Source: Dechloromonas sp. TW-R-39-2 (GTDB lineage: Bacteria > Pseudomonadota > Gammaproteobacteria > Burkholderiales > Rhodocyclaceae). Taken from it: a DNA stretch of 64,000 nucleotides. The notes under the pieces were generated by a model. It did no database searches and was not told the origin of the DNA. It saw nothing but the letters and a program-made list of their open reading frames with translations. This document shows, piece after piece, positions 1 through 64,000 of this stretch. The translations under genes were made by a program, and so were the position numbers. The stretch is taken from the NCBI RefSeq assembly GCF_016864195.1, contig NZ_CP045202.1, forward strand, positions 1,395,001 to 1,459,000. Reading direction: 5' to 3'. Numbering within the stretch: the first letter of the stretch is position 1; every line of letters starts with the position of its first letter.

Positions 1-6
1 CCGAGG

Positions 7-1323
7 TTACTGATCGAGTGGCCGGTTTCGTACTTCAGGCATGAAACGCAGACCGATCAGGCTGGCCAGAATGAGCAGCCCCGCCGGGTACCACAGGCCA
101 GCCAATGGATCGCCAAAATGAACACCAAGCCAAGTGACCATCAAGGGGGACATGCCACCGATCCAGCCGGCCGACAGGTTGTGGGGCAGGGCGACGGCGG
201 TGTAGCGGGTGCGTGCCGGAAAAAGTTCGGGCAGGGTCGCTGTCTGTGGTCCGGTAATGCACGCCAGCGGGATGACCAGGACCAGTAGAAGTAGCGTGAT
301 CATCATCGTGTCAGGTGTAGCTTGTTTGCCGTAATGCAGCAGTCCGTGAAAAACCGGCAGGATGGTGATGGCACCGGTGATCAGGCCGGTCAGCAAGACC
401 GGGCGACGGCCAATTCGGTCCGATAGCCAGCCGCAGAAAAGGGTTGCCGGGAACAGGGCGAGGGTCGATATCATGACCAGCATGCTGGCTTGCGAGGCGG
501 GCAGGTTGACCACCGTTTTCAGGAAAACGCCGGTATAAACCTGGGCCGAGAAAAAGAGCAATGAACCGCCGGCTGAAATACAGAAAAAAAGCAGCCCCAT
601 CCGGCCCAGCGTATGTCGGTCGGTAAAGCATTCGCGCAGGGGGGTTTTGGCCAATGCATTCCTGGTGCGCAATTGACTGAAAATCGGTGATTCGTGCAGG
701 CTCAGGCGACTCTTGATCGAGATGGCCAGCAACAAGGCCGAGAGCAGGAAAGGAATTCGCCAGCCCCAGGATTTGAAGTCGGCTTCGCTGAGAAAGTGCT
801 GCAGGACGACGATTTGCAAGGTCGAGGCCATCATGCCCAGCGGCCCCATCAATTGCAGGATGCTGGTGTAAATCCCCCGTTTCCCTTCGGGTGCGTGTTC
901 CGTCAGGTAGACCGCAGCGCCGCCGACCTCTCCACCGACCGACAGGCCTTGCAGCATGCGCAGCACAAGCAGCAGGGCCGGGGCCAGCAAGCCAACCTGT
1001 TCGTAGGTTGGCAACAGCCCGACACAAACGGTTGAGACGCCCATCAGCACAATCGTGGCGAGGAAAATGGTACGTCGACCGTGGCGGTCGCCGAGCGAGC
1101 CAAAAATGGCAGCCCCGAGTGGCCGTACGATCATGCCGACGCCAAATGTGCCGAGGCTGGCGAGCAGTGCGGCAACCGGATCATCGGCTGGGAAGAAGAG
1201 CACGCTGAAATAAATGGCCAGTGAAGCAAAGGTCAGGAAGTCATACCATTCCAGAAATGTGCCGAAGCAGGCGGAGATCACCACTTTTTTCTGGATGCTC
1301 TTGGTTGATTCAGGCGGGCTCAT
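7..1323 (-). CDS. MFS transporter, metabolite:H+ symporter (MHS) type
   Basis: Predicted inner-membrane proton symporter of 438 residues with about 12 hydrophobic segments. The N-terminal motif GTFLEWYDF and the loop 2-3 motif GSLGDRHGRR are typical of the MHS branch (KgtP, ProP, ShiA, citrate carriers), and a second loop copy reads GWLSDRIGRR. The family imports organic acids, betaines or shikimate with protons; the substrate cannot be read from the sequence. The gene lies on the same strand as the downstream two-component pair but is separated from it by an opposite-strand gene, so a link to carboxylate sensing is only a guess. The length is normal for the family and the start has a weak GGAAA ribosome site. 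Confidence 0.85.
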   Translation of the reverse strand: MSPPESTKSIQKKVVISACFGTFLEWYDFLTFASLAIYFSVLFFPADDPVAALLASLGTFGVGMIVRPLGAAIFGSLGDRHGRRTIFLATIVLMGVSTVCVGLLPTYEQVGLLAPALLLVLRMLQGLSVGGEVGGAAVYLTEHAPEGKRGIYTSILQLMGPLGMMASTLQIVVLQHFLSEADFKSWGWRIPFLLSALLLAISIKSRLSLHESPIFSQLRTRNALAKTPLRECFTDRHTLGRMGLLFFCISAGGSLLFFSAQVYTGVFLKTVVNLPASQASMLVMISTLALFPATLFCGWLSDRIGRRPVLLTGLITGAITILPVFHGLLHYGKQATPDTMMITLLLLVLVIPLACITGPQTATLPELFPARTRYTAVALPHNLSAGWIGGMSPLMVTWLGVHFGDPLAGLWYPAGLLILASLIGLRFMPEVRNRPLDQ

Positions 1324-1434
1324 GGATTTTCCGGGGCGAAAAAAGAGGCATTATCGCCCGCCTTGCTTGCCGATCCAATTGCCAAGCGTCGTTTCCTGAT
1401 GCAGACTTCGCCGATCAACAAGGAGGGGTTGTGC

Positions 1435-1767
1435 ATGCTTTATGTGTCAAGAGACAGTGCCGGGCAAATTTGTGAATTGCATCCCATGGCAGTGGGCGAC
1501 GCGCATGAGGCTTTGCCGGCAGATAATCCCGAAGTGCTGCAGTTCATCCACGAGCGGTGGCGGCAAAATGAGCTGGATCAGCTTGACCGCGAATTCGTTC
1601 GCGTCATCGAGGACATGATCGAGCTGTTGATGTCGAAGGATCTGATCCTGTTTACCGACCTGCCGCCCAAGGTTCAGGAAAAGCTGTTGCGCCGCAAGGA
1701 AATCCGCGAAAAGCAATATGACGACGGTGCTTTCCGGATGGGCAACGACGACATCATCCAGCTTTAA
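1435..1767 (+). CDS. conserved small protein, family misnamed 'tryptophan synthase subunit beta like'
   Basis: A 110-residue acidic cytoplasmic protein beginning MLYVSRDSAGQI. I chose the ATG at 1435 because a full AGGAGG sits at 1421-1426, eight bases upstream; the frame is open further upstream but without a ribosome site. The sequence (central IEDMIELLMSKDLILFTDLP, then KVQEKLLRRKEIRE) matches from memory a widespread proteobacterial family that databases call tryptophan synthase beta-like, although it has no PLP site and no known function. No signal peptide or membrane segment is visible. It stands alone, convergent with the response regulator gene that follows six bases later. Confidence 0.75.
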   Translation: MLYVSRDSAGQICELHPMAVGDAHEALPADNPEVLQFIHERWRQNELDQLDREFVRVIEDMIELLMSKDLILFTDLPPKVQEKLLRRKEIREKQYDDGAFRMGNDDIIQL

Positions 1768-1773
1768 GGGCGA

Positions 1774-2382
1774 TTAATTCAGGGTCATCACGGCCTTGAC
1801 CAGTTCGGCCAGCGTGCGGACGCCCATTTTCTCCATGACCCGGGCGCGGTGCGCCTCGACGGTCTTCATGCTGATATCGAGTTCGTCGGCGATCTGCTTG
1901 TTCAGCTTGCCGGCTACAACGAGCGTCATTACTTCGCGCTCGCGTTGGGTCAGTTGCTCCATGCGCAGCGAGATGGCGCTGTCCCGCTGACGCCTCGCCG
2001 CTATTTCGCTATCCAGTTCGAGCGCGCGTCGAATGCGCGAAAGCAGGTCTTCGTTGTGGAAGGGTTTCTCGATGAAGTCACAGGCGCCTCGTTGCAGGGC
2101 GCCGACTGCCATCGGCACGTCGCCGTGGCCAGTGACGAAGATGACGGGCAGTTCCGAACCGAGCCCATCGAGTTTTTCGTGTAATTCGAGCCCGCTCATC
2201 TCGGGCATCCGGACATCCAGCACCAGGCAGCCGCGCATCTTGTCATGGCGTGCCACCAGAAAGTTTTCGGCCGAGTCGAAGCAGGCTACCCGGTAGCCTT
2301 CCCCTTCAAGCAGCCAGGTCATCGAGTCACGCATGGCCTCGTCGTCATCGACGACAAAAATCGTTTGCGGCAACTCACTCAT
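1774..2382 (-). CDS. FixJ/DctR-type response regulator
   Basis: A two-component transcription factor of 202 residues. The receiver domain (about 6-120) has the acidic pocket VVDDDE near residue 12 and phospho-acceptor Asp56 in LVLDVRMP. The C-terminal LuxR-type helix-turn-helix (about 135-200) contains LTQREREVMTLVVAGKLNKQ. This layout is that of the FixJ/TodT/DctR group, whose members activate promoters after phosphorylation. The start codon lies inside the 3' end of the upstream histidine kinase gene (8-bp overlap), so the two are translationally coupled and almost certainly cognate. The target genes are unknown. Confidence 0.9.
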   Translation of the reverse strand: MSELPQTIFVVDDDEAMRDSMTWLLEGEGYRVACFDSAENFLVARHDKMRGCLVLDVRMPEMSGLELHEKLDGLGSELPVIFVTGHGDVPMAVGALQRGACDFIEKPFHNEDLLSRIRRALELDSEIAARRQRDSAISLRMEQLTQREREVMTLVVAGKLNKQIADELDISMKTVEAHRARVMEKMGVRTLAELVKAVMTLN

Positions 2383-4762
2383 GTTCTTCCTCTATCGGTA
2401 CGGTGAAACGGAAGGTCGTGCCGCCTTCCCGGCGTGGTTCCAGCCAAAGCCGGCCCTGGTGGAATTCGATGATCGAGCGGCAGATTGCCAGCCCGATCCC
2501 CATCCCTTCCGGTTTGGTCGTGTAGAAAGGGGCGAAAATCTTCTCGACATCTTCTTCGGCCAGCCCGTGTCCCTGGTCGGCGACACTGATTTCCAGCATA
2601 CGCTCATCGGCCAATCGGGCATTGATCAACAGGCGACGACGTTCAAAGGGGATATTGTGCATCGATTCGATGCCATTTTTCACCAGATTAAGCAGCACTT
2701 GTTCAATCATGATGCGGTCGACCACGATTTTGGGCAGATTTTCAGGCAATTCAACGATGATCTGCGTGCCTGTTCGCTGGGCTTCGATGTCGGCAAAGGC
2801 GCGTGCTTCGTCGACCAGTTCGTCGAGTGAAATGGGTTCGCGTTTCGGGTCGCTCTTTTTCACCATGTCGCGCATCCGGCGAATGATCTTGCCGGCCCGT
2901 TCAGCCTGGTCGGCTGCTTTTTGCATGGCCGCCAGCAGGTCTTCGAAGCGATAGTTGCCGGCTTGCATGCGTTTGATGCACCCGGCGCAGTAATTGGCGA
3001 TGGCCGACAGAGGCTGGTTCAACTCGTGGGCCAGCGAGGATGCCATTTCGCCCATGGTGATCAGGCGCGAGGTCTGCTCAAGACGTTTCTGCTGTTGCAG
3101 ATTGACTTCGTCGATGTGCTTCTTGTCGGTGATGTCGGCGGCAATCTGGACCCGGACTGTGCGTCCGTCGACCCAGCGGATTGCCCGTTCGTGCAGGTGG
3201 TACCAGTGTCCCGAGAGGGCGTGCTGGATTTCACCGTCGTAGATTTCGCAGGGCAATTCCTCGCTCGACAGTTCGGCCGGGTTGGCGCTCAAGGCTTCGT
3301 TCATCGGGCGGCAGGCTGCGGTCACCTGGGCCGAGTCGCGCCCGACGGTATCGAAGCCAAAGATGTTCTGGAAGGCGCGGTTGGCGAAGAGGATTTCGCC
3401 TGAGTCGGCGTCGGCGACGTGCACAGCGGTATCCAGACCGTTGATCACCGTGACAAAACGTTCGTGCGCCCGTTCCAGTTCGACGCGTGCGCGTTTCGGC
3501 TCGGTAATGTCGTTCATCGAAGCCATCCAGCCGATTTGCAGGCCGTTGGCATCGATCAGTGGCGAGAAATAGAGGCGGACATCGAAGCGTTCGCCATTTT
3601 TCCGCATGATGCGCATTTCAAAACCGGCTGCCGGCGCCTGACCGGCCAGTGCCTGGTCGATGTTGTTCTGCAGGCGGTCGAATTCTTCATCGGGCCAGTA
3701 AGGGTAGGGCGGGGCGATGCCGACCAGCTCTGACTCGTCAAAACCGGTCATGCGGCAGAACGCGGCATTGACGAAGGTGATCCGGCCTTCGAGATCAATG
3801 GCGCGCATGCCGGTGATCAGCGATTGGGACATCGCCTGGCGGAAGGCATAGGCGGCGCGCAGTTGCTCTTCTGTTTCTGCCCGGCGATGGGCGTGGCGCC
3901 GAAGTTGAACCAGTGTGGCCGTCGCAATCAGCGTCAAAATGACGATCAGGCCGGCCGGTACAAAGGGCAGCCAGGCCCCGCCGCCGCGATAGGCGATGAT
4001 GTTCAGGCCCAGCCGATTGCCCGGCATGTCGAGGCTGATGCTGCCGGAAATCTTGCGGTCGGTCGGCTTGACCGAGGAGTTGCTGTAAACCTCCTGGTTC
4101 GTTGCATCGACAACCGTCAGGCTGTAGCGCGCCGTGAACACCGCCGGCAAGGTCGCGCGCAGCAGTGTCTCGAGCGATTGCAGGGCGATGAAGGCGCCCA
4201 GGTCGCTGCTGCCTTGCTGGACCGGGAAAATCAGGTCGTTGGCCTGACGCTGGTAGGCATCGGGATAATTGCTGCTGAACAAGGTGCGACGTGTGCGCAG
4301 TGCTTCCTGCAGGGCGGCCAGGCGAGTGTCGGTCAGTTGCTCGCCGACAAATGTCGCGGTCGACTCGTTCGGCGAGACCCATTCGACCTTGCCTTCGGTG
4401 CTGACCCAGACAATGGCTGCCAGCTCTGGATTGTCCCGAACATAGCGTGACGCACGGACCTGAAAGATTTCGTAGGTCAGCTGCTTGAATTCCTGTTCGC
4501 GCCCAAGTTCCGCCAGAAAATCCTGATGCGCGTGGAGGCGATTCTCAATGGTCCGTTCGGCCCAGTGCATGTCGCCTTCAAGCGCCGAGTGGGCGGTGTC
4601 CTGCTCACGCCACTGCAGTAGCGCGGTGACGACCAGCATGGCAATGGAAAAAATGCCGATGGCAATGTAGGGGGCGAACCAGAGCCAGGTTTGCTTGGGC
4701 TGGCTGGGAGGGGGGCGGATGAACATGGCTTGATTTTTCGCCCACCGGGGCCGGTCGACCAT
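2375..4762 (-). CDS. membrane-bound PAS sensor histidine kinase (DctS/FixL-like)
   Basis: A 795-residue sensor. Membrane segment 1 is near residues 28-51, followed by a roughly 210-residue periplasmic sensor region and membrane segment 2 near 265-290. Two PAS domains follow (about 300-425 and 430-545), then a HisKA dimerisation helix with phospho-acceptor His579 in AHELNQPLSAI and an HATPase domain with the N-box Asn696 (NLVKNGIESM), DQGHGL and GMGIGLAI. The HELNQP box is typical of the FixL/DctB/DctS family that senses C4-dicarboxylates, oxygen or similar small signals. It is cotranscribed with the FixJ-type regulator. The start is uncertain: a second ATG at 4726 gives MFIRPPPS and neither has a good ribosome site. 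Confidence 0.9.
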   Translation of the reverse strand: MVDRPRWAKNQAMFIRPPPSQPKQTWLWFAPYIAIGIFSIAMLVVTALLQWREQDTAHSALEGDMHWAERTIENRLHAHQDFLAELGREQEFKQLTYEIFQVRASRYVRDNPELAAIVWVSTEGKVEWVSPNESTATFVGEQLTDTRLAALQEALRTRRTLFSSNYPDAYQRQANDLIFPVQQGSSDLGAFIALQSLETLLRATLPAVFTARYSLTVVDATNQEVYSNSSVKPTDRKISGSISLDMPGNRLGLNIIAYRGGGAWLPFVPAGLIVILTLIATATLVQLRRHAHRRAETEEQLRAAYAFRQAMSQSLITGMRAIDLEGRITFVNAAFCRMTGFDESELVGIAPPYPYWPDEEFDRLQNNIDQALAGQAPAAGFEMRIMRKNGERFDVRLYFSPLIDANGLQIGWMASMNDITEPKRARVELERAHERFVTVINGLDTAVHVADADSGEILFANRAFQNIFGFDTVGRDSAQVTAACRPMNEALSANPAELSSEELPCEIYDGEIQHALSGHWYHLHERAIRWVDGRTVRVQIAADITDKKHIDEVNLQQQKRLEQTSRLITMGEMASSLAHELNQPLSAIANYCAGCIKRMQAGNYRFEDLLAAMQKAADQAERAGKIIRRMRDMVKKSDPKREPISLDELVDEARAFADIEAQRTGTQIIVELPENLPKIVVDRIMIEQVLLNLVKNGIESMHNIPFERRRLLINARLADERMLEISVADQGHGLAEEDVEKIFAPFYTTKPEGMGIGLAICRSIIEFHQGRLWLEPRREGGTTFRFTVPIEEEHE

Positions 4763-4855
4763 AGGTACTTACCCTAACTCAGGGCAGGGTCATTGCAGCA
4801 CAGGCTGTTTTTTCAAATCAGGCGGCATTTGTCGGTCTACCGCGGCAACAAGGGC

Positions 4856-7102
4856 TTAGGCCCTTTTTCTCGTCGGTTCAGCCAGCCAGGCGATGAATTC
4901 GGCTTCCGGCATCGGTCGACCGTAGTAATAGCCTTGCGCTTCATTGCAGCCCAGTTCGAGCAGGGTGCTGGCGACGCCTTCATCCTCGACTCCTTCGGCA
5001 ATGACCCGCATGCCCAGTTCGTGACCGAGAATAATGATCGTTCTGGCGATACGTGCCCCGTGCCCTTCCTTGCTCAGGGCAGAGACAAAGCTGCGATCGA
5101 TCTTGAGGTGGTTGGCAGGTAGTTGGTCAAGGTAGGAAAGCGATGAATAGCCGGTTCCAAAGTCGTCGATCGCGATACCGATTCCCTGCTGGCGCAAGGC
5201 GGTCAATGTGGCAATGGCGGCATCGAGGCCGGCCAGGGCGACGGATTCTGTAACTTCAAGTTCAAGGCAGGATGGCGAGCAGCCTGTTTCTTGCAGGGCC
5301 TGCAGGATGCTTTCCTGAAAGCCCGGCTGGCGAATCTGGACGGGCGAAATATTGACGGCCATCTTGAGGTCGGGAAAGCCGGCTGCCTGAAAGCGTTTCA
5401 GCGTGTGGAGCGCCACGTGCAGGAGCCAGTTGCCAAGACTGACAATCAGCCCGGATTGTTCGGCAATCGGGATGAAGCGATCCGGCGGGACGAAGCTGCC
5501 ATCCGGCAGGCGCCAGCGGAGCAGGGCTTCGACACCGAGCAGGCGACCGCTGAGCAGATCGACTTGCGGCTGATAGGCGAGAAAAAGCTGCCGGTTGTCA
5601 AAGGCGGAGCGCAGATCGCGCAGTAACTGGGCGCGTTCGCGGGCTTCGGCGCCGATGTCGCGCGAAAAGGTGATGCTCTGCCCCATGCCCTGGCGTTTGG
5701 CGCGGCGTAGTGCGAGATAACCGTCCTTGAGTATCTCGGCACCGGATTGGTACGCCTGGTCGACAACGACCAGGCCGATTGAAATCGAAATGGCATGTTC
5801 GACTTCTTCAACGATGAACGGCAGGGTAAAGCATTTTTGAATCTGGGCGGATCCGATCTGGCCTTGCTTGCCGAGCAGGGCAAAGGTGTCGGCCGAGAGG
5901 CGCGCCAGATAAACCGTCGGGTCGAACAGCGTGCGCAGGCGCTTGGCGACCAGCTTGAGCAAACCGTCGCCATACTGGTGGCCGAGAATGTCGTTGGTCG
6001 TCGAAAACTGGTCGATATCAATCAAGGCCAGAATGGTGTCATCTTGTGCCTGACGGGCAATGCGCTCGTCGAGTTCGGCGATCAGGGCGACACGATTCGG
6101 CAGGCCGATTTGGCGATCGAAGAAAGCATCCTGACGCAGGGCGGATACCAGATCGACATTTTTGGCGCACAACGCAATGTTGGTGCAGAAAACTTCGAGC
6201 AAATGCTGGTCGACTTCGCAAATCGGCTGGCTGGCATTGATAAAAGCGGCAAAGCCCTCGCCGGGGGATTTACGGAAATAAAGGGTGACATCGTGTTCGC
6301 CAATGATGCTGTGGCGATTGCGTAGCGCCTGATTCAGATTGTGTACCAGATGCGAATCATTGATTTCGGACAGGCGACGCTGGATCAGGTGACGATAGGG
6401 ACCCGCTGCCGCAATGATTCGGTATTCCTGCAAGCGGGGGCCGCTTTCCGCCGACTCGGCTGCCGCACAGACCAGTCCTTCCGGTGAAACGCCGATCAGC
6501 CCGGCAATCTGGGTGATGACGCCTTCGGCAAAGGCTTGCAGTCCCTGTTCGGCCATGAACTGATTGCTTGCCGCAACGATTTTTTCCAGCCCGCTGCGAC
6601 TGGCATCGAGGCGCTGCAATTGCTGATACGAGCGAATTGCCGTCGTCAGTGTCGTGAATAATTTGCTGTGGGTCAGTTCGCTCTTGGTTTTGTAATCGTT
6701 GATGTCGTAACGGGTGATCGTTTCCGCTTCAGGCGCATGGCCGGGCTGGCCCGTGCGCAAAATGATCCGGGTATTGACCAGCAGCAGTTCGTTACGGATG
6801 GCATCCACCGTCTGCAGGCCGGCATTTTCACTTTCCATGACGACATCGAGCAAAATCAGCGCGACATCGTCTTCATGCGTCAGCAGCTTGATGGCTTCGC
6901 GGCCGGAGTGTGCATGGAGAATTTCCAGGCGTCGGCCAAGGATGCGGATGCTGGCCAAGGCAAACTCGGTGGCCTCATGAACATCGGGATCATCATCGAC
7001 GACCAATATCCGCCACCGCGAATCCTCCGCCTGGCATTTCTCCGGGATTGGCTCGTCTTCGATGAAAACCAGATCGTCGCTGGCCGACGGGTTCATGGGC
7101 AA
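4856..7102 (-). CDS. response regulator with DUF3369, degenerate GGDEF and EAL domains
   Basis: A 748-residue cytoplasmic signalling protein. A receiver domain occupies about residues 30-155 with acceptor Asp86 (LILLDVVME), followed by a DUF3369-type sensory region (about 165-325), a GGDEF-fold domain (about 330-480) and an EAL domain (about 490-740). The diguanylate cyclase signature is replaced by LSADTF, so cyclase activity is unlikely. The EAL domain keeps EALLRW, NISPVQ, EVTES, DDFGTGYSS, KIDRSF and AEGVE, as expected of an active cyclic-di-GMP phosphodiesterase. No kinase is adjacent, apart from the PAS kinase gene upstream in the window, which is already paired. AAGGATTG serves as ribosome site, and a perfect inverted repeat lies upstream. 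Confidence 0.92.
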   Translation of the reverse strand: MPMNPSASDDLVFIEDEPIPEKCQAEDSRWRILVVDDDPDVHEATEFALASIRILGRRLEILHAHSGREAIKLLTHEDDVALILLDVVMESENAGLQTVDAIRNELLLVNTRIILRTGQPGHAPEAETITRYDINDYKTKSELTHSKLFTTLTTAIRSYQQLQRLDASRSGLEKIVAASNQFMAEQGLQAFAEGVITQIAGLIGVSPEGLVCAAAESAESGPRLQEYRIIAAAGPYRHLIQRRLSEINDSHLVHNLNQALRNRHSIIGEHDVTLYFRKSPGEGFAAFINASQPICEVDQHLLEVFCTNIALCAKNVDLVSALRQDAFFDRQIGLPNRVALIAELDERIARQAQDDTILALIDIDQFSTTNDILGHQYGDGLLKLVAKRLRTLFDPTVYLARLSADTFALLGKQGQIGSAQIQKCFTLPFIVEEVEHAISISIGLVVVDQAYQSGAEILKDGYLALRRAKRQGMGQSITFSRDIGAEARERAQLLRDLRSAFDNRQLFLAYQPQVDLLSGRLLGVEALLRWRLPDGSFVPPDRFIPIAEQSGLIVSLGNWLLHVALHTLKRFQAAGFPDLKMAVNISPVQIRQPGFQESILQALQETGCSPSCLELEVTESVALAGLDAAIATLTALRQQGIGIAIDDFGTGYSSLSYLDQLPANHLKIDRSFVSALSKEGHGARIARTIIILGHELGMRVIAEGVEDEGVASTLLELGCNEAQGYYYGRPMPEAEFIAWLAEPTRKRA

Positions 7103-7136
7103 TCCTTAGTGGTGTGGATGTGGCCGGGGTTTTCCC

Positions 7137-7153
7137 GTTATTTTCAAAATAAC
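7137..7153. promoter_or_regulatory. perfect 8-bp inverted repeat upstream of the EAL gene
   Basis: GTTATTTTCAAAATAAC is a perfect palindrome with a one-base centre, lying 35-51 bases before the start codon of the EAL-domain gene. It lacks the GC-rich stem of a terminator, so an operator or a promoter-proximal regulatory site is more likely. This is inference from symmetry alone. Confidence 0.35.
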
Positions 7154-7201
7154 CTGATTTGTTCCGAGCAGTTTGCGCCAAGCGCCTGCGCTGTGCAAGA
7201 T

Positions 7202-7927
7202 TTAGCCAAGTTCGATCCAGCGGGCGATCAATGGCACCAGCAATGCCGTCAGAGCGCCATTCAATCCCATGGCCAATGCGGCGAAGGCTCCGCTTTGCTC
7301 ATTGACCTGGAATGCGCGGGCGGTGCCAATGCCGTGTGAGGCGATTCCGATGGCAAAGCCGCGAATTGCCGGGTCGCGCAGGCGCACCGCATCGAAAACG
7401 TAGCGTGCGGCAACGGCACCAATAATGCCGGTGACGATTACCAGAACGGCGGTGAGCGAAGGTATGCCGCCGATTCGTTCGGCAATGCCCATGGCAATCG
7501 GCGTCGTGACCGATTTGGGGGCCAGCGAGAGCTGGCTGGGCAGGCTGGCGCCGAACAGCCGGCCAATGGCCACTGCCGAAAGTGCGGCGCTCAGGCTGCC
7601 GACCAGCAGGCCGACCAGGACAGGCAGCCACATGGCCTTGACGCGCTTGAGTTGCGTATATAGCGGGATGGCGAGTGCGACAGTAGCCGGTCCGAGCAGA
7701 AAATGGACGAATTGGGCGCCGGCAAAATAGGTTTCGTAGCTTGTCCCGGTCGACAGTAAAAAACAGACCAAAACGCTGACGGCGATGAGCACCGGATTGG
7801 CCAGTGGATGATTGCCGGAGCGCCGGTAAATCCAGAATGCCCCTTGGTAAGCCAGCAGCGTGATAGTCAGACCGAGTAGTGGCGAGGCTGAAAGATAAAC
7901 CCAGAGTTCGTTGATGCGCGGGGTCAT
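7202..7927 (-). CDS. lrgB: LrgB/CidB-family membrane protein
   Basis: A 241-residue integral membrane protein of the LrgB family (E. coli YohK type), starting MTPRINELWVYL. Several hydrophobic helices are visible, and the conserved C-terminal stretch contains GIASHGIGTARAFQ, a recognisable LrgB signature. The start at 7927 overlaps the stop of lrgA in an ATGA arrangement; the longer reading frame upstream is only lrgA read in another frame. LrgA/LrgB pairs are described as holin/antiholin-like modulators of murein hydrolase activity, and some members export or import pyruvate or glycolate. A small-carboxylate role would fit the nearby glyoxylate genes but is not shown by sequence. Confidence 0.9.
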   Translation of the reverse strand: MTPRINELWVYLSASPLLGLTITLLAYQGAFWIYRRSGNHPLANPVLIAVSVLVCFLLSTGTSYETYFAGAQFVHFLLGPATVALAIPLYTQLKRVKAMWLPVLVGLLVGSLSAALSAVAIGRLFGASLPSQLSLAPKSVTTPIAMGIAERIGGIPSLTAVLVIVTGIIGAVAARYVFDAVRLRDPAIRGFAIGIASHGIGTARAFQVNEQSGAFAALAMGLNGALTALLVPLIARWIELG

Positions 7928-8283
7928 GGATTTTCTCCCGGGGCCGTGCTGCGCGGGGCGCAGAGCTGCATGACCAGCCCGGTGACCAGCAAGGTCATCA
8001 AGGTGCTGACCAGTAGTGAAATCGATAGTGCAAGCCACTCATCGGCGACACGGTGCAGATGCACCATGATGCCGGTGCCGGCCGGCACGAAGAGTAGCGA
8101 CAGGTGTTGAAGCAGGGTCTGGCTGGTTGTCTGCAGATCGTGCCCCGGCCCGCCGCGCAGGGTCAGCACAAGAAAAAGCAGCAACATGCCGAGTACCGGG
8201 CCGGGGACAGGGAGATCCAGGCCGCGGGCAATGACTTCCCCGGCTAGCTGGCATAAAAGGAGTTGGGTCAGGGCTGAAAGCAT
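7924..8283 (-). CDS. lrgA: LrgA/CidA-family membrane protein
   Basis: A 119-residue protein with four predicted membrane helices and the family motif LPVPGPVLGMLLLF near the N-terminus, followed by LSLLFVPAGTGIM. This is the CidA/LrgA holin-like family (YohJ type), the partner of LrgB. A GGAGAG ribosome site precedes the start. The stop overlaps the lrgB start by four bases, giving a tight two-gene operon. Possible roles are membrane permeability control or small-organic-acid transport; neither can be chosen from sequence. Confidence 0.9.
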   Translation of the reverse strand: MLSALTQLLLCQLAGEVIARGLDLPVPGPVLGMLLLFLVLTLRGGPGHDLQTTSQTLLQHLSLLFVPAGTGIMVHLHRVADEWLALSISLLVSTLMTLLVTGLVMQLCAPRSTAPGENP

Positions 8284-8298
8284 GCAGCTTCTCTCCGT

Positions 8299-9234
8299 TC
8301 AGAAAACAACATGGCCAAGGGTGCGCACCGCAATGCCGATACAGGCGCCGCAGGCGGCCGGTTTCCAGACGGCGGCAACACGGCGGCCGGCTGAAATCAG
8401 CACGGCGACACCAGGTAAATCGAAAGGGGAAATGAGAAAACCGGCGCTGGCGTTGAGCAGCTCGACACTGACCTGGCCGGCCCGTCGCATGTCATCCATG
8501 ACGCCCATCATCGCCGTCCCGCCGGCCAGGTATTTGGTCAGCGCCGGGAGAATCAGGATCGGATCGATCGCGGCCAGCCGAAGCAGCGGCGTCAGCCAGG
8601 CGGTCAGCAGATCGAGTGCGCCAAAGCGTTTGAGTGCGGTGACGGCGACCAGTGATAGAACCAGCATCGGAATGGCGCCAACGGCAATTTTGAAGGCTTC
8701 GGCACCGGCCCGGTTGATGACGTCGAGAATGCCCTTGGCGCTTTCGGCTACCGGGTGATGCAAGGTTTCGTCAAGCTGCCCTTCAATGCCCGAGAGCGTC
8801 CGTCCAAACAGGTAATAGGTGCTGGCGGCGGCGGCCAGTCCGCCAAGCAGCGACCAAGTCAGTGTCAGGCCGAAATCAAGGCCCATGGTCATCATCGGCA
8901 GGGCGGCATTGGCTTGCGACATGGCAAAGACCATGGCCAGCGTCGCGGCGATGTGGCGGTCCGAGGTACCACGCTGATCCATCATGGTCAGCGTCGCCAT
9001 CGGTGCTGCGAAGCTGACGAAGTTGATCTGCAGCGCAGCAAAAACACCGAGGCCAGTCAGGCCGAAGGGTTTGAGCAAAGGAGCAAGGCGAACGACGAGT
9101 CGATCAAGGACGCCGCGTGCTTCGAGCAAGCGCATCAGCGAGAGCATGACCACCATCACCGGCAGCAGGACGAAAAGTGAAAGCTCGACGGCCGAGCGGC
9201 CGGCTTTCAGAATGATGTCGATGAGGATTTCCAT
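8299..9234 (-). CDS. nucleoside-recognition (Gate) domain membrane protein, SpmA/SpmB-like
   Basis: A 311-residue polytopic membrane protein. It appears to contain two Gate-type repeats: residues about 20-140, with LQINFVSFAAPMATLTMMDQ, and about 185-300, with PALTKYLAGGTAMMGVMDD. This family covers Bacillus spore maturation proteins SpmA/SpmB and related proteins in non-sporulating bacteria, where the function is unknown; transport of a nucleoside-like or other small solute is proposed for the fold. It lies 15 bases upstream of lrgA on the same strand and may be cotranscribed with lrgAB. No convincing ribosome site precedes the start, so the N-terminus is tentative. Confidence 0.75.
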   Translation of the reverse strand: MEILIDIILKAGRSAVELSLFVLLPVMVVMLSLMRLLEARGVLDRLVVRLAPLLKPFGLTGLGVFAALQINFVSFAAPMATLTMMDQRGTSDRHIAATLAMVFAMSQANAALPMMTMGLDFGLTLTWSLLGGLAAAASTYYLFGRTLSGIEGQLDETLHHPVAESAKGILDVINRAGAEAFKIAVGAIPMLVLSLVAVTALKRFGALDLLTAWLTPLLRLAAIDPILILPALTKYLAGGTAMMGVMDDMRRAGQVSVELLNASAGFLISPFDLPGVAVLISAGRRVAAVWKPAACGACIGIAVRTLGHVVF

Positions 9235-9314
9235 GATGCGTCGTCGAGGTGGGTAGAGCCAGAGTATCGGATGGCCTGGGCGGGGGGCGCTATTGCGGAC
9301 AACCCGATGAAGAC

Positions 9315-9346
9315 AAAACGGCGCCAGGTTGCCCTCGCGCCGTTTT
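9315..9346 (-). terminator. terminator of aceB
   Basis: A perfect ten-base stem, AAAACGGCGC paired with GCGCCGTTTT around a 12-base loop, lies 36 bases beyond the aceB stop codon. Reading on the minus strand it ends in GTTTTGTCTT, a typical factor-independent terminator. Confidence 0.85.
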
Positions 9347-9381
9347 CATTTTTGCCCGTTACCGGGCGTAGACCGCGAGAC

Positions 9382-10980
9382 TTAGGCCATTGCTTCGTAC
9401 AGCGGCAGGGTCAGGAACTCCGGGTATTCCGGGGTCAGCGACATCTGGTCGAAAATGACGGCTGCCTGGTCGTAGGAGGCGGTGTCCTCGCCTTGGGCGG
9501 AGACGGTGGTCTTCACCTTGGCCAGTTCTTCGGCAATCATCGGGCGAACCATTTCAACGGTGACCTTGCGGCCGTCGTCGAGGATGCCCTTCGGCGAAAC
9601 CACCCACTGCCACACTTGCGAGCGGGAGATTTCAGCGGTCGCTGCATCTTCCATCAGGTTGTGGATTGGCACGCAACCGTTGCCGGCCAGCCAGGAACCG
9701 AGGTAGTGGATGCCGACGTTGATGTTGTTGCGCAGGCCGGCTTCGGTGATCGGGGTGGAAGGCTGGAAGTCGAGCCACTGGGCCGGGCCAAAGTTGCCGG
9801 AAACCTGCTTGTCCCACTGGTTCGGGCGATCGCCGAGCACCTTGACGAATTCTTCGTGGGCGATGGCAACCAGGCCCGGGTGAGCCACCCAGCCGCCGTC
9901 GAAGCCATCGTTGGCGTCGCGGGTCTTGTCGTGGCGGATGCCGGCCAGGGCCTTTTCGTTGGCGACCGGGTCGTTCTTGATCGGGATCAGGGCCGACATG
10001 CCGCCCATCGCCGGAGCGCCGCGCTTGTGGCAGGCCTGCACCAGCGCCAGGGCGTAGCCGCGCATGAACGGCACTTCCATGGTGATGGCGCTGCGCTGGG
10101 CCAGACAGAAATCCTTGTTTTTCTTGAACTTCTTGATGCACGAGAAGATGTAGTCCCAGCGACCGGCATTCAGGCCGGCCGAGTGGTTGCGCAGTTCGTA
10201 CAGAATCTCTTCCATTTCGAACGTGGCAAGAATGGTTTCAACCAGCACAGTGGCCTTGATGGTGCCCTGCGGCAGGCCGATGTGATCCTGGGCCATGACG
10301 AAAATATCGTTCCACAGGCGGGCTTCGAGGTGGCTTTCCATCTTCGGCAGATAGAAGAAGGGGCCGGCGCCGCGGGCGATCTGTTCTTTGGCATTGTGGA
10401 AAAGCACCACGCCGAAGTCGAAAATGCCGCCGGAAACGCGTTGACCGTCGATCAGCACGTGCTTTTCGTCGAGGTGCCAGCCGCGCGGACGAATCTGCAG
10501 CGTGGCGATCTGGTCATTCAGCTTGTATTCCTTGCCGTTCTCGTTCTTGAACGACAGTTCGCGACGAATGGCCTTGTAGAGGTTGATCTGACCCTGAATC
10601 TGGTTGTCCCAGTTTGGCGAGTTGGAATCCTCGAAGTCGGTCATGTAGGAGTCAGCGCCCGAGTTGAAGGCGTTGATGATCATCTTGGCTTCGACCGGAC
10701 CGGTGATTTCGGTGCGGCGGCGCTCCAGCGCTTTCGGCAGCGGAGCAATTTTCCAGTCGCCTTCGCGGATGTGCTTGGTTTCCGGCAGGAAATCCGGCAT
10801 TTCGCCGGCATCAATGCGGGCCTGGCGCTCAACGCGGGCCTTGAGCAGTTCCTGGCGACGGCCTTCGAAGGCGCGATGCAGCTTGGCGACCAGTTCGAGG
10901 GCTTCGAAGGTCAGGACGGATTCGTAACCGGGCTGAAGGGGGGCGGTGATCTGAACACCAGCGGGCAGGTTGAGGCTCAT
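9382..10980 (-). CDS. aceB: malate synthase A
   Basis: A 532-residue enzyme that condenses glyoxylate with acetyl-CoA to malate, the second step of the glyoxylate shunt. Isoform A is shown by its length (isoform G is about 720) and by EITGPVEAKMIINAFNSGAD, DFEDSNSPNWDN, RPRGWHLDEKH and the conserved MGGMSALIP. A strong AAGGAG precedes the start. It is divergent from a LysR-type regulator about 100 bases away and lies in the same 6-kb region as isocitrate lyase, though the two are not one operon: the old-yellow-enzyme gene and two terminators lie between them. It allows growth on acetate or fatty acids. Confidence 0.97.
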   Translation of the reverse strand: MSLNLPAGVQITAPLQPGYESVLTFEALELVAKLHRAFEGRRQELLKARVERQARIDAGEMPDFLPETKHIREGDWKIAPLPKALERRRTEITGPVEAKMIINAFNSGADSYMTDFEDSNSPNWDNQIQGQINLYKAIRRELSFKNENGKEYKLNDQIATLQIRPRGWHLDEKHVLIDGQRVSGGIFDFGVVLFHNAKEQIARGAGPFFYLPKMESHLEARLWNDIFVMAQDHIGLPQGTIKATVLVETILATFEMEEILYELRNHSAGLNAGRWDYIFSCIKKFKKNKDFCLAQRSAITMEVPFMRGYALALVQACHKRGAPAMGGMSALIPIKNDPVANEKALAGIRHDKTRDANDGFDGGWVAHPGLVAIAHEEFVKVLGDRPNQWDKQVSGNFGPAQWLDFQPSTPITEAGLRNNINVGIHYLGSWLAGNGCVPIHNLMEDAATAEISRSQVWQWVVSPKGILDDGRKVTVEMVRPMIAEELAKVKTTVSAQGEDTASYDQAAVIFDQMSLTPEYPEFLTLPLYEAMA

Positions 10981-11068
10981 GACAACTCCTTGGGGAAAAT
11001 ATTACGATGAAGTGCATTGTATTGATCATTTGAGTTAGGAAAAATAGGGATAAAATCATTTCATTTTG

Positions 11069-11079
11069 TACTTCAAGTA
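11069..11079. promoter_or_regulatory. candidate LysR-type operator between aceB and its divergent regulator
   Basis: TACTTCAAGTA is a perfect five-base inverted repeat with a one-base centre, lying just before the ATG of the LysR gene in the aceB-LysR intergenic region. LysR regulators usually bind dyads in the divergent promoter space, which makes autoregulation and aceB control plausible. This is inference only. Confidence 0.35.
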
Positions 11080-11083
11080 TCAA

Positions 11084-11986
11084 ATGGATAAGCTCAAACA
11101 GATCGAAGCGTTCACCTCGGTGGCGACGCGCGGCAGCCTTTCTGCCGCAGCCCGGGCCGAAGGCGTAACGCCGGCAATGATCGGCCGCCGGCTGGATGCG
11201 CTGGAGTCGCGCCTGGGCGTCAAGCTCTTGCTGCGCACGACGCGCAAATTGACCATTACCTTCGAGGGGCAGGCTTTCCTGGAGGATTGCCAGCGCTTGC
11301 TCAACGATCTGGCGAATGCCGAAGCGGCCGTTTCGCTCGGCGGTTTGCAGGCCAATGGCTACTTGCGCGTTTCTGCGCCGGCGGGCTTTGGTCGCCGCCA
11401 TGTTGCGCCGCTGGTCGGCGAGTTCATGCAGGCCAATCCGGAGGTCACGGTCAACCTTGGTTTGAGCGACAGATTGGTCGATCTGATTAACGAAAATATC
11501 GACTGCGCGATCCGTATCGGCGAGCTGACCGATTCGAGCATGGTCAGCGTGCGTCTCGGCGAAATGCGCCGGATGGTCGTTGCCAGCCCGGCTTATCTTG
11601 TCGCCCATGGCGTACCACGCGAACCAGCCGATCTGGTCGGCCATAATTGCCTGTCACTGGGCCAGCAGCGTGGCTGGATTTTCAAGGATCCGGCGAGTGG
11701 CGAGGTGCAGAACTGGAAGGTCGGTGGCAGCTTTGAATGCAACGATGGCGCGGTGTTGCATGAGTGGGCGCTGGCCGGGCGTGGATTGGCCTGGCGTTCA
11801 TTGTGGGAGGTCGGGCAGGACCTCAAGGAAGGCCGTCTGGCCTCGGTGCTCGATGCCTGGCAGGCGCCGCCTATGGGCATCTACGCAGTCTTTCCGCAAC
11901 GTCGCCACCTGCCGCTGCGCGTTCGTTTTTTTATCGATTTACTGAAAGACAACTACAGCCGCGCCAGTTATTGGGAGTTGAGATGA
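11084..11986 (+). CDS. LysR-family transcriptional regulator
   Basis: A 300-residue protein starting MDKLKQIEAF. The N-terminal winged helix (about 1-60) shows the LysR pattern GSLSAAARAEGVTPAMIGRRLDALE, followed by a type 2 periplasmic-binding-fold effector domain (about 88-295). A TTG 18 bases upstream could also start the frame, but the ATG places the conserved helix at the usual distance. It is transcribed divergently from malate synthase, the classic position for a regulator of its neighbour, and its stop overlaps the DUF454 gene. The inducer is unknown; glyoxylate-cycle intermediates would be natural candidates. Confidence 0.88.
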   Translation: MDKLKQIEAFTSVATRGSLSAAARAEGVTPAMIGRRLDALESRLGVKLLLRTTRKLTITFEGQAFLEDCQRLLNDLANAEAAVSLGGLQANGYLRVSAPAGFGRRHVAPLVGEFMQANPEVTVNLGLSDRLVDLINENIDCAIRIGELTDSSMVSVRLGEMRRMVVASPAYLVAHGVPREPADLVGHNCLSLGQQRGWIFKDPASGEVQNWKVGGSFECNDGAVLHEWALAGRGLAWRSLWEVGQDLKEGRLASVLDAWQAPPMGIYAVFPQRRHLPLRVRFFIDLLKDNYSRASYWELR

Positions 11987-12336
11987 AACGACCGGTTTAT
12001 CGGGCGCTTGGCGTGGTTTCTGTGGTGTTGGGGGTGATCGGTGCCGTCCTGCCCTTGTTGCCGACAACACCGTTCATGATTCTGGCCGCCTATTTTTTTG
12101 CCCGCTCGCATCCGGAGTGGGAAGCCAGGCTTCTGGCTCATCCAACGGTTGGGCCGGCGATCCGGGCCTGGCGCGACCACGGCGCGATTCCCCTGCTGGC
12201 CAAACGACTGGCCACGCTGTTGATGGCCATCAGTGCCATCGGCGGCTTGCTGACGCTGCCTTCTCCCTGGTGTTATCTGCCGCTTGCGATCGGTGTATGC
12301 GTTTTGTCCTGGATGTGGACCCGGCCGTCGGTGTAA
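11983..12336 (+). CDS. DUF454 (YbaN-like) inner-membrane protein
   Basis: A 117-residue membrane protein. The N-terminal half carries the family pattern GVIGAVLPLLPTTPFMILAAYFFARS, followed by HP.VG..I..W...GAI, which identifies DUF454 (E. coli YbaN). Two to four membrane helices are predicted. The start ATG overlaps the LysR stop (ATGA), so it is cotranslated with the regulator. The function of the family is unknown. Confidence 0.85.
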   Translation: MKRPVYRALGVVSVVLGVIGAVLPLLPTTPFMILAAYFFARSHPEWEARLLAHPTVGPAIRAWRDHGAIPLLAKRLATLLMAISAIGGLLTLPSPWCYLPLAIGVCVLSWMWTRPSV

Positions 12337-12427
12337 CGGGAAAATCCGGCAAGCCGCTGCGGTGTGGACAGGTTTTCATGGGAGGCTGGCCTGGTGTGTG
12401 GCCGACCCGATGAGGTCGGCCGCCAAG

Positions 12428-13522
12428 TCAATCAGCGGGAGGATAGTCGATGTAGCCTGCGCTACCGCCGCCGAACAAGGTCTTTCCATCGAAGCCTGCC
12501 AGCGGCAGGTTTTTGGCAAGGCGCGCCGGGAGGTCTGGATTGGCGATGAATGGCCGGCCGAAAGCCACCAGGTCGGCAAGGTCATCGCCAATGATTCGGT
12601 TGGCCCGTTCGGCGTCGTAGCCGCCGGCAACAATAATTGCGCCGCCAAAAGCATCGCGCAGTTCGTGACGAAACGCTTCCGGAACCTGCGGTGCATCATC
12701 CCAGTCCGCCTCGGACAGATGGATGTAGGCAATGTGCAGCTGGTCGAGGCGCCGAGCGGCTTCCAGAATGGCTGGAATGATTTCCGGGCAGGCCATGCCG
12801 CGAGCCGTGATGTAGGGCGCCAGCCGAATCCCGGTGCGTTCCGGGCCGACTTCAGTGGCCACCGCGCGTGTCACTTCCTCAAGGAAATTAACCCGGTTTT
12901 CGAGACTGCCGCCATATTCGTCGGTCCGCAGGTTGGAGGTCGAGCGCAGAAACTGGTCGATCAGATAACCATTGGCGCCGTGAATCTCGACACCATCGAA
13001 CCCGGCTTTGATGGCATTGGCCGCCCCGAGACGAAAGTCGTTCACAATGCCGTGAATTTCGTCCGTTTCCAGAGCCCGTGGAGCAGGGCAGTCCACCATC
13101 CTGCCGACGCCGCTATCGTCCACAACCCAGACCTGGGCTTCAGGTGAAAGCGCAGAAGGAGCAACCGGCAGGCCTCCATTGTGAAAGATCGGATGAGACA
13201 TCCGTCCAACGTGCCAAAGCTGCAATATGATCTTCCCGCCGGCCGCGTGAACTGCGTTTGTTACCTTGCGCCAGCCGGCAATCTGCTCGGCTGAGTGAAT
13301 CCCCGGCGTGAAACTGTAGCCTTGGCCCTGATTCGATATCTGGGTTGCTTCGCTGATGATCAGCCCTGCGCTGGCACGTTGAGCGTAATACTCGGCCATC
13401 ATTTCATTGGGGATGTTTCCCGGTTGATTGGTCCGTGCGCGGGTCATCGGGGCCATGACGATGCGACTCGCCAGGTCGATGTTGGCAAGCGCAAGTGGCT
13501 GGAATAGATGGGGGTAGTTCAT
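12428..13522 (-). CDS. NADH:flavin oxidoreductase, old yellow enzyme family (NemA-like)
   Basis: A 364-residue FMN-dependent ene-reductase. Recognised features are the substrate-site Thr in MAPMTRART, the LQLWHVGR strand, the His/Asn pair in EIHGANGYLIDQFLR and the Tyr-containing TDEYGGSLENR. Members reduce activated alkenes, nitroesters, N-ethylmaleimide or chromate using NAD(P)H. I chose the ATG at 13522 (MNYPHLFQPL) because GGAGGAAG stands just upstream; the in-frame ATG at 13549 has none. It sits alone between the aceA terminator and a convergent DUF454 gene, with no TetR-type NemR regulator beside it. Confidence 0.9.
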   Translation of the reverse strand: MNYPHLFQPLALANIDLASRIVMAPMTRARTNQPGNIPNEMMAEYYAQRASAGLIISEATQISNQGQGYSFTPGIHSAEQIAGWRKVTNAVHAAGGKIILQLWHVGRMSHPIFHNGGLPVAPSALSPEAQVWVVDDSGVGRMVDCPAPRALETDEIHGIVNDFRLGAANAIKAGFDGVEIHGANGYLIDQFLRSTSNLRTDEYGGSLENRVNFLEEVTRAVATEVGPERTGIRLAPYITARGMACPEIIPAILEAARRLDQLHIAYIHLSEADWDDAPQVPEAFRHELRDAFGGAIIVAGGYDAERANRIIGDDLADLVAFGRPFIANPDLPARLAKNLPLAGFDGKTLFGGGSAGYIDYPPAD

Positions 13523-13706
13523 GGACAGCTTCCTCCGATTGGATGGCAAGCGAACGAATCGCCGATGTAGCGATCATCGATGACTTTTGCTTTTTTATTA
13601 ACCGGATGCGTGGCGAATCATATTCAATGAAATGTTGAAAATTTCAGCCTTGGCTTGATAACGAGCAGTATTTTGCGGTCGACCGTGCCGGGCCCCTGAA
13701 AATGAA

Positions 13707-13737
13707 AAAGGCCGGCCCCTTGTGGGAGCCGGCCTTT
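13707..13737 (-). terminator. terminator of aceA
   Basis: AAAGGCCGGC pairs perfectly with GCCGGCCTTT around an 11-base loop, 40 bases beyond the aceA stop. On the minus strand the stem is followed by TTCATTTTC. This is a strong factor-independent terminator. Confidence 0.9.
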
Positions 13738-13777
13738 ATTGCTGCCGGGTGAGGCAGCAAGCTTAAGCGGTCAGTTC

Positions 13778-15076
13778 TTAGTGGAACTGTTCTTCTTCGG
13801 TCGAGCCGGTCAGCGCGGTAACGCTGGACTTGCCACCCTGGATCACGGTGGTGACGTCGTCGAAGTAACCGGTACCAACTTCTTGCTGGTGCGACACGAA
13901 GGTGTAGCCACGGTCGCGAGCTGCGAATTCCGGCTCTTGAACCTTCTCGACGTAGGCCGACATGCCGCGCTTTGCGTAGTCCTGGGCCAGGTCGAACATG
14001 TGGTACCACATGTTGTGGATGCCAGCCAGGGTGATGAACTGGTACTTGTAGCCCATGGCGCCCAGTTCCTTCTGGAACTTGGCAATGGTGGCGTCGTCCA
14101 GGTTCTTCTTCCAGTTGAAGGAAGGCGAGCAGTTGTAGGCCAGCATCTTGCCCGGGTGAACCTTATGCACGGCTTCGGCGAACTTGCGGGCGAATTCCAG
14201 ATCCGGCGTGCCGGTTTCGCACCACACCAGGTCGGCGTAGTCAGCGTAGGCGATGGCGCGGGAGATGGCCTGGTCCAGACCCTTCTTGGTCTTGTAGAAG
14301 CCTTCGGCAGTGCGCTCGCCAGTCAGGAACGGCTTGTCGTTCTCGTCGTAGTCGGAGGTCAGCAGGTCAGCAGCTTCAGCATCGGTACGAGCGATAACCA
14401 GGGTCGGCACGCCATAGACGTCAGCAGCCATACGGGCAGCGATCAGCTTCTGGATGGCTTCGGTGGTCGGAACCAGAACCTTGCCGCCCATGTGGCCGCA
14501 CTTCTTGACGGAAGCCAGTTGGTCTTCCCAATGCACGCCGGCAGCGCCAGCGCGGATCATGGCCTTCATCAGTTCGTAGGCGTTGAGCACGCCGCCGAAA
14601 CCGGCTTCAGCGTCAGCCACGATCGGCAGGTGGTATTCGACATGGCCGGCATCGCCAGCGTTGATGTTCTTGGACCACTGGATTTCGTCAGCACGGTTGA
14701 AGGCATTGTTGATGCGCTCGACAACCTTCGGCACGGAGTCAACCGGGTACAGGGACTGGTCCGGGTACATGGCGGCGTATTCGTTGTTGTCGGCAGCAAC
14801 TTGCCAGCCGGACAGGTAGATGGCCTTGATGCCAGCCTTGGCTTGCTGAACGGCTTGACCGCCGGTCAGGGCGCCCAGACAGTTGACGTACGGGGTGTTG
14901 TTGACCAGATCCCACAGCTTCTCGGCACCGCGACGGGCCAGGGTGTGCTCAACCTGGAAGGAACCGCGCAGGCGGACGACGTCAGCAGCGGAGTAACCGC
15001 GCTTGATACCCTTCCAGCGGGGGTTGGTTGCCCAGTCTTTTTCCAGTTCGGCGATTTGCTGTTCGCGTGTGCTCAT
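13778..15076 (-). CDS. aceA: isocitrate lyase
   Basis: A 432-residue enzyme that cleaves isocitrate into glyoxylate and succinate, the entry step of the glyoxylate shunt. The catalytic loop [11 protein letters not shown] is intact, and so are [19 protein letters not shown] and YNCSPSFNW. The length matches E. coli AceA (434). The start [11 protein letters not shown] at 15076 has TGAGGAA upstream; the frame is open for 16 more residues that do not look like protein. Regulation is unusually legible: a consensus sigma-70 promoter and an adjoining 14-base palindrome lie upstream and a strong terminator downstream. With aceB it completes the carbon-conserving bypass for growth on C2 units. Confidence 0.97.
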
Positions 15077-15151
15077 GGTGAATTCCTCAAGAGATTTAGT
15101 TGGGGTTACGGCTTTCTTGCCCAATGTTCAGGTGCAGCGCCGATGTGAGAA

Positions 15152-15180
15152 AGTATAGAGAAGTTTTTGCGGAGCAGCAA
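15152..15180 (-). promoter_or_regulatory. sigma-70 promoter of aceA
   Basis: On the minus strand the sequence reads TTGCTG (15180-15175), a 17-base spacer, then TATACT (15157-15152). This is close to consensus with ideal spacing. The predicted start of transcription is near 15145, giving a leader of about 70 bases. Confidence 0.75.
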
Positions 15181-15182
15181 TA

Positions 15183-15203
15183 GTCTTATATAAGACATAA
15201 GAC
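15183..15203. promoter_or_regulatory. palindromic operator plus half-site next to the aceA promoter
   Basis: GTCTTATATAAGAC (15183-15196) is a perfect 14-base palindrome, followed by a directly repeated half-site ATAAGAC (15197-15203). It abuts the -35 box of aceA, centred near -44.5, a position typical of an activator touching RNA polymerase, although repression by occlusion is also possible. The cognate regulator is not identified. Confidence 0.65.
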
Positions 15204-15402
15204 AATATTTTTCTTTTTGTAAACAATGTATTGCTTTTGAGATTTCATAATGTGGAATATTGTTTGCGTTTGTGAAATGCAATGCAGCATTTGTCGGTCG
15301 ATTTGCTGATGTGACGTTCGGATATTCCGGAATTTGGCGTGCTTGACGCCCTAGTCGGATGGTTGTTGAATGCGACCCACTAAATAACAATTGGGACACA
15401 AA

Positions 15403-17199
15403 ATGGAGACACTGCGACGTTTATACGAATGGAACGAGCGTACTTTCTGGAACTCTCTCACCAAGAAATTGATGAGTTTCCTGCTCTTGTTCTTTATCGA
15501 CGTGGTGTACCTCGGTATCTACATCCATCAGAAAAACCTGGTGACCGAAGCACTCAGGAATGGCGAGGTCAGCAGCGCGGTGATGCAGCGCATTTCCAGC
15601 GGCATGGATTACGGCCTGAGCTTGATGATCGCCATGACGGCGTTTGCCTTGCTCTGGAATGTGCTCCAGATTCTTTATATTCGTCATCTGATTCTGCGTC
15701 CGGTACGCATCATTTCAACGATCTTTGACGAAATCGCGCGCGGCGAAGGCGATTTTTCGCGCAACTTGCCGACCATCTCGCATGATGAACTGCGGACTCT
15801 GGCCGAGTCGTACAACCGCTTCGCCGACAAGATGCGTGAAATCATCAGTGAAGTACGCAAGATGAGTGTGAATATTGCCCGTGAGGCCGTGCTGGTCAAG
15901 AAAACGGTCGCTTCCACGGCAGAGAAGGCCACCCGGCAGGGGGATATTGCCAATGCGGTTTTTGGGGCCAGCACCGAGGCGATCAAGGCGATTGATGAAG
16001 TTTCAGCCTCGGCCGAGCTGATTTCGCAGTCGACGGAAGCCAATCTGCAGACTGCGCGCGGTTCTCTGGGGGAAATGTTCGAGATTGTGAGCAAGGTGCA
16101 GAATGTGAGTGCCAAGCTCTCATCATTCAATGACACCGTCGGGCATCTGGCGCAGCGTTCGGACAGCATTCGCCAGATTGCCGGCCTGATCAAGGACATC
16201 GCCGACCAGACCAATCTGCTGGCACTGAATGCCGCGATCGAGGCTGCCCGCGCCGGGGAAATGGGTCGAGGCTTTGCCGTGGTGGCTGACGAAGTGCGCA
16301 AACTGGCCGAGCGGGTCAATGTGGCGACACAGGAAATTACCGACAACATTGGCGGCATGATTACCCTGGTCCGCGATACCCAGCGCGAAAATGACGTCAT
16401 CAATGGCGATATTCAGCAAACCCGCGAAGTGGTCGAGCGATCGTCGTCCGAGTTCAACCGGATGGTCAGCAATTTCGAGCGGACGGGCGATCAGTTGAAC
16501 CAGATTGCTGCCGCGATGGAGCAGTTGACCGCGACAAACGGCCAGGTGCATGAAGCGGTGATGCAGGTTCATACCCTGTCCGACGAAGTATCGGGCAGCA
16601 TGAAGTCCTCGGAAACATCGACGCTCACGCTGAGCCGGGCGACAGAAAGCGTTCAGGAACTGGTTTCGCGCTTCAAGATCGGTCGTGGGTCTTTTGACTT
16701 CAACGTTGATCAGGCGCGCCGGATGCTTGAGCGCATGCAGGCCAAAATGTCTGCGTTGTCGCAGCAGGGCGTCGATATCTGGGATCAGAACTATCGTCCG
16801 ATTCCGAAAACCAGTCCCCAGAAATACGACGTTTCCTATGCCGCAGCATTTGAACGGGACATCCAGCCGCTCGCCGAAGAGGCGCTGGCCAACCTGAAGG
16901 GGGGCGTATACGCGCTGATGATCGACTTGCGCGGCTACGGCGCGATTCACAATCTGAAATACTCGAAGCCGCTGACCGGAAATTATGAGGCCGATCTGGT
17001 CGGTAATCGTACCCGGCGGATCTGGGACGACCAGACGGGCCAGCGCGCTGCCAAGAACACCCAGCCGCTACTGCTCCAGACTTACGCACGGGATACGGGC
17101 GAGGTGCTTTCGGAAATCAATTTGCCGATCATTGTCGATGGCCGTCACTGGGGTGGCCTGCGTGTCGGCTGCGAAAGCAGCGTGCTGCTCGACGGTTGA
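15403..17199 (+). CDS. methyl-accepting chemotaxis protein with C-terminal sensory-like module
   Basis: A 598-residue chemoreceptor. Membrane segments lie near residues 24-43 and 70-92, with only about 30 periplasmic residues between them, so there is no large external ligand domain. A HAMP linker follows (about 95-145), then the signalling domain with the hairpin tip DQTNLLALNAAIEAARAGE. Unusually about 160 residues follow the signalling coiled coil, including NRTRRIWDDQTG, NTQPLLLQTYARDTGE and DGRHWGGLRVG, a pattern I recall from energy-taxis-type receptors and which may form a Cache/PAS-like cytoplasmic sensor. The ATG at 15403 is used; a TTG lies 12 bases upstream. No che genes are nearby. 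Confidence 0.9.
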   Translation: METLRRLYEWNERTFWNSLTKKLMSFLLLFFIDVVYLGIYIHQKNLVTEALRNGEVSSAVMQRISSGMDYGLSLMIAMTAFALLWNVLQILYIRHLILRPVRIISTIFDEIARGEGDFSRNLPTISHDELRTLAESYNRFADKMREIISEVRKMSVNIAREAVLVKKTVASTAEKATRQGDIANAVFGASTEAIKAIDEVSASAELISQSTEANLQTARGSLGEMFEIVSKVQNVSAKLSSFNDTVGHLAQRSDSIRQIAGLIKDIADQTNLLALNAAIEAARAGEMGRGFAVVADEVRKLAERVNVATQEITDNIGGMITLVRDTQRENDVINGDIQQTREVVERSSSEFNRMVSNFERTGDQLNQIAAAMEQLTATNGQVHEAVMQVHTLSDEVSGSMKSSETSTLTLSRATESVQELVSRFKIGRGSFDFNVDQARRMLERMQAKMSALSQQGVDIWDQNYRPIPKTSPQKYDVSYAAAFERDIQPLAEEALANLKGGVYALMIDLRGYGAIHNLKYSKPLTGNYEADLVGNRTRRIWDDQTGQRAAKNTQPLLLQTYARDTGEVLSEINLPIIVDGRHWGGLRVGCESSVLLDG

Positions 17200-17205
17200 T
17201 TGAAA

Positions 17206-17225
17206 AAGGGGGCTCAGGCCCCCTT
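17206..17225. terminator. shared bidirectional terminator between the chemoreceptor gene and rraA
   Basis: AAGGGGGC pairs with GCCCCCTT around the loop TCAG, between two convergent genes. On the minus strand it is followed by TTTC and serves rraA; on the plus strand the tail is GATCGTTTT and serves the chemoreceptor gene. Confidence 0.8.
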
Positions 17226-17232
17226 GATCGTT

Positions 17233-17724
17233 TTAGATCAGCGGTTTGCTTGAAACCAGGACGCCATCTTCATCGGCATAAAGCCACTCGCCCGGATTGA
17301 AGGTCACGCCGCCAAACGTGGCGGCAATGTCGCGGTCGCCGACATTTTTCTTGATACTTTTCTGGGGATGCGTGTTCAGCGCACGAACACCGATATCGAT
17401 CCCGTTGATGTCGACCGAGTCACGGATACAGCCATAAACCACGACACCTTCCCAGCCATTTTTCTGGGCCAGGATGGCCAACTGATCGCCGACCAGGGCG
17501 CAACGCAAGGAGCCGCCACCATCAATCACCAGGACCTTGCCCTTGCCGTCCTCTGCAAAAGCAGTGCGGACCAGGGAGTTGTCCTCGAAAATTTTCAGGG
17601 TAACGATTTCGCCGCTAAAAGTGGCGCGAGCGCCATAACGCTGGAACATCGGGCTCACGATACGCAGGCTTTTGCCGATGTCGCTTTCGAATTCGTCGCA
17701 TAGGTCGGGGGTCTTGAAGCTCAT
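17233..17724 (-). CDS. rraA: RraA family protein (RNase E activity regulator / HMG aldolase fold)
   Basis: A 163-residue protein starting MSFKTPDLCDEF with CGGAGAC upstream. The RraA fold is marked by RYGARATFSGEIVTLK, LVIDGGGSLRCALVGDQLA and VYGCIRDS. The family includes E. coli RraA, which binds and inhibits RNase E, and 4-hydroxy-4-methyl-2-oxoglutarate/oxaloacetate aldolases of the same fold; the GD...R signature residues of the aldolase site (GDQLA, then GCIRDS) are present, so either activity is possible. It lies downstream of clpA but a strong terminator separates them. Confidence 0.88.
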   Translation of the reverse strand: MSFKTPDLCDEFESDIGKSLRIVSPMFQRYGARATFSGEIVTLKIFEDNSLVRTAFAEDGKGKVLVIDGGGSLRCALVGDQLAILAQKNGWEGVVVYGCIRDSVDINGIDIGVRALNTHPQKSIKKNVGDRDIAATFGGVTFNPGEWLYADEDGVLVSSKPLI

Positions 17725-17745
17725 GGGTTTGTCTCCGGAAATAAA

Positions 17746-17771
17746 AAAGCCGTGCAATCTTGCACGGCTTT
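17746..17771 (-). terminator. terminator of clpA
   Basis: AAAGCCGTGCA pairs with TGCACGGCTTT around a four-base loop, 19 bases beyond the clpA stop, and is followed on the minus strand by TTTATTTCC. It ends just before the rraA ribosome site, so rraA either uses read-through or has its own start of transcription here. Confidence 0.9.
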
Positions 17772-17789
17772 CGGGGTGGCTGGCAATTG

Positions 17790-20048
17790 TCAGACAGTTG
17801 CTTCGGCTTTTTCTTCCTCGAAATCGAGTTTGATTTTGCCCTCTTTATCGAGGTCGACCGTGACATGACCGCCACTGGCCAACTTGCCGAACAGCAATTC
17901 GTCGGCCAGTGCTGAGCGAATCGTGTCCTGAATCAGGCGCGACATCGGCCGGGCGCCCATCAGCGGGTCGAAGCCCTTGTCGGCGAGCATGTTTTTGACG
18001 GCTTCGGTGAAGTGCGCTTCAACTTTTTTCTCGTGCAACTGCTCTTCCAGTTGCATCAGGAATTTGTCGACCACGCGGAGGATGATTTCCCGATCGAGTG
18101 GCGCGAAGGAAATGGTCGCATCCAGGCGATTGCGGAACTCCGGCGTAAACAGGCGTTTGATCTCGGCCATCTCGTCGCCGGACTGTTTGTTGGCCGTGAA
18201 ACCCATGCTCGACTTCTGGAGATCAGCCGCGCCGGCATTGGTCGTCATGATGATGACGACGTTGCGGAAGTCCGCCTTGCGTCCGTTGTTGTCGGTCAGT
18301 GTGCCGTGATCCATGACCTGCAGCAGGATGTTGTAGATGTCCGGATGCGCTTTTTCGATTTCGTCGAGCAGCAGTACGCAATAAGGCTTCTTGGTCACTG
18401 CCTCGGTCAACAGGCCGCCCTGGTCAAATCCGACATAACCCGGCGGGGCGCCGATCAGTCGCGAAACAGCGTGACGCTCCATGTATTCCGACATGTCGAA
18501 GCGAGTCAGTTCGATGCCCAGGCAGTAAGCCAGTTGCTTGGCCACTTCGGTTTTGCCGACGCCGGTCGGGCCGCTGAACAGGAAGGAGCCAATCGGCTTG
18601 CCCGGATTGCCCAGGCCAGAGCGGGCCATCTTGATGGCTTTGGCAAGTGCGTCAATGGCTTTGTCTTGACCAAAAACCACGGCCTTCAGATCGCGATCCA
18701 GGTTTTTCAGCGCGCCGCGATCATCCAGTGACACGTGCTGCGACGGGATACGGGCGATTTTGGCGACAATTTCCTCGATGTCGGTCTTGTTGATCACTTT
18801 CTTTTGCTTCGATTTCGGCAGGATGCGTTGTGCTGCACCGGCTTCGTCGATCACGTCGATGGCCTTGTCCGGCAAATGGCGATCGGTGATGTAGCGTGCG
18901 GCCAGCTCGACTGCGGAAGAGAGTGCCGTTGCCGAATACTTGATGCCGTGATGGGCCTCGAAGCGGGCTTTCAAACCCTTGAGGATTTCAATCGTTTCAG
19001 CCACCGACGGTTCGTTGACATCGATCTTCTGGAAGCGGCGAGAAAGTGCGCTGTCCTTTTCGAAAATGCCGCGGAACTCGGTATAGGTGGTTGCCCCGAT
19101 ACACTTCAACTGGCCCGAGGAAAGCGCCGGCTTGAGCAGGTTGGAAGCGTCCAGCGTGCCGCCGGATGCGGCGCCGGCACCGATCAGGGTATGGATTTCG
19201 TCAATGAACAGGATCGCGTTCGGGTTTTCCTGCAGCGCCTTGAGCACGCCCTTCAGTCGCTGCTCGAAATCGCCACGGTATTTGGTGCCTGCCAGCAATG
19301 ACCCCATGTCGAGTGCGTACACATTCGCTTTGGCAAGAATGTCCGGAATGTCGCCCTCGACAATGCGGCGGGCCAGGCCTTCGGCAATGGCCGTCTTGCC
19401 GACGCCGGCTTCACCGACCAGCAGGGGATTGTTCTTGCGCCGGCGGCACAAGGTCTGGATGACGCGTTCGAGTTCCTTGTCGCGGCCGATCAGCGGATCG
19501 ATCTTGCCTTGCAGCGCGAGCGCATTGAGATTGATCGTGTACTGCTCGAGCGGGCCGGCCTGAGCCTGTTCACCTTCGGCTTCCGGTTCGCCTTCGGTCG
19601 GGGCTTTTTGTTGCGGCACCTTGCTGATGCCGTGCGAGATGTAATTCACTACATCAAGTCGTGTAACGCCTTGCTTTTGAAGGAAATAAACAGCGTGTGA
19701 GTCTTTCTCGCCATAGATGGCAACCAGCACGTTGGCACCGTTCACTTCCTTCTTGCCCGAAGATTGGACGTGCAGGATGGCGCGCTGGATGACCCGCTGA
19801 AAACCGAGCGTCGGCTGGGTGTCGATGTCGTCTTCACCTGAAACGGTCGGCGTATGTTCAATGATGAAATTGCTCAGGTCCTTGCGCAGCAAATCCTGTT
19901 TCGCACCACAGGCACGCAAGGCATCCGCGGCTGACGGGTTATCGACCAGCGCCAGTAGCAGGTGTTCAACGGTAATGAACTCGTGGCGTTTTTGACGCGC
20001 CTCGACAAAAGCCATGTGCAGGCTGACTTCGAGTTCCTGGGCAATCAT
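17790..20048 (-). CDS. clpA: ATP-dependent Clp protease ATP-binding subunit ClpA
   Basis: A 752-residue AAA+ unfoldase that feeds substrates to ClpP. The N-terminal double Clp repeat spans about 1-140. The first ATPase module has Walker A GEAGVGKTAIAEG and Walker B FIDEIHTL; the second has GPTGVGKTEVAKQ and LLLDEIEKAHPD, followed by the C-terminal small domain. The absence of a long middle coiled-coil domain separates it from ClpB/ClpC. The start ATG at 20048 overlaps the clpS stop (TGATG), with GGAGG inside the clpS tail as ribosome site. Coupling to ClpS fits N-degron substrate delivery. Confidence 0.96.
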   Translation of the reverse strand: MIAQELEVSLHMAFVEARQKRHEFITVEHLLLALVDNPSAADALRACGAKQDLLRKDLSNFIIEHTPTVSGEDDIDTQPTLGFQRVIQRAILHVQSSGKKEVNGANVLVAIYGEKDSHAVYFLQKQGVTRLDVVNYISHGISKVPQQKAPTEGEPEAEGEQAQAGPLEQYTINLNALALQGKIDPLIGRDKELERVIQTLCRRRKNNPLLVGEAGVGKTAIAEGLARRIVEGDIPDILAKANVYALDMGSLLAGTKYRGDFEQRLKGVLKALQENPNAILFIDEIHTLIGAGAASGGTLDASNLLKPALSSGQLKCIGATTYTEFRGIFEKDSALSRRFQKIDVNEPSVAETIEILKGLKARFEAHHGIKYSATALSSAVELAARYITDRHLPDKAIDVIDEAGAAQRILPKSKQKKVINKTDIEEIVAKIARIPSQHVSLDDRGALKNLDRDLKAVVFGQDKAIDALAKAIKMARSGLGNPGKPIGSFLFSGPTGVGKTEVAKQLAYCLGIELTRFDMSEYMERHAVSRLIGAPPGYVGFDQGGLLTEAVTKKPYCVLLLDEIEKAHPDIYNILLQVMDHGTLTDNNGRKADFRNVVIIMTTNAGAADLQKSSMGFTANKQSGDEMAEIKRLFTPEFRNRLDATISFAPLDREIILRVVDKFLMQLEEQLHEKKVEAHFTEAVKNMLADKGFDPLMGARPMSRLIQDTIRSALADELLFGKLASGGHVTVDLDKEGKIKLDFEEEKAEATV

Positions 20049-20356
20049 CAGTTTTCCTCCATGATGCAAGCAAGCGGATGCTGGTGCTGGCGGGCGAAGG
20101 CGCTCACCTGTTCCACCTTGGTAGCCGCTACGTCACGAGTGAATATCCCGCACACGCCACGGCCTTCGTTGTGAACTTTGAGCATGATTCGCGTCGCTTG
20201 TTCAGTGTCCAGAGAAAAAAAACGCTGCAGTACGGTAATGACAAATTCCATCGGTGTGAAATCGTCGTTCAGCAACATCACTTTGAACATCTTTGGAGGT
20301 TCCAGTCCGGCGCGTTGTGCCTCGTGGAGTCCATCTTCCTGATACTTTGTAGCCAT
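20048..20356 (-). CDS. clpS: ATP-dependent Clp protease adaptor ClpS
   Basis: A 102-residue adaptor that binds N-degron substrates and hands them to ClpA. The signature [19 protein letters not shown] and the later [17 protein letters not shown] are intact, including the residues that form the N-end amino acid pocket. I chose the ATG at 20356 ([10 protein letters not shown]), which fits family length; the frame is open 26 residues upstream with no homology. A promoter-like TTGCAC-16-TAGAAT ends seven bases before this ATG, so the transcript may have almost no leader. It is the first gene of clpS-clpA. Confidence 0.93.
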
Positions 20357-20363
20357 GCGTTCG

Positions 20364-20391
20364 ATTCTATACAGTCCGGTCCATTGTGCAA
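20364..20391 (-). promoter_or_regulatory. candidate promoter of clpS-clpA
   Basis: On the minus strand TTGCAC (20391-20386), a 16-base spacer and TAGAAT (20369-20364) form a fair sigma-70 match. The -10 box lies only seven bases from the clpS ATG, implying a leaderless or near-leaderless message. Confidence 0.4.
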
Positions 20392-20451
20392 CCGGGAAAA
20401 ATAAGTCTGACTTTATGCTTTGGTTATGCTGCATTGCGGCATCGAAAGTCG

Positions 20452-20480
20452 TTGACGCTGCAATTCAAGTCGCGTAGAAA
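20452..20480 (+). promoter_or_regulatory. promoter of the cold-shock gene
   Basis: TTGACG (20452-20457), a 17-base spacer and TAGAAA (20475-20480) form a good sigma-70 promoter. It predicts a leader of about 108 bases before the cold-shock ATG, and long leaders are typical of cspA-type messages. Confidence 0.6.
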
Positions 20481-20595
20481 GCAATCGTGTTTGGATTCAT
20501 TTGTACCGGGATTGCCCAAGGCGCCGGGTCGCTGAACTCAAACAGGGAGTCGGGGAGACCCGTAATTTATAGTTTTTTGTAAGAAAGTTTCAGAC

Positions 20596-20799
20596 ATGGC
20601 AATTGGCACCGTCAAGTGGTTTAATGATTCCAAAGGTTTTGGCTTTATCACTCCTGATGATGGCAGCGAAGATCTGTTCGCACATTTCTCCGCCATCAAT
20701 ATGAATGGTTTCAAGACCCTGAAAGAAGGCGACAAAGTCTCTTTCGATGTCGTGCAAGGCCCCAAGGGCAAGCAGGCGTCCAACATTCAGCGCGCCTAA
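20596..20799 (+). CDS. cold-shock protein, CspA family
   Basis: A 67-residue single cold-shock domain protein that binds single-stranded RNA and DNA. Both RNA-binding motifs are present: [11 protein letters not shown] (RNP1-like) and DLFAHFSAI (RNP2-like). It starts [10 protein letters not shown], as in most family members. The gene has its own promoter, a leader of roughly 108 bases and a strong terminator, so it is monocistronic. It could be a cold-inducible or constitutive paralogue; sequence alone does not decide. Confidence 0.95.
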
Positions 20800-20820
20800 G
20801 CACCGAATAGCACCAAACTA

Positions 20821-20848
20821 AAAGCCCGCCTGTTGCCAGGCGGGCTTT
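20821..20848. terminator. terminator between the cold-shock gene and soxZ
   Basis: AAAGCCCGCCTG pairs perfectly with CAGGCGGGCTTT around a four-base loop and is followed by TTTT on the plus strand. On the minus strand the tail is TAGTTTGG, so it may also end the convergent soxYZ transcript. Confidence 0.9.
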
Positions 20849-20871
20849 TTTTGTATCCGTCAGAACAGCGT

Positions 20872-21183
20872 TCAGCCGACGGTTATTTCGTCCTGGCGCT
20901 TGTCGCCGGTGTTGTCCATCCAGCTCACTGTCAGCTTGTCGCCGGCCTTGATGCCTTTGGCCTTGAAGGTGAATAGCGGATTTTTCGAGACCGATGTATT
21001 CAGCTGGCCATCAATAAGTGGCTTGCCATTCAGGTTGACCGTGAAATTTTGGATGAAATGAAGCGGCAATGTCTGGCCTCGTTCATCCTTGCGCTGTCCT
21101 GTTTCCATCGGGTGCTGCATGAGTACCCGGATGTCGGTGATTTCGCCCTGAGTCAGGGTGCGGATCTTGATCTGGTCGGCCAT
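20872..21183 (-). CDS. soxZ: thiosulfate-oxidation carrier subunit SoxZ
   Basis: A 103-residue protein of the SoxZ family, the Ig-fold partner that binds SoxY in the periplasmic thiosulfate-oxidising carrier complex. Recognisable stretches are VLMQHPMETGQRKDERGQ, FIQNFTVNLNGKPLIDGQ and the C-terminal VSWMDNTGDKRQDE. Like other SoxZ proteins it has no signal peptide and would be exported bound to SoxY. It follows soxY by six bases. No soxA, B, C, D or X gene is present in the window. Confidence 0.93.
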   Translation of the reverse strand: MADQIKIRTLTQGEITDIRVLMQHPMETGQRKDERGQTLPLHFIQNFTVNLNGKPLIDGQLNTSVSKNPLFTFKAKGIKAGDKLTVSWMDNTGDKRQDEITVG

Positions 21184-21189
21184 GCTTGA

Positions 21190-21660
21190 TTACCCTCCGC
21201 AACCGCCCAGGGTGACTTTGACTTCCCTGAAAGCGATATGGGTTTTGCCGTCGCCGGTCTTCACGGCAATGCGCAGACGCGTGGTTTCGGCGAGTTTGAT
21301 CTGGATGCGAGCGTAGGGCAACGCAGGTGGGGTGAAGTCAATATTGCTGCACAGCGGCATTGGGTTTTTGTCGGCAAAAAGTGCCAGGCTGCGTGTGTTG
21401 GGAATATTGCTGGTGATGTCGATTTCAACCTTGGCACCGTTCTCGGCGATTTCCGGTGCAGTGATCAGAATGTCGCGTGATTCGGTTGCCCCGGCGTAGC
21501 CCTGTGCCTTCAGTGCATCGTTAATGGTGCGTGCGGTAAAGGCATTGCGGTTCCACTCGGCTGCGATCAGCCTGCCAGGCATGAGCAGGCCACTGCCGAT
21601 AAGCGGTGCGAGCAGTGTGGCACTGGCACCTTTGAGTAGTTTGCGGCGTAATTCAAGCAT
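21190..21660 (-). CDS. soxY: thiosulfate-oxidation carrier protein SoxY
   Basis: A 156-residue precursor. An N-terminal twin-arginine-type signal (ELRRKLLKGASATLLAPL) precedes a mature domain, and the C-terminus ends VTLGGCGG, the swinging arm whose Cys carries the sulfur substrate during Sox-pathway oxidation. All parts needed for carrier function are therefore present. SoxYZ without the rest of the Sox enzymes occurs in several betaproteobacteria, where the other genes lie elsewhere or are missing. It is convergent with the cold-shock gene, and moaC lies immediately upstream on the same strand. Confidence 0.94.
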   Translation of the reverse strand: MLELRRKLLKGASATLLAPLIGSGLLMPGRLIAAEWNRNAFTARTINDALKAQGYAGATESRDILITAPEIAENGAKVEIDITSNIPNTRSLALFADKNPMPLCSNIDFTPPALPYARIQIKLAETTRLRIAVKTGDGKTHIAFREVKVTLGGCGG

Positions 21661-21674
21661 GAGGTTTCTGACGT

Positions 21675-22157
21675 TCAGTCGGCCAGCCAGTGGCCCGATT
21701 TGCCGCCTTTTTTCTCAAGCAGGCGGACGTTTTCAATACGCATGCCGCGGTCTACGGCCTTGCACATGTCGTAAATGGTCAGCAGGCCGACCGAGGTGGC
21801 AGTCAGCGCTTCCATTTCAACGCCGGTTTTGCCAAAGCATTCGGCGGTGACTTCGCAATGAACTGCGGCGTTCGCTTGATCAATGACGAAGTCGGCGGTG
21901 ACGCGCGTCAGTGCGATGGGGTGGCAGAGCGGAATCAGGTCGCCTGTCCGCTTTGACGCCTGGATGGCGGCGATGCGGGCAATGCCGAGGACATCCCCTT
22001 TTTTTGCGCTGCCACCGGCAATCAGTTGCAGCGTCTCAGGGTTCATGAAAATGCTGCCGCCGGCGCGTGCGGTGCGTGCGGTTTCGGCCTTCTGGCCGAC
22101 GTCGACCATATGAGCCTGGCCGGCGCTGTTGAAATGGGTAAGAGGCTGGTTCGTCAC
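21675..22157 (-). CDS. moaC: cyclic pyranopterin monophosphate synthase MoaC
   Basis: A 160-residue enzyme of molybdenum cofactor synthesis, converting the MoaA product to cyclic pyranopterin monophosphate. Family motifs are [16 protein letters not shown], the [11 protein letters not shown] active-site stretch and [26 protein letters not shown]. Length is normal. It lies upstream of soxY with a 14-base gap and divergent from the M48 protease gene; no other moa gene is adjacent. Confidence 0.96.
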
Positions 22158-22223
22158 GGGAGATTACAAAGGGTTACGTTGCGGCGGAAGCGTCGATTCG
22201 AGAGGCTGCGCTATCATAGCACC

Positions 22224-23672
22224 ATGCCCTTCGCTCAACGCCTTGTCGCCGGCCTGCTCGCCCTGTCCCTGCTGACTCAGCCTGTGCTGGCCGACGATCT
22301 GCCGGAATTGGGCGATGTGGCGAGCAATGATCTCTCCCTGGCGACCGAGAAGAAAATCGGCCAGCAGATCATGAACGAGATTCGCTGGCGGGATCATGCG
22401 TATCTCGATGATGCCGATGTCGAATCCTATCTGAATCAGCTTGGTGGGCGTCTCACGGCCGTAAGCAACGATCCGGGCATGGGGTTCGTGTTTTTTCCGA
22501 TCAATGATCCGAGCATCAACGCCTTTGCCATGCCGGGCGGGTACATCGGGATTCATACCGGTCTTTTGTTGTCGGCCCAGAGCGAGTCGGAACTGGCCGG
22601 CGTCATGGCGCATGAAATTTCACACGTCACCCAGCGCCATATCGCCCGCCAGGTATTCCAGTCGAAAAAACTGAGCATGGCTTCGATGCTGGCCATGGGG
22701 CTGGCGCTGCTGGCGGCACGTTCCAGCTCGCAGGTCGCGGGGGCGGCAATTGCTACTTCGCAGGCCGGGGCGATTTCTGCCCAGCTGGCGTTTTCCCGTG
22801 ATTTCGAACGGGAGTCTGATCGCCTCGGTTTCGAAATTCTTCGGCGTGCCGGTTTTGATGTCCGCGGCATGTCCTTGTTTTTCGAGCGCCTGCAAAAGGC
22901 GGTTCGCTTGTATGAAAACAATGCGACAGCGTATTTGCGGACCCACCCGCTGAGCAGCGAGCGCCTGACCGATATGCAGAACCGCGAGCAATCGGTGGCT
23001 TATCGCCAGTATGTCGATAGTCCTGATTTTCAGTTGGTGCGTGCAAAATTGCGCGCCATGCAGGGGACGCCACGCGAAGCGGTGAAAGATTTCGACGAGC
23101 TTGTCCGCGAGAAGAAATATGCCTCCGAGGCTTCTGTGCATTTTGGCCTGGCGTATGCCTTGTTTCGTTCCCGGGATTGGGCCGGGGCCGAGCAGGAGAT
23201 TTTGCTGGCCCGCAAGCTGAAGGTTTCATCGGCCATACTTGAACGCATGCTGGCCGAGATAAAAATTGCCCAGGGAAACGCGGATGCCGGCCTGGCCCTG
23301 TACCGCGAGGCGATGCAGCGCTATCCCTTCCATCAGGGGCTGCTCTACGGTTATGCCAGTGCCTTGATTGGCGCCCGGCGTTTTGACGATGCGCTACGTT
23401 TTGTCGAAACCCAGTTGCAGAGCTATCCGCAGGATATTCGTTTGCACAAGATGCGGGCCGAGAGCTTTGCCGGGCAGGGGCGCCGTGCCCAGCAACACCA
23501 GGCCCTGGCCGAATCATTTTCCCTGCAGGGGCAGACGGCAGCGGCCATCGAGCAGTTGCAGCTGGCGCAGCGGGCGGGCGATGCCAATTTTTATGAGATG
23601 TCGGTGATTGACACTCGTCTGCGTGAAATGAAACGTCGCCAGCTGGATGAACTCAAGGAACGCCGTAATTAA
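22224..23672 (+). CDS. bepA: periplasmic M48 metalloprotease with TPR repeats (BepA-like)
   Basis: A 482-residue protein. A signal peptide (about 1-23, ending PVLA) leads to an M48 peptidase domain with the zinc motif HEISH at 130-134 and a downstream Glu ligand in FERESDRLG. The C-terminal half (about 300-475) is built of TPR-like helices. This layout and length match E. coli BepA (YfgC, 487 residues), which helps or degrades stalled LptD and other outer-membrane proteins. I use the ATG at 22224; the open frame upstream lacks a signal peptide. LptF/LptG are also encoded in the window but not adjacent. Confidence 0.88.
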   Translation: MPFAQRLVAGLLALSLLTQPVLADDLPELGDVASNDLSLATEKKIGQQIMNEIRWRDHAYLDDADVESYLNQLGGRLTAVSNDPGMGFVFFPINDPSINAFAMPGGYIGIHTGLLLSAQSESELAGVMAHEISHVTQRHIARQVFQSKKLSMASMLAMGLALLAARSSSQVAGAAIATSQAGAISAQLAFSRDFERESDRLGFEILRRAGFDVRGMSLFFERLQKAVRLYENNATAYLRTHPLSSERLTDMQNREQSVAYRQYVDSPDFQLVRAKLRAMQGTPREAVKDFDELVREKKYASEASVHFGLAYALFRSRDWAGAEQEILLARKLKVSSAILERMLAEIKIAQGNADAGLALYREAMQRYPFHQGLLYGYASALIGARRFDDALRFVETQLQSYPQDIRLHKMRAESFAGQGRRAQQHQALAESFSLQGQTAAAIEQLQLAQRAGDANFYEMSVIDTRLREMKRRQLDELKERRN

Positions 23673-23710
23673 GGGTAAAATTCCTACCCTCATCAACTGG
23701 CCAATCGACC

Positions 23711-23938
23711 ATGGAATTTGATCGCGATCTCGACGTTAAAGGGCTGAATTGCCCGTTGCCCATTTTGCGGACCAAGAAGGCTCTTGCCGAGATGGAATCA
23801 GGACAGGTGTTGCGTGTCCTGGCGACCGACCCCGGTGCGCTCAAGGATTTTCCGGCTTTCGCCAAGCAGACCGATAACGAACTGCTGGCACACAAAGAGG
23901 AAAATCGCATTTTCGAGTTTTACCTCAAGCGCAAGTAA
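23711..23938 (+). CDS. TusA-family sulfurtransferase
   Basis: A 75-residue sulfur-carrier protein. The family core is LDVKGLNCPLPILRTKKAL, containing the active Cys in CPLP. TusA relays persulfide sulfur for tRNA thiolation, molybdenum cofactor or dissimilatory sulfur metabolism; this copy could be any of these. The surrounding soxYZ and moaC genes make sulfur-relay roles plausible but it is not in their operon. Its stop codon touches the presumed start of the aminodeoxychorismate synthase gene, so the two are probably cotranscribed. Confidence 0.93.
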   Translation: MEFDRDLDVKGLNCPLPILRTKKALAEMESGQVLRVLATDPGALKDFPAFAKQTDNELLAHKEENRIFEFYLKRK

Positions 23939-25677
23939 TTCCCCTGTTTTACGCTTTTCTTGAAGACAGGCGGGCGCCTCCCGGTGAGCCCGCCGCTTGG
24001 CTTTTCGAGGATCTGGTCGATTCTCGGGAGGCGCACGACGCGGCAACGCTCGGCCGTGCACTGGTTGAACTGGAAGACAAGCCGGGTTGGCGCGTCGTGG
24101 CGCTGGATTACGAGCTGGGCTATGTTTTCGAACCGAAAGCTGCGCCAGCAGCGTGGCAGGCTGCGGTCGAGCGCCCATTGGCCAGATTCTGGCATTTTGC
24201 ACGATGTACCCCGCTGACTGCTTCCGAAGCCGATGCCTGGCTGGCCGGGCAGGTCGCTTTGGCGGCGGGTGGCGTCGGCGAAATTCGTCCGTGTATTTCG
24301 CAAAATGAGCATGCTGCTGCGGTCGACCGCATCAAACGACTGATTTCGGATGGCGATTGCTATCAGGTCAATCTGACATTTCCCACCGACTTTTCCTGGT
24401 TCGGCTCGGCCTTGGCGCTTTATGCCCGTTTGCGGGCCGTCCAGCCGGTACGCTATGGCGGATTTGTCGGCCATGATCGGGAGGCCATCGTTTCGCTTTC
24501 TCCCGAACTGTTTCTCGAGCGGCAGGGCGAACGCCTGGTGACGCGTCCGATGAAGGGGACCGCTGCCCGCTCGAAGGCGCCGGAGGTTTTGCGTACATCG
24601 GCCAAGGATCGGGCCGAGAATCTGATGATTGTCGATCTGCTGCGCAATGATCTTGGGCGTATTGCCGAACCCGGCAGTGTCACGGTCGACCGTTTGTTCG
24701 ATATCGAGGATTACCCGACCGTCTGGCAGATGGTTTCGGAAATCTCTGCCCGGATCGGCCTGTCCAGCCTGGCGGATGTGCTGGCGGCGCTTTTTCCCTG
24801 CGGCTCGATTACCGGTGCGCCAAAAATTCGTGCCATGCAAATCATTGCCGAGCTTGAATTTGCCCCGCGCGGTTTATATACCGGTGCCTTGGGCTGGCTG
24901 GCGCCGAATGGCGATTTTCGGCTCAACGTGGCGATCCGGACACTGGAACTTGCCGCCGATGGTCGTGGCAAGCTGGGTGTAGGCGGCGGGATCGTGGCTG
25001 ACTCGGTGGCCGAAGCCGAGTGGCAGGAATGCTTGTTGAAAAGCCAGTTCTTGCATCGTTGTGATCCCGGTTTGAAGCTGATCGAGACACTGCGTCTGGA
25101 AGACGGGGTTTATCTGCGCCGAGCCCTGCATCTGAGCCGTTTGCAGCATTCTGCTCAATGTTTCGGATTCAAGCTGGATGTTGCCGAGTTGTCTCGGCAA
25201 CTTGAGGCACAGCCGACACATGGATGTTGGCGTGTCAGATTGACGCTGGACAAGGCGGGCAATCTGGAAGTGGCTGCTTTCCCGCTTGTTGATCTGCCAG
25301 AGACAGGCCATCTGGCCCGAATTGCGCTGCAGACGATTGATTCCGGCAGTATTCTGCGCCGCCATAAAACCACCGAGCGCCAGATTTACGACACGGCGCT
25401 GGCCTCGTTGTCGCCCGACTCGGCAGTATTCGATGTGATTTTTCTCAACGAGCGCGGCGAACTGGCGGAAGGTGCGCGCAGCAACATCTTTGTCGAGCGG
25501 GATGGCGTGTTGCTGACGCCACCTCTGAGCAGCGGCTGTCTGCCGGGGGTGTTGCGGGCTGAATTGCTGGCTGCCGGGCGTGCTCGCGAAGCCGTGCTCA
25601 GGCCGGAAGATCTGGCGGCCGGATTCTGGCTGGGCAATTCGCTGCGCGGTTTGCTCCGGGTTGAGCTGGAACAATAG
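23938..25677 (+). CDS. pabB: fused aminodeoxychorismate synthase component I and aminodeoxychorismate lyase (PabB-PabC)
   Basis: About 579 residues making 4-aminobenzoate for folate. The PabB part (about 1-375) has QVNLTFPTDF, RPMKGTAARS, NDLGRI and GSITGAPKIRAM. The class IV aminotransferase-fold lyase part (about 385-579) has the Lys in HKTTERQIYDTAL and ELAEGARSNIFV. The start is unclear: the first ATG/GTG-type codon is a GTG at 24097, but good N-terminal PabB-like sequence (FYAFLEDRRAPPGEPAAWLF) continues in frame back to the tusA stop. The only start-like codons there are ATT at 23938, overlapping that stop, and CTG at 23944. I give 23938 as the best guess. Confidence 0.85.
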   Translation: MPLFYAFLEDRRAPPGEPAAWLFEDLVDSREAHDAATLGRALVELEDKPGWRVVALDYELGYVFEPKAAPAAWQAAVERPLARFWHFARCTPLTASEADAWLAGQVALAAGGVGEIRPCISQNEHAAAVDRIKRLISDGDCYQVNLTFPTDFSWFGSALALYARLRAVQPVRYGGFVGHDREAIVSLSPELFLERQGERLVTRPMKGTAARSKAPEVLRTSAKDRAENLMIVDLLRNDLGRIAEPGSVTVDRLFDIEDYPTVWQMVSEISARIGLSSLADVLAALFPCGSITGAPKIRAMQIIAELEFAPRGLYTGALGWLAPNGDFRLNVAIRTLELAADGRGKLGVGGGIVADSVAEAEWQECLLKSQFLHRCDPGLKLIETLRLEDGVYLRRALHLSRLQHSAQCFGFKLDVAELSRQLEAQPTHGCWRVRLTLDKAGNLEVAAFPLVDLPETGHLARIALQTIDSGSILRRHKTTERQIYDTALASLSPDSAVFDVIFLNERGELAEGARSNIFVERDGVLLTPPLSSGCLPGVLRAELLAAGRAREAVLRPEDLAAGFWLGNSLRGLLRVELEQ

Positions 25678-25689
25678 CGCCCAAAGAAA

Positions 25690-25719
25690 ACGGCCTGAAA
25701 ACTTTCGTTTCCAGGCCGT
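25690..25719. terminator. terminator between pabB-pabC and a convergent hypothetical gene
   Basis: ACGGCCTG pairs with CAGGCCGT around a loop with further AAA/TTT pairing. On the minus strand the tail is TTTCTTTGG, suiting the minus-strand gene; on the plus strand the U-run is poor. Confidence 0.65.
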
Positions 25720-25733
25720 CGACCGCAGTAACG
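25708..25733 (-). repeat. copy of the short 3'-intergenic motif (GTTACTGCGGTCGAC)
   Basis: On the minus strand, four bases past the stop of the 158-residue hypothetical gene, the site reads GTTACTGCGGTCGAC, GGCC, TGGAAAC. The second part overlaps the stem of the local terminator. Confidence 0.45.
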
Positions 25734-25737
25734 CAGG

Positions 25738-26214
25738 TCAGTTGCGCAATTTGCGCAAGTAAATACCGATCAGCGAGAACAGGCCTGCTGCCACACCGTA
25801 ATAGAAAGCCTTGGCCGCGACGTCCTGATATTCAACCAGGACCGGTACGTCATCTTCGACTTTGTAGCGGATGGTGGTCTGGAAGTGCCAGGAAGACGCC
25901 TTGACTTCATAAATGCCGTTTTCCTTCTTCCACTTCAGCCAATTGGCGGCTTCCTCGATATCGCCGGCCGGTTCTGGCATTTCAAGCGTGGTGTACAGGC
26001 CCTTGGCCTTGGCTTCGGCCAATTCGCTGTAAGCCAGTCCGCAGGGTTCCTTGTTGGCACACACTGCGGCAACACGGAATTCCGGTTTCCAGGTCGAGTT
26101 CTTTTCCCAGGGCCATGAAATGATGAAGGCCACCGTCCAGGCCCATACCAAGGCGGTAAAAATCATCAAGGCGATGAATATCTTGGCAAAAAAACCGCGT
26201 TTGTCTTCGGACAT
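25738..26214 (-). CDS. hypothetical membrane protein with two terminal membrane helices
   Basis: A 158-residue protein I do not recognise. A membrane helix spans about 10-33 (IFIALMIFTALVWAWTVAFI) and a second lies near the C-terminus (about 135-152), enclosing roughly 100 residues that would face the periplasm, with a Cys pair in AAVCANKEPCGLAY. No enzymatic motif is visible. It lies between valS and the pab gene and is read with the valS strand, starting downstream of the valS stop by about 15 bases, so it may be the last gene of the pepA-holC-valS transcript. Confidence 0.7.
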   Translation of the reverse strand: MSEDKRGFFAKIFIALMIFTALVWAWTVAFIISWPWEKNSTWKPEFRVAAVCANKEPCGLAYSELAEAKAKGLYTTLEMPEPAGDIEEAANWLKWKKENGIYEVKASSWHFQTTIRYKVEDDVPVLVEYQDVAAKAFYYGVAAGLFSLIGIYLRKLRN

Positions 26215-26229
26215 TGCTTTCCTTTTTGT

Positions 26230-29070
26230 TTAGCCCAGCTTGGCAAGCTGGGGCTTGAGTTTTTCCAGCGTGGCCGTGAAATCGGCAACTCGCTGCTTTT
26301 CCTGATCGATCACGGCAGCCGGAGCGCGGGCAACAAAACCTTCGTTACCCAGCTTGTTCTGCGCGATGCTGATCTGTTTTTCGAGCTTTTCGATTTCCTT
26401 GGCCAGACGTACCTTTTCAGCCGCAACGTCGATTTCCACCTTGAGCATCAGGCGGGTTTCGCCGACCACGGCGACCGGTGCCACGGCATCGGTTGGCATG
26501 TCGTCTACCAGTTGTACCTCGGAGAGCTTACCCAGAGCTTGCAGGATGGGGGCGAAATCGGCCATCTCGTCGCCGCCACCGGCAACCAGCAGCGGCATGC
26601 GCAGGGCCGGCGAGACGTTCATCTCGCCGCGCAGGTTGCGGCAGGCGTAGGCCAGCGCCTTGAGGCGCTCGACCTTGGCTTCTGAGGCCGGGTCGAGGCG
26701 GGTGAGGTCGGCGCGCGGATAGTCGGCGAGCATGATCGAGTCGTGCGTCTTGCGGCCGGCGATCGGCGCCACGGTCTGCCACAGCTCTTCGGTGATGAAC
26801 GGGATCAGCGGATGGGCCAGGCGCAGCACGGCTTCCAGCGTGCGGATCAGGGTCCGGCGGGCGCCGCGCTGTTGTGCTTCGTCACCGGTCTGGATCTCGA
26901 CCTTGGCGATTTCCAGGTACCAGTCGCAGAACTCGTCCCAGACGAATTTGTAGATGGCCTGGGCGATCAGGTCGAAACGGTAGTCGGTGAAGTGACGCTC
27001 GACTTCTTGTTCGACGCGCTGCAGCTGGCTGACGATCCAGCGGTCGGCAAAACTGAATTTGAGGCGTTTTTCGCCGTCGACCGTGCAAGCACCATCGCCG
27101 CCTTGTTTATGATCAAGGGCCAGGTCGTGGCCTTCGACGTTCATCAGCACGAAGCGCGTGGCGTTCCACAGCTTGTTGCAGAAATTGCGGTAGCCGTCGC
27201 AGCGATTCAGGTCGAACTTGATGTCGCGGCCCGGCGAGGCGAGCGAAGCGAAGGTGAAGCGCAGGGCGTCGGTGCCGAAAGAGGCGATACCTTCCGGGAA
27301 TTCCTTCTTGGTCTTCTTGGCGATGCTTTCGGCCTGCTTGGGGTTCATCAGGCCGGTGGTGCGCTTCTCGATCAGTTTTTCCAGATCGATGCCATCGATC
27401 AGGTCGATCGGGTCGAGCACGTTGCCCTTTGATTTCGACATCTTCTGGCCTTCGCCATCGCGGATCAGGCCGTGCACATAAACGTGCTTGAACGGGATCT
27501 GGCCGGTGATCTGCTTGGTCATCATGACCATGCGTGCGACCCAGAAGAAGATGATGTCAAAGCCGGTAACTAGCACGGTCGACGGCAAATATTGCTGCAA
27601 AATCGGGTTGGCCGCGTCGATCGCTTCGTCGCCGGTCCAGTCCAGGGTCGAGAACGGCCACAGGGCGGAGGAGAACCAGGTGTCGAGGACGTCGTCGTCG
27701 CGCTTGAGCGAGCCGGTGTAACCCTGCTTGCTGGCTTCGGCACGGGCTTCTTCCTCGTTGCGGGCGACGAAGATTTCGCCATTGTCGCCGTACCAGGCGG
27801 GAATCTGGTGGCCCCACCACAGTTGGCGCGAGATGCACCAGTCCTGGATGTTATTCAGCCACTGGTTGTAGGTGTTGACCCAGTTTTCCGGGTAGAACTT
27901 GATCTCGCCCGAGTGCACGACATCGAGTGCTTTTTCGGTGATCGACTTGCCGTCTTCGCCTGGCTTGCTCATGGCGACGAACCACTGGTCGGTGAGCATC
28001 GGTTCGATGACGACATTGGTCCGGTCGCCACGCGGCACCTTCAGTTTGTGCTTGTCGACCTTGATCAGGATGCCTTCGGCTTCGAGGTCGGCAACGACGG
28101 CCTTGCGGGCGTCGAAGCGGTCGAGGCCGCGGTATTTTTCCGGGGCGCTCTCATTGATCTTGGCGTCCAGCGTCAGAATCGAAATCATCGGCAGGCCGTG
28201 GCGTTGACCGACCGCGTAGTCGTTGAAGTCATGCGCTGGCGTGACCTTGACGCAGCCGGTGCCGAATTCGAGATCGACGTAGGAATCTGCGATGATCGGG
28301 ATTTCACGGCCGGTCAGCGGCAGTTTCACCAGCTTGCCGATCATGTGCTTGTAGCGTTCGTCTTCCGGGTGGACCATCACGGCGGTGTCGCCGAGCATGG
28401 TTTCCGGACGGGTGGTGGCGACCACCAGGCTATCGCTGCCATCGGCCAGCGGGTAGCGGATGTGCCACATGAAGCCGTCTTCTTCTTCCTGCACGACTTC
28501 GAGGTCGGACACGGCGGTATTGAGCTTCGGGTCCCAGTTCACCAGGCGCTTGCCGCGGTAGATCAGGCCTTCATTGAACAGGCGGACGAAGGTTTCGTTG
28601 ACCACCGTGTTGAGGCCGGCATCCATCGTGAAACGCTCGCGCTTCCAGTCCGGGCTGGTGCCCATGCGGCGCATCTGCTTGGTAATCGTGTTGCCGGAGT
28701 ATTCCTTCCATTCCCAGACCTTTTCCAGGAACTTCTCGCGGCCGAGATCGTGGCGCGAAATGCCTTGGGCATCCAGTTGGCGCTCGACGACGATCTGCGT
28801 AGCGATGCCGGCGTGGTCGGTGCCCGGCTGCCACAGCGTGTTGTGGCCGCGCATCCGGTAGTAACGGGTGAGCGCGTCCATGATTGTCTGGTTGAAGCCA
28901 TGGCCCATGTGCAGCGTGCCGGTCACATTGGGCGGCGGCAGCAGGATGCAGAAATTTTCGTCAGGAGCTTTGCTGCGGTCGACGCCGGCAGCAAAGTAAT
29001 TTTGAGATTCCCACTCGGGGTACCAGCGGCGTTCAATATCGGCTGGTTCGAAGGCTTTGGCGAGTTCCAT
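26230..29070 (-). CDS. valS: valyl-tRNA synthetase
   Basis: A 946-residue class Ia aminoacyl-tRNA synthetase that charges tRNA-Val and edits threonine. The HIGH signature appears as [17 protein letters not shown] near residue 50 and the KMSKS loop as KMSKSKGN. The editing domain ([19 protein letters not shown]) and the C-terminal coiled coil ([18 protein letters not shown]) are both present. Length matches E. coli ValS (951). It follows holC and a small acidic protein on the same strand, the usual pepA-holC-valS order. No T-box or other leader is visible. Confidence 0.97.
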
Positions 29071-29122
29071 GGGCTTGTCGGAAATGGGGAAACCGACAAT
29101 TATACCGGAGCATAGCCCCGGT

Positions 29123-29482
29123 TCAGATGGGATCTGGCTCGGTAGGCTGGAGTCTGGCCAGTTCTTCCCGCTCGGCCAGAAAATCGCGGACGGTATCCGC
29201 GATCATGCCGGGGAGTTCAGCGGCGAGACGCTCATTGATCCGTCGTGTCAATTCGTGCGTGATGATGTCGAGCATGGCCGCATCGATCGATGGGGGCGGG
29301 TCTTCCTGTGTTGCTTGAACTGACGATGCGACGTCCGCCGGCGTCTCGATGTCGAGCAGAACGGGAAAATCATCGTCCTCGACAATCGCATCGGTCAGGA
29401 TGGGAACGTCTTCGCCTTCTGGTGTGTTGGCACGACGCCGTTGCATCAGGGCGTCGGCTCGGGCAAGGATGGGGCTGGGCAC
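29123..29482 (-). CDS. hypothetical acidic protein between holC and valS
   Basis: A 119-residue protein, acidic and proline-rich in the first two thirds ([18 protein letters not shown]), with a C-terminal amphipathic helical part ([31 protein letters not shown]). No signal peptide or membrane segment is seen. Similar small proteins occupy this position between holC and valS in other betaproteobacteria (I recall the label DUF2486 in Burkholderia, not verified). The helical tail suggests oligomerisation or protein binding. It lies 10 bases beyond the holC stop. Confidence 0.65.
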
Positions 29483-29492
29483 GCTGCGCTCC

Positions 29493-29915
29493 TTAACGTT
29501 CGCTCAGGTCGAAGTAGCGGACTTCGCAGCCGTGTTCCTTGTAAAACCTGACACGTTCACGAGCCGCCGAACGGTCTTCATCGCTTTGTCCGACCACTTC
29601 AATCAGGTTCTGAAAACGTGCATAGCCTGGGGGGATGTCGTGGCTGAGGTTCATCAGGCGTTCCTGCTGGGCGGGGCTGTCCAATCGGTCGGTAATCAGG
29701 ATCGGCGTCTCTGCAGCCAGCGGCGAATCAGCCCGGCAGTGCGGGACGAAGCTGAGTGCGGGGTGCGTCCACAGCCAGCGGTCTACGCCACCGGCAATTT
29801 CCTTGTCGGTGGCGTAGACCAGCATGGCTTTCTTTTTGGCGTAGGCGCCACCGAGCAGCGCGCAGGCAGCGGCTATCTTGTCGGTTGCGCCGTGATAAAA
29901 GAAGACTTGGGTCAA
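29493..29915 (-). CDS. holC: DNA polymerase III subunit chi
   Basis: A 140-residue clamp-loader accessory subunit that binds single-strand-binding protein. Family features are VFFYHGATDKIAAACALLGGAYAK at the N-terminus, VDRWLWTHPALSFVPH in the middle and RFQNLIEVVGQ..EDR..ARER.RFYKEHG at the C-terminus. The start overlaps the pepA stop by four bases (ATGA), as in many proteobacteria. Confidence 0.94.
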   Translation of the reverse strand: MTQVFFYHGATDKIAAACALLGGAYAKKKAMLVYATDKEIAGGVDRWLWTHPALSFVPHCRADSPLAAETPILITDRLDSPAQQERLMNLSHDIPPGYARFQNLIEVVGQSDEDRSAARERVRFYKEHGCEVRYFDLSER

Positions 29916-31408
29916 TTGAGCTTTCCAGCGCGTTGCAGCAGGTAGTGCGTCAGCAGTGGAACTGGGCGGCCGGTTGCGCCTTTGTCGCTGCCTGATTTCC
30001 AGGCTGTGCCGGCGATGTCGAGGTGAGCCCAGGCGAATTTCTTGGTGAAGCGCGAGAGGAAGCAGGCGGCACTGATCGCGCCGCCCCAGCGCCCGCCAAT
30101 GTTGGCCATATCGGCGAACGGGCTTTTCAGGAGGTCTTGGTAATCATCCCAAAGCGGCATGTGCCAGGCACGGTCGAAAGCTTCGTCACCGGCGTCCAGC
30201 AGTTCGCGGGCCAGGTCGTCCTTGTTGGCAAACAGGCCGGTGGCAATGTTGCCGAGAGCGACAACGCAGGCGCCCGTCAGCGTGGCAACGTCGATCACCG
30301 TCTCCGGCTCGAAACGTTCGGCATAGGTCAGTGCGTCGCACAGAATCAGGCGACCTTCGGCGTCGGTATTGAGGATTTCAATGGTTTGGCCGGACATCGA
30401 AGTGACAATGTCGCCCGGTCGGGTGGCTGCGCCACCCGGCATGTTCTCGGTGGCCGGTACGATGACCGTCAGGTTGATCGGCAGGGCCATCCGTGCGACA
30501 GCATGAAGTGCCCCCAAAACGCTGGCTGCACCGCACATGTCGTACTTCATTTCATCCATCTCGGCACCTGGCTTGAGAGAAATGCCGCCTGTGTCGAAAG
30601 TGACGCCCTTGCCAACCAGAACAATCGGTTTCTGGCTGTTTTTGGCGCCTCGATAATTCAGGATGATCAACTTGGGCGGTTGGTGCGAGCCTTTGGCCAC
30701 GGCGAGCAGTGAGTGCATGCCGAGTTGTTCCATGTCGGCGCGCTCGAGAACGCTGCATTCCAGTTTGAATTCTGCAGCCATGGCTTGGGCTTGCTCTGCC
30801 AGATAGCTGGGGTGGCAGATATTGGGTGGGAGATTGCCGAGGTTTTTGGCCAGCGCCATACCTTCCCCGATCGCGATGCCTTGCTCCAGGCCTGTCGTTG
30901 CTTCGGCAAGTTCACGGCGTCGCTCAATGCCGATTCTGAGCTTTTCCAGTTGGCGGTGGGGTTCGCTCTTTTGGGTCTTGAATTGCTCGAATTTGTAAGT
31001 TGCATCCAGTGCAATGCTTGCTGCTTGGCGAACGCACCAGGCAACACTCCGTTTTTTGACGGCCAGTTCAGTCAGGTACAGGGTTGCGTCCGGCAAACCG
31101 ATCTCGTTCAGTTTTTTGAATGTGCTGCGGACAGCGCTGGTGAACTCCTTGTCGCGGAAATCCTTTTCCTTGCCCAGGCCGACCAGCAGGATGCGTTCGC
31201 TGAGTACGCCCGGTACATCGTGGAGCAGCAGTGTACTGCCCGGCTTGCCCTCCATGTCGCCGCGCTGGATGATCTTGGAGATGAAACCGTTGCTTGCCTT
31301 GTCGAGCAGTGCTGCCGGAGAGGTCAGTTTGCCGGGTTCAAAAACACCGACAACAACACAGCTGCCGCGCTGTTTTTCCGGGCTACCATTTTTTATGCTA
31401 AATTCCAC
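29912..31408 (-). CDS. pepA: leucyl aminopeptidase (cytosol aminopeptidase)
   Basis: A 498-residue M17 di-metal aminopeptidase removing N-terminal leucine and other residues; in E. coli it also binds DNA for Xer recombination and carAB control. The catalytic C-terminal domain shows VGKGVTFDTGGISLKPG with metal ligands, DMCGAASVLGALHA and the signature NTDAEGRLILCDALTYAE. The N-terminal macro-like domain covers about 1-170. It is divergent from lptF across about 70 bases and leads the holC-valS gene set. Confidence 0.96.
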   Translation of the reverse strand: MEFSIKNGSPEKQRGSCVVVGVFEPGKLTSPAALLDKASNGFISKIIQRGDMEGKPGSTLLLHDVPGVLSERILLVGLGKEKDFRDKEFTSAVRSTFKKLNEIGLPDATLYLTELAVKKRSVAWCVRQAASIALDATYKFEQFKTQKSEPHRQLEKLRIGIERRRELAEATTGLEQGIAIGEGMALAKNLGNLPPNICHPSYLAEQAQAMAAEFKLECSVLERADMEQLGMHSLLAVAKGSHQPPKLIILNYRGAKNSQKPIVLVGKGVTFDTGGISLKPGAEMDEMKYDMCGAASVLGALHAVARMALPINLTVIVPATENMPGGAATRPGDIVTSMSGQTIEILNTDAEGRLILCDALTYAERFEPETVIDVATLTGACVVALGNIATGLFANKDDLARELLDAGDEAFDRAWHMPLWDDYQDLLKSPFADMANIGGRWGGAISAACFLSRFTKKFAWAHLDIAGTAWKSGSDKGATGRPVPLLTHYLLQRAGKLN

Positions 31409-31479
31409 AGGCTGCTCCTGTTCAGGGAAATATCAGTATCCGCGGGATTATCACCGCATTTTTTCGGTTTCGTCAAAGC

Positions 31480-32562
31480 ATGATATTTGAGCGCGCCCTC
31501 AGGCGTGAGTTCGCTCAGGCAGCTGCTGGCATTAGTGTTGCCTTGCTGGCCATCCTGACTTCCACACAATTAATCCGCTTGCTGAAAGATGCGGCGGGTG
31601 GGCATATTGCGCCCGAAGCCGTTGCCTCCCTGCTTGGGTTTGCCGCGCTGAATTTCATGCCGGTTTTGCTTTCCCTGACGCTTTTTGTCGCCATTCTGCT
31701 CAGTTTGTCGCGCGCCTATCGCGATTCGGAAATGGTGGTCTGGTTCTCGTGCGGTCGTTCGTTGACCGCATGGGTTTCGCCAGTACTCAAATTTGCCTTG
31801 CCGATTGTCCTGGCTATTGCCGCCCTCTCTGGCTTTCTTTCGCCGTGGGCGAACTACAGCACGGCACAGTACAAGCAGAAGCTTTCTGCCCGTAGCGATG
31901 TTTCACAAGTGGCTCCAGGGGCTTTTCGTGAAGCAAAGCGTGGGCAGCGGGTCTTTTTTGTCGAGGCGGTGACTGAAGACGCAAGCCAGATGGGCAATGT
32001 TTTTGTCGCCTCTTTCCAGGATGGGAAATTAGGTGTCGTCATGTCCGATGCCGGGCACCAGGAAGTGGCGGCCAATGGCGATAAATTCGTTGTTCTCGAA
32101 CATGGCCGCCGCTACGAGGTAGAGCCGGGTACGCCTGAGTTCAAAGTCATGGAGTTCGAACGCTACAAGGTTCGTACCGAGGATGGTGAGGCCAGGCCAG
32201 CGGATCGTTCGCCAAATCGCTTGCCCATCACCGATTTATTGTTTGATGACAGTGCTCCGGCTCGCGGAGAGTTGCTGTGGCGCATTGGCGTGCCTGTCTC
32301 GGCCCTGATCCTTGCCTTGCTGGCAATTCCGCTGTCGTACGTCAACCCGAGGGCCGGGCGTTCGGCCAACATGTTGATCGCGATTCTGATCTACGCCATC
32401 TACAGCAATCTGATTTCGGTGAGCCAGGCTTGGGTGGCGCAAGGTAAGTTGTCTTTCTGGATCGGCGTCTGGGCCGTGCATGTCGTCATGCTGCTGCCCC
32501 TGGTCCTGCTCTTTTATCGCAGAATTGCCATTCGCATGCCCTGGCAGCGGAGAAACAGCTGA
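31480..32562 (+). CDS. lptF: LPS export ABC transporter permease LptF
   Basis: A 360-residue inner-membrane permease of the LptB2FG extractor that drives lipopolysaccharide from the inner membrane along the Lpt bridge. It starts MIFERALRREFAQAA, a family-typical opening, has membrane helices near 20-100 and 270-355 and a periplasmic beta-jellyroll region between (about 120-260). The stop codon overlaps the lptG start by one base. It is divergent from pepA, the usual arrangement. Confidence 0.95.
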   Translation: MIFERALRREFAQAAAGISVALLAILTSTQLIRLLKDAAGGHIAPEAVASLLGFAALNFMPVLLSLTLFVAILLSLSRAYRDSEMVVWFSCGRSLTAWVSPVLKFALPIVLAIAALSGFLSPWANYSTAQYKQKLSARSDVSQVAPGAFREAKRGQRVFFVEAVTEDASQMGNVFVASFQDGKLGVVMSDAGHQEVAANGDKFVVLEHGRRYEVEPGTPEFKVMEFERYKVRTEDGEARPADRSPNRLPITDLLFDDSAPARGELLWRIGVPVSALILALLAIPLSYVNPRAGRSANMLIAILIYAIYSNLISVSQAWVAQGKLSFWIGVWAVHVVMLLPLVLLFYRRIAIRMPWQRRNS

Positions 32563-33647
32563 TGTTCCGTATCGCTTTGTATCAGCGCTATTTGATGCGC
32601 GAAGTTTTTGCGGCTGTGTTTCTGGTGCTTGCGGCATTTCTCGCGCTGTTCAGTTTTTTCGATCTGATCAATGAGCTGCGCAGTGTCGGGCGAGGCGGTT
32701 ATCAGCTGAACCATGCCTTGCTTTTTGTCACACTCAGCCTGCCAGGGCTGATTTATGAATTGATTCCGATTGCTACCTTGATTGGCAGTCTCTACGCCCT
32801 CTCGACGTTGGCACGCCATTCTGAAATCACTGTGCTGCGCGCGTCGGGGCTGGCAACCAAAGATTTGCTGATGACTTTGTTTCGTGTCGCGGGCTTGCTT
32901 GCACTGCTGACGCTTTTCGTTGGCGAAGGGTTGGTGCCTTTTGCCGAGAGAACTGCTCAGGAACTACGGGCACGAGCCTTGAGCAAAGTGATCGCTCAGC
33001 AAGGTTTTGAAACGGGATTGTGGATCAAGGATGGGCGGAGCTTCATCAATATCCGCAAGGCAATGCCCGATTCCAGCCTGAAAGGCGTCCGGATTTATAA
33101 GTTCACATCGGCCAATACGCTGGAGTCGGTCATGGAGGCGGAGGATGCGGTTTTTCAGCAGCCTGATCGCTGGCTGCTGAGTGGTGTCGTTCGGACTGTT
33201 CTTGAAGCTGACAACTCATGGGTCGAGCGTCGCGAAACGGTAGAGTGGCATTCTGCGGTCAACCCGGACTTGCTCTCGGTGCTGATGGTTTCTCCTGAGC
33301 GCATGTCTCTGCTTGGTTTGTTGAATTACCGGCAGCATTTGTCCGAAAACAAGCAGCAGACCGAACGTTACGAAATTGCGATCTGGAAGAAAATCATCTA
33401 CCCGTTGGCCGCTCTGGTCATGGTGGCCTTGGCCTTGCCATTCGGCTATTCGCATGATCGCGTCGGAGGGGTTAGTCTCAAAATATTCGCCGGCGTCATG
33501 CTCGGGATACTTTTCTACGCCCTGAACGGACTTTTCTCGAATCTGGGGATCATCAACGCCTGGCCACCCTTTGCCAGCGCAACCGCACCGTCAGCTTTGT
33601 TCATGCTGGCCGCTGCGGGTATGTTGTGGTGGGTCGAGCGGCGCTAG
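32562..33647 (+). CDS. lptG: LPS export ABC transporter permease LptG
   Basis: A 361-residue partner permease of LptF in the lipopolysaccharide extractor. The N-terminus RYLMREVFAAVFLVLAAFLALFSFFDL, the coupling region RASGLATKDLL and the C-terminal membrane helices (ALALPFGYSHDRVGGVSLKIF) are typical. It is translationally coupled to lptF (TGATG). It ends two bases from the convergent RDD gene with no hairpin between. Confidence 0.95.
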   Translation: MFRIALYQRYLMREVFAAVFLVLAAFLALFSFFDLINELRSVGRGGYQLNHALLFVTLSLPGLIYELIPIATLIGSLYALSTLARHSEITVLRASGLATKDLLMTLFRVAGLLALLTLFVGEGLVPFAERTAQELRARALSKVIAQQGFETGLWIKDGRSFINIRKAMPDSSLKGVRIYKFTSANTLESVMEAEDAVFQQPDRWLLSGVVRTVLEADNSWVERRETVEWHSAVNPDLLSVLMVSPERMSLLGLLNYRQHLSENKQQTERYEIAIWKKIIYPLAALVMVALALPFGYSHDRVGGVSLKIFAGVMLGILFYALNGLFSNLGIINAWPPFASATAPSALFMLAAAGMLWWVERR

Positions 33648-33649
33648 CC

Positions 33650-34072
33650 TCAAGCTTGTGGCGGAATCGTAATGATGCAACTGCCTGCAATTCGGTCGTG
33701 CAGAAATTGTTTGTCGCGATCAAAAACAGCCCAAAAAATACCAACCCCAAAAAACAGAATGCTCGGCCAGGCGGCCAAGTAGCGAAGAACTGCCTGCATC
33801 GGGCGTAGCGGGCTGCCATTTGCATTCACAACCTGCAATTTCCAGGTTTTCATGGGCAAGGTTTGTCCGCCGTGCAGCCAGCACCACACAAAATAAAACA
33901 TCAGCAGGGCGATGACGTGAACCCAGAGAAACTGGGATGTCGCGCTGAAGCCAAAACCGGAGAAAACAATTTGCGGCATCAGAAATCCGATGAGCAATAT
34001 TGCAAATACGACGAGGCTTTCATACAGCATGCTGGCGAGGCGACGACCCAGGCCGGGAGTTTTGTTGTTCAT
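33650..34072 (-). CDS. RDD family membrane protein
   Basis: A 140-residue protein with membrane helices near 17-37, 45-65 and 105-125. The RDD signature residues are recognisable in GLGRRLASMLYESLVV near the start and FDRDKQFLHDRIAGS at the end. The function is unknown; some RDD proteins transport small solutes or antiport sodium. It is the last gene of the sigma factor-DUF3619-DUF3106-RDD unit: the upstream gene's stop codon is directly adjacent to its start. Confidence 0.88.
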   Translation of the reverse strand: MNNKTPGLGRRLASMLYESLVVFAILLIGFLMPQIVFSGFGFSATSQFLWVHVIALLMFYFVWCWLHGGQTLPMKTWKLQVVNANGSPLRPMQAVLRYLAAWPSILFFGVGIFWAVFDRDKQFLHDRIAGSCIITIPPQA

Positions 34073-34606
34073 TTATTGTTTTTGAGGGTCGCTCACAGGC
34101 TGTGGCGTATTTTCTGGTTGCTCAGGATTTGCTGTTTTTGTGAGGTCGACCGGAGGATTCAGTAGTTTTGCCGACTTCCCACTTTCGCGAACTCGCTGCT
34201 TTTCGTCTTGTGGCAGATTGGCATAGGCCTCCCACTTTTGTTTCATGACCTGCTTTTGCTCGGGGGGCAAACTGCTGAAGTCTTTGTACGTGTCGCGGGC
34301 TTTTGCTCTTTGCTCGGGCTTGAGGGATGCCCATTCACGCATCCGGTCCTGCATGCGTTGTTGCTCGTCCGGCGTCATCTTTGGGTAGCGGTCAGCGATC
34401 CCCAACCACTTTTTGCGCCGAATGTTTTCCATTGTGTCCCACTCGCTGGCGAGTGGTGCGAGCGTCTTTTTTTGCTCGCTATTCAGCTGGCCCCAGCCGG
34501 GTTGCGGAGGGGTGCCAATGACTGCCGTGGTGGGTGGGGCAGCCTGGATAGGGCAGGCTAGCGCCAAACAGAGGATTACTCCTCCGATGTGTCGTCTTTT
34601 AGCCAT
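34073..34606 (-). CDS. DUF3106 exported protein
   Basis: A 177-residue precursor with a signal peptide (about 1-22, ending IQAA), followed by repeating helical segments of the form W..L...Q...L and MTPDEQQRMQDRMREWASLKPEQR, LPPEQKQVMKQKWEAYANLPQDEK. This periodic 'LSPEQR' pattern identifies DUF3106 and resembles Spy/CpxP-like periplasmic helical proteins. The tail is proline-rich and probably disordered. The start overlaps the DUF3619 gene by 31 bases. It may act in a sigma-factor-linked envelope response, which is inference. Confidence 0.85.
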   Translation of the reverse strand: MAKRRHIGGVILCLALACPIQAAPPTTAVIGTPPQPGWGQLNSEQKKTLAPLASEWDTMENIRRKKWLGIADRYPKMTPDEQQRMQDRMREWASLKPEQRAKARDTYKDFSSLPPEQKQVMKQKWEAYANLPQDEKQRVRESGKSAKLLNPPVDLTKTANPEQPENTPQPVSDPQKQ

Positions 34607-34962
34607 TCGAAGAAGTCGTTGTCCATGAAAGCTTCCGGCGGAAGGTCGTCAGACAGCAGGGCGCTATCCACCTCTTCCAGTTCCGTGATGTACTGGACGC
34701 TGTGCCAGTAAAAAGAAATCCACATGCCGAGCAGAAGAGCCAGTATGGCCAATATCTGTTTCAGGTAAGGGGCGTTGTGTCCGCCGTTCTTGAGCGTGGA
34801 TGTGCCAGAGCCTGCAAGGCTGAGTTGGGCGACAGGCTGTTTTTGCTTGGATAGCGCGATATGGCGCGCAGCCTCCAGGCGTCGTGCGGCGGCAGGAGGG
34901 ATGTCCTTGGCGCCGTGATTGAGCGCTTGTCTGATACGGGATGCGAAACGTTCTTCGTTCAT
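34576..34962 (-). CDS. DUF3619 single-pass membrane protein, candidate anti-sigma factor
   Basis: A 128-residue protein starting MNEERFASRIRQALNHGAKD. The cytoplasmic N-terminal half (PPAAARRLEAARHIALSKQK) is followed by one membrane helix (about 74-92) and an acidic periplasmic tail. This matches DUF3619, which travels with a sigma factor in betaproteobacteria. The topology and the four-base start overlap with the sigma factor stop suggest an anti-sigma role; no zinc-binding anti-sigma motif (HxxxCxxC) is present. Confidence 0.85.
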   Translation of the reverse strand: MNEERFASRIRQALNHGAKDIPPAAARRLEAARHIALSKQKQPVAQLSLAGSGTSTLKNGGHNAPYLKQILAILALLLGMWISFYWHSVQYITELEEVDSALLSDDLPPEAFMDNDFFEWLKDDTSEE

Positions 34963-35522
34963 AGTTTTATGCCTTTCGCCGACAGGGCGGCTGCCAACGC
35001 GTGAGTGGCGCGCGAGCAATGGGTTTTTACGCTGCCTTCTGAGCAGCCCATCGCAGCCGCGGTCTCGGCTACGTCCATGTCTTCCCAATAACGCATCAGG
35101 AAGGCTTCCCGTTGACGTGCCGGCAATTTTTTTATTTCATCGTCAATCGCATTCAGTGTTTGCGCTTGCAGCAGCTTACTTTCAGGGGTGCGCGGTCCTG
35201 CATCATCCTCGTCTGCCGCCAGTGTTTCCAGTGGGTCGTGATCATCGTCATCGTCGGACGAGAAGGCCGACAGGAGGGTGGTCCACATCGACCGGACTTT
35301 GCTGCGCCGGTAATAGTCACGAATGGTGTTTTGCAGAATGCGCTGGAAGAGCATGGGAAACTCTTCGTCTGGGCGGTCGCCGTATTTTTCGGCGAGTTTG
35401 AGCATGCTGTCCTGGACGATATCCAGGGCGGCTTCTTCCTCGCGGACTGCAAACATGGCTTGCTTGAAGGCTCGGCGTTCTACGGATTCAAGAAAGCTTG
35501 ATAACTCTCGGGGTGTTGCCAG
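34959..35522 (-). CDS. ECF-like RNA polymerase sigma factor
   Basis: A sigma-70 family factor of about 187 residues. Region 2 (about 25-90) contains EEEAALDIVQDSMLKLAEKYGDR, FQRILQNTIRDYYRR and the DNA-facing VRSMWTTL; region 4 (about 125-180) contains LPARQREAFLMRYWEDMDVAETAAAMGCSEGSVKTHCSRA. An acidic linker lies between. The first ATG (35456) would cut off the first helix of region 2: the upstream frame reads ATPRELSSFLESVERRAFKQ, which belongs to this family. I therefore place the start at a CTG (35522-35520) with GGAAGAG six bases before it, although this is unusual. It leads the DUF3619-DUF3106-RDD operon. Confidence 0.85.
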   Translation of the reverse strand: MATPRELSSFLESVERRAFKQAMFAVREEEAALDIVQDSMLKLAEKYGDRPDEEFPMLFQRILQNTIRDYYRRSKVRSMWTTLLSAFSSDDDDDHDPLETLAADEDDAGPRTPESKLLQAQTLNAIDDEIKKLPARQREAFLMRYWEDMDVAETAAAMGCSEGSVKTHCSRATHALAAALSAKGIKL

Positions 35523-35575
35523 GGTCGTCTCTTCCAGTAATTGTCTTGAGCAAGAAGTGGCTATGATGCCAAACC

Positions 35576-35604
35576 TTGACCGAAAAGGGGCGGTCGATTA
35601 AGGT
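35576..35604 (+). promoter_or_regulatory. candidate promoter of the ilv operon
   Basis: TTGACC (35576-35581), a 17-base spacer and TAAGGT (35599-35604) lie 38 bases before the ilvB start. The -35 box is good, the -10 box weak. No leader peptide rich in branched-chain codons is visible in the short leader. Confidence 0.4.
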
Positions 35605-35641
35605 TACGCCCTTTTAGGCAACAGCTTTTTTGGGCTCAAGA

Positions 35642-37342
35642 ATGATGATCAGCGGTGCAGAAATTGTAATCAGGTGCCTGCAGGAAGAAAAGGTCGATTG
35701 TGTCTTCGGTTACCCGGGTGGTTCCGTTTTGCACATTTACGATGCACTTTTCAAGCAGGATCAGGTCAAGCACATTCTCGTCCGCCATGAGCAGGCGGCC
35801 GTGCACGCGGCTGATGCCTATTCGCGTTCCTCACAGAAAGTCGGTGTGGCGCTGGTGACTTCAGGTCCTGGTGTAACCAACACGGTGACGGGGATTGCGA
35901 CCGCGTATATGGATTCGATTCCGATGGTTGTGCTGTGTGGCCAGGTGCCGACCCAGTACATCGGTCAGGACGCCTTCCAGGAGTGCGACACCGTCGGTAT
36001 TACCCGGCCTTGCGTCAAGCACAACTTCCTGGTCAAGGATGTCAAGGATCTGGCGGTAACGATCAAGAAGGCATTTCATATCGCCGCTACCGGTCGTCCG
36101 GGCCCTGTTGTCGTTGATATCCCCAAGGATATTACGGCCCAGATGTTCGAGTTCGACTATCCGAAGTCGATCCAGATGCGCTCGTACAATCCGGTCGTCA
36201 AGGGCCATCTCGGCCAGATCAAGAAGGCTGTCCAGATTCTGCAGGAAGCCAAGCGCCCGATCATTTACACCGGCGGCGGTGTCATTCTGTCCGATGCGGC
36301 TGAAAAGCTCACCGAACTGGCCCGCAAGCTGAACTTCCCGGTGACCAACACCTTGATGGGTCTGGGCGGTTATCCGGCAACCGACAAGCAGTTCGTCGGC
36401 ATGCTCGGCATGCACGGTACCTTCGAAGCCAATAACGCAATGCATTATTCCGACGTGATTCTCGCCGTCGGTGCTCGTTTCGACGACCGCGTGATCGGTA
36501 ATCCGGAACACTTTGGCGAAGAAAAGCGTCGCGTCATTCACATCGATATCGATCCGTCGTCGATTTCCAAGCGGGTCAAGGTCGATGTGCCGATTGTTGG
36601 CAATGTTTCCGATGTACTCGACGAAATTCTCAAGTTGATGGATGGCAGCTTCAAAACCAATCCTGAAGTGGCGGACTGGTGGAAGCAGATCGACGGCTGG
36701 CGTGGCCGCGACTCGTTGCGTTACAAGCAGACGGGCAACATCATGCCGCAATTCGTCATCGAAAAACTCTACGAAGTGACCGAGGGCAAGGCCTTCATCA
36801 CTTCCGACGTTGGTCAGCACCAGATGTTTGCCGCGCAGTACTACAAGTTCGACCAGCCACGCCGCTGGATCAACTCGGGTGGCCTGGGTACCATGGGCGT
36901 CGGCCTGCCGTACGGCATGGGCGTGCTGATGGCCAATCCGGATGCGCAGGTTGCCTGTGTGACGGGCGAGGGCTCGATCCAGATGTGTATCCAGGAACTC
37001 TCGACCTGCAAGCAATATGGTTTCCCGATCAAGATCATCAATCTGAATAACGGCATGCTCGGCATGGTGCGTCAGTGGCAGGAGATGTTCTATTCCAAGC
37101 GCTACTCCCAGTCCTATGTCACCTCGCTGCCTGATTTCGTCAAGCTGGCCGAGTCCTACGGTCACGTCGGCATCAAGGTCGAGCGTCCAGAGGATGTCGA
37201 ACCGGCACTGCGCAAGGCTTTTGTTGAACACAAGGATGACCTGGTTTTCCTCGACTTCATCATCGATTCGGGGGCTAATGTTTTCCCGATGGTGGCTGCC
37301 GGCAAGGGCCTGACCGAAATGATCCTCGCTGAAGATCTGTAA
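35642..37342 (+). CDS. ilvB: acetolactate synthase large subunit
   Basis: A 566-residue ThDP enzyme (AHAS) forming acetolactate or acetohydroxybutyrate for valine, leucine and isoleucine. The N-terminal catalytic stretch VFGYPGGSVLHIYDAL with the ThDP-activating Glu in RHEQAAVHAADAY is present, and the ThDP/Mg motif reads GEGSIQMCIQELSTC...NLNN, with GEGS in place of the more common GDGS. The ATG at 35642 is preferred over an in-frame TTG at 35630. It is followed by ilvH after 18 bases and begins the ilvB-ilvH-ilvC-pssA-leuA run. Confidence 0.95.
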   Translation: MMISGAEIVIRCLQEEKVDCVFGYPGGSVLHIYDALFKQDQVKHILVRHEQAAVHAADAYSRSSQKVGVALVTSGPGVTNTVTGIATAYMDSIPMVVLCGQVPTQYIGQDAFQECDTVGITRPCVKHNFLVKDVKDLAVTIKKAFHIAATGRPGPVVVDIPKDITAQMFEFDYPKSIQMRSYNPVVKGHLGQIKKAVQILQEAKRPIIYTGGGVILSDAAEKLTELARKLNFPVTNTLMGLGGYPATDKQFVGMLGMHGTFEANNAMHYSDVILAVGARFDDRVIGNPEHFGEEKRRVIHIDIDPSSISKRVKVDVPIVGNVSDVLDEILKLMDGSFKTNPEVADWWKQIDGWRGRDSLRYKQTGNIMPQFVIEKLYEVTEGKAFITSDVGQHQMFAAQYYKFDQPRRWINSGGLGTMGVGLPYGMGVLMANPDAQVACVTGEGSIQMCIQELSTCKQYGFPIKIINLNNGMLGMVRQWQEMFYSKRYSQSYVTSLPDFVKLAESYGHVGIKVERPEDVEPALRKAFVEHKDDLVFLDFIIDSGANVFPMVAAGKGLTEMILAEDL

Positions 37343-37360
37343 GCGGGGAAGGAAAAAAAC

Positions 37361-37855
37361 ATGTTGAAACACATCATTTCCATCCTGATCGAAAACGAGT
37401 CAGGTGCTCTTTCCCGCGTTGCAGGCCTGTTTTCTGCACGTGGTTACAACATTGAATCGCTGACCGTGGCACCGACGGAAGATCCCTCGCTGTCCCGGAT
37501 GACTATCCTGACCTCGGGCTCCGACGAAGTGCTCGAGCAGATCACCAAGCAGCTCAACAAGCTGGTTGATGTCGTCAAGGTGGTCGATCTCTCCGAAGCT
37601 GCTCACGTCGAGCGCGAACTGATGTTGATCAAGGTTCGTGCAACCGGCAAGGACCGCGAAGAGATGAAGCGTATGGCCGATATTTTCCGTGGCCGCATCA
37701 TCGATGTTACGGAATCGACCTATGTTATCGAGTTGACCGGGGCAAGCTCCAAGCTCGATTCCTTCATCGCCGCGCTTGATGCCGGCCTGATTCTCGAAAC
37801 CGTCCGTACCGGTGTCTGTGGCATTGGTCGTGGCGATCGTATTCTCAAGATCTAA
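37361..37855 (+). CDS. ilvH: acetolactate synthase small (regulatory) subunit
   Basis: A 164-residue regulatory subunit that gives AHAS its valine feedback inhibition and full activity. The N-terminal ACT domain reads HIISILIENESGALSRVAGLFSARGYNIESL, and the C-terminal domain has GRIIDVTESTYVIELTG. GGGGAAGGA lies before the ATG. It stands directly between ilvB and ilvC. Confidence 0.96.
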   Translation: MLKHIISILIENESGALSRVAGLFSARGYNIESLTVAPTEDPSLSRMTILTSGSDEVLEQITKQLNKLVDVVKVVDLSEAAHVERELMLIKVRATGKDREEMKRMADIFRGRIIDVTESTYVIELTGASSKLDSFIAALDAGLILETVRTGVCGIGRGDRILKI

Positions 37856-38896
<1,041 letters not shown>

Positions 38897-38952
38897 TCTG
38901 GTTGTCAGCTCGCCGGGGCAGTGCGCTTTTGCCTGACCCGGTCTTCGCTTTC

Positions 38953-38978
38953 GGGCGGTGTGGTTTTCCGCACCGCCC
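38953..38978 (+). terminator. terminator after ilvC
   Basis: GGGCGGTG pairs with CACCGCCC, extended by TGG/CCG around a TTTT loop, and is followed by TTGTTATTT. It lies about 57 bases past the ilvC stop and 75 before pssA. Confidence 0.8.
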
Positions 38979-39053
38979 TTGTTATTTCCGGAAAGAGCCT
39001 TGGGTGATTGGGTGTATTCTTCAATTCCCCATTTGGCTGGATTTTAGTGATCA

Positions 39054-39806
39054 ATGACCGAACTCAAGCCCCGTAAAGCCCTGTTCAATCCCGAACTCAA
39101 ACGGCGTGGCATTTATGTGCTGCCCAATCTATTTACGACTGCAGCGCTCTTTGCTGGTTTCTTTGCCATCGTTCAGGCGATGCAGGGAGATTTCGAGCGT
39201 GCAGCCATGGCGATTTTCATTGCCATGGTGCTTGACGGGCTTGACGGGCGGGTAGCTCGCATGACCAACACCCAGTCTGCTTTTGGTGCCGAGTATGACT
39301 CTCTTTCCGATATGGTCAGCTTTGGTGCAGCGCCTGCCTTGGTCGTTTACGAGTGGGCTTTGCGTGATCTCGGCCGCCTTGGCTGGATTGCTGCCTTCAT
39401 TTACTGCGCCGGTGCGGCCTTGCGTCTGGCACGCTTCAATACGACCCTTGAGGTGATGGACAAGCGTTACTTTCAGGGGTTGCCATCGCCGGCAGCTGCG
39501 GCACTGGTTGCCGGCCTGGTCTGGGTGATGATTACAACGGGTGTTGCAGGTAGCGACGTGCGTGCACTGGCGTGTGGTTTGACCATTTTTGCCGGTGTGA
39601 CCATGGTGTCGAATGTCCGTTATTACAGTTTCAAGGACGTCAATCTGAAAAAGAGTGTGCCGTTTTTTGTGATTGCAGCAATTGCTCTCGGCTTCGCTCT
39701 GGTTGCCTATAGTCCTGAGATCGCCTTGTTCGGTTTCTTTGTACTTTACGGTCTGTCTGGCTACGTGCTGGCCGCGCTGAGTTTGTTCAAGCGCAAGACT
39801 GCCTGA
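39054..39806 (+). CDS. pssA: CDP-diacylglycerol--serine O-phosphatidyltransferase
   Basis: A 250-residue integral membrane enzyme making phosphatidylserine, the precursor of phosphatidylethanolamine. The CDP-alcohol phosphotransferase motif D-x2-DG-x2-AR-x8-G-x3-D-x3-D is seen in [12 protein letters not shown] and [10 protein letters not shown]. About eight hydrophobic segments follow the N-terminal [20 protein letters not shown]. It is the Bacillus-type (class II) enzyme by sequence. It precedes leuA by about 16 bases, as often seen in betaproteobacteria. Confidence 0.93.
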
Positions 39807-39822
39807 CTTGTCGGAGCAAAAC

Positions 39823-41364
39823 ATGAAGCAGCATCTGGTAATTTTTGATACGACCTTGCGCGACGGCGAGCAGAGCCCCGGTGCGTCGATGACCAAGGAA
39901 GAGAAGCTGCGCGTTGCCCGCCAGCTTGAAAAAATGCGGGTTGATGTGATCGAGGCAGGTTTTGCTGCCGCATCGCCTGGTGATTTCGATTCCATTCATG
40001 CGATCGCCCAGGCGATCAAGGATTCAACCATCTGTTCGTTGGCGCGGGCCAATGAAAACGATATTCACCGTGCCGGTGAAGCGATCAAGCCAGCCAATTC
40101 CGGCCGGATTCATACCTTTATCGCCACCTCGCCGATCCACATGGAAAAGAAGCTGCGCATGACGCCCGATCAGGTCGTCGAGCAGGCGGTCAAATCGATT
40201 GCCTGGGCGCGGGAATATACCGACGATGTCGAGTTCTCCGCCGAGGATGCCGGGCGTTCTGACATTGATTTCCTGTGCCGGATTTTCGATGCGGTTATCA
40301 AGGCCGGTGCCACGACGATCAATGTGCCGGATACCGTTGGCTATAACATCCCTTCTCAGTACGCTGAAACAATGCGTCAGCTGATTGAGCGGGTGCCGAA
40401 TTCTGACAAGGTGATCTGGTCGGTACATTGTCATAACGATCTGGGGCTTGCCGTTTCCAACTCACTGGCTGCCGTGCTGGCCGGTGCAAGGCAGGTCGAA
40501 TGTACGATCAATGGTCTGGGCGAGCGAGCTGGGAATGCGGCGCTGGAAGAGATTGTCATGGCCGTGCGGACGCGCGCCGACGTGTTTCCCGTTGAGACGC
40601 GCATTGAGACGACCCAGATCGTGCCTGCCTCGAAGCTCATTTCCCAGATTACAGGCTATCCAGTGCAGCCGAACAAGGCGGTCGTCGGTGCCAATGCCTT
40701 TGCGCATGAGTCGGGCATTCACCAGGACGGCGTACTCAAGCATCGCGAAACCTACGAGATCATGCGTGCGCAGGACGTGGGTTGGACGCAGAACAAGCTT
40801 GTTCTTGGCAAGCATTCCGGGCGCAATGCCTTCAAGAGTCGTCTGCTGGAGCTCGGGATTGAGCTTGAAGGGGATGAGGCGCTGAATGCGGCTTTTGCTC
40901 GCTTCAAGGAGCTGGCTGACCGCAAGCATGAAATCTTCGATGAGGATTTGCATGCGCTGGTTTCCGATGATGTGGTCGCTCCGGAGCAAGAGCACTTCAA
41001 GCTGCTTTATTCCAAGGTCTGTTCCGAAACCGGTGAAATGCCTCACGCCAAGGTGATCATGAGTGTCGGCGGTGTCGAGCAGTCAGGTGAGGCCGATGGT
41101 GGCGGGCCGGTTGATGCGACATTCAAGGCAATCGAGGGGATTGTCGGCAGCGGTGCCGAATTGCTGCTTTATTCGGTCAATGCGATTACGACCGGGACTG
41201 ATGCGCAGGGCGAGGTAACGACCCGCCTGGCCAAGGGCGGGCGTATCGTCAATGGCAATGGTGCCGATACGGATATCGTGATTGCATCGGCCCGTTCTTA
41301 CCTGAATGCACTCAACAAGCTGCATTCGACGCTGGACAAGGTCAAGGCACAGGGCGACGTCTGA
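39823..41364 (+). CDS. leuA: 2-isopropylmalate synthase
   Basis: A 513-residue enzyme condensing 2-ketoisovalerate with acetyl-CoA, the first committed step to leucine. The catalytic barrel opens with [18 protein letters not shown], contains [38 protein letters not shown], and ends in a C-terminal LeuA dimer/allosteric domain (about 390-513) for leucine feedback inhibition. I chose the ATG at 39823 with CGGAG upstream; a TTG 15 bases earlier is less likely. A terminator follows. Confidence 0.96.
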
Positions 41365-41382
41365 TCGCCTGTAGTCTCTGCC

Positions 41383-41414
41383 AAAGGCCGCTTCAGCTTT
41401 GCTGGGCGGCCTTT
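41383..41414 (+). terminator. terminator of leuA
   Basis: AAAGGCCGC pairs with GCGGCCTTT, followed by GTTTCGTCT. The hairpin overlaps the last codons of the convergent DUF2069 gene, so this short stretch serves both as coding sequence and terminator. Confidence 0.8.
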
Positions 41415-41764
41415 GTTTCGTCTAGGACCGGGCGCGTCGCGCGGATGTAAAGAATGGTCGATGTGAACAGGATGAGCGCCAGCACTGTCTCGCCAGCGGC
41501 CAGCCATTGCGACAGGCCGTGTTCGCTGGTTGAACGGGTCAGTCCTTCCAGCAGGTAGAACTGGATGAACAGCGACACCCATTTGTAGGTGTAACGTTTG
41601 CCGCGCAGGATGCCGAACAGTGGCGCAAGAAGAAATACGGCCTTGAGGATCAGCCAGGAACCGCCCGGCTTGAGTGGTGCGAGCCAGGCTTCCCAGGCGA
41701 GACAAAGAAAAATCAGGGCAATCAGGCTGGTGCTGGCAATGAATTGATATCGGGATGCTGTCAC
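41393..41764 (-). CDS. DUF2069 inner-membrane protein
   Basis: A 123-residue protein with four predicted membrane helices (about 8-26, 37-53, 62-75 and 88-107). The conserved core FGILRGKRYTYKWVSLFIQFYLLEGLTR is the DUF2069 signature. Function unknown. The start overlaps the wrbA stop by four bases, a pairing found in many proteobacteria. Confidence 0.88.
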   Translation of the reverse strand: MTASRYQFIASTSLIALIFLCLAWEAWLAPLKPGGSWLILKAVFLLAPLFGILRGKRYTYKWVSLFIQFYLLEGLTRSTSEHGLSQWLAAGETVLALILFTSTILYIRATRPVLDETKAAQQS

Positions 41765-42357
41765 GGTCGACTCAGTTTTTGAACAAGAATGGCCAGGCGT
41801 TTTCCCTGGGCGAAGGCGAGGCGACTTTCTGTTTCGGAGAGTCGCGGATTGCCGTCGTGGCCTGCGATATGGCTTGGGCCGTAAGGCGTTCCGCCACTTG
41901 TGGTGGATGAAAGATCGGTTTCGGTGAAGGGCAATCCCATCAGCAGCATGCCGTGATGAAGCAGTGGCAGCATCATCGAGATCAGTGTTGTTTCGTTACC
42001 CCCATGCTGGCTGCTGCTCGAGGTAAATACGCAGGCTGGTTTGCCGGCCAGTGAGCCATTTTGCCAAGCGGCAATCGTGCCGTCCCAGAAGTATTTCATG
42101 GGGGCCGCCATGTTACCGAAACGGACCGGGCTGCCCAGGGCGAGTCCGGCACATTCTTCAATGTCGCGTGCTTCGACGTATGGGGCGCCACTCTCGGGAA
42201 TGGCTGCCTCACTGACTTCGCAGACCGTTGAAACGCGCGGCACGGTGCGTAGTCGGGCCTGCATGCCGGGCACCGATTCGATACCGCAGGCAATGCGTTC
42301 CGCCAGGCTGCGAACCGACCCGCGATGGCTGTAATAGAGAACGAGGATATCTTGCAT
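41761..42357 (-). CDS. wrbA: NAD(P)H:quinone oxidoreductase, WrbA/flavodoxin family
   Basis: A 198-residue FMN-binding flavodoxin-fold enzyme that reduces quinones by two electrons. The phosphate-binding loop is YYSHRGSVRSLAERIACGIE, followed by GSPVRFGNMAAPMKYFWDGT and FTSSSSQHGGNETTL, all family features. It starts 22 bases from the divergent yihY gene and is coupled to the DUF2069 gene. Confidence 0.92.
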   Translation of the reverse strand: MQDILVLYYSHRGSVRSLAERIACGIESVPGMQARLRTVPRVSTVCEVSEAAIPESGAPYVEARDIEECAGLALGSPVRFGNMAAPMKYFWDGTIAAWQNGSLAGKPACVFTSSSSQHGGNETTLISMMLPLLHHGMLLMGLPFTETDLSSTTSGGTPYGPSHIAGHDGNPRLSETESRLAFAQGKRLAILVQKLSRP

Positions 42358-42378
42358 GGTGGGCTATTATACGGCCCC

Positions 42379-43212
42379 ATGCCGACGCACTCTCGTTATC
42401 GCCGCACCAAGGCCAGGCCAGGCAAGACGGCCAGTATCTTTCAGCGTTTTCTGAATGAAAACATGCTGCAGACCAGTTCGGCGCTCGCATTTACGACATT
42501 GATGGCGCTTGTTCCGCTGGTTACCGTCGTTTTGTCGGTGGCCGGTGCCATTCCCTATTTTGATCTGTTGACCAAGCGCCTTGATCTATTGATCCGTGAG
42601 ACCTTGTTGCCGGCAGGCGCGGCGGGGGCGATCGCCGGTAGTATCAGCAGCTTTTCGCACAAGGCGCAGCAGTTGACCGTGGCAGGCCTGGCTGTCCTCG
42701 GCGTTACGGCATTTTTGTTGATGAATACGATAGAGCGCGCCTTCAATCATCTGTGGTTGGTCGAGCCGCGTCCCTTTTTGGCGCGCTTGCGCCTGTATGC
42801 GTTTGTTATGGCTGTCTGGCCTTTCATCCTTGGGGCGATCGCCCTGGCGGTGTCTTTTGCCGTAACCAGTTCGCTGGGCTTGTTCGATGAGCCGGCCTGG
42901 ATGAGGCGTGTTGCACTGAAAGGTGTTTCAGTCGCGATGCTTGGCCTGTTCTTTTCGTTTCTCTACTACGCGGTGCCGAATGCCGATGTGTCGCGGCGTG
43001 CAGCGTTTTGTGGCGGTGTTTTTGCAGCGCTCGCATTTTCTGGCATGCAGAAGATATTCGAGTTTTATCTCGGTAGCTCGGCAATGCTCAAAAACATATA
43101 CGGAGCATTTGCAGCATTCCCGGTGTTTCTAGTCTGGCTGCATCTTTCATGGGCGGTCGTGCTTTTTGGCGGATTGATCGCGGCTACTGTGAGTCGTCCG
43201 GCAAAACGCTGA
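42379..43212 (+). CDS. YihY/BrkB family inner-membrane protein
   Basis: A 277-residue membrane protein with about six helices. The opening FLNENMLQTSSALAFTTLMALVPLVTVVLSV, the central NTIERAFNHLWLV and the C-terminal YYAVPNADVSRRAAFCGGVFAALAF and HLSWAVVLFGGLIAAT identify the YihY/BrkB family, once wrongly called ribonuclease BN. Function is unresolved. The start is the ATG at 42379; the frame extends upstream into the wrbA leader. Its 3' end overlaps the convergent unknown gene by 29 bases. Confidence 0.9.
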   Translation: MPTHSRYRRTKARPGKTASIFQRFLNENMLQTSSALAFTTLMALVPLVTVVLSVAGAIPYFDLLTKRLDLLIRETLLPAGAAGAIAGSISSFSHKAQQLTVAGLAVLGVTAFLLMNTIERAFNHLWLVEPRPFLARLRLYAFVMAVWPFILGAIALAVSFAVTSSLGLFDEPAWMRRVALKGVSVAMLGLFFSFLYYAVPNADVSRRAAFCGGVFAALAFSGMQKIFEFYLGSSAMLKNIYGAFAAFPVFLVWLHLSWAVVLFGGLIAATVSRPAKR

Positions 43213-44698
43213 AGACCTCAATGCTGCTGGTTTGTTCATCGATGTGGGTGGTGCGGACCTGACGGATTTCCAGATTCGCATTTTCAATCAGGACGATGAT
43301 GCTTTCAGAGTTTTCCTTGAGTGTGTCGGTCGGCACAACAAGTGCCGGGTAAGGGCGCAGTGGCGGCGTCTCGGGCAGCATGAGTGCCGCAATTTTGCCG
43401 GCATCGGGGGTCTTGGGGAGGAAAATTTCCGCTGCAATTGCGCTGGATGCGAGTAGTTGCAGACCCAGTTCAACGTGCTCGGGATTCTCTGATATGGCCC
43501 AGCGAATAATGCATATCCGCCAAGCCTGATTGTTGTCAGAGGCTTCATCCTGGGACTGCAGGGCAATAATGTCGCCAACCCTGAGGTTTTCAGTATCGCC
43601 GGCGATATGCATCAACGCATAGCCTTCCGGACTTTCGTTGGTGACCATCCATTCGCTGTGTTCGATTGCGCTGGCTGGAGCTTTGCTCAGTAACCAGAGT
43701 TGTGCCAGGCCTGAGCACAGATTTGCCCGGTAGGATTGGCGGCGGCGCGGGAAGCGTCGTTTTGCCGGTTGGCCCCACAGGTGATGCAGTCGGAGCAGAA
43801 CGCCGCGTCCGGCATGATTTTCGGCAAAAGCAGGAATGCCCAATTCGGCTGTCGTGCGTCCCTTGTTGAGTTCTTTGCGCTGGGCGAGTGCGTGTTCTGC
43901 GATGGCTCTGCAGGAGAAATACAGGGCCTGGGTTTCGGCGCCCGGCGAGCGACGAATCAGCGCATGCGCAGGAATGTCCTTGTCGAGATCAATCCAGAAG
44001 ACACTTTCGCTGTCTTCGGGGGGCGTGTCCGATAGTGTTGGAAGTTTGTCGATTTGATCGATGTACTGGGCAATGAACTCGAGTTCGGCCGAGCAAAACG
44101 ATGCTGGTTGGGCAATGGCTGCCAGCAGGATCGAAAGATAGATTCGCTCGATTGACTGGGTGCTGGATGTTTCCGGTGAGTTGGCCAGTCCAAGGCGGCG
44201 AGCCGTGCCGTAAGCTGCGTGCAATTGTTGCCACAAACCCAGGCAGCTTGGCGCGGCAACCAGGTGATTGACCTTTATTTGCCATGCAATGCAATGCATG
44301 ACGCGGCGTAGCGAGGTTTGCGGCGAGCGTGATGGTGCGCTGCTCAGCGGGTCGAACAGTTCGGAGAGCGTGTTGAAATAATCCTGGGTGAGCATTTCAA
44401 GAAGCTCGAGGATGAGTCGAACACGCAAACGAAGTCGCCGGGAAATCGGCAATGACACTTCGTGCAATAGCGGCAATTCTGCACAGACAATCCGTTCGGC
44501 CTGGGCGTAAAGCAGGTCAAGTAATTTTGTCCGCTGGGAGTTGGGAACAGGCGTCTCGCGCAGTAGGAGCAGCTGGCGCAGCAGTTGATCGATGTACTCA
44601 GGGCCGTGGTGGCCGTGCGCCAGCGCAAGCCATTCAAGAATGCTCTTGATGTTGGCTTCAGCGGTGACGGGCAAGGATTTTTCCAGTGTGCTGTTCAT
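43184..44698 (-). CDS. uncharacterised cytoplasmic protein with PilZ-like C-terminal motifs
   Basis: A 504-residue protein starting MNSTLEKSLPVTAEANI; the frame runs 64 residues upstream but that part looks like read-through of the rpsP promoter region. The first 290 residues are predicted mostly helical and match no family I can name. The last third has RRQSYR (R-x3-R type) followed about 35 residues later by NESPEGYAL, matching the N-x-S-x2-G half of the cyclic-di-GMP-binding PilZ signature, and then VGDIIALQ. A PilZ-like effector is plausible but unproven. It is convergent with yihY and divergent from rpsP. Confidence 0.7.
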   Translation of the reverse strand: MNSTLEKSLPVTAEANIKSILEWLALAHGHHGPEYIDQLLRQLLLLRETPVPNSQRTKLLDLLYAQAERIVCAELPLLHEVSLPISRRLRLRVRLILELLEMLTQDYFNTLSELFDPLSSAPSRSPQTSLRRVMHCIAWQIKVNHLVAAPSCLGLWQQLHAAYGTARRLGLANSPETSSTQSIERIYLSILLAAIAQPASFCSAELEFIAQYIDQIDKLPTLSDTPPEDSESVFWIDLDKDIPAHALIRRSPGAETQALYFSCRAIAEHALAQRKELNKGRTTAELGIPAFAENHAGRGVLLRLHHLWGQPAKRRFPRRRQSYRANLCSGLAQLWLLSKAPASAIEHSEWMVTNESPEGYALMHIAGDTENLRVGDIIALQSQDEASDNNQAWRICIIRWAISENPEHVELGLQLLASSAIAAEIFLPKTPDAGKIAALMLPETPPLRPYPALVVPTDTLKENSESIIVLIENANLEIRQVRTTHIDEQTSSIEVFSVLPDDSQ

Positions 44699-44793
44699 TG
44701 TGCGCTGCAGAATAGCAAAAAAACCTCGCTTTGCCTTTGGTCGGGCGCCAGGCGGCGTGATTTTTCCGATGCGTGGACAGTATTCTAAGTGGC

Positions 44794-44821
44794 TTGTTTT
44801 TCCTTGATAAAGCGCTATAAT
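44794..44821 (+). promoter_or_regulatory. promoter of the rpsP operon
   Basis: TTGTTT (44794-44799), a 16-base spacer and a perfect TATAAT (44816-44821) lie 35 bases before the rpsP ATG. This is the strongest -10 box seen in the window and fits a highly expressed ribosomal operon. Confidence 0.75.
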
Positions 44822-44855
44822 CTCGGGTCTTTTTTCAAGCAACGAAAGAATTACC

Positions 44856-45110
44856 ATGGTTGTTATCCGTCTTGCCCGTGGCGGCGCCAAGAAGCGTCCC
44901 TTCTACAACATGGTCGTGACCGACTCCCGTAACCGCCGTGATGGCCGTTTCGTCGAGCGCATCGGTTTCTACAACCCTGTTGCCTCCGGTAATGCAGAGT
45001 CCCTGCGTATTGCCGTTGATCGTCTGTCCTACTGGCAGCAAAACGGCGCCCAGCTGTCGCCGACCGTTGCCCGTCTGGTCAAGCAACACGCTGCCCAGCA
45101 GGCTGCTTAA
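44856..45110 (+). CDS. rpsP: 30S ribosomal protein S16
   Basis: An 84-residue ribosomal protein with the family opening [40 protein letters not shown]. It assembles early on 16S rRNA. It is first in the conserved rpsP-rimM-trmD-rplS operon and sits behind a consensus promoter, with GAAAGAA as ribosome site. Confidence 0.98.
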
Positions 45111-45122
45111 GTCGTATCCGCT

Positions 45123-45635
45123 TTGACCAGCAGCGAGATCGTTGTCCTGGGGCGGCTTGCCGACCCCTACGGAATTCGCGGCTGGCTCAAGCTGCATGCC
45201 TTTGGCGATGACCCGCTGGACTGGGCTGAAATGCCTGTCTGGTGGATCTGCAGGGAAGGTGAGCCGTGGCGCGAATGCGGGCTGAAAGGCCTAAAAGTCC
45301 ACGGTCATGGTTTGGTTGTGCTGCTCGATGGTGTCAACGATCGTACGGCCGCTGAATCCATGAAAGGTGTTCTGGTTGGTGCGCCGAAAGATGCACTGCC
45401 GGTTCCCGAAGAAGGTGAGTATTACTGGGACGATCTGATCGGCCTGGAAGTGGTGAATAGTGCTGGTGAAACACTCGGTAAAGTTGCCGGGCTGATTGAA
45501 ACCGGTGCCAATGACGTTCTGCGCGTTGTCGGTGATGACGAGGTAGAGCGTCTTTTGCCGTTCGTTTCAGCGGTGGTTCTAGCCGTTGAAAAAGAGGCAG
45601 GGATTGTTCGGGTGGAGTGGGGCATCGACTGGTGA
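45123..45635 (+). CDS. rimM: 16S rRNA processing / ribosome maturation factor RimM
   Basis: A 170-residue factor for 30S head maturation that binds S19. It opens [24 protein letters not shown], the typical RimM barrel, and the C-terminal PRC-barrel shows [14 protein letters not shown] and [14 protein letters not shown]. It begins 12 bases after rpsP and its stop overlaps the trmD start codon. Confidence 0.96.
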
Positions 45636-46396
45636 TCCGGTTTGATTGCATCACGCTGTTTCCGGAGATGTTTGCTGCCGTGACGCAGTGCGGTATTACC
45701 CGTCGGGCGCTCGAAGAGCAGCGCTGGGTATGGCAGGGCTGGAATCCTCGTGATTTTGCCGAAAATGCCTGGCGACGGGTGGATGATCGTCCCTTTGGTG
45801 GCGGGCCTGGCATGGTGATGCAGCCTGGGCCACTGGAAAAAGCGATCATGGCTGCAAAAGCGCAGCAGCAGGAGGCAGGACTGGCGAAAAGCCGGGTTAT
45901 TTACCTCTCGCCGCAAGGTGCTCCGCTTACTCATGAGCGGGTAATGCAGCTGGCGCAGGGCGGAGAAGGGGTGATTCTTCTCTGTGGCCGCTATGAAGGA
46001 ATTGACGAGCGTCTGATCGAGCGTTGCGTTGATGAAGAAATTTCGATCGGAGATTTTGTGCTTTCCGGTGGCGAGTTGCCGGCGATGGCCTTGATTGATG
46101 CCGTTGTCCGCCAGTTGCCGGGAGTGCTTGGTGATGCTGCTTCGGCGGTTGAAGATTCGTTTGTTGGTGGTTTGCTTGATTGTCCGCACTACACCCGCCC
46201 CGAGGTCTATGAGGGTGAGGCGGTGCCGGAGATTTTGCTGTCAGGTGACCACAAAAAAATTCGTCGTTGGCGACTCAAGCAGTCGTTGGCGCGGACCCGG
46301 AAGCGCCGGCCGGATTTGCTGGCGCACCGCAGCTTGTCTGCGGAGGAAACGCAACTACTCACGGAAATTTCCGGAGAGGAGCAATGCGGTGAGTAA
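45632..46396 (+). CDS. trmD: tRNA (guanine-N1)-methyltransferase
   Basis: A 254-residue SPOUT-class enzyme methylating G37 of tRNAs. The deep trefoil knot is marked by [38 protein letters not shown], and substrate-binding by [11 protein letters not shown]. The start is a GTG at 45632 overlapping the rimM stop (GTGA); [14 protein letters not shown] then aligns with the family. Its downstream neighbour rplS follows after 26 bases. Confidence 0.97.
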
Positions 46397-46422
46397 GTGT
46401 TTATAAAATTTAAGGATCTCAC

Positions 46423-46803
46423 ATGAACCTGATTCAACAACTCGAGCAAGAAGAAATCGCCCGTCTGGGCAAGACCATTCCTGAATTTGCACCGGGCGAC
46501 ACCGTCGTTGTGCAGGTCAAGGTCAAGGAAGGCAATCGCGAGCGTCTGCAGGCTTACGAAGGCGTCGTTATCGCCAAGCGTAACCGTGGTCTGAATTCCG
46601 GTTTCACCGTCCGCAAGATTTCTTCCGGTGAAGGCGTCGAGCGTACTTTCCAGACCTATTCCCCGCTGGTTGCTTCGATCGAAGTCAAGCGTCGCGGTGA
46701 TGTGCGTCGTGCCAAGCTGTACTACCTCCGTGAGCGTTCGGGCAAGTCTGCACGTATCAAGGAAAAGCTGGTTCGCAAGGAAAAGCCGGTCGCAGCTGCT
46801 TAA
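46423..46803 (+). CDS. rplS: 50S ribosomal protein L19
   Basis: A 126-residue ribosomal protein at the subunit interface. Family stretches are [33 protein letters not shown] and [18 protein letters not shown], with a basic C-terminus. AAGGA precedes the ATG. It is last in the rpsP operon and is followed by a strong terminator. Confidence 0.98.
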
Positions 46804-46822
46804 TCAGCAGTTTGAGATTGCA

Positions 46823-46848
46823 AAAAAGGGCGCTTCGGCGCCCTTTTT
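46823..46848 (+). terminator. terminator of the rpsP-rimM-trmD-rplS operon
   Basis: AAAAAGGGCGC pairs perfectly with GCGCCCTTTTT around a UUCG tetraloop, followed by ATTTAT. It lies 19 bases past the rplS stop. Confidence 0.95.
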
Positions 46849-46870
46849 ATTTATCTCGATTCTGGCTGGA

Positions 46871-46894
46871 GTTTCCAGTTGACCGTGGGTTTGG
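46871..46894 (-). repeat. copy of a short 3'-intergenic motif (ACGGTCAACTGGAAA)
   Basis: Read on the minus strand, this site 14 bases beyond the stop of the 175-residue secreted protein gene contains ACGGTCAACTGGAAAC, one of at least four similar sequences found just 3' of minus-strand genes in this window (others near 25720, 54328 and 55968). The role is unknown. Confidence 0.4.
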
Positions 46895-46907
46895 TGCCAG
46901 GAGCGGC

Positions 46908-47435
46908 TTACTCCTTATAGCCCACGTTAAACTCCAGCGGCGGAATCTTCTTGTGCGTAGCGCGCATGCCGGTTATCCAATAACAGGATGCACCCTTGCC
47001 GCCCAGATTGTTGCCGATACTCAGGTCGTAGTCTAGGTCGCCGGCAAAGTACCACGGCCCCTTGGCGGCGAACATGCCGCCCTTGGGTTGGATGCTTACG
47101 AAAACTTGGTGGGTCGCCTCGTGGCCGCTCGGGAAGTGGAACTTCGCGAGCGTTCCGACCGACATTCGGCCGCTACCCTTGTTTTCCCAGCGGAAGGTTG
47201 TATCCCGGAACTCGACTTTCGTCGGTTTGGCGCCGCCGTCACCGGCCTCGCCGTAAGGGTCTTTGACGCTGCACACATGCGGTGCGATGTGCTTGAGTAG
47301 TTTTCCGAGGAAGAGCTTTTCTTCGATGGAGGAGGCGGCTTGGGCGGCGAGTGGACTAGCGATGGCGAGAGTAGCAATCAATCGTGCGGTGCCATGCCAG
47401 AAGGAGTGGGAAAGTAGAGGGAGGGGCTTGTGCAT
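46908..47435 (-). CDS. hypothetical secreted protein
   Basis: A 175-residue precursor that I do not recognise. A signal peptide is likely at about 1-34 (ATLAIASPLAAQAA). The mature part has single Cys residues in HVCSVKDPYGEAG and ASCYWITGM that could form one disulfide, and alternating beta-type stretches. It is rich in Gly and aromatic residues late in the sequence (GPWYFAGDLDYDLSIGNNLGGKG). It lies between the ribosomal operon and the two-partner-secretion genes on the strand of the latter, with about 50 bases separating it from the TpsA stop, so it could be cotranscribed downstream of that operon. Confidence 0.65.
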   Translation of the reverse strand: MHKPLPLLSHSFWHGTARLIATLAIASPLAAQAASSIEEKLFLGKLLKHIAPHVCSVKDPYGEAGDGGAKPTKVEFRDTTFRWENKGSGRMSVGTLAKFHFPSGHEATHQVFVSIQPKGGMFAAKGPWYFAGDLDYDLSIGNNLGGKGASCYWITGMRATHKKIPPLEFNVGYKE

Positions 47436-47488
47436 TTTCTTCGTCTCGAATGTGGTTGATTGCTTGGAATACTCATCCTGATATCTGG

Positions 47489-48991
47489 TTAACCCCTGAC
47501 CCCGGGATCCATTTCGCCATTTTCCACGGTGAAGCCTGAGCTTTGCGTGAATGGGCGGATCAGGCGTTCCCAGATGCCGAGCTTCGGTTGCGGAGCGGTG
47601 GTGGCATATTCGATCCGGACGACCGTGTTTTCCGGAAGATTGATCGCGCCGTTTGCAGTGACCACTGTTGTGCTGTTGACCAGATACGGGCTTTCGCCTG
47701 GCGCGATGCTGAGACTCAAGGAAGCGGGAGATTTGATGTCGTCGGCTTTCAGGAAGGAATAGCTGGCCTTCAGCGGTGGCCTGCCGGAATATTCAAAAGC
47801 CAGATAATCCGAGGTCGGTCGCCAGGGATTGGTCATCCCGAACTGGCAGGATGGCCCGCAGCCTGTGTAAAGGCTGTCAGTAATACCGACCTGGGTATAT
47901 TGCTCGACAGGACGTTGGTTGCCGCCAACGGTGGACTCAAGCAGAGGACGATTGCCGACATAGCTGCTGTTGAACTCGGCAGACGACCAACCTGGCGTTG
48001 TGCTTGTGCCGGAGCCTGATGAGCCTGATAAACCCGATGAACCTCCGTTGTAGTTGGGGACGCCCGGAAGCGGTGCGATGCGTATCGTGTCGGTTTCCAG
48101 GATGGCGTTGGTGCCTGTGCTGCGGTAGACGGTGCCGTGAATAAAGTTATTGTCGTTCAGGCCGGCTAGGCTATTGCTTTCGGCGAGTACGACCGCGCCC
48201 GGCGTGAGATTGATGTTCGATTGGGCGTTTTGGCGGTTGTTCCAGATCATGTAGCCGGTTTCGGTGCCGTCGATATCGGTTTCCGTCTTGACGCGGGTAT
48301 CGTTGGGGGCGCTGCCCGGTTCTATTGTGACGCGTGAGCCGGCAGCAAGGATGAGGGTGCCGTTGCTACCCGTGGTCAGGGTGACAGGATTGGTGCTGTT
48401 GCTTCCCCCCAACTGATCGCCGATGGTGATGTAGCCGCCGATCAGCCAGATATTGCCGTTGAGTGCTTCGGTGGCGATGATCTGGGCGCCGGGATGCACG
48501 GTAATCGGCTTGGTCTGGCCGTTTGGACGGACGGCCGGACCGGCGAAGCGGTAGGTGCCGGTACGCCAGTCGCTGTCGGTAATGTCCTGAGTAGATGCGA
48601 TGAAGGATGCTGTGCTGACCAGCGAGCCGTTGTGAAAAATGATACCGGATGGATTGATCAGAAAGACGACCCCGTTCGAGGTCAATGTGCCGCGAATCTG
48701 CGAGGTGGCGTTGGTGCCAGTGACGCGGTTGAGGACGGCGCTGCCGGCACTGGCCTGGGCGAAATGAACAGTTTCACCGGCAGCGATGGAGAACTGCTGC
48801 CAGTTGATGATGGTGCCTGGCGCCGTCGTCAGCGTGCGAGTATTGCCGTTGGTGCTCACCTGCATTGAGCCCTGGCCCATCACGGTCGGCGAGACGAGGC
48901 CGCTGAACGGCGTGCTTTGGGCATGGCCGTATTCGAAGGTGAGCGCCAGGGAGAGCAGCAGCGGCAGTTTGAGATATTTTGCGGTCAACAT
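47489..48991 (-). CDS. short two-partner-secretion exoprotein (TpsA, filamentous haemagglutinin N-terminal domain)
   Basis: A 500-residue precursor starting MLTAKYLKLPLLLSLALTF with a signal peptide to about residue 25. The TPS domain (about 30-290) shows GTIINWQQFSIAAGETVHF, AVLNRVTG...SQIRGTL and VFLINPSGIIFHNGS, the NPNL/NPxG-type signatures recognised by TpsB. A Gly/Ser linker (313-337) leads to a C-terminal region with a close Cys pair, C378 and C382. At 500 residues it is far shorter than haemagglutinins (2000 or more) or HxuA (about 900). It follows its TpsB partner by 10 bases. Probable role: secreted or surface-held binding protein. Confidence 0.9.
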   Translation of the reverse strand: MLTAKYLKLPLLLSLALTFEYGHAQSTPFSGLVSPTVMGQGSMQVSTNGNTRTLTTAPGTIINWQQFSIAAGETVHFAQASAGSAVLNRVTGTNATSQIRGTLTSNGVVFLINPSGIIFHNGSLVSTASFIASTQDITDSDWRTGTYRFAGPAVRPNGQTKPITVHPGAQIIATEALNGNIWLIGGYITIGDQLGGSNSTNPVTLTTGSNGTLILAAGSRVTIEPGSAPNDTRVKTETDIDGTETGYMIWNNRQNAQSNINLTPGAVVLAESNSLAGLNDNNFIHGTVYRSTGTNAILETDTIRIAPLPGVPNYNGGSSGLSGSSGSGTSTTPGWSSAEFNSSYVGNRPLLESTVGGNQRPVEQYTQVGITDSLYTGCGPSCQFGMTNPWRPTSDYLAFEYSGRPPLKASYSFLKADDIKSPASLSLSIAPGESPYLVNSTTVVTANGAINLPENTVVRIEYATTAPQPKLGIWERLIRPFTQSSGFTVENGEMDPGVRG

Positions 48992-49001
48992 GGTTTTTTC
49001 C

Positions 49002-50639
49002 TTAAAACCGGAGTTGCAGGCGGGCGTGAACGTGGTTTTCGCCTGCGCGGGTGGTTTCGCTGCCATCGAGGACGTGGGCGGCATCGAGCTTGAGGCTGAG
49101 ATTCCGGTCGAGCGTCAACCGGTAACCGATACCGATGCTGGCGATGCTTTCTTCGGATTTCTCCAGTGCCTGGGCTTGTAGGCGCTGGCGCCAGCCGGCA
49201 TCGGCAAAGGCTGCCAGCCGGCTGTGACCGAACCACGGAGCGGAGGTGAGTTCGAAGTTGAGGCGGGCTCCATGGTCGCCGGCGCTGTCGAATTCATTAA
49301 AGCCGCGCACGGCCAGGCTACCGCCGAGGCCAAACTGTTCGGCCGGGATCAGCGGGCCGCTTGCTAACTGGCCGCTGAAGGCGATATCTAGCGTGCCGCC
49401 GCCGGAAAAGCGGTTGGCATAGGCGATGGTGGCGCGAAATACAGCCCATTGCGCTTTGGCATCGGCACGCATTGCCGCGTAGCTGGCGTTATCGTTGTCA
49501 GCGCCGAGGCCGGGGATATTGGCGGTTAGGCCGAGCGAGACGAGTGCCGAGGCATTGCCGGCATCCAGCGAGCGAACTACACCGAGAGCGAGTGGCGCGG
49601 CGCCGACCCGATTGTCGTTGACCGGCGTGCCGAGGAAGTCCAGTCCATTTTGGTAATGGCGCCAACTGAGGCCGGCCTGCAGTCGGGTGGCTGGCAATTC
49701 GACTGCAGGCGCTGGTAGCAGATGTTGCCAGTTGAAGCCGAGCAAATGGTGCTTGCCGTGGATGCCGAAGACATTGGCGACGTTGAGGGTGTCACCCTGG
49801 CTGTAGCTGGCTTGAACGCCGAGCAGGCCGCCGGCTGTAGGGAAAGGTAGCGTGAGGTTACCCAAGACGGCTTGCGCGGCATCCGGCTTTTCTGGCGATA
49901 CGACGTAGTTGGCGCTGCCGACGATGCCTCGGTCGAACAGGTCGGCATGCTGGGCGTTGATGCCGAGGCGGGTGTGGCCGGTAATGGCGCTACCTGAGTT
50001 GTCCAGATCAAGGCCAACGGACCACGGCTTTTCATCTTGTACAATGGCCTCGATGCGGGTCTCGCCGTTCGGTTCGCCGACGAACTTGAGGCCGACGCCG
50101 CGTGCCGGGTTTTGGTTGAGTACCTGCTGGGCCTGGAACAGCGCCAGGCGGATGATTTCGCCGCGTGGCTGGTCGGCGGAGAGAGCCTCCTGGACTGGCG
50201 CAGTAGAAAAGTGCTTAGCGCCCGAAACGGTAATTGGGCCAGTACGGGCTTCAATGATAGTCAGTGGGATAGCTTCACCGGGCACAAGTGTTTCCGGCAG
50301 TGCAACTTTGACCAGCGGGTAGCCGCGTTGGTGGTAATGCGCTTCGACCTGGTCGCGCGCCGCGAGCAGGTGGCGGGCATCGCGTTGCAGGCCGGTGAGC
50401 GGTGCTAGTAGGGCCTGGAGTTCATCGTCGCCGATGGCCCGGTTGCCGCTCAGGCGGAAGGCGGGGATGGGGAAACGTTGTTGTGTCGTGGCCGGGTGTT
50501 GCGTGGCCGGTGGTCTGGCCGTTTCACCTTGCTCCGGTGCCGCGGCGGCCGTGCCGAGCGCGACGAGCAGCCAGCAGCCGATGGCTGTCTTTCTTGTCTT
50601 GTGCAAAATGTCTCCCACTTCATTTCGTTTGTTGTGCAT
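49002..50639 (-). CDS. two-partner-secretion outer-membrane transporter (TpsB, ShlB/FhaC family)
   Basis: An Omp85-superfamily protein of up to 545 residues exporting the adjacent TpsA. After a signal peptide come a proline-rich stretch, two POTRA domains (about 65-210: FRLSGNRAIGDDELQALLAPL and GPITVSGAKHFS) and a 16-strand barrel with the lid-lock tetrad in GGSLAVRGFNEF, ending LQLRF as outer-membrane proteins do. The ATG at 50639 has no ribosome site; a TTG 33 bases downstream (50606), preceded by GGGAG, gives MHKTRKTAIGCWLLVAL and is the better start. It lies between the unknown 473-residue gene and tpsA. Confidence 0.92.
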   Translation of the reverse strand: MHNKRNEVGDILHKTRKTAIGCWLLVALGTAAAAPEQGETARPPATQHPATTQQRFPIPAFRLSGNRAIGDDELQALLAPLTGLQRDARHLLAARDQVEAHYHQRGYPLVKVALPETLVPGEAIPLTIIEARTGPITVSGAKHFSTAPVQEALSADQPRGEIIRLALFQAQQVLNQNPARGVGLKFVGEPNGETRIEAIVQDEKPWSVGLDLDNSGSAITGHTRLGINAQHADLFDRGIVGSANYVVSPEKPDAAQAVLGNLTLPFPTAGGLLGVQASYSQGDTLNVANVFGIHGKHHLLGFNWQHLLPAPAVELPATRLQAGLSWRHYQNGLDFLGTPVNDNRVGAAPLALGVVRSLDAGNASALVSLGLTANIPGLGADNDNASYAAMRADAKAQWAVFRATIAYANRFSGGGTLDIAFSGQLASGPLIPAEQFGLGGSLAVRGFNEFDSAGDHGARLNFELTSAPWFGHSRLAAFADAGWRQRLQAQALEKSEESIASIGIGYRLTLDRNLSLKLDAAHVLDGSETTRAGENHVHARLQLRF

Positions 50640-50687
50640 GAAGAATGGGTTATACCGAGCGGGTTGCCGGGCAATGTATCCGTTGTA

Positions 50688-52109
50688 TTAGCCGGGTGGG
50701 AGATTCGGGCCGTAGCCTTCAGCTTCGAGCGTTGCCCGTAGTTCGCCGTGGGTGGTGAGCAGCCCCGATAGCGCGCGTTCGGCGCGTAGGCTTTCTTTCT
50801 GTTCGAGATGACGAGCAGCGAAGCGGCGGTAGTTGATCCAGCCGAGTGCGACCTGGCGGGCATCGCCGATTTGCTCGACGCTACGGATGGCATGTAGGTA
50901 AAAGGCGGCTTCGCCGGGATGATGGTTGTCGAGAATGGCTGTAGGCGGTGTTGCGTCAGCGAGTTCTGTTTCGTAATCCAGCCAGAACTGGCCGAGAAAA
51001 ATCAGTTCCCAGGCGCTTTCCTTGCCGGCGTCGAGCTTGTCGTAATAAGCATGTTCGAGGCTGTGCCAGGCGTAGGTTTCGAGCGGCGTCGCCAGTCCGT
51101 AGGGAATGACGCTTTGCAAATGGAATGCGTAGTTGGCGGCGAAGGCTTGCAGGCGCTCCCAGTTGCGTTGAGACAGCATCCAGTACAGGGCGCTTTGCAG
51201 GTGGCCGAGCGCCGCCCGATGGAGGGCCAAGCCGTGCTCATCAGGGCGGCCGGTCGACGCAGCATTTTCGTGCAGCATCCGGCGGGCGAGCAGGGCGCGC
51301 AGGTTGTGCCATTCGCCGGCATGCAGCGGGTCGACGCCGAGGCGCGGTGCCAGTGGCTCACCCATCGTCCACAGCCGGTGGTAATGCCGGCCGGGGGAGC
51401 GGTCGTAGTCGATGCGGTCGAGCTGGAAACGGGCATAGGGCAGCAGGCCGGGGTCGGCGAGCGGCGAGGGGGGGGACTGGAGCAGGCTCACTAGCAGGCG
51501 ATGGGCCTCGGCGTGGTTGCCAAGCAGGTTTTCGTGGCGGATGGCGCGCAATTGCACCAGGCAGCGGAAATCGGGGGTGATCGGCAGCACCTTGGCCGGG
51601 GTGAGGCTTTCGATGGCTTCGATGTATTTGCCATGTGCGGCGAAGCCGTCGGCGACCATCATGATTTCGAGCAGTTGCCGGCAGGTGACGGGGCAATCGG
51701 TTTCGAGCAGGTGCGGGCTGGGTGGTTCGGTAGCTGCCTGCACTCTGCCGCCGTCGGCTGCCGAGACGACGATGGCGAGTGGCTGTCGGTAGTGCAGTTG
51801 CCACGGCCCGGTGGTCGCCTTGCGCGGTGGGTGTTCGATAGCCAGTGGTTGGCCGGGCAAGGTGTCGAGATAGGCGCGCAGACTGTCGAGCAGGCGCTGC
51901 ATCTGGCTCCGGTTGAGCGGCCGGTTCTGGCCGCGGCGGGCCAATTCGCCCGTCAGCGTCTCGTGGGATAGCGGCTGGCGCGCTGCCGCCGGCGAGGCGA
52001 GCAAGGCGATGAAGGTCGCCTCCCAGCGCCGGCCGAAGTGGTGGGTCGCCGTGCCGAATGTGGCGGCGTTAGCTTGCGGGTCGATGACGAGAGGCATCGG
52101 GCGGTTCAT
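50688..52109 (-). CDS. uncharacterised protein with possible winged-helix and TPR-like region, in TPS/TonB operon
   Basis: A 473-residue protein starting MNRPMPLVIDPQ, with no signal peptide or membrane helix. Residues about 15-110 contain FGRRWEATFIALLASPA, LSHETLTGELARRGQNRPLNRSQMQRLLDSLRAYLD and LQLHY-like strand ends, which resembles the winged helix of SARP/OmpR-type regulators. The remainder is helical with repeating A/L-W-Y positions suggestive of TPR units. I know no named family. Its start overlaps the TonB receptor stop (ATGA) and tpsB follows, so it is an integral operon member and most likely cytoplasmic: a regulator or assembly factor is plausible, both inference. Confidence 0.65.
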   Translation of the reverse strand: MNRPMPLVIDPQANAATFGTATHHFGRRWEATFIALLASPAAARQPLSHETLTGELARRGQNRPLNRSQMQRLLDSLRAYLDTLPGQPLAIEHPPRKATTGPWQLHYRQPLAIVVSAADGGRVQAATEPPSPHLLETDCPVTCRQLLEIMMVADGFAAHGKYIEAIESLTPAKVLPITPDFRCLVQLRAIRHENLLGNHAEAHRLLVSLLQSPPSPLADPGLLPYARFQLDRIDYDRSPGRHYHRLWTMGEPLAPRLGVDPLHAGEWHNLRALLARRMLHENAASTGRPDEHGLALHRAALGHLQSALYWMLSQRNWERLQAFAANYAFHLQSVIPYGLATPLETYAWHSLEHAYYDKLDAGKESAWELIFLGQFWLDYETELADATPPTAILDNHHPGEAAFYLHAIRSVEQIGDARQVALGWINYRRFAARHLEQKESLRAERALSGLLTTHGELRATLEAEGYGPNLPPG

Positions 52110-54235
52110 TGGAAGCGGTGCGTCAGCCGCAAGCTCAGGGTACGCGGTGCGCCGGGGTAGATCACCGCCGGCCGGTTCTCGACGCCGCTGGCGTAGTAGA
52201 TCCGGTCGAACAGGTTTTCTACACTGGCGGTGATTGACCAGTCGGCACGTCTGTAGGTGGCCCCGGCATCGAAGCGGGTGTGGCCAGGCAAGCGCGTCGT
52301 ATTGGCGAAATCGGCGTGGCGCGAACCGACGTGCACGGCACCACCGCCGACCTGCCAGTGTCCGCCATCGGTTGCAGCGAATTGACGGGATAGCCAGGCC
52401 GAGGCCGACCATTCCGGCGCATAGGGCAGTTGGTTGCCGACGGGGTAGCGGTTGTCGCGGGTAACGACGGCGTCCATCCAGGTGCCTTGCGCGGTGATCC
52501 GCCAGCCATGTGGAAGGCGGCCCTGCCAGGCGAGTTCCAGCCCCTGTGAGCGTTGTTCGCCGGTGGTGATGGTGTAGCCGGGGTGGTCCGGGTCGCTGGT
52601 TCGCACGTTCTGCCGGCGGATGTCGAACCGGGCCAGTGTGGCGATCCAGCGGCCACCGGCCGGCTCGTACTTGGCGCCGAATTCGGTCTGCCTTCCGGTG
52701 ACCGGGGCGAAGGGATCGTTATTCCAGGCCCGGGTCTGGGGCAGCGTCGGCAAGGCGCCGGCGGCAAAGTTGCCGTAGACCGACCAGCCGGCAGCTAGGC
52801 GCCAGCTGGCGCCGATGCGCCCCATCAGCGCCGTATCTGACTGCCGAGGGTGCAATTCCAGCTGGTTTGGCTGGGTTTCGGTGTAGTCGTAGGTTTGCTT
52901 CAGGTCGGCGTAGCGTAGGCCGAACAGCCAGGTCCAGGTGCCGATCCGGATCTCGTCCTGCACCGTGAGGCCGAGGCTGCGGAATTGCCAGCATTGGTCG
53001 AAGCGGGTGAAGTCGCTCCCCGGTGTCCATGCCTGGCCGTAAACCGGTGCATAGACGTCGATGGGAGCGTAGTTGCCGAACTCGCCGCCGACGATGCTAC
53101 GCGTTTCATTGGCCGATTCGAGGCGGGCCAGGAAACGGTGGGCCAATGGGCCGGTGGCGAAGTCGCGCGTCCAGTCGAGATAGGCGGTCGTCCAGCGATA
53201 GTGTTCGGGGTAAGTTTCGTACCAGCGGCGGAGTGTCGTGCCGGAGACTGCATTTGATTCGGCGTCGTGGTATTCGCGGTACCGGAAGTTGTACCACGAC
53301 CAGGCGAAATTCAATCGGCCCTCGGCCAACGGCTGGCTCCAGCGCACCGCGAAGCGGGTCGATTGTGAATGCTGGCGGCCCCAGCTTTCGCCATAGACCC
53401 GGTCGATGGGAACTTGTGCCGGCCGGCCGTTGATCGCCGGAATGCCGTAGTCAGTCGTCCGCCGGTCGTTTAGCCATTCGAGTGCGACCGAGAAATTTCT
53501 CCCACCGCCGAGATCGACCGACCACGACGGTGCGACCAGCGTTTGTTCGAGCGTCTGGCGATCCCGGAAACTGCCGCCTTCCTCGCGCGAGACGACCAGG
53601 CGGTAGCGCGACGCCGCGCCAGTCGGGCCGCCGAAATCGCCGGAGAGGCCGGTACGGCCCCAGGAGTTGGTCCACACGGTCGCTTCCGCCAGCGGCGTGG
53701 CGACCGGCTGCTTGGTGCGGACATATACCGCGCCTCCCGGGTCGGCCCAGCCGTACAGCGCGCCGACTGGGCCGCGCAGTATCTCGATACCTTCGATGTT
53801 GGCCATTGCCATCGGCCCGAGCGACTGGTAGCGGAAACCATCACGGTAATAGGCGGTGGATGAGCCGGTGTTGAAGCCGCGCAACTGGAAGGTCGGGGAA
53901 TTCAGGCCCCAGTAATTGGAGCGGCGGGAGATGCCGGGCGAATAATCGGTCAGATCGGCGATGTCGGCGGGCAGCCGTTCGGCAAATGCCTCGGTAGTCA
54001 GGTGCGTGGCCGACAAGGGCAATTCCAGCAGGGGTGTCGGTGTTAGCGTCGCAACTGCGCTTTCAGTTTCGCGCAGGCGTTCCTCTGTAACGATGACGGT
54101 GGGCAGGGTTTCGGCGATGCCTGCGGGACAATCGGCAACCAGCACCGCCAGGCAGGTCTTGGCCGTCCAGCTGGCACGCCGCAACCAGCCGAGATAAGTA
54201 TGTCGGTTATTCTGGAGGCGGCATTTCCTTTCCAT
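52106..54235 (-). CDS. TonB-dependent outer-membrane receptor, siderophore type
   Basis: A 709-residue receptor with a long N-terminal signal region (about 1-41), a TonB-box-like TVIVT at about 46-50, a plug domain (about 60-170: RGFNTGSSTAYYRDGFRYQ, IEILRGPVGALYG, GGAVYVRTKQP) and a 22-strand barrel ending LRLTHRF. The plug resembles ferrichrome/hydroxamate receptors more than haem receptors: I see no FRAP/NPNL haem-receptor motifs. GGGAGC precedes the start. It is the first gene of an operon with the unknown 473-residue gene and the tpsBA pair, implying that the secreted TpsA captures the ligand this receptor imports. Confidence 0.92.
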   Translation of the reverse strand: MERKCRLQNNRHTYLGWLRRASWTAKTCLAVLVADCPAGIAETLPTVIVTEERLRETESAVATLTPTPLLELPLSATHLTTEAFAERLPADIADLTDYSPGISRRSNYWGLNSPTFQLRGFNTGSSTAYYRDGFRYQSLGPMAMANIEGIEILRGPVGALYGWADPGGAVYVRTKQPVATPLAEATVWTNSWGRTGLSGDFGGPTGAASRYRLVVSREEGGSFRDRQTLEQTLVAPSWSVDLGGGRNFSVALEWLNDRRTTDYGIPAINGRPAQVPIDRVYGESWGRQHSQSTRFAVRWSQPLAEGRLNFAWSWYNFRYREYHDAESNAVSGTTLRRWYETYPEHYRWTTAYLDWTRDFATGPLAHRFLARLESANETRSIVGGEFGNYAPIDVYAPVYGQAWTPGSDFTRFDQCWQFRSLGLTVQDEIRIGTWTWLFGLRYADLKQTYDYTETQPNQLELHPRQSDTALMGRIGASWRLAAGWSVYGNFAAGALPTLPQTRAWNNDPFAPVTGRQTEFGAKYEPAGGRWIATLARFDIRRQNVRTSDPDHPGYTITTGEQRSQGLELAWQGRLPHGWRITAQGTWMDAVVTRDNRYPVGNQLPYAPEWSASAWLSRQFAATDGGHWQVGGGAVHVGSRHADFANTTRLPGHTRFDAGATYRRADWSITASVENLFDRIYYASGVENRPAVIYPGAPRTLSLRLTHRFQ

Positions 54236-54252
54236 GTTGCTCCCTTTTGATT

Positions 54253-54266
54253 TTTGTTATGACAAA
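54253..54266. promoter_or_regulatory. short inverted repeat upstream of the TonB receptor gene
   Basis: TTTGTTATGACAAA has TTTGT/ACAAA arms around four bases, 18 bases before the receptor start codon. It does not match a Fur box well. A possible operator of the TPS/TonB operon, on symmetry alone. Confidence 0.25.
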
Positions 54267-54316
54267 CAGCATATGATGCCATGCCCTCGGACTTGTGCCT
54301 TTCCGTTTTTCACTGA

Positions 54317-54341
54317 TTTTCCCAGTCGACCGTGAACCCGG
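54317..54341 (-). repeat. copy of the short 3'-intergenic motif (ACGGTCGACTGGGAAA)
   Basis: On the minus strand this site about 32 bases past the stop of the lipoprotein gene reads ACGGTCGACTGGGAAAA, closely matching the copies near 46880, 25720 and 55968. Confidence 0.45.
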
Positions 54342-54372
54342 CGTGTGAGTCGGTGCCGGATTCGTCCAGGGC

Positions 54373-55815
54373 TCAGTCGACTTTTCCGGAAACCCCCTTT
54401 AGCGTCAGTTGTTGCGCCGGGTTATCCGGATTGAAGAAAGTGACTTGTTCGACGATCTGGAATTTGATGGCAGTGTCTGGTGGTCCCATAGTTTTGACGC
54501 CGAGGTGCTGTCCTTTGGCCGCCATGGCGATCTCTCGGATCGCCCGCGCCTGTTCCGGCGTGATCGGCGAAAAGGCGATCCGGTGCTGGGTCGTCTCCCG
54601 GCAGCCGTTTTGGCAGTAGCTGGGGTATTTGAACGAGTCTTCAACAGCAAAATCCCTGGCTTCAGGCTGCAGCCCTGTCTTTTCCCGAACCTGTTGCGCC
54701 CAAAGGTGGGTGGGCGGTGCAACGACGACCGGGACGACGCCCTGGTTGCCCAGGACATCTCGGCTGACGCCCAAGCTGAGTTTGTTGTAGCCGTAGGTAT
54801 TCATGCTGCTGGTTGCAAAGCCCGAATACTTGTCGCTCCAGACGGTAACGAAGCTGCATTCCAGCGTCGGTGGGGTACCGGCAGCCTGCTTGGCTCCGCG
54901 CAGCCAGGCACGCACCTTGGCGACGCCGCTCTTCATTTCGGCAAGCCGCAGGTCGCTCTGCATCTGGTCGCGCTGCGCTTCCTTGGACAGGCGAATTTCA
55001 AGCGCCTGGGCGAGCGAGTCGTAGGCCTGGCCGTTCTTCACCTTGTAATTGACGATGCGCAGGTAGTCGTTGGAATACGCTTCAAGGGCTTCGGTATTGC
55101 AGGTGGCCTTGTTGGCGACGCTGCGTTGCTCGATGCGTTGCGCCGTGGCGCTGCCGGTGGGCAGGTAGGGCTTCAGTTGCGCCAGCAGGGGGGCATCGGC
55201 ATTGTCCGCTAGCCAGGCCAGCGATTGCTTCGCCCGCCCGCTGCTTTCGGCGCTGGCGTTGGCCAGCGTGCGGAGCAGTACGTCACCGACAGCGCCTGGT
55301 TTCATCGCGCTGCTTGTATTCAGGGTGCGGAGTATCTTCTGGTTGGTTCCGCCCTGGTCGGGGCTGCCGTCGATCAAATATTCCTCGCGCCAGGCGGTGT
55401 GGTCGCGATTGGTTTCCCGGCCGCTGGCAAAAGTATAGGGGCTGATCATCGTGGGGAAGCCGTCCTGCGTCATCTGAACGATGAAGCCGTCGCCGTTGGC
55501 CTGACCGCCGGGGCAGTTGTGCGTGAAGCGGAAGCGCGGGCTGCGTTCCAGGTCGCCATAGCTGTATTTCAATTGCCCGGAGCAGCCGCCGGCATCGGTG
55601 AAATTGAGTTTTTTGGCGTTCGATGAACGCGAACGTTCCGGTGCTGCTTTCCGGGCGGCTTGTTTTGCTTCCGGCGCGGGGGCGGTTGCTTGGGGCGCCC
55701 CAGCCTCACCTTCCTGGCCGGTCCGCTGCGTCGGCGGGACGGTCTTGCAGGCCGCCAAGCTTAGAGCGGCGAGCAGGACGGCATGGAAGCGATAGTTGCG
55801 GATAGTCTTCTTCAA
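54373..55815 (-). CDS. hypothetical lipoprotein
   Basis: About 480 residues from a TTG start at 55815, chosen because GGGGGA lies just upstream and because it places a lipoprotein signal at the N-terminus (KKTIRNYRFHAVLLAALSLAAC, lipobox LAAC). The frame is open 40 residues further upstream but that part is not signal-like. After a Pro/Ala/Glu-rich spacer the mature protein has several Cys residues (GGCSGQL, HNCPGG, ATCNTE, LECSF, YCQNGC), likely disulfide-bonded, and no family I recognise. It lies between the TonB/TPS operon and folE2, and sits 137 bases upstream of the receptor gene on the same strand. Confidence 0.65.
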   Translation of the reverse strand: MKKTIRNYRFHAVLLAALSLAACKTVPPTQRTGQEGEAGAPQATAPAPEAKQAARKAAPERSRSSNAKKLNFTDAGGCSGQLKYSYGDLERSPRFRFTHNCPGGQANGDGFIVQMTQDGFPTMISPYTFASGRETNRDHTAWREEYLIDGSPDQGGTNQKILRTLNTSSAMKPGAVGDVLLRTLANASAESSGRAKQSLAWLADNADAPLLAQLKPYLPTGSATAQRIEQRSVANKATCNTEALEAYSNDYLRIVNYKVKNGQAYDSLAQALEIRLSKEAQRDQMQSDLRLAEMKSGVAKVRAWLRGAKQAAGTPPTLECSFVTVWSDKYSGFATSSMNTYGYNKLSLGVSRDVLGNQGVVPVVVAPPTHLWAQQVREKTGLQPEARDFAVEDSFKYPSYCQNGCRETTQHRIAFSPITPEQARAIREIAMAAKGQHLGVKTMGPPDTAIKFQIVEQVTFFNPDNPAQQLTLKGVSGKVD

Positions 55816-55912
55816 AGCATCCCCCTGATCTTTGCCGATGATGAAACCGGCAATTGGACACCAGTGGGATGAGTCGAATGTATCGCTTGTATCTGTTGCG
55901 CAGGAATGAAAA

Positions 55913-55934
55913 TGGGACGCTCTGGAGCGTCCCA
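55913..55934 (-). terminator. terminator of the xseB-ispA-dxs-folE2 operon
   Basis: TGGGACGCTC pairs perfectly with GAGCGTCCCA with a minimal loop. On the minus strand it is followed by TTTTCATTCC. It lies about 50 bases past the folE2 stop. Confidence 0.8.
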
Positions 55935-55957
55935 TCTTGGATTTTTATTTTGGCCGT

Positions 55958-55982
55958 GTTTCCAGTCGACCGCGGTAACCGG
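55958..55982 (-). repeat. copy of the short 3'-intergenic motif (GCGGTCGACTGGAAA)
   Basis: On the minus strand, starting two bases past the folE2 stop, the site reads GTTACCGCGGTCGACTGGAA followed by AC. A near copy near 25720 shares GTTAC-GCGGTCGAC and TGGAAAC with a four-base insertion between them. Confidence 0.5.
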
Positions 55983-55984
55983 CT

Positions 55985-56782
55985 TTAGGCGGCCGTTTTG
56001 TCCTTCTCGATCAGGGCGTAAGCCGAGTGGTTGTGGATCGATTCGAAGTTTTCCGATTCGACGACGTAGGCGTCGACGCGCTTTTCTGCATTGAGACGTG
56101 CTGCCACGTCGCGCACCATGTCTTCGACGAATTTCGGATTGTCGTAGGCGCGTTCGGTGACATATTTCTCGTCCGGGCGCTTGAGCAGGCCATACAGCTC
56201 GCAGGAGGCTTCCTGTTCGACCAGTTGGGCAATTTCCTCAATCCACATGAAGTCGTTGGTCCGGGCCGTTACGGTGACGTGTGAGCGCTGGTTGTGGGCA
56301 CCGTACTCGGAAATTTTCTTGGAGCAGGGGCACAGGCTGGTGACCGGTACAACGACTTTGACCGAGGTGGTGACCTTGCCGTGGCAGATGTCGCCGATAA
56401 AGGTGACATCGTAGTCCATCAGGCTCTGCACGCCGGAAACCGGGGCCGTCTTGTTGATGAAGAACGGGAAGTTCATCTCGATGTGGCCGGTTTCGGCTTC
56501 GAGTTTGACCACCATGTCGCTGAGCATGGCCGGGAAGTTTTCGACCGAGATCTCGCGCTCGTGGCTGTTCAGGATCTCCACGAAGCGGGACATGTGGGTG
56601 CCCTTGAAGTTGTGCGGCAGCCCGACGTACATATTGAAGACGGCAATGGTGTGCTGGATGCCGGACGATTTGTCCTGGACCTTGACCGGGTGGCGAATCG
56701 ACTTGATGCCGACCTTGTTGATTGCGATCTGGCGCGTATCGGCAGAGTTTTGAACGTCAGGAATCGGGGTGGGGGTTGTCAT
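55985..56782 (-). CDS. folE2: GTP cyclohydrolase FolE2 (type IB)
   Basis: A 265-residue enzyme converting GTP to dihydroneopterin triphosphate for folate (and queuosine) synthesis. Type IB is shown by the T-fold sequence with [23 protein letters not shown], whose Cys is the metal ligand, and by the absence of type IA motifs. FolE2 uses metals other than zinc and often replaces FolE under zinc limitation, though it can be the only copy. It follows dxs by 18 bases and is last in the xseB-ispA-dxs operon. Confidence 0.95.
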
Positions 56783-56800
56783 AAGCTGTTCTTCGTTGAT

Positions 56801-58654
56801 TTATTGTGTTGAGGTGCGGGCTTGGATGGCGCGCACAATGCCATTTTTGTCGAGGCCCAGTTCGGCCAGCAGCTGGCCTTGCTCGCCGTGATCGATGAAG
56901 CGATCTGGCAGGCCGAGTTGCAGGAAGGGTATCTGGATGCCCCGTTCGGCGAGGGCGCGTTCGATTTCCGAGCCTGCGCCACCGATGACCGAGTTCTCTT
57001 CGATACTGACAAGCAGCGAATGGTTCCCGGCAAGTTCGACAATCAGGTCGATGTCGAGCGGCTTGATGAAGCGCATGTTGGCCACGGTGGCATCCAGCTC
57101 TTCGCCGGCAGCGAGTGCGGTCGGGACCATGCTGCCGAAGGCGAGCAGGGCGATATCCTTACCCTGGCGGCGGATTTCGCCTTTGCCAAGGGGCAGTGTC
57201 TCAAGGTCGTTTCCGGGCGTGGCGCCCGTGCCGCCGCCGCGCGGGTAGCGCACCATGCTTGGGCAATCAAGGCTGTAGGCAGTCGACAGCATCTGGCGAC
57301 ATTCGTTTTCGTCGGCCGGTGCCATGACGACCATGTTCGGGATGCAGGTGACAAACGACAGGTCGAAGGTGCCGTGGTGGGTCGGGCCATCGGCACCGAC
57401 CAGGCCGCCGCGGTCGACCGCGAAAATGACCGGTAAATTCTGCAGGGCGACATCGTGGATCAGTTGATCGTAAGCGCGTTGCAAAAAGGTTGAATAAATT
57501 GCCACGACCGGCTTCAGACCTTCGCAGGCGAGACCGGCCGCGAAGGTGACGGCGTGTTGCTCGGCGATGCCGACATCGTAGTAGCGATCCGGGAATTCGC
57601 TGGAGAAGCGCAGCAGGCCGGAGCCTTCACGCATCGCCGGGGTGATGCCGATCAGGCGCGAATCGGCCTTGGCCTGATCGCACAGCCAGTCGCCGAAAAC
57701 CTGGGTGTAGGTCAGCTTGCCGGCCTTGCCGGCCTTGATGCCTTCATCCGGGGCAAACTTGGCAACGCCGTGGTAAAGAATGGGGTCGGCTTCAGCCAGT
57801 TTGTAGCCCTGGCCTTTCTTGGTGATGACGTGCAGGAACTTCGGACCCTTGAGGTCGCGCAGGTTTTCCAGCGTCGGAATCAGTGCGTCGAGGTCGTGAC
57901 CGTCGATCGGGCCGTAGTAATGGAAGCCAAATTCCTCGAACAGCGTGCCCGGGGCAATCATGCCCTTGACGTGCTCTTCGGCGCGGCGCGCCAGTTCAAG
58001 CAGCGGCGGCGCGAAGCCGAGCATGTGGCGACCGGCCGAGCGGGCGACATTGAAGGTCTTGCCCGACATCAGGCGCGTCAGGATGTTGTTCAGCGCGCCG
58101 ACCGGCGGCGAGATCGACATCTCGTTGTCGTTGAGGATGACCAGCATGTCGGTATCGCCGACGCCGGCATTGTTCATCGCCTCGAAGACCATGCCGGCGG
58201 TCATCGCGCCGTCACCGATGATGGCCACCGCCTTGCGGTCTTCACCTTTCAGCTTGGCGGCCAGCGCCATGCCCAGTGCGGCGGAGATCGAAGTCGATGA
58301 ATGACCGACGCCGAAGGTGTCGTACGGGCTTTCGCTGCGCTTCGGGAAACCGGAGACGCCATGGTGCATGCGCAGCGTGCTCATGCCCGCGCGGCGCCCG
58401 GTCAGTACCTTGTGGGCATAGCACTGGTGGCCAACGTCCCAGACCAGGCGGTCTTCGGGGGTGTTGAACACGGTATGCAGCGCAATCGTCAATTCGATGG
58501 TGCCGAGGTTGGACGACAGGTGGCCGCCGGTCTGCGAGACCGAGTCGATCAGGAAGGCCCGCAGTTCGGTTGCCAGTTGCGGCAATTGCTTGCGGTCCAG
58601 GCGGCGCAGGTCGGCCGGGCTGTCGATGCTTTCAAGCAGGGAGAAGGCGGTCAT
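56801..58654 (-). CDS. dxs: 1-deoxy-D-xylulose-5-phosphate synthase
   Basis: A 617-residue ThDP enzyme joining pyruvate and glyceraldehyde 3-phosphate, the first step of the MEP isoprenoid pathway. The ThDP motif [20 protein letters not shown]...ILNDN, the catalytic His in [15 protein letters not shown] and the C-terminal [18 protein letters not shown] are intact. It starts one base after the ispA stop and precedes folE2. Confidence 0.97.
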
Positions 58655-58655
58655 T

Positions 58656-59549
58656 TCAGAATTGCCGATGGCAGATGAAGTCGGCGAGCTGGGTCAGCCG
58701 GCCGGCGCGTTCGCCGAAGATGGATAGTGCTTCCAGTGCATCGTTGCGCAGTTCGTCGGCGTATTGACGGGCAGCGTCGAGGCCGAGCAGGCTGACGTAG
58801 GTCGGCTTGTCGGCCGCTTCGTCCTTGCCGGCCGTCTTGCCGAGCGTGGCGGTGCTGGCCGTGCAGTCGAGGATGTCGTCGACCACCTGAAAAAGCAGGC
58901 CGGCGCGCTTGGCAAAACGGTCGAGGTTGCTCCGTTCGTCGGCCGAGAGCGGCTGGCCGGCGAGGGCGCCGAGCAGGACGGCGGCGCGGATCAGGGCGCC
59001 GGTCTTGAGCGCGTGCATCAATTCGAGTTCGGGCTGGTTCAGCGCCTTGCCGACCGAGCCGAGATCGATCGCCTGGCCGCCGGCCATGCCGCGCGAGCCG
59101 CTGGCGTGGGCCAGCAGGTTGATCATTTCGAGTTGCTGGCGGGCGTCGCCAAGCGGCTGGCTGGCGAGCAGTTCGAAGGCCAGCGTTTGCAGGCTGTCGC
59201 CGACCAGTAGGGCGGTCGGTTCGTCGAATTCGACGTGGCAGGTCGGTCGACCGCGACGCAGTACGTCATCGTCCATGCACGGCAGGTCGTCATGGACCAG
59301 CGAATAGGCGTGGATCAGTTCGACGGCACAGGCCACGGTGTCGAGTTGTTCGGGCTGGGCGCCGGTCAGTTCGCCGGCGGCGAAGGCGAGCAGCGGGCGG
59401 ACGCGCTTGCCGCCGCCGAGCGTGGCGTAGCGCATCGCTTCATGCAGGCGGGCGGGAATGCTCTCGGCGCCGGGCAGGTGTCGGGCCAGGGCGGTTTCGA
59501 CGCGAGCCTGGGTGGCTGCCATCCATTCGGCAAACGGGCTTGGGTTCAT
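58656..59549 (-). CDS. ispA: (2E,6E)-farnesyl diphosphate synthase
   Basis: A 297-residue prenyltransferase. The first Asp-rich motif is [20 protein letters not shown] and the second is VVDDILDCT, with [16 protein letters not shown] near the N-terminus. Length and chain-length region fit FPP synthase IspA rather than longer-chain enzymes. The start overlaps the xseB stop (ATGA) and dxs follows immediately. Confidence 0.95.
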
Positions 59550-59785
59550 GGTGCTTCCAGCGTGTCGCGGTCAACGTCCTTGAACTCGCCATTTTCAAGG
59601 ATGCGGATCTGTTCGTCGGCGTCGTTCAGTTGTGTCTGGCAGTGCTTCATCAGCGCCATGCCGCGACGATAGGCGGCGATGGAGGCTTCAAGTTCGAGCT
59701 TGCCGCCTTCCATGCTGGAAACGATGTTTTCGAGCTCACTCAGGGCGGTCTCGAATTTCATGCCGGCGATGGGGGATTGATCCAT
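59546..59785 (-). CDS. xseB: exodeoxyribonuclease VII small subunit
   Basis: A 79-residue helical subunit with the family pattern KFETALSELENIVSSMEGGKLELEASIAAYRRGMALMKHCQTQLNDAD. It pairs with XseA (encoded elsewhere) in single-strand DNA degradation. First gene of the xseB-ispA-dxs-folE2 operon, divergent from the Rieske oxygenase gene. Confidence 0.95.
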   Translation of the reverse strand: MDQSPIAGMKFETALSELENIVSSMEGGKLELEASIAAYRRGMALMKHCQTQLNDADEQIRILENGEFKDVDRDTLEAP

Positions 59786-59890
59786 GTCAACGGGGTTCGG
59801 GGAAACACGCGAAAATACTCCATCTGGGGGCTTCTGGTCAAATTGAGGGAAGGGTAAAATCCTGTTTTTTCAACCCGCTGGAGGCGTGGA

Positions 59891-61024
59891 ATGTCCGACG
59901 TGGCCACCTTGTCCCGTTTGGCCCCAGCAGTTTCCCAACTGCCGGTCGATTGGTATTTCGATGAAAAGATTTTTGAGCTGGAGAAAAAGCTCATCTTCGA
60001 TGCCGGGCCGGGTTACGTCGGTCACCAGCTGATGGTGCCGGAAGCGGGCAATTATCGTTCGCTCGAATGGAAAGATCACGGCCAGATGCTGCTCAACGGT
60101 GGCAGCGAAGGGCCGAATGCCGGCAACTGGCAGATGTCGAACGTCTGCCGTCATCGCCAGGCGATCATGCTGCAGGGCTCCGGCACGTTGAGCGGGCCGA
60201 TTGTCTGTCCGATCCATCGCTGGACTTACGATACCGGCGGTCAACTGATCGGGGCGCCGCATTTCCCCCAGAACCCCTGTCTCAACCTGAACAAGGCGAA
60301 GCTGGAAAACTGGAACGGGCTGCTCTTCAAAGGCCCGCGCTCGGCCAATGCCGACCTGGCCGGCATGAAGGTCGCACCGGAGCTTGATTTCACCGGCTAC
60401 AAGCTCGATCACGTCGAGATGCACGAGTGCAATTACAACTGGAAAACCTTCATCGAGGTTTATCTGGAGGATTACCACGTTGCGCCGTATCACCCGGGCT
60501 TGGGCAATTTCGTCACCTGTGACGACCTGACCTGGCAATTTGGCGACTGGTATTCGGTGCAGCGCGTCGGCATTACTTCGTTGCAGAAATCCGGCTCCAA
60601 GGCTTACGAGCGCTGGCAGAAGGCGGTCCGCGACATCTACGGCGCCGAAGGCAAGACGCCGGAGCATGGCGCCATCTGGCTGACCTACTTCCCGAACATC
60701 ATGGTCGAGTGGTATCCGCACGTGCTGGTCGTGTCAACGCTGATTCCGCAAGGTGTTAACAAGACGCTGAATGTCGTCGAGTTCTACTACCCGGAAGAAA
60801 TTGTCGATTTCGAGCGCGATTTCATCGAAGCCGAACGCGCCGCCTACATGGAAACCGCCATCGAGGACGACGATATCGGCGAACGCATGGATCGCGGTCG
60901 CTACGCGCTGATGAAGGAAGGGCGCAGCGAGGTTGGTCCCTATCAGAGCCCGATGGAAGATGGCATGCAGCACTTCCACGAGTTCTATCGACGGATCATG
61001 CAGTCGGCGATCGAAACGCGCTGA
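59891..61024 (+). CDS. Rieske 2Fe-2S aromatic-ring-hydroxylating oxygenase, alpha-subunit type
   Basis: A 377-residue oxygenase. The Rieske cluster ligands are CRH (about 87-89) and CPIH (about 107-110), in VCRHRQAIML and IVCPIHRWTYD. The catalytic non-haem iron site lies in EVYLEDYHVAPYHPG, giving the two His ligands. The C-terminal SRPBCC domain fills the rest. The family hydroxylates or demethylates aromatic rings, quaternary amines or sterol-like substrates; neither a ferredoxin/reductase partner nor a beta subunit is adjacent, so electrons must come from elsewhere. Alone between the xseB operon and an EamA exporter, with its own terminator. Confidence 0.9.
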   Translation: MSDVATLSRLAPAVSQLPVDWYFDEKIFELEKKLIFDAGPGYVGHQLMVPEAGNYRSLEWKDHGQMLLNGGSEGPNAGNWQMSNVCRHRQAIMLQGSGTLSGPIVCPIHRWTYDTGGQLIGAPHFPQNPCLNLNKAKLENWNGLLFKGPRSANADLAGMKVAPELDFTGYKLDHVEMHECNYNWKTFIEVYLEDYHVAPYHPGLGNFVTCDDLTWQFGDWYSVQRVGITSLQKSGSKAYERWQKAVRDIYGAEGKTPEHGAIWLTYFPNIMVEWYPHVLVVSTLIPQGVNKTLNVVEFYYPEEIVDFERDFIEAERAAYMETAIEDDDIGERMDRGRYALMKEGRSEVGPYQSPMEDGMQHFHEFYRRIMQSAIETR

Positions 61025-61040
61025 ACGTCACGGTCGACAC

Positions 61041-61066
61041 AGGCATCGGGGTAGAATCCGATGCCT
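61041..61066 (+). terminator. terminator of the Rieske oxygenase gene
   Basis: AGGCATCGG pairs with CCGATGCCT around an eight-base loop and is followed by TTTTTATTT, 16 bases beyond the stop. Confidence 0.9.
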
Positions 61067-61089
61067 TTTTTATTTGAGCCTATTCACGC

Positions 61090-61941
61090 ATGCAATCCCT
61101 CTGGATGCTGGTCGCCAGCCTGCTGTTCGCCTGTATGGGGGTGTGCGTCAAATTTGCTGTGGAAACCCACTCGGCGGTTGAAATCACTTTTTACCGCAGC
61201 TTCATTTCGTTGATCCTGATGTTCGGGCTGGTTCGCCTGCAGCGTGTGCCGCTCGCCACGCCGCACTGGCGCTGGCAGATCAGTCGCGGCATCGTCGGAT
61301 TCAGCGCGTTGTTTGCCTATTTCTACGCGATTACCCTGTTGCCGCTGGCGACTGCTGTGACGCTGAACTACACCTCGGCCATTTTCCTGGCGCTTTACCT
61401 GGCGCTGGCCGGGATGAAAATGCGCCTTGGTATTCTCGGTGCGCTGGCGGTCGGCTTGGTAGGCGTCGTGCTGCTGCTCAAACCGACGCTCAATGCCGAT
61501 CAACTGGTTGGCGGACTGATTGGTCTGGCTTCCGGCGTGGTGGCCGGGATGGCCTATTTCAGCGTGCGCGAACTTGGGGCGCGCGGCGAGCCGGAAACGC
61601 GTACCGTTTTTTATTTCTCCCTGGTGTCGTCGATTTGCGCCGGCATCTGGCTGGGTTTCAGTAGCCTGCATGCGGTCGACCTGCGCAGCGGCCTGCTTTT
61701 GCTCGGCGTCGCCAGCTTTGCGACGGTAGCGCAGTTGGCCATGACGCGCGCCTATACGCGTGGCAAGACCTTGATGTCCGCCGCACTGGCCTACAGCACG
61801 GTGATTTTTTCCAGTCTGTTCGGTGCCGTTTTCTGGGGCGAGGTGATGGATGCCTCGGCCTGGTTCGCCATCGGACTGATTATCCTGTCGGGCATCGCGG
61901 CAACGCATTTTTCCCGCGCCAGCCCGGTGGAACAGGATTAA
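61090..61941 (+). CDS. EamA/DMT-family transporter
   Basis: A 283-residue membrane protein with ten predicted helices in two EamA repeats (about 1-135 and 145-280). Typical features are FVEITFYRSFISLILM-like helix 2, LNYTSAIFLALYLAL and TVIFSSLFGAVFWGEVMD. The drug/metabolite superfamily exports amino acids, nucleosides or drugs; the substrate is not predictable. The preceding terminator separates it from the Rieske gene, and the SpoIIAA-like gene follows after about 40 bases. Confidence 0.9.
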   Translation: MQSLWMLVASLLFACMGVCVKFAVETHSAVEITFYRSFISLILMFGLVRLQRVPLATPHWRWQISRGIVGFSALFAYFYAITLLPLATAVTLNYTSAIFLALYLALAGMKMRLGILGALAVGLVGVVLLLKPTLNADQLVGGLIGLASGVVAGMAYFSVRELGARGEPETRTVFYFSLVSSICAGIWLGFSSLHAVDLRSGLLLLGVASFATVAQLAMTRAYTRGKTLMSAALAYSTVIFSSLFGAVFWGEVMDASAWFAIGLIILSGIAATHFSRASPVEQD

Positions 61942-61980
61942 ACGGCGTTAAACTGAGACAAACAACAAGGGAGTCTGATC

Positions 61981-62328
61981 ATGATCGTTATCGACCACCA
62001 ACCCAGCCGCGTCAGCGTTTCCGTCTTTGGTGAATTCACCCTGGCCGATTACAAGGAATTCGAAGAACTCGTCAATTACAAGGTCAAGTTTGAAGGTCCG
62101 GTCGACCTTTCCTTTGACCTGAGCCAGATGGCTGACCTGACCATTGATGTGGCACTGGAAGAAATCAAGTTTTCGCGTGCCCATGCCAACGATTTCAAGC
62201 GCGTTGCCGTTGTTACCGACAGTCAGTGGGTCACCTGGAGCGCCTGGTTGTCGCAGACCTTCGTCAATGCCGATGTGGAAGTCTTCGCCAATGTCGATGA
62301 GGCCAAGGCCTGGCTCGACGCTGAATGA
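61981..62328 (+). CDS. SpoIIAA-like (STAS/SEC14-like) protein
   Basis: A 115-residue cytoplasmic protein with alternating strands and helices: VSVFGEFTLADYKEFEELVNY, VDLSFDLSQMADLTIDVALEEIKFSRAHANDFKRVAVVTD and a C-terminal NADVEVFANVDEAKAWL. This matches the SpoIIAA-like family (DUF3478), structurally near STAS domains, of unknown role. AAGGGAG precedes the start. Its stop overlaps the start of the sulfurtransferase gene (ATGA), so the two are coupled. Confidence 0.88.
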   Translation: MIVIDHQPSRVSVSVFGEFTLADYKEFEELVNYKVKFEGPVDLSFDLSQMADLTIDVALEEIKFSRAHANDFKRVAVVTDSQWVTWSAWLSQTFVNADVEVFANVDEAKAWLDAE

Positions 62329-63164
62329 GCCATACCACGCTGGTTGATGCCACCACGCTGGCGGCATATCTTGATGACCCGGCGTGGTTGGTCGTCGATG
62401 TTCGCCACCAGTTGGCGGATACCGGCTACGGTGAGCGCTTGTACGCCGAGTCGCATATCCCCGGTGCAATTTTCCTGCACTGCGACCGTGATTTGTCGGG
62501 GCCGATGACCGGTATTAACGGTCGTCATCCGCTGCCGGATGTCGAAGTGCTAGTTCGGAGACTGGGCGAGATCGGTATCGATGCCGCCACGCAGGTGGTG
62601 GTTTATGACGATGTCCAGGGCATGATTGCCGGCCGCTTGTGGTGGTTGTTGCGCTGGCTGGGGCACGACCGTGTGGCTTTGCTCGACGGTGGTTTGCAAT
62701 CCTGGTTGGCGGCAGGCGGGGCGATGGATGCGGAGCACCCGGTTTTGCAGCCGAAGCATTTTGTGCGTGGCGAAGGTTTGCCGCCAGTTGATGCGCAACA
62801 TGTATCGGCCGGCCTTGAGGCTGCACAGATCTGCCTGGTCGATGCGCGCAGCCCTGATCGCTTTCGCGGCGAGAACGAGACGATGGATCCGGTCGGAGGG
62901 CACATCCCCGGCGCGGTCAACCGTTTTTTTCGGGACAATTTGCAGGCTGACGGGCGCTACAAGCAGGCGGCCGAATTGCGTACCGAGTGGTTGGCCATGC
63001 TGGATGGCGTGGCGCCGGAGCAGGTGGTGCATCAGTGCGGCTCCGGCGTTTCTGCCTGCCATAATTTGCTGGCCATGGAAGTGGCCGGACTGACCGCTTC
63101 CCGGCTCTATGCCGGCTCATGGAGTGAATGGTGTGCCGATCCGGCGCGCCCGGTGGTGCGCTGA
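62325..63164 (+). CDS. sseA: thiosulfate/3-mercaptopyruvate sulfurtransferase (two rhodanese domains)
   Basis: A 279-residue cytoplasmic enzyme transferring sulfur from thiosulfate or 3-mercaptopyruvate to cyanide or thiols. The inactive N-terminal rhodanese domain (about 5-140) has VVDVRHQLADTGYGERLYAESHIPGAIFLHCDRDLSG. The active C-terminal domain (about 155-279) has the persulfide Cys in QCGSGVSACHNLLAM. The CGSGV-type loop is that of SseA-like mercaptopyruvate enzymes. It is coupled to the SpoIIAA-like gene and convergent with queG. Confidence 0.92.
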   Translation: MSHTTLVDATTLAAYLDDPAWLVVDVRHQLADTGYGERLYAESHIPGAIFLHCDRDLSGPMTGINGRHPLPDVEVLVRRLGEIGIDAATQVVVYDDVQGMIAGRLWWLLRWLGHDRVALLDGGLQSWLAAGGAMDAEHPVLQPKHFVRGEGLPPVDAQHVSAGLEAAQICLVDARSPDRFRGENETMDPVGGHIPGAVNRFFRDNLQADGRYKQAAELRTEWLAMLDGVAPEQVVHQCGSGVSACHNLLAMEVAGLTASRLYAGSWSEWCADPARPVVR

Positions 63165-63218
63165 CTGATTTTCGTGGCTGGGAATTTTTTAGTCGGCTGC
63201 CGTCGGGTTGCTGCTGAT

Positions 63219-64000
63219 TTAGCTCGGCTGCAAGCTGTTTTCCAGTTTGGTCAGCGCCCATTCAATGTGTTCCCTGACCAGCGGCGAGGCGTCATCCTGT
63301 CGCATTTTCAAGGCATTCAGGGCGTCGACCGTGGTAGGGCCGTTGCCCAGTGCGATGGCGATATTGCGCAGCCAGCGCTCATGGCCGATACGGCGGATCG
63401 GGTTGCCGGCCAGACGGTCGTTGAACTGGCTTTCAGTCCAGGCGAACAGTTCGATCAGGCTGGCTGAGTCGAGTCGGTGGCGCGGCTGGAATTCGCTGTC
63501 GCCGAGTTGGGCGAAACGATTCCATGGGCAGCAGGTCTGGCAGTCGTCGCAACCATAGATCCGGTTGCCGATCAAATCACGGAACTCGGCCGGAATGGCG
63601 CCGGGCAGTTCGATGGTCAGGTACGAAATGCAACGGCGGGCATCAACCTTGTAGGGCGCAATGATGGCCTGCGTCGGGCAGGCGTCGAGGCAGGCGTTGC
63701 AACTGCCGCAATGATCCTTGATCGGCTCGTCGGGCGGCAGCGGCAGGTCGCAGTAAATTTCCCCCAGAAAACGCCAGGAACCCTGCTTGGAAAGCAGCAA
63801 AGTGTGCTTGCCGCGCCAGCCGATGCCGGCCTGGGTTGCAAAATGGACTTCCATGACCGGTGCGGAATCCGAAAAGACGCGGTAGCCGAAAGGGCCGGCA
63901 AGTGTCGCAATGGCATCGGCCATTTTTTGCAGTCGGCTGCGCACGACCTTATGGTAGTCGCGACCTTGGGCGTAACGTGAAATGGCCGCCTGCTGCGGAT
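63219..64000 (-). CDS. queG: epoxyqueuosine reductase QueG, 5' end beyond the window
   Basis: The C-terminal 260 residues or so of a cobalamin-dependent iron-sulfur enzyme that makes queuosine from epoxyqueuosine in tRNA. Two ferredoxin-like [4Fe-4S] ligand sets are visible, CGSCNACLDACPTQAI and CDDCQTCCPWN, and a C-terminal HEAT-like region follows. The frame stays open to the window edge (reading YAQGRDYHKVVRSRLQK, typical QueG sequence), so the gene is cut by the window and not truncated biologically. It is convergent with the sulfurtransferase gene. Confidence 0.95.
   Translation of the reverse strand, partial: PQQAAISRYAQGRDYHKVVRSRLQKMADAIATLAGPFGYRVFSDSAPVMEVHFATQAGIGWRGKHTLLLSKQGSWRFLGEIYCDLPLPPDEPIKDHCGSCNACLDACPTQAIIAPYKVDARRCISYLTIELPGAIPAEFRDLIGNRIYGCDDCQTCCPWNRFAQLGDSEFQPRHRLDSASLIELFAWTESQFNDRLAGNPIRRIGHERWLRNIAIALGNGPTTVDALNALKMRQDDASPLVREHIEWALTKLENSLQPS

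What the first reader, a model, noticed from the sequence alone, without database searches (positions are those of the whole stretch)
47489..54235. Hxu-like operon: TonB receptor, unknown protein, TpsB, short TpsA
Four minus-strand genes are tightly packed: receptor and unknown protein overlap (ATGA), tpsB follows closely and tpsA comes 10 bases later. In Haemophilus the hxuC-hxuB-hxuA set has the same order (receptor, TpsB, TpsA) and uses a secreted TpsA to capture haemopexin-bound haem for the receptor. Here the receptor looks siderophore-like, TpsA is only 500 residues and an intracellular-type gene is inserted. This suggests a variant secreted-capture plus TonB-import system for an iron complex or other nutrient. 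The order is seen; the shared function is inference.
Basis: partly seen in the sequence, partly recalled or inferred. Interest (0 to 1): 0.75.

Follow-up and report, generated by a model that had tools for sequence, protein, structure and literature searches.

The report
Surface-protein operon with its own regulator
A bacterium has acquired a small gene cluster that makes an outer-membrane nutrient receptor, a secreted surface protein with its exporter, and an apparently undescribed type of DNA-binding protein that probably switches the set on; the resemblance to the Haemophilus haem-capture system is mainly in gene order.

Summary
The four genes are real and packed as described. All six lie in one block, window ~46842-55964, inserted between rplS and folE2; that site is empty in 6 of the 8 same-genus genomes read and holds an insertion element in the other 2.

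The receptor scores as siderophore-type, not haem-type. TpsA matches HxuA only in the secretion domain; no full-length relative was found. 'Hxu-like' therefore holds for gene order, not for homology or shown function.

Best reading: an acquired surface module (receptor, TPS protein) with a one-component wHTH-TPR regulator. DNA binding and targets are inferred. Secreted capture for the receptor remains possible but has little support.

The parts
46842..55964 (.). Inserted block between rplS and folE2 carrying six same-strand genes
   Evidence: Nearest relative read, G030, aligns at 96% up to 46841 and again from 55965 at 95%, with an IS4-type transposase gene between; in 6 of 8 same-genus genomes read only 44-104 bp separate the two matches
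54373..55935 (-). Probable lipoprotein of unknown family, upstream of the receptor; may or may not share its transcript
   Evidence: ORF of 520 aa; 499 aa of it scanned, no Pfam or NCBIfam match at E up to 0.01; lipobox LSLAAC by eye; no tblastn match in the 8 rplS regions
52106..54235 (-). TonB-dependent receptor, siderophore-receptor subfamily, no N-terminal signalling domain found
   Evidence: PF07715, PF00593, TIGR01783 over cut-off; best solved relatives CntO/FoxA
50688..52109 (-). P0001: OmpR/ToxR-type winged helix (residues 1-115) plus TPR domain; putative transcription regulator
49002..50639 (-). TpsB outer-membrane transporter (start ATG 50639, or TTG 50606)
   Evidence: PF03865, PF08479 over cut-off; homologues 81-84% identical in metagenomes
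47489..48991 (-). Short TpsA (500 aa): signal peptide (by eye), TPS secretion domain, short remainder, Gly/Ser linker, C-terminal part with the only two cysteines (C378, C382)
   Evidence: PF05860 residues 42-273; cysteines
46908..47435 (-).
   Evidence: Starts 53 bp after tpsA; no family; 1 of 76 same-genus genomes (its own) has it
46823..46848 (+). Terminator-like hairpin after rplS, at the edge of the inserted block
   Evidence: 9 such sites found in the region against 8.3 in shuffles, so weak by itself

Best explanation
The cluster is a horizontally acquired surface module under its own one-component regulator. The receptor imports a small ligand, probably an iron chelate. TpsB secretes the short TpsA to the cell surface. 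P0001 is a cytoplasmic transcription factor: its OmpR/ToxR-type winged helix binds DNA near the operon, and its TPR domain senses a ligand or partner (possibly linked to what the receptor imports), so receptor and TPS protein are made together. Shown: the genes, their families, the folds (predicted), the insertion, and repeated adjacency of the P0001 family to receptors. Inferred: DNA binding, the target promoter, the signal, what TpsA binds, and export of the fifth protein.
For: The N-domain model matches OmpR/PhoB-class DNA-binding domains: ranks 1-26 of the VIA list are of that class (class as I know these proteins), including CadC, ToxR and BaeR; Foldseek's first three hits are ToxR bound to DNA. 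TPR domain. Neighbourhoods: among 168 called flanking genes of 11 P0001-family loci including the window, an HMM found 5 receptors and all 5 occupy a slot next to the P0001-like gene; the product of 2/n per locus is about 2e-5, or 1.5e-4 if Leptothrix and Sphaerotilus count once (my arithmetic, post hoc). Conchiformibius steedae plasmid: a family member lies divergent from tpsA-tpsB across 77 bp, a usual regulator/target layout. The Massilia W12 member lies divergent from a large Big-domain protein. Insertion.
Confidence: 0.6

Rival explanations
1. Hxu-like capture: TpsA stays at the surface (its C378/C382 disulfide plugging TpsB, as proposed for HxuA), strips a ligand from a carrier and hands it to the receptor; P0001 only regulates.
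For: Same gene order as hxuCBA. TpsA has exactly two cysteines, at 378 and 382 of 500; HxuA has C855 and C861 of 884, thought to anchor it in TpsB (PMC4873976 passages).
Against: Receptor not haem-type. TpsA resembles HxuA only in residues 37-138 and is little over half its length. Its cysteines lie 118 residues or more from the end, against 23-29 in HxuA. In the 4 other receptor-linked family loci no TPS gene was found by phmmer.
Confidence: 0.15
2. Fortuitous island: a receptor-regulator pair and an unrelated TPS pair (adhesin or biofilm protein) were assembled side by side in one insertion and share little function.
For: Receptor-regulator recurs without TPS; the same-genus tpsB-tpsA loci read show no receptor; rplS-folE2 is an insertion site; GC falls from 65% (receptor, P0001) through 63% (tpsB) to 59% (tpsA, P0005), hinting at two sources.
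Against: Tight same-strand packing, including a 10-bp tpsB-tpsA gap. A second family member is beside a TPS pair in another bacterial family.
Confidence: 0.2
3. The P0001 family is a phage-defence component, or travels in defence islands, and the receptor is its paired phage receptor or guard.
For: One member overlaps (ATGA) the gene of an antiphage HyoA protein, 1269.8 bits against cut-off 1200. Another (L033) lies two genes from a type III restriction-modification pair (PADLOC 226.5 and 405.5 bits).
Against: P0001 itself and two relatives have no convincing PADLOC match. HyoA relatives occur on 62 plasmid records, whereas the HyoA-side family member matches only 1 plasmid record, Conchiformibius, not among the 12 HyoA records listed; in the one HyoA-relative neighbourhood read the adjacent annotated genes are too short (a 566-aa protein two genes on was not examined). 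Only 9 neighbour proteins were screened for defence, so more could exist.
Confidence: 0.05

Closest known systems
HxuCBA haemopexin-haem system of Haemophilus influenzae
   Same: TonB receptor, TpsB, TpsA in one operon and in that order; a lone cysteine pair in the C-terminal part of TpsA
   Different: Receptor of siderophore type; TpsA little over half the length and similar only in the secretion domain; a wHTH-TPR gene inserted; a fifth, probably exported, protein
PUMA3 (VreAIR) control of the PA0690/PA0692 TPS pair (PdtA/PdtB) in Pseudomonas aeruginosa (PMC2729926 passages)
   Same: A receptor-related protein, a dedicated regulator and a TPS pair linked in one region
   Different: There an ECF sigma factor and anti-sigma factor with a receptor-like signalling protein; here a full receptor without a signalling domain and a wHTH-TPR protein, no sigma or anti-sigma gene found
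SARP/AfsR regulators (PMC10936776, search listing) and HilA (recalled)
   Different: No Pfam match to their domains; linked here to surface-protein genes
Type Vb two-partner secretion
   Same: TPS domain and POTRA/ShlB-type TpsB over cut-off
   Different: Short TpsA with no full-length relative found

Membership tests
Hxu haem-haemopexin system | TonB receptor, TpsB and TpsA genes in one operon | tested here: met
   Gene order and spacing, (co-transcription itself not testable)
Hxu haem-haemopexin system | Receptor of the haem/haemoglobin family | tested here: not met
   TIGR01785 37.6 bits, cut-off 316.85; TIGR01786 40.1, cut-off 323.75; TIGR01783 308, cut-off 223.5
Hxu haem-haemopexin system | TpsA functional domain homologous to HxuA residues 351-884 | tested here: not met
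   phmmer match limited to query 37-138, by sequence only; no TpsA structure predicted
Hxu haem-haemopexin system | C-terminal cysteine pair anchoring TpsA in TpsB | tested here: inconclusive
   C378 and C382 are the only cysteines, but 118 residues or more from the end
Hxu haem-haemopexin system | Iron/Fur control | tested here: inconclusive
   No Fur box above shuffles in the gaps tested; consensus recalled
Type Vb two-partner secretion | TpsA TPS domain and TpsB POTRA/barrel | tested here: met
   PF05860, PF08479, PF03865 over cut-off
OmpR/ToxR-type wHTH regulators | OmpR-type winged-helix fold | tested here: met
OmpR/ToxR-type wHTH regulators | Binds DNA and controls a promoter | not testable with these tools
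   Needs ChIP/EMSA
SARP family | BTAD domain by curated profile | tested here: not met
   Not among the matches of P0001 at E up to 1 nor among the families matched by the 21 members of A1 at 0.1
FecIR/VreIR cell-surface signalling | Receptor N-terminal signalling domain, ECF sigma and anti-sigma genes | tested here: not met
   Pfam shows only Plug and barrel in the receptor; no sigma or anti-sigma match in the other five proteins of the block
HyoA-type defence | NACHT protein partner, defence annotation | tested here: not met
   No NACHT protein in the block; seen beside 1 of 11 other family loci; no PADLOC match for P0001

The most novel reading that the evidence does not exclude
The P0001 family is an undescribed class of one-component wHTH-TPR regulators that travels with the surface genes it controls. 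Paired with a TonB receptor lacking a signalling domain, it would form a cell-surface sensing circuit without sigma/anti-sigma factors: the receptor imports a ligand, the TPR domain reads it in the cytoplasm, and the wHTH switches on receptor and TpsBA.
Probability: 0.3. Interest if true: 0.7.

Novelty: new variant of a known kind. Interest (0 to 1): 0.5.

Why it matters
If right, it names a new regulator family that marks, and may reveal, the ligands of orphan TonB receptors and short TPS proteins, and it offers an alternative to FecIR-type signalling for coupling import to surface-protein secretion. It also corrects a gene-order analogy (Hxu) that would mislead annotation.

Tried and rejected
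Hxu membership rejected on receptor type and TpsA homology. FecIR-type signalling rejected: no signalling domain, sigma or anti-sigma match. The defence reading is unlikely but not excluded; I raised its odds from 0.04 to 0.05 after one search found a type III restriction pair near the L033 member. Fur box and direct-repeat operators: nothing above mononucleotide shuffles. Sigma-70 promoter scan: one site on the other strand, 1 against 1.9 in shuffles. A scan of genome contigs with P0001 alone found none; the alignment found 6 loci. P0001 has no match in plasmids or phages; the distant Conchiformibius member was found through the HyoA-side member and has no other plasmid match. The genus of G1124 (43 genomes) gave only the two members already known. 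C-terminal part of TpsA against its 64 listed homologues: no credible match. Trying to spot Neisseriaceae genomes by uptake sequences gave nothing clear. Foldseek and VIA on the full P0001 model listed TPR-type and other helical-repeat matches only in the rows shown, so the N-domain was folded alone.

Dropped or missed: my gene caller missed the P0001-like genes of L035 and L108 (found by blastp) and called few genes in L034, L090 and L093; L033 ends 358 bp after its family gene; G880 has the contig length of L034 and was counted once. Partial, weak profile matches (9 of 10 hits, 4 of 8, 2 of 4) were not counted as family members; the 5 of these read with their surroundings were L092-L096, plus L109 and L110. 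Of the 70 other genomes with an rplS match 8 were read; of 39 other genomes with TpsB matches 9 loci were read.

Full report
Observation. The window lies at G000:C1:1395001-1459000. The four minus-strand genes are present as described: receptor 52106-54235, P0001 50688-52109, tpsB 49002-50639, tpsA 47489-48991. Receptor and P0001 overlap by ATGA; tpsB stop and tpsA start are 10 bases apart. A fifth gene, 46908-47435, follows tpsA by 53 bases. A gene at 54373-55935 precedes the receptor.

Insertion. Blastn of the window against eight same-genus rplS regions (8 of the 70 other genomes with an rplS match) shows the flanks aligned and the middle missing. In G030 the match stops at 46841 and resumes at 55965 at 95-96% identity; about 1.46 kb with an IS4-type transposase gene lies between. 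In G034 about 2 kb with an rve-type transposase gene lies there. In the other six, 44-104 bp separate the matches. The six genes are thus one variable block. GC is 65% for receptor and P0001, 63% for tpsB, 59% for tpsA and P0005, against 58% for the whole window.

Receptor. Plug and barrel domains, TIGR01783 above cut-off, haem families far below. The best solved relatives are CntO/FoxA. Of 76 same-genus genomes (own included) 75 have some match; the best near-full-length ones are 33% identical, so the substrate cannot be named.

TPS pair. TpsB and TpsA pass Pfam cut-offs. The ShlB profile finds one match in this genome, this TpsB. The best same-genus TpsBs are 35% identical over most of the length (one short piece reaches 38%); close homologues (81-84%) were seen only on metagenome contigs of 2.2-6.7 kb. 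TpsA matches 64 other proteins, none over more than 48% of its length, and 42 of 100 genomes (own included) have some match, mostly within the secretion domain; a few rows reach residue 336. It could still have longer relatives, because the protein search admits only lengths of 0.55-1.75 times the query. In the nine same-genus tpsB loci read, no receptor was recognised by phmmer; three of the genes beside tpsA there are FecR-domain proteins, a kind not matched by the proteins of this block.

Neighbourhoods. I read 11 other family loci. L034 (Glaciimonas), L036 (Leptothrix) and L038 (Sphaerotilus) have a TonB receptor directly upstream on the same strand; L037 has one divergently adjacent. These receptors score below the TIGR01783 cut-off (214, 112, 130 and 88 against 223.5), so they are not close relatives of P0004. 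Each of the four loci has a ~190-226-aa outer-membrane-type gene downstream (two match OMP_b-brl; one matches CarO below cut-off; the fourth resembles that one). L106 (contig length of Massilia sp. W12) has a divergent Big/PAP2 protein and an RHS protein. L119 (Conchiformibius steedae plasmid) has divergent tpsA-tpsB; its protein is 26% identical to P0001 and scores 162 bits against the family profile. L107 overlaps an antiphage HyoA gene by ATGA. L035 lies beside a response regulator and a kinase. L033 lies two genes from a type III restriction pair. L097 and L108 show no such partner by eye. Within the 11 loci scanned (window included, L119 not), 5 receptors occur among 168 called flanking genes and all 5 are adjacent to the family gene. 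The profile was built from those receptors, so this tests position, not detection. On the tree the receptor-linked label is not clustered (3 changes; shuffled mean 3.3; 271 of 500 shuffles as low), so repeated association or repeated loss both fit.

Mechanism. The simplest account is a local regulator carried with surface genes. It fits the fold, the receptor adjacency and the Conchiformibius layout. What is not shown: DNA binding, the operator, the signal, and any link between TpsA and the receptor's ligand. No operator or Fur box stood above shuffles.

Comparison. Hxu shares order and a lone C-terminal cysteine pair (PMC4873976, passages; PMC5422565, passages) but fails on receptor type and TpsA homology. 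PUMA3 (PMC2729926, passages) shows that a receptor-type signalling system controlling a TPS pair is known, with other parts. None of the titles and abstract starts listed by six literature searches (with no hit, 109) describes this protein family or this gene set; the library lacks most subscription journals, and the family has no name to search by.

Verdict. The new element is the wHTH-TPR family that accompanies receptors and, once elsewhere, a TPS pair.

Noticed in passing
window 46842-55964; L111 6371-7833; L113 6228-8286: The rplS-folE2 gap is an insertion site in this genus: a six-gene block here, an IS4-type element in G030 and an rve-type (IS3-like by eye) element in G034, empty in the six others read.
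   Followed up: partly
L107 8918-14715: A P0001-family gene overlaps (ATGA) the gene of an antiphage NACHT protein HyoA (NF058534, 1269.8 bits, cut-off 1200).
   Followed up: partly
L033 52-5750: A type III restriction-modification pair (PADLOC) lies two genes from the P0001-family gene.
   Followed up: no
L106 1-17509: In a genome with the contig length of Massilia sp. W12 a P0001-family gene lies between a large (at least 2750 aa) Big/PAP2 protein, with an LEPRVLL-like N-terminus by eye, and an RHS/TIG protein.
   Followed up: no
L034 11855-12535; L037 12374-13033: A CarO-like (below cut-off) ~220-aa outer-membrane protein follows the P0001-family gene in two loci.
   Followed up: no
L092-L096, L109, L110: Partial profile matches (about residues 161-371) in ORFs of roughly 400-570 aa, at least two (L096, L110) near penicillin-binding transpeptidase-domain proteins that look like class-D beta-lactamases: perhaps a sister wHTH-TPR family.
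   Followed up: partly
L084, L085, L087, L088, L090: Same-genus tpsB-tpsA pairs are often followed by a 235-290 aa exported gene; the three scanned (L084, L085, L087) carry a FecR domain over cut-off; no such protein in this block.
   Followed up: partly
window 50606: tpsB may start at TTG 50606 with an SD-like GGGAGA (by eye), not at ATG 50639; this leaves an 81-bp gap after P0001.
   Followed up: partly
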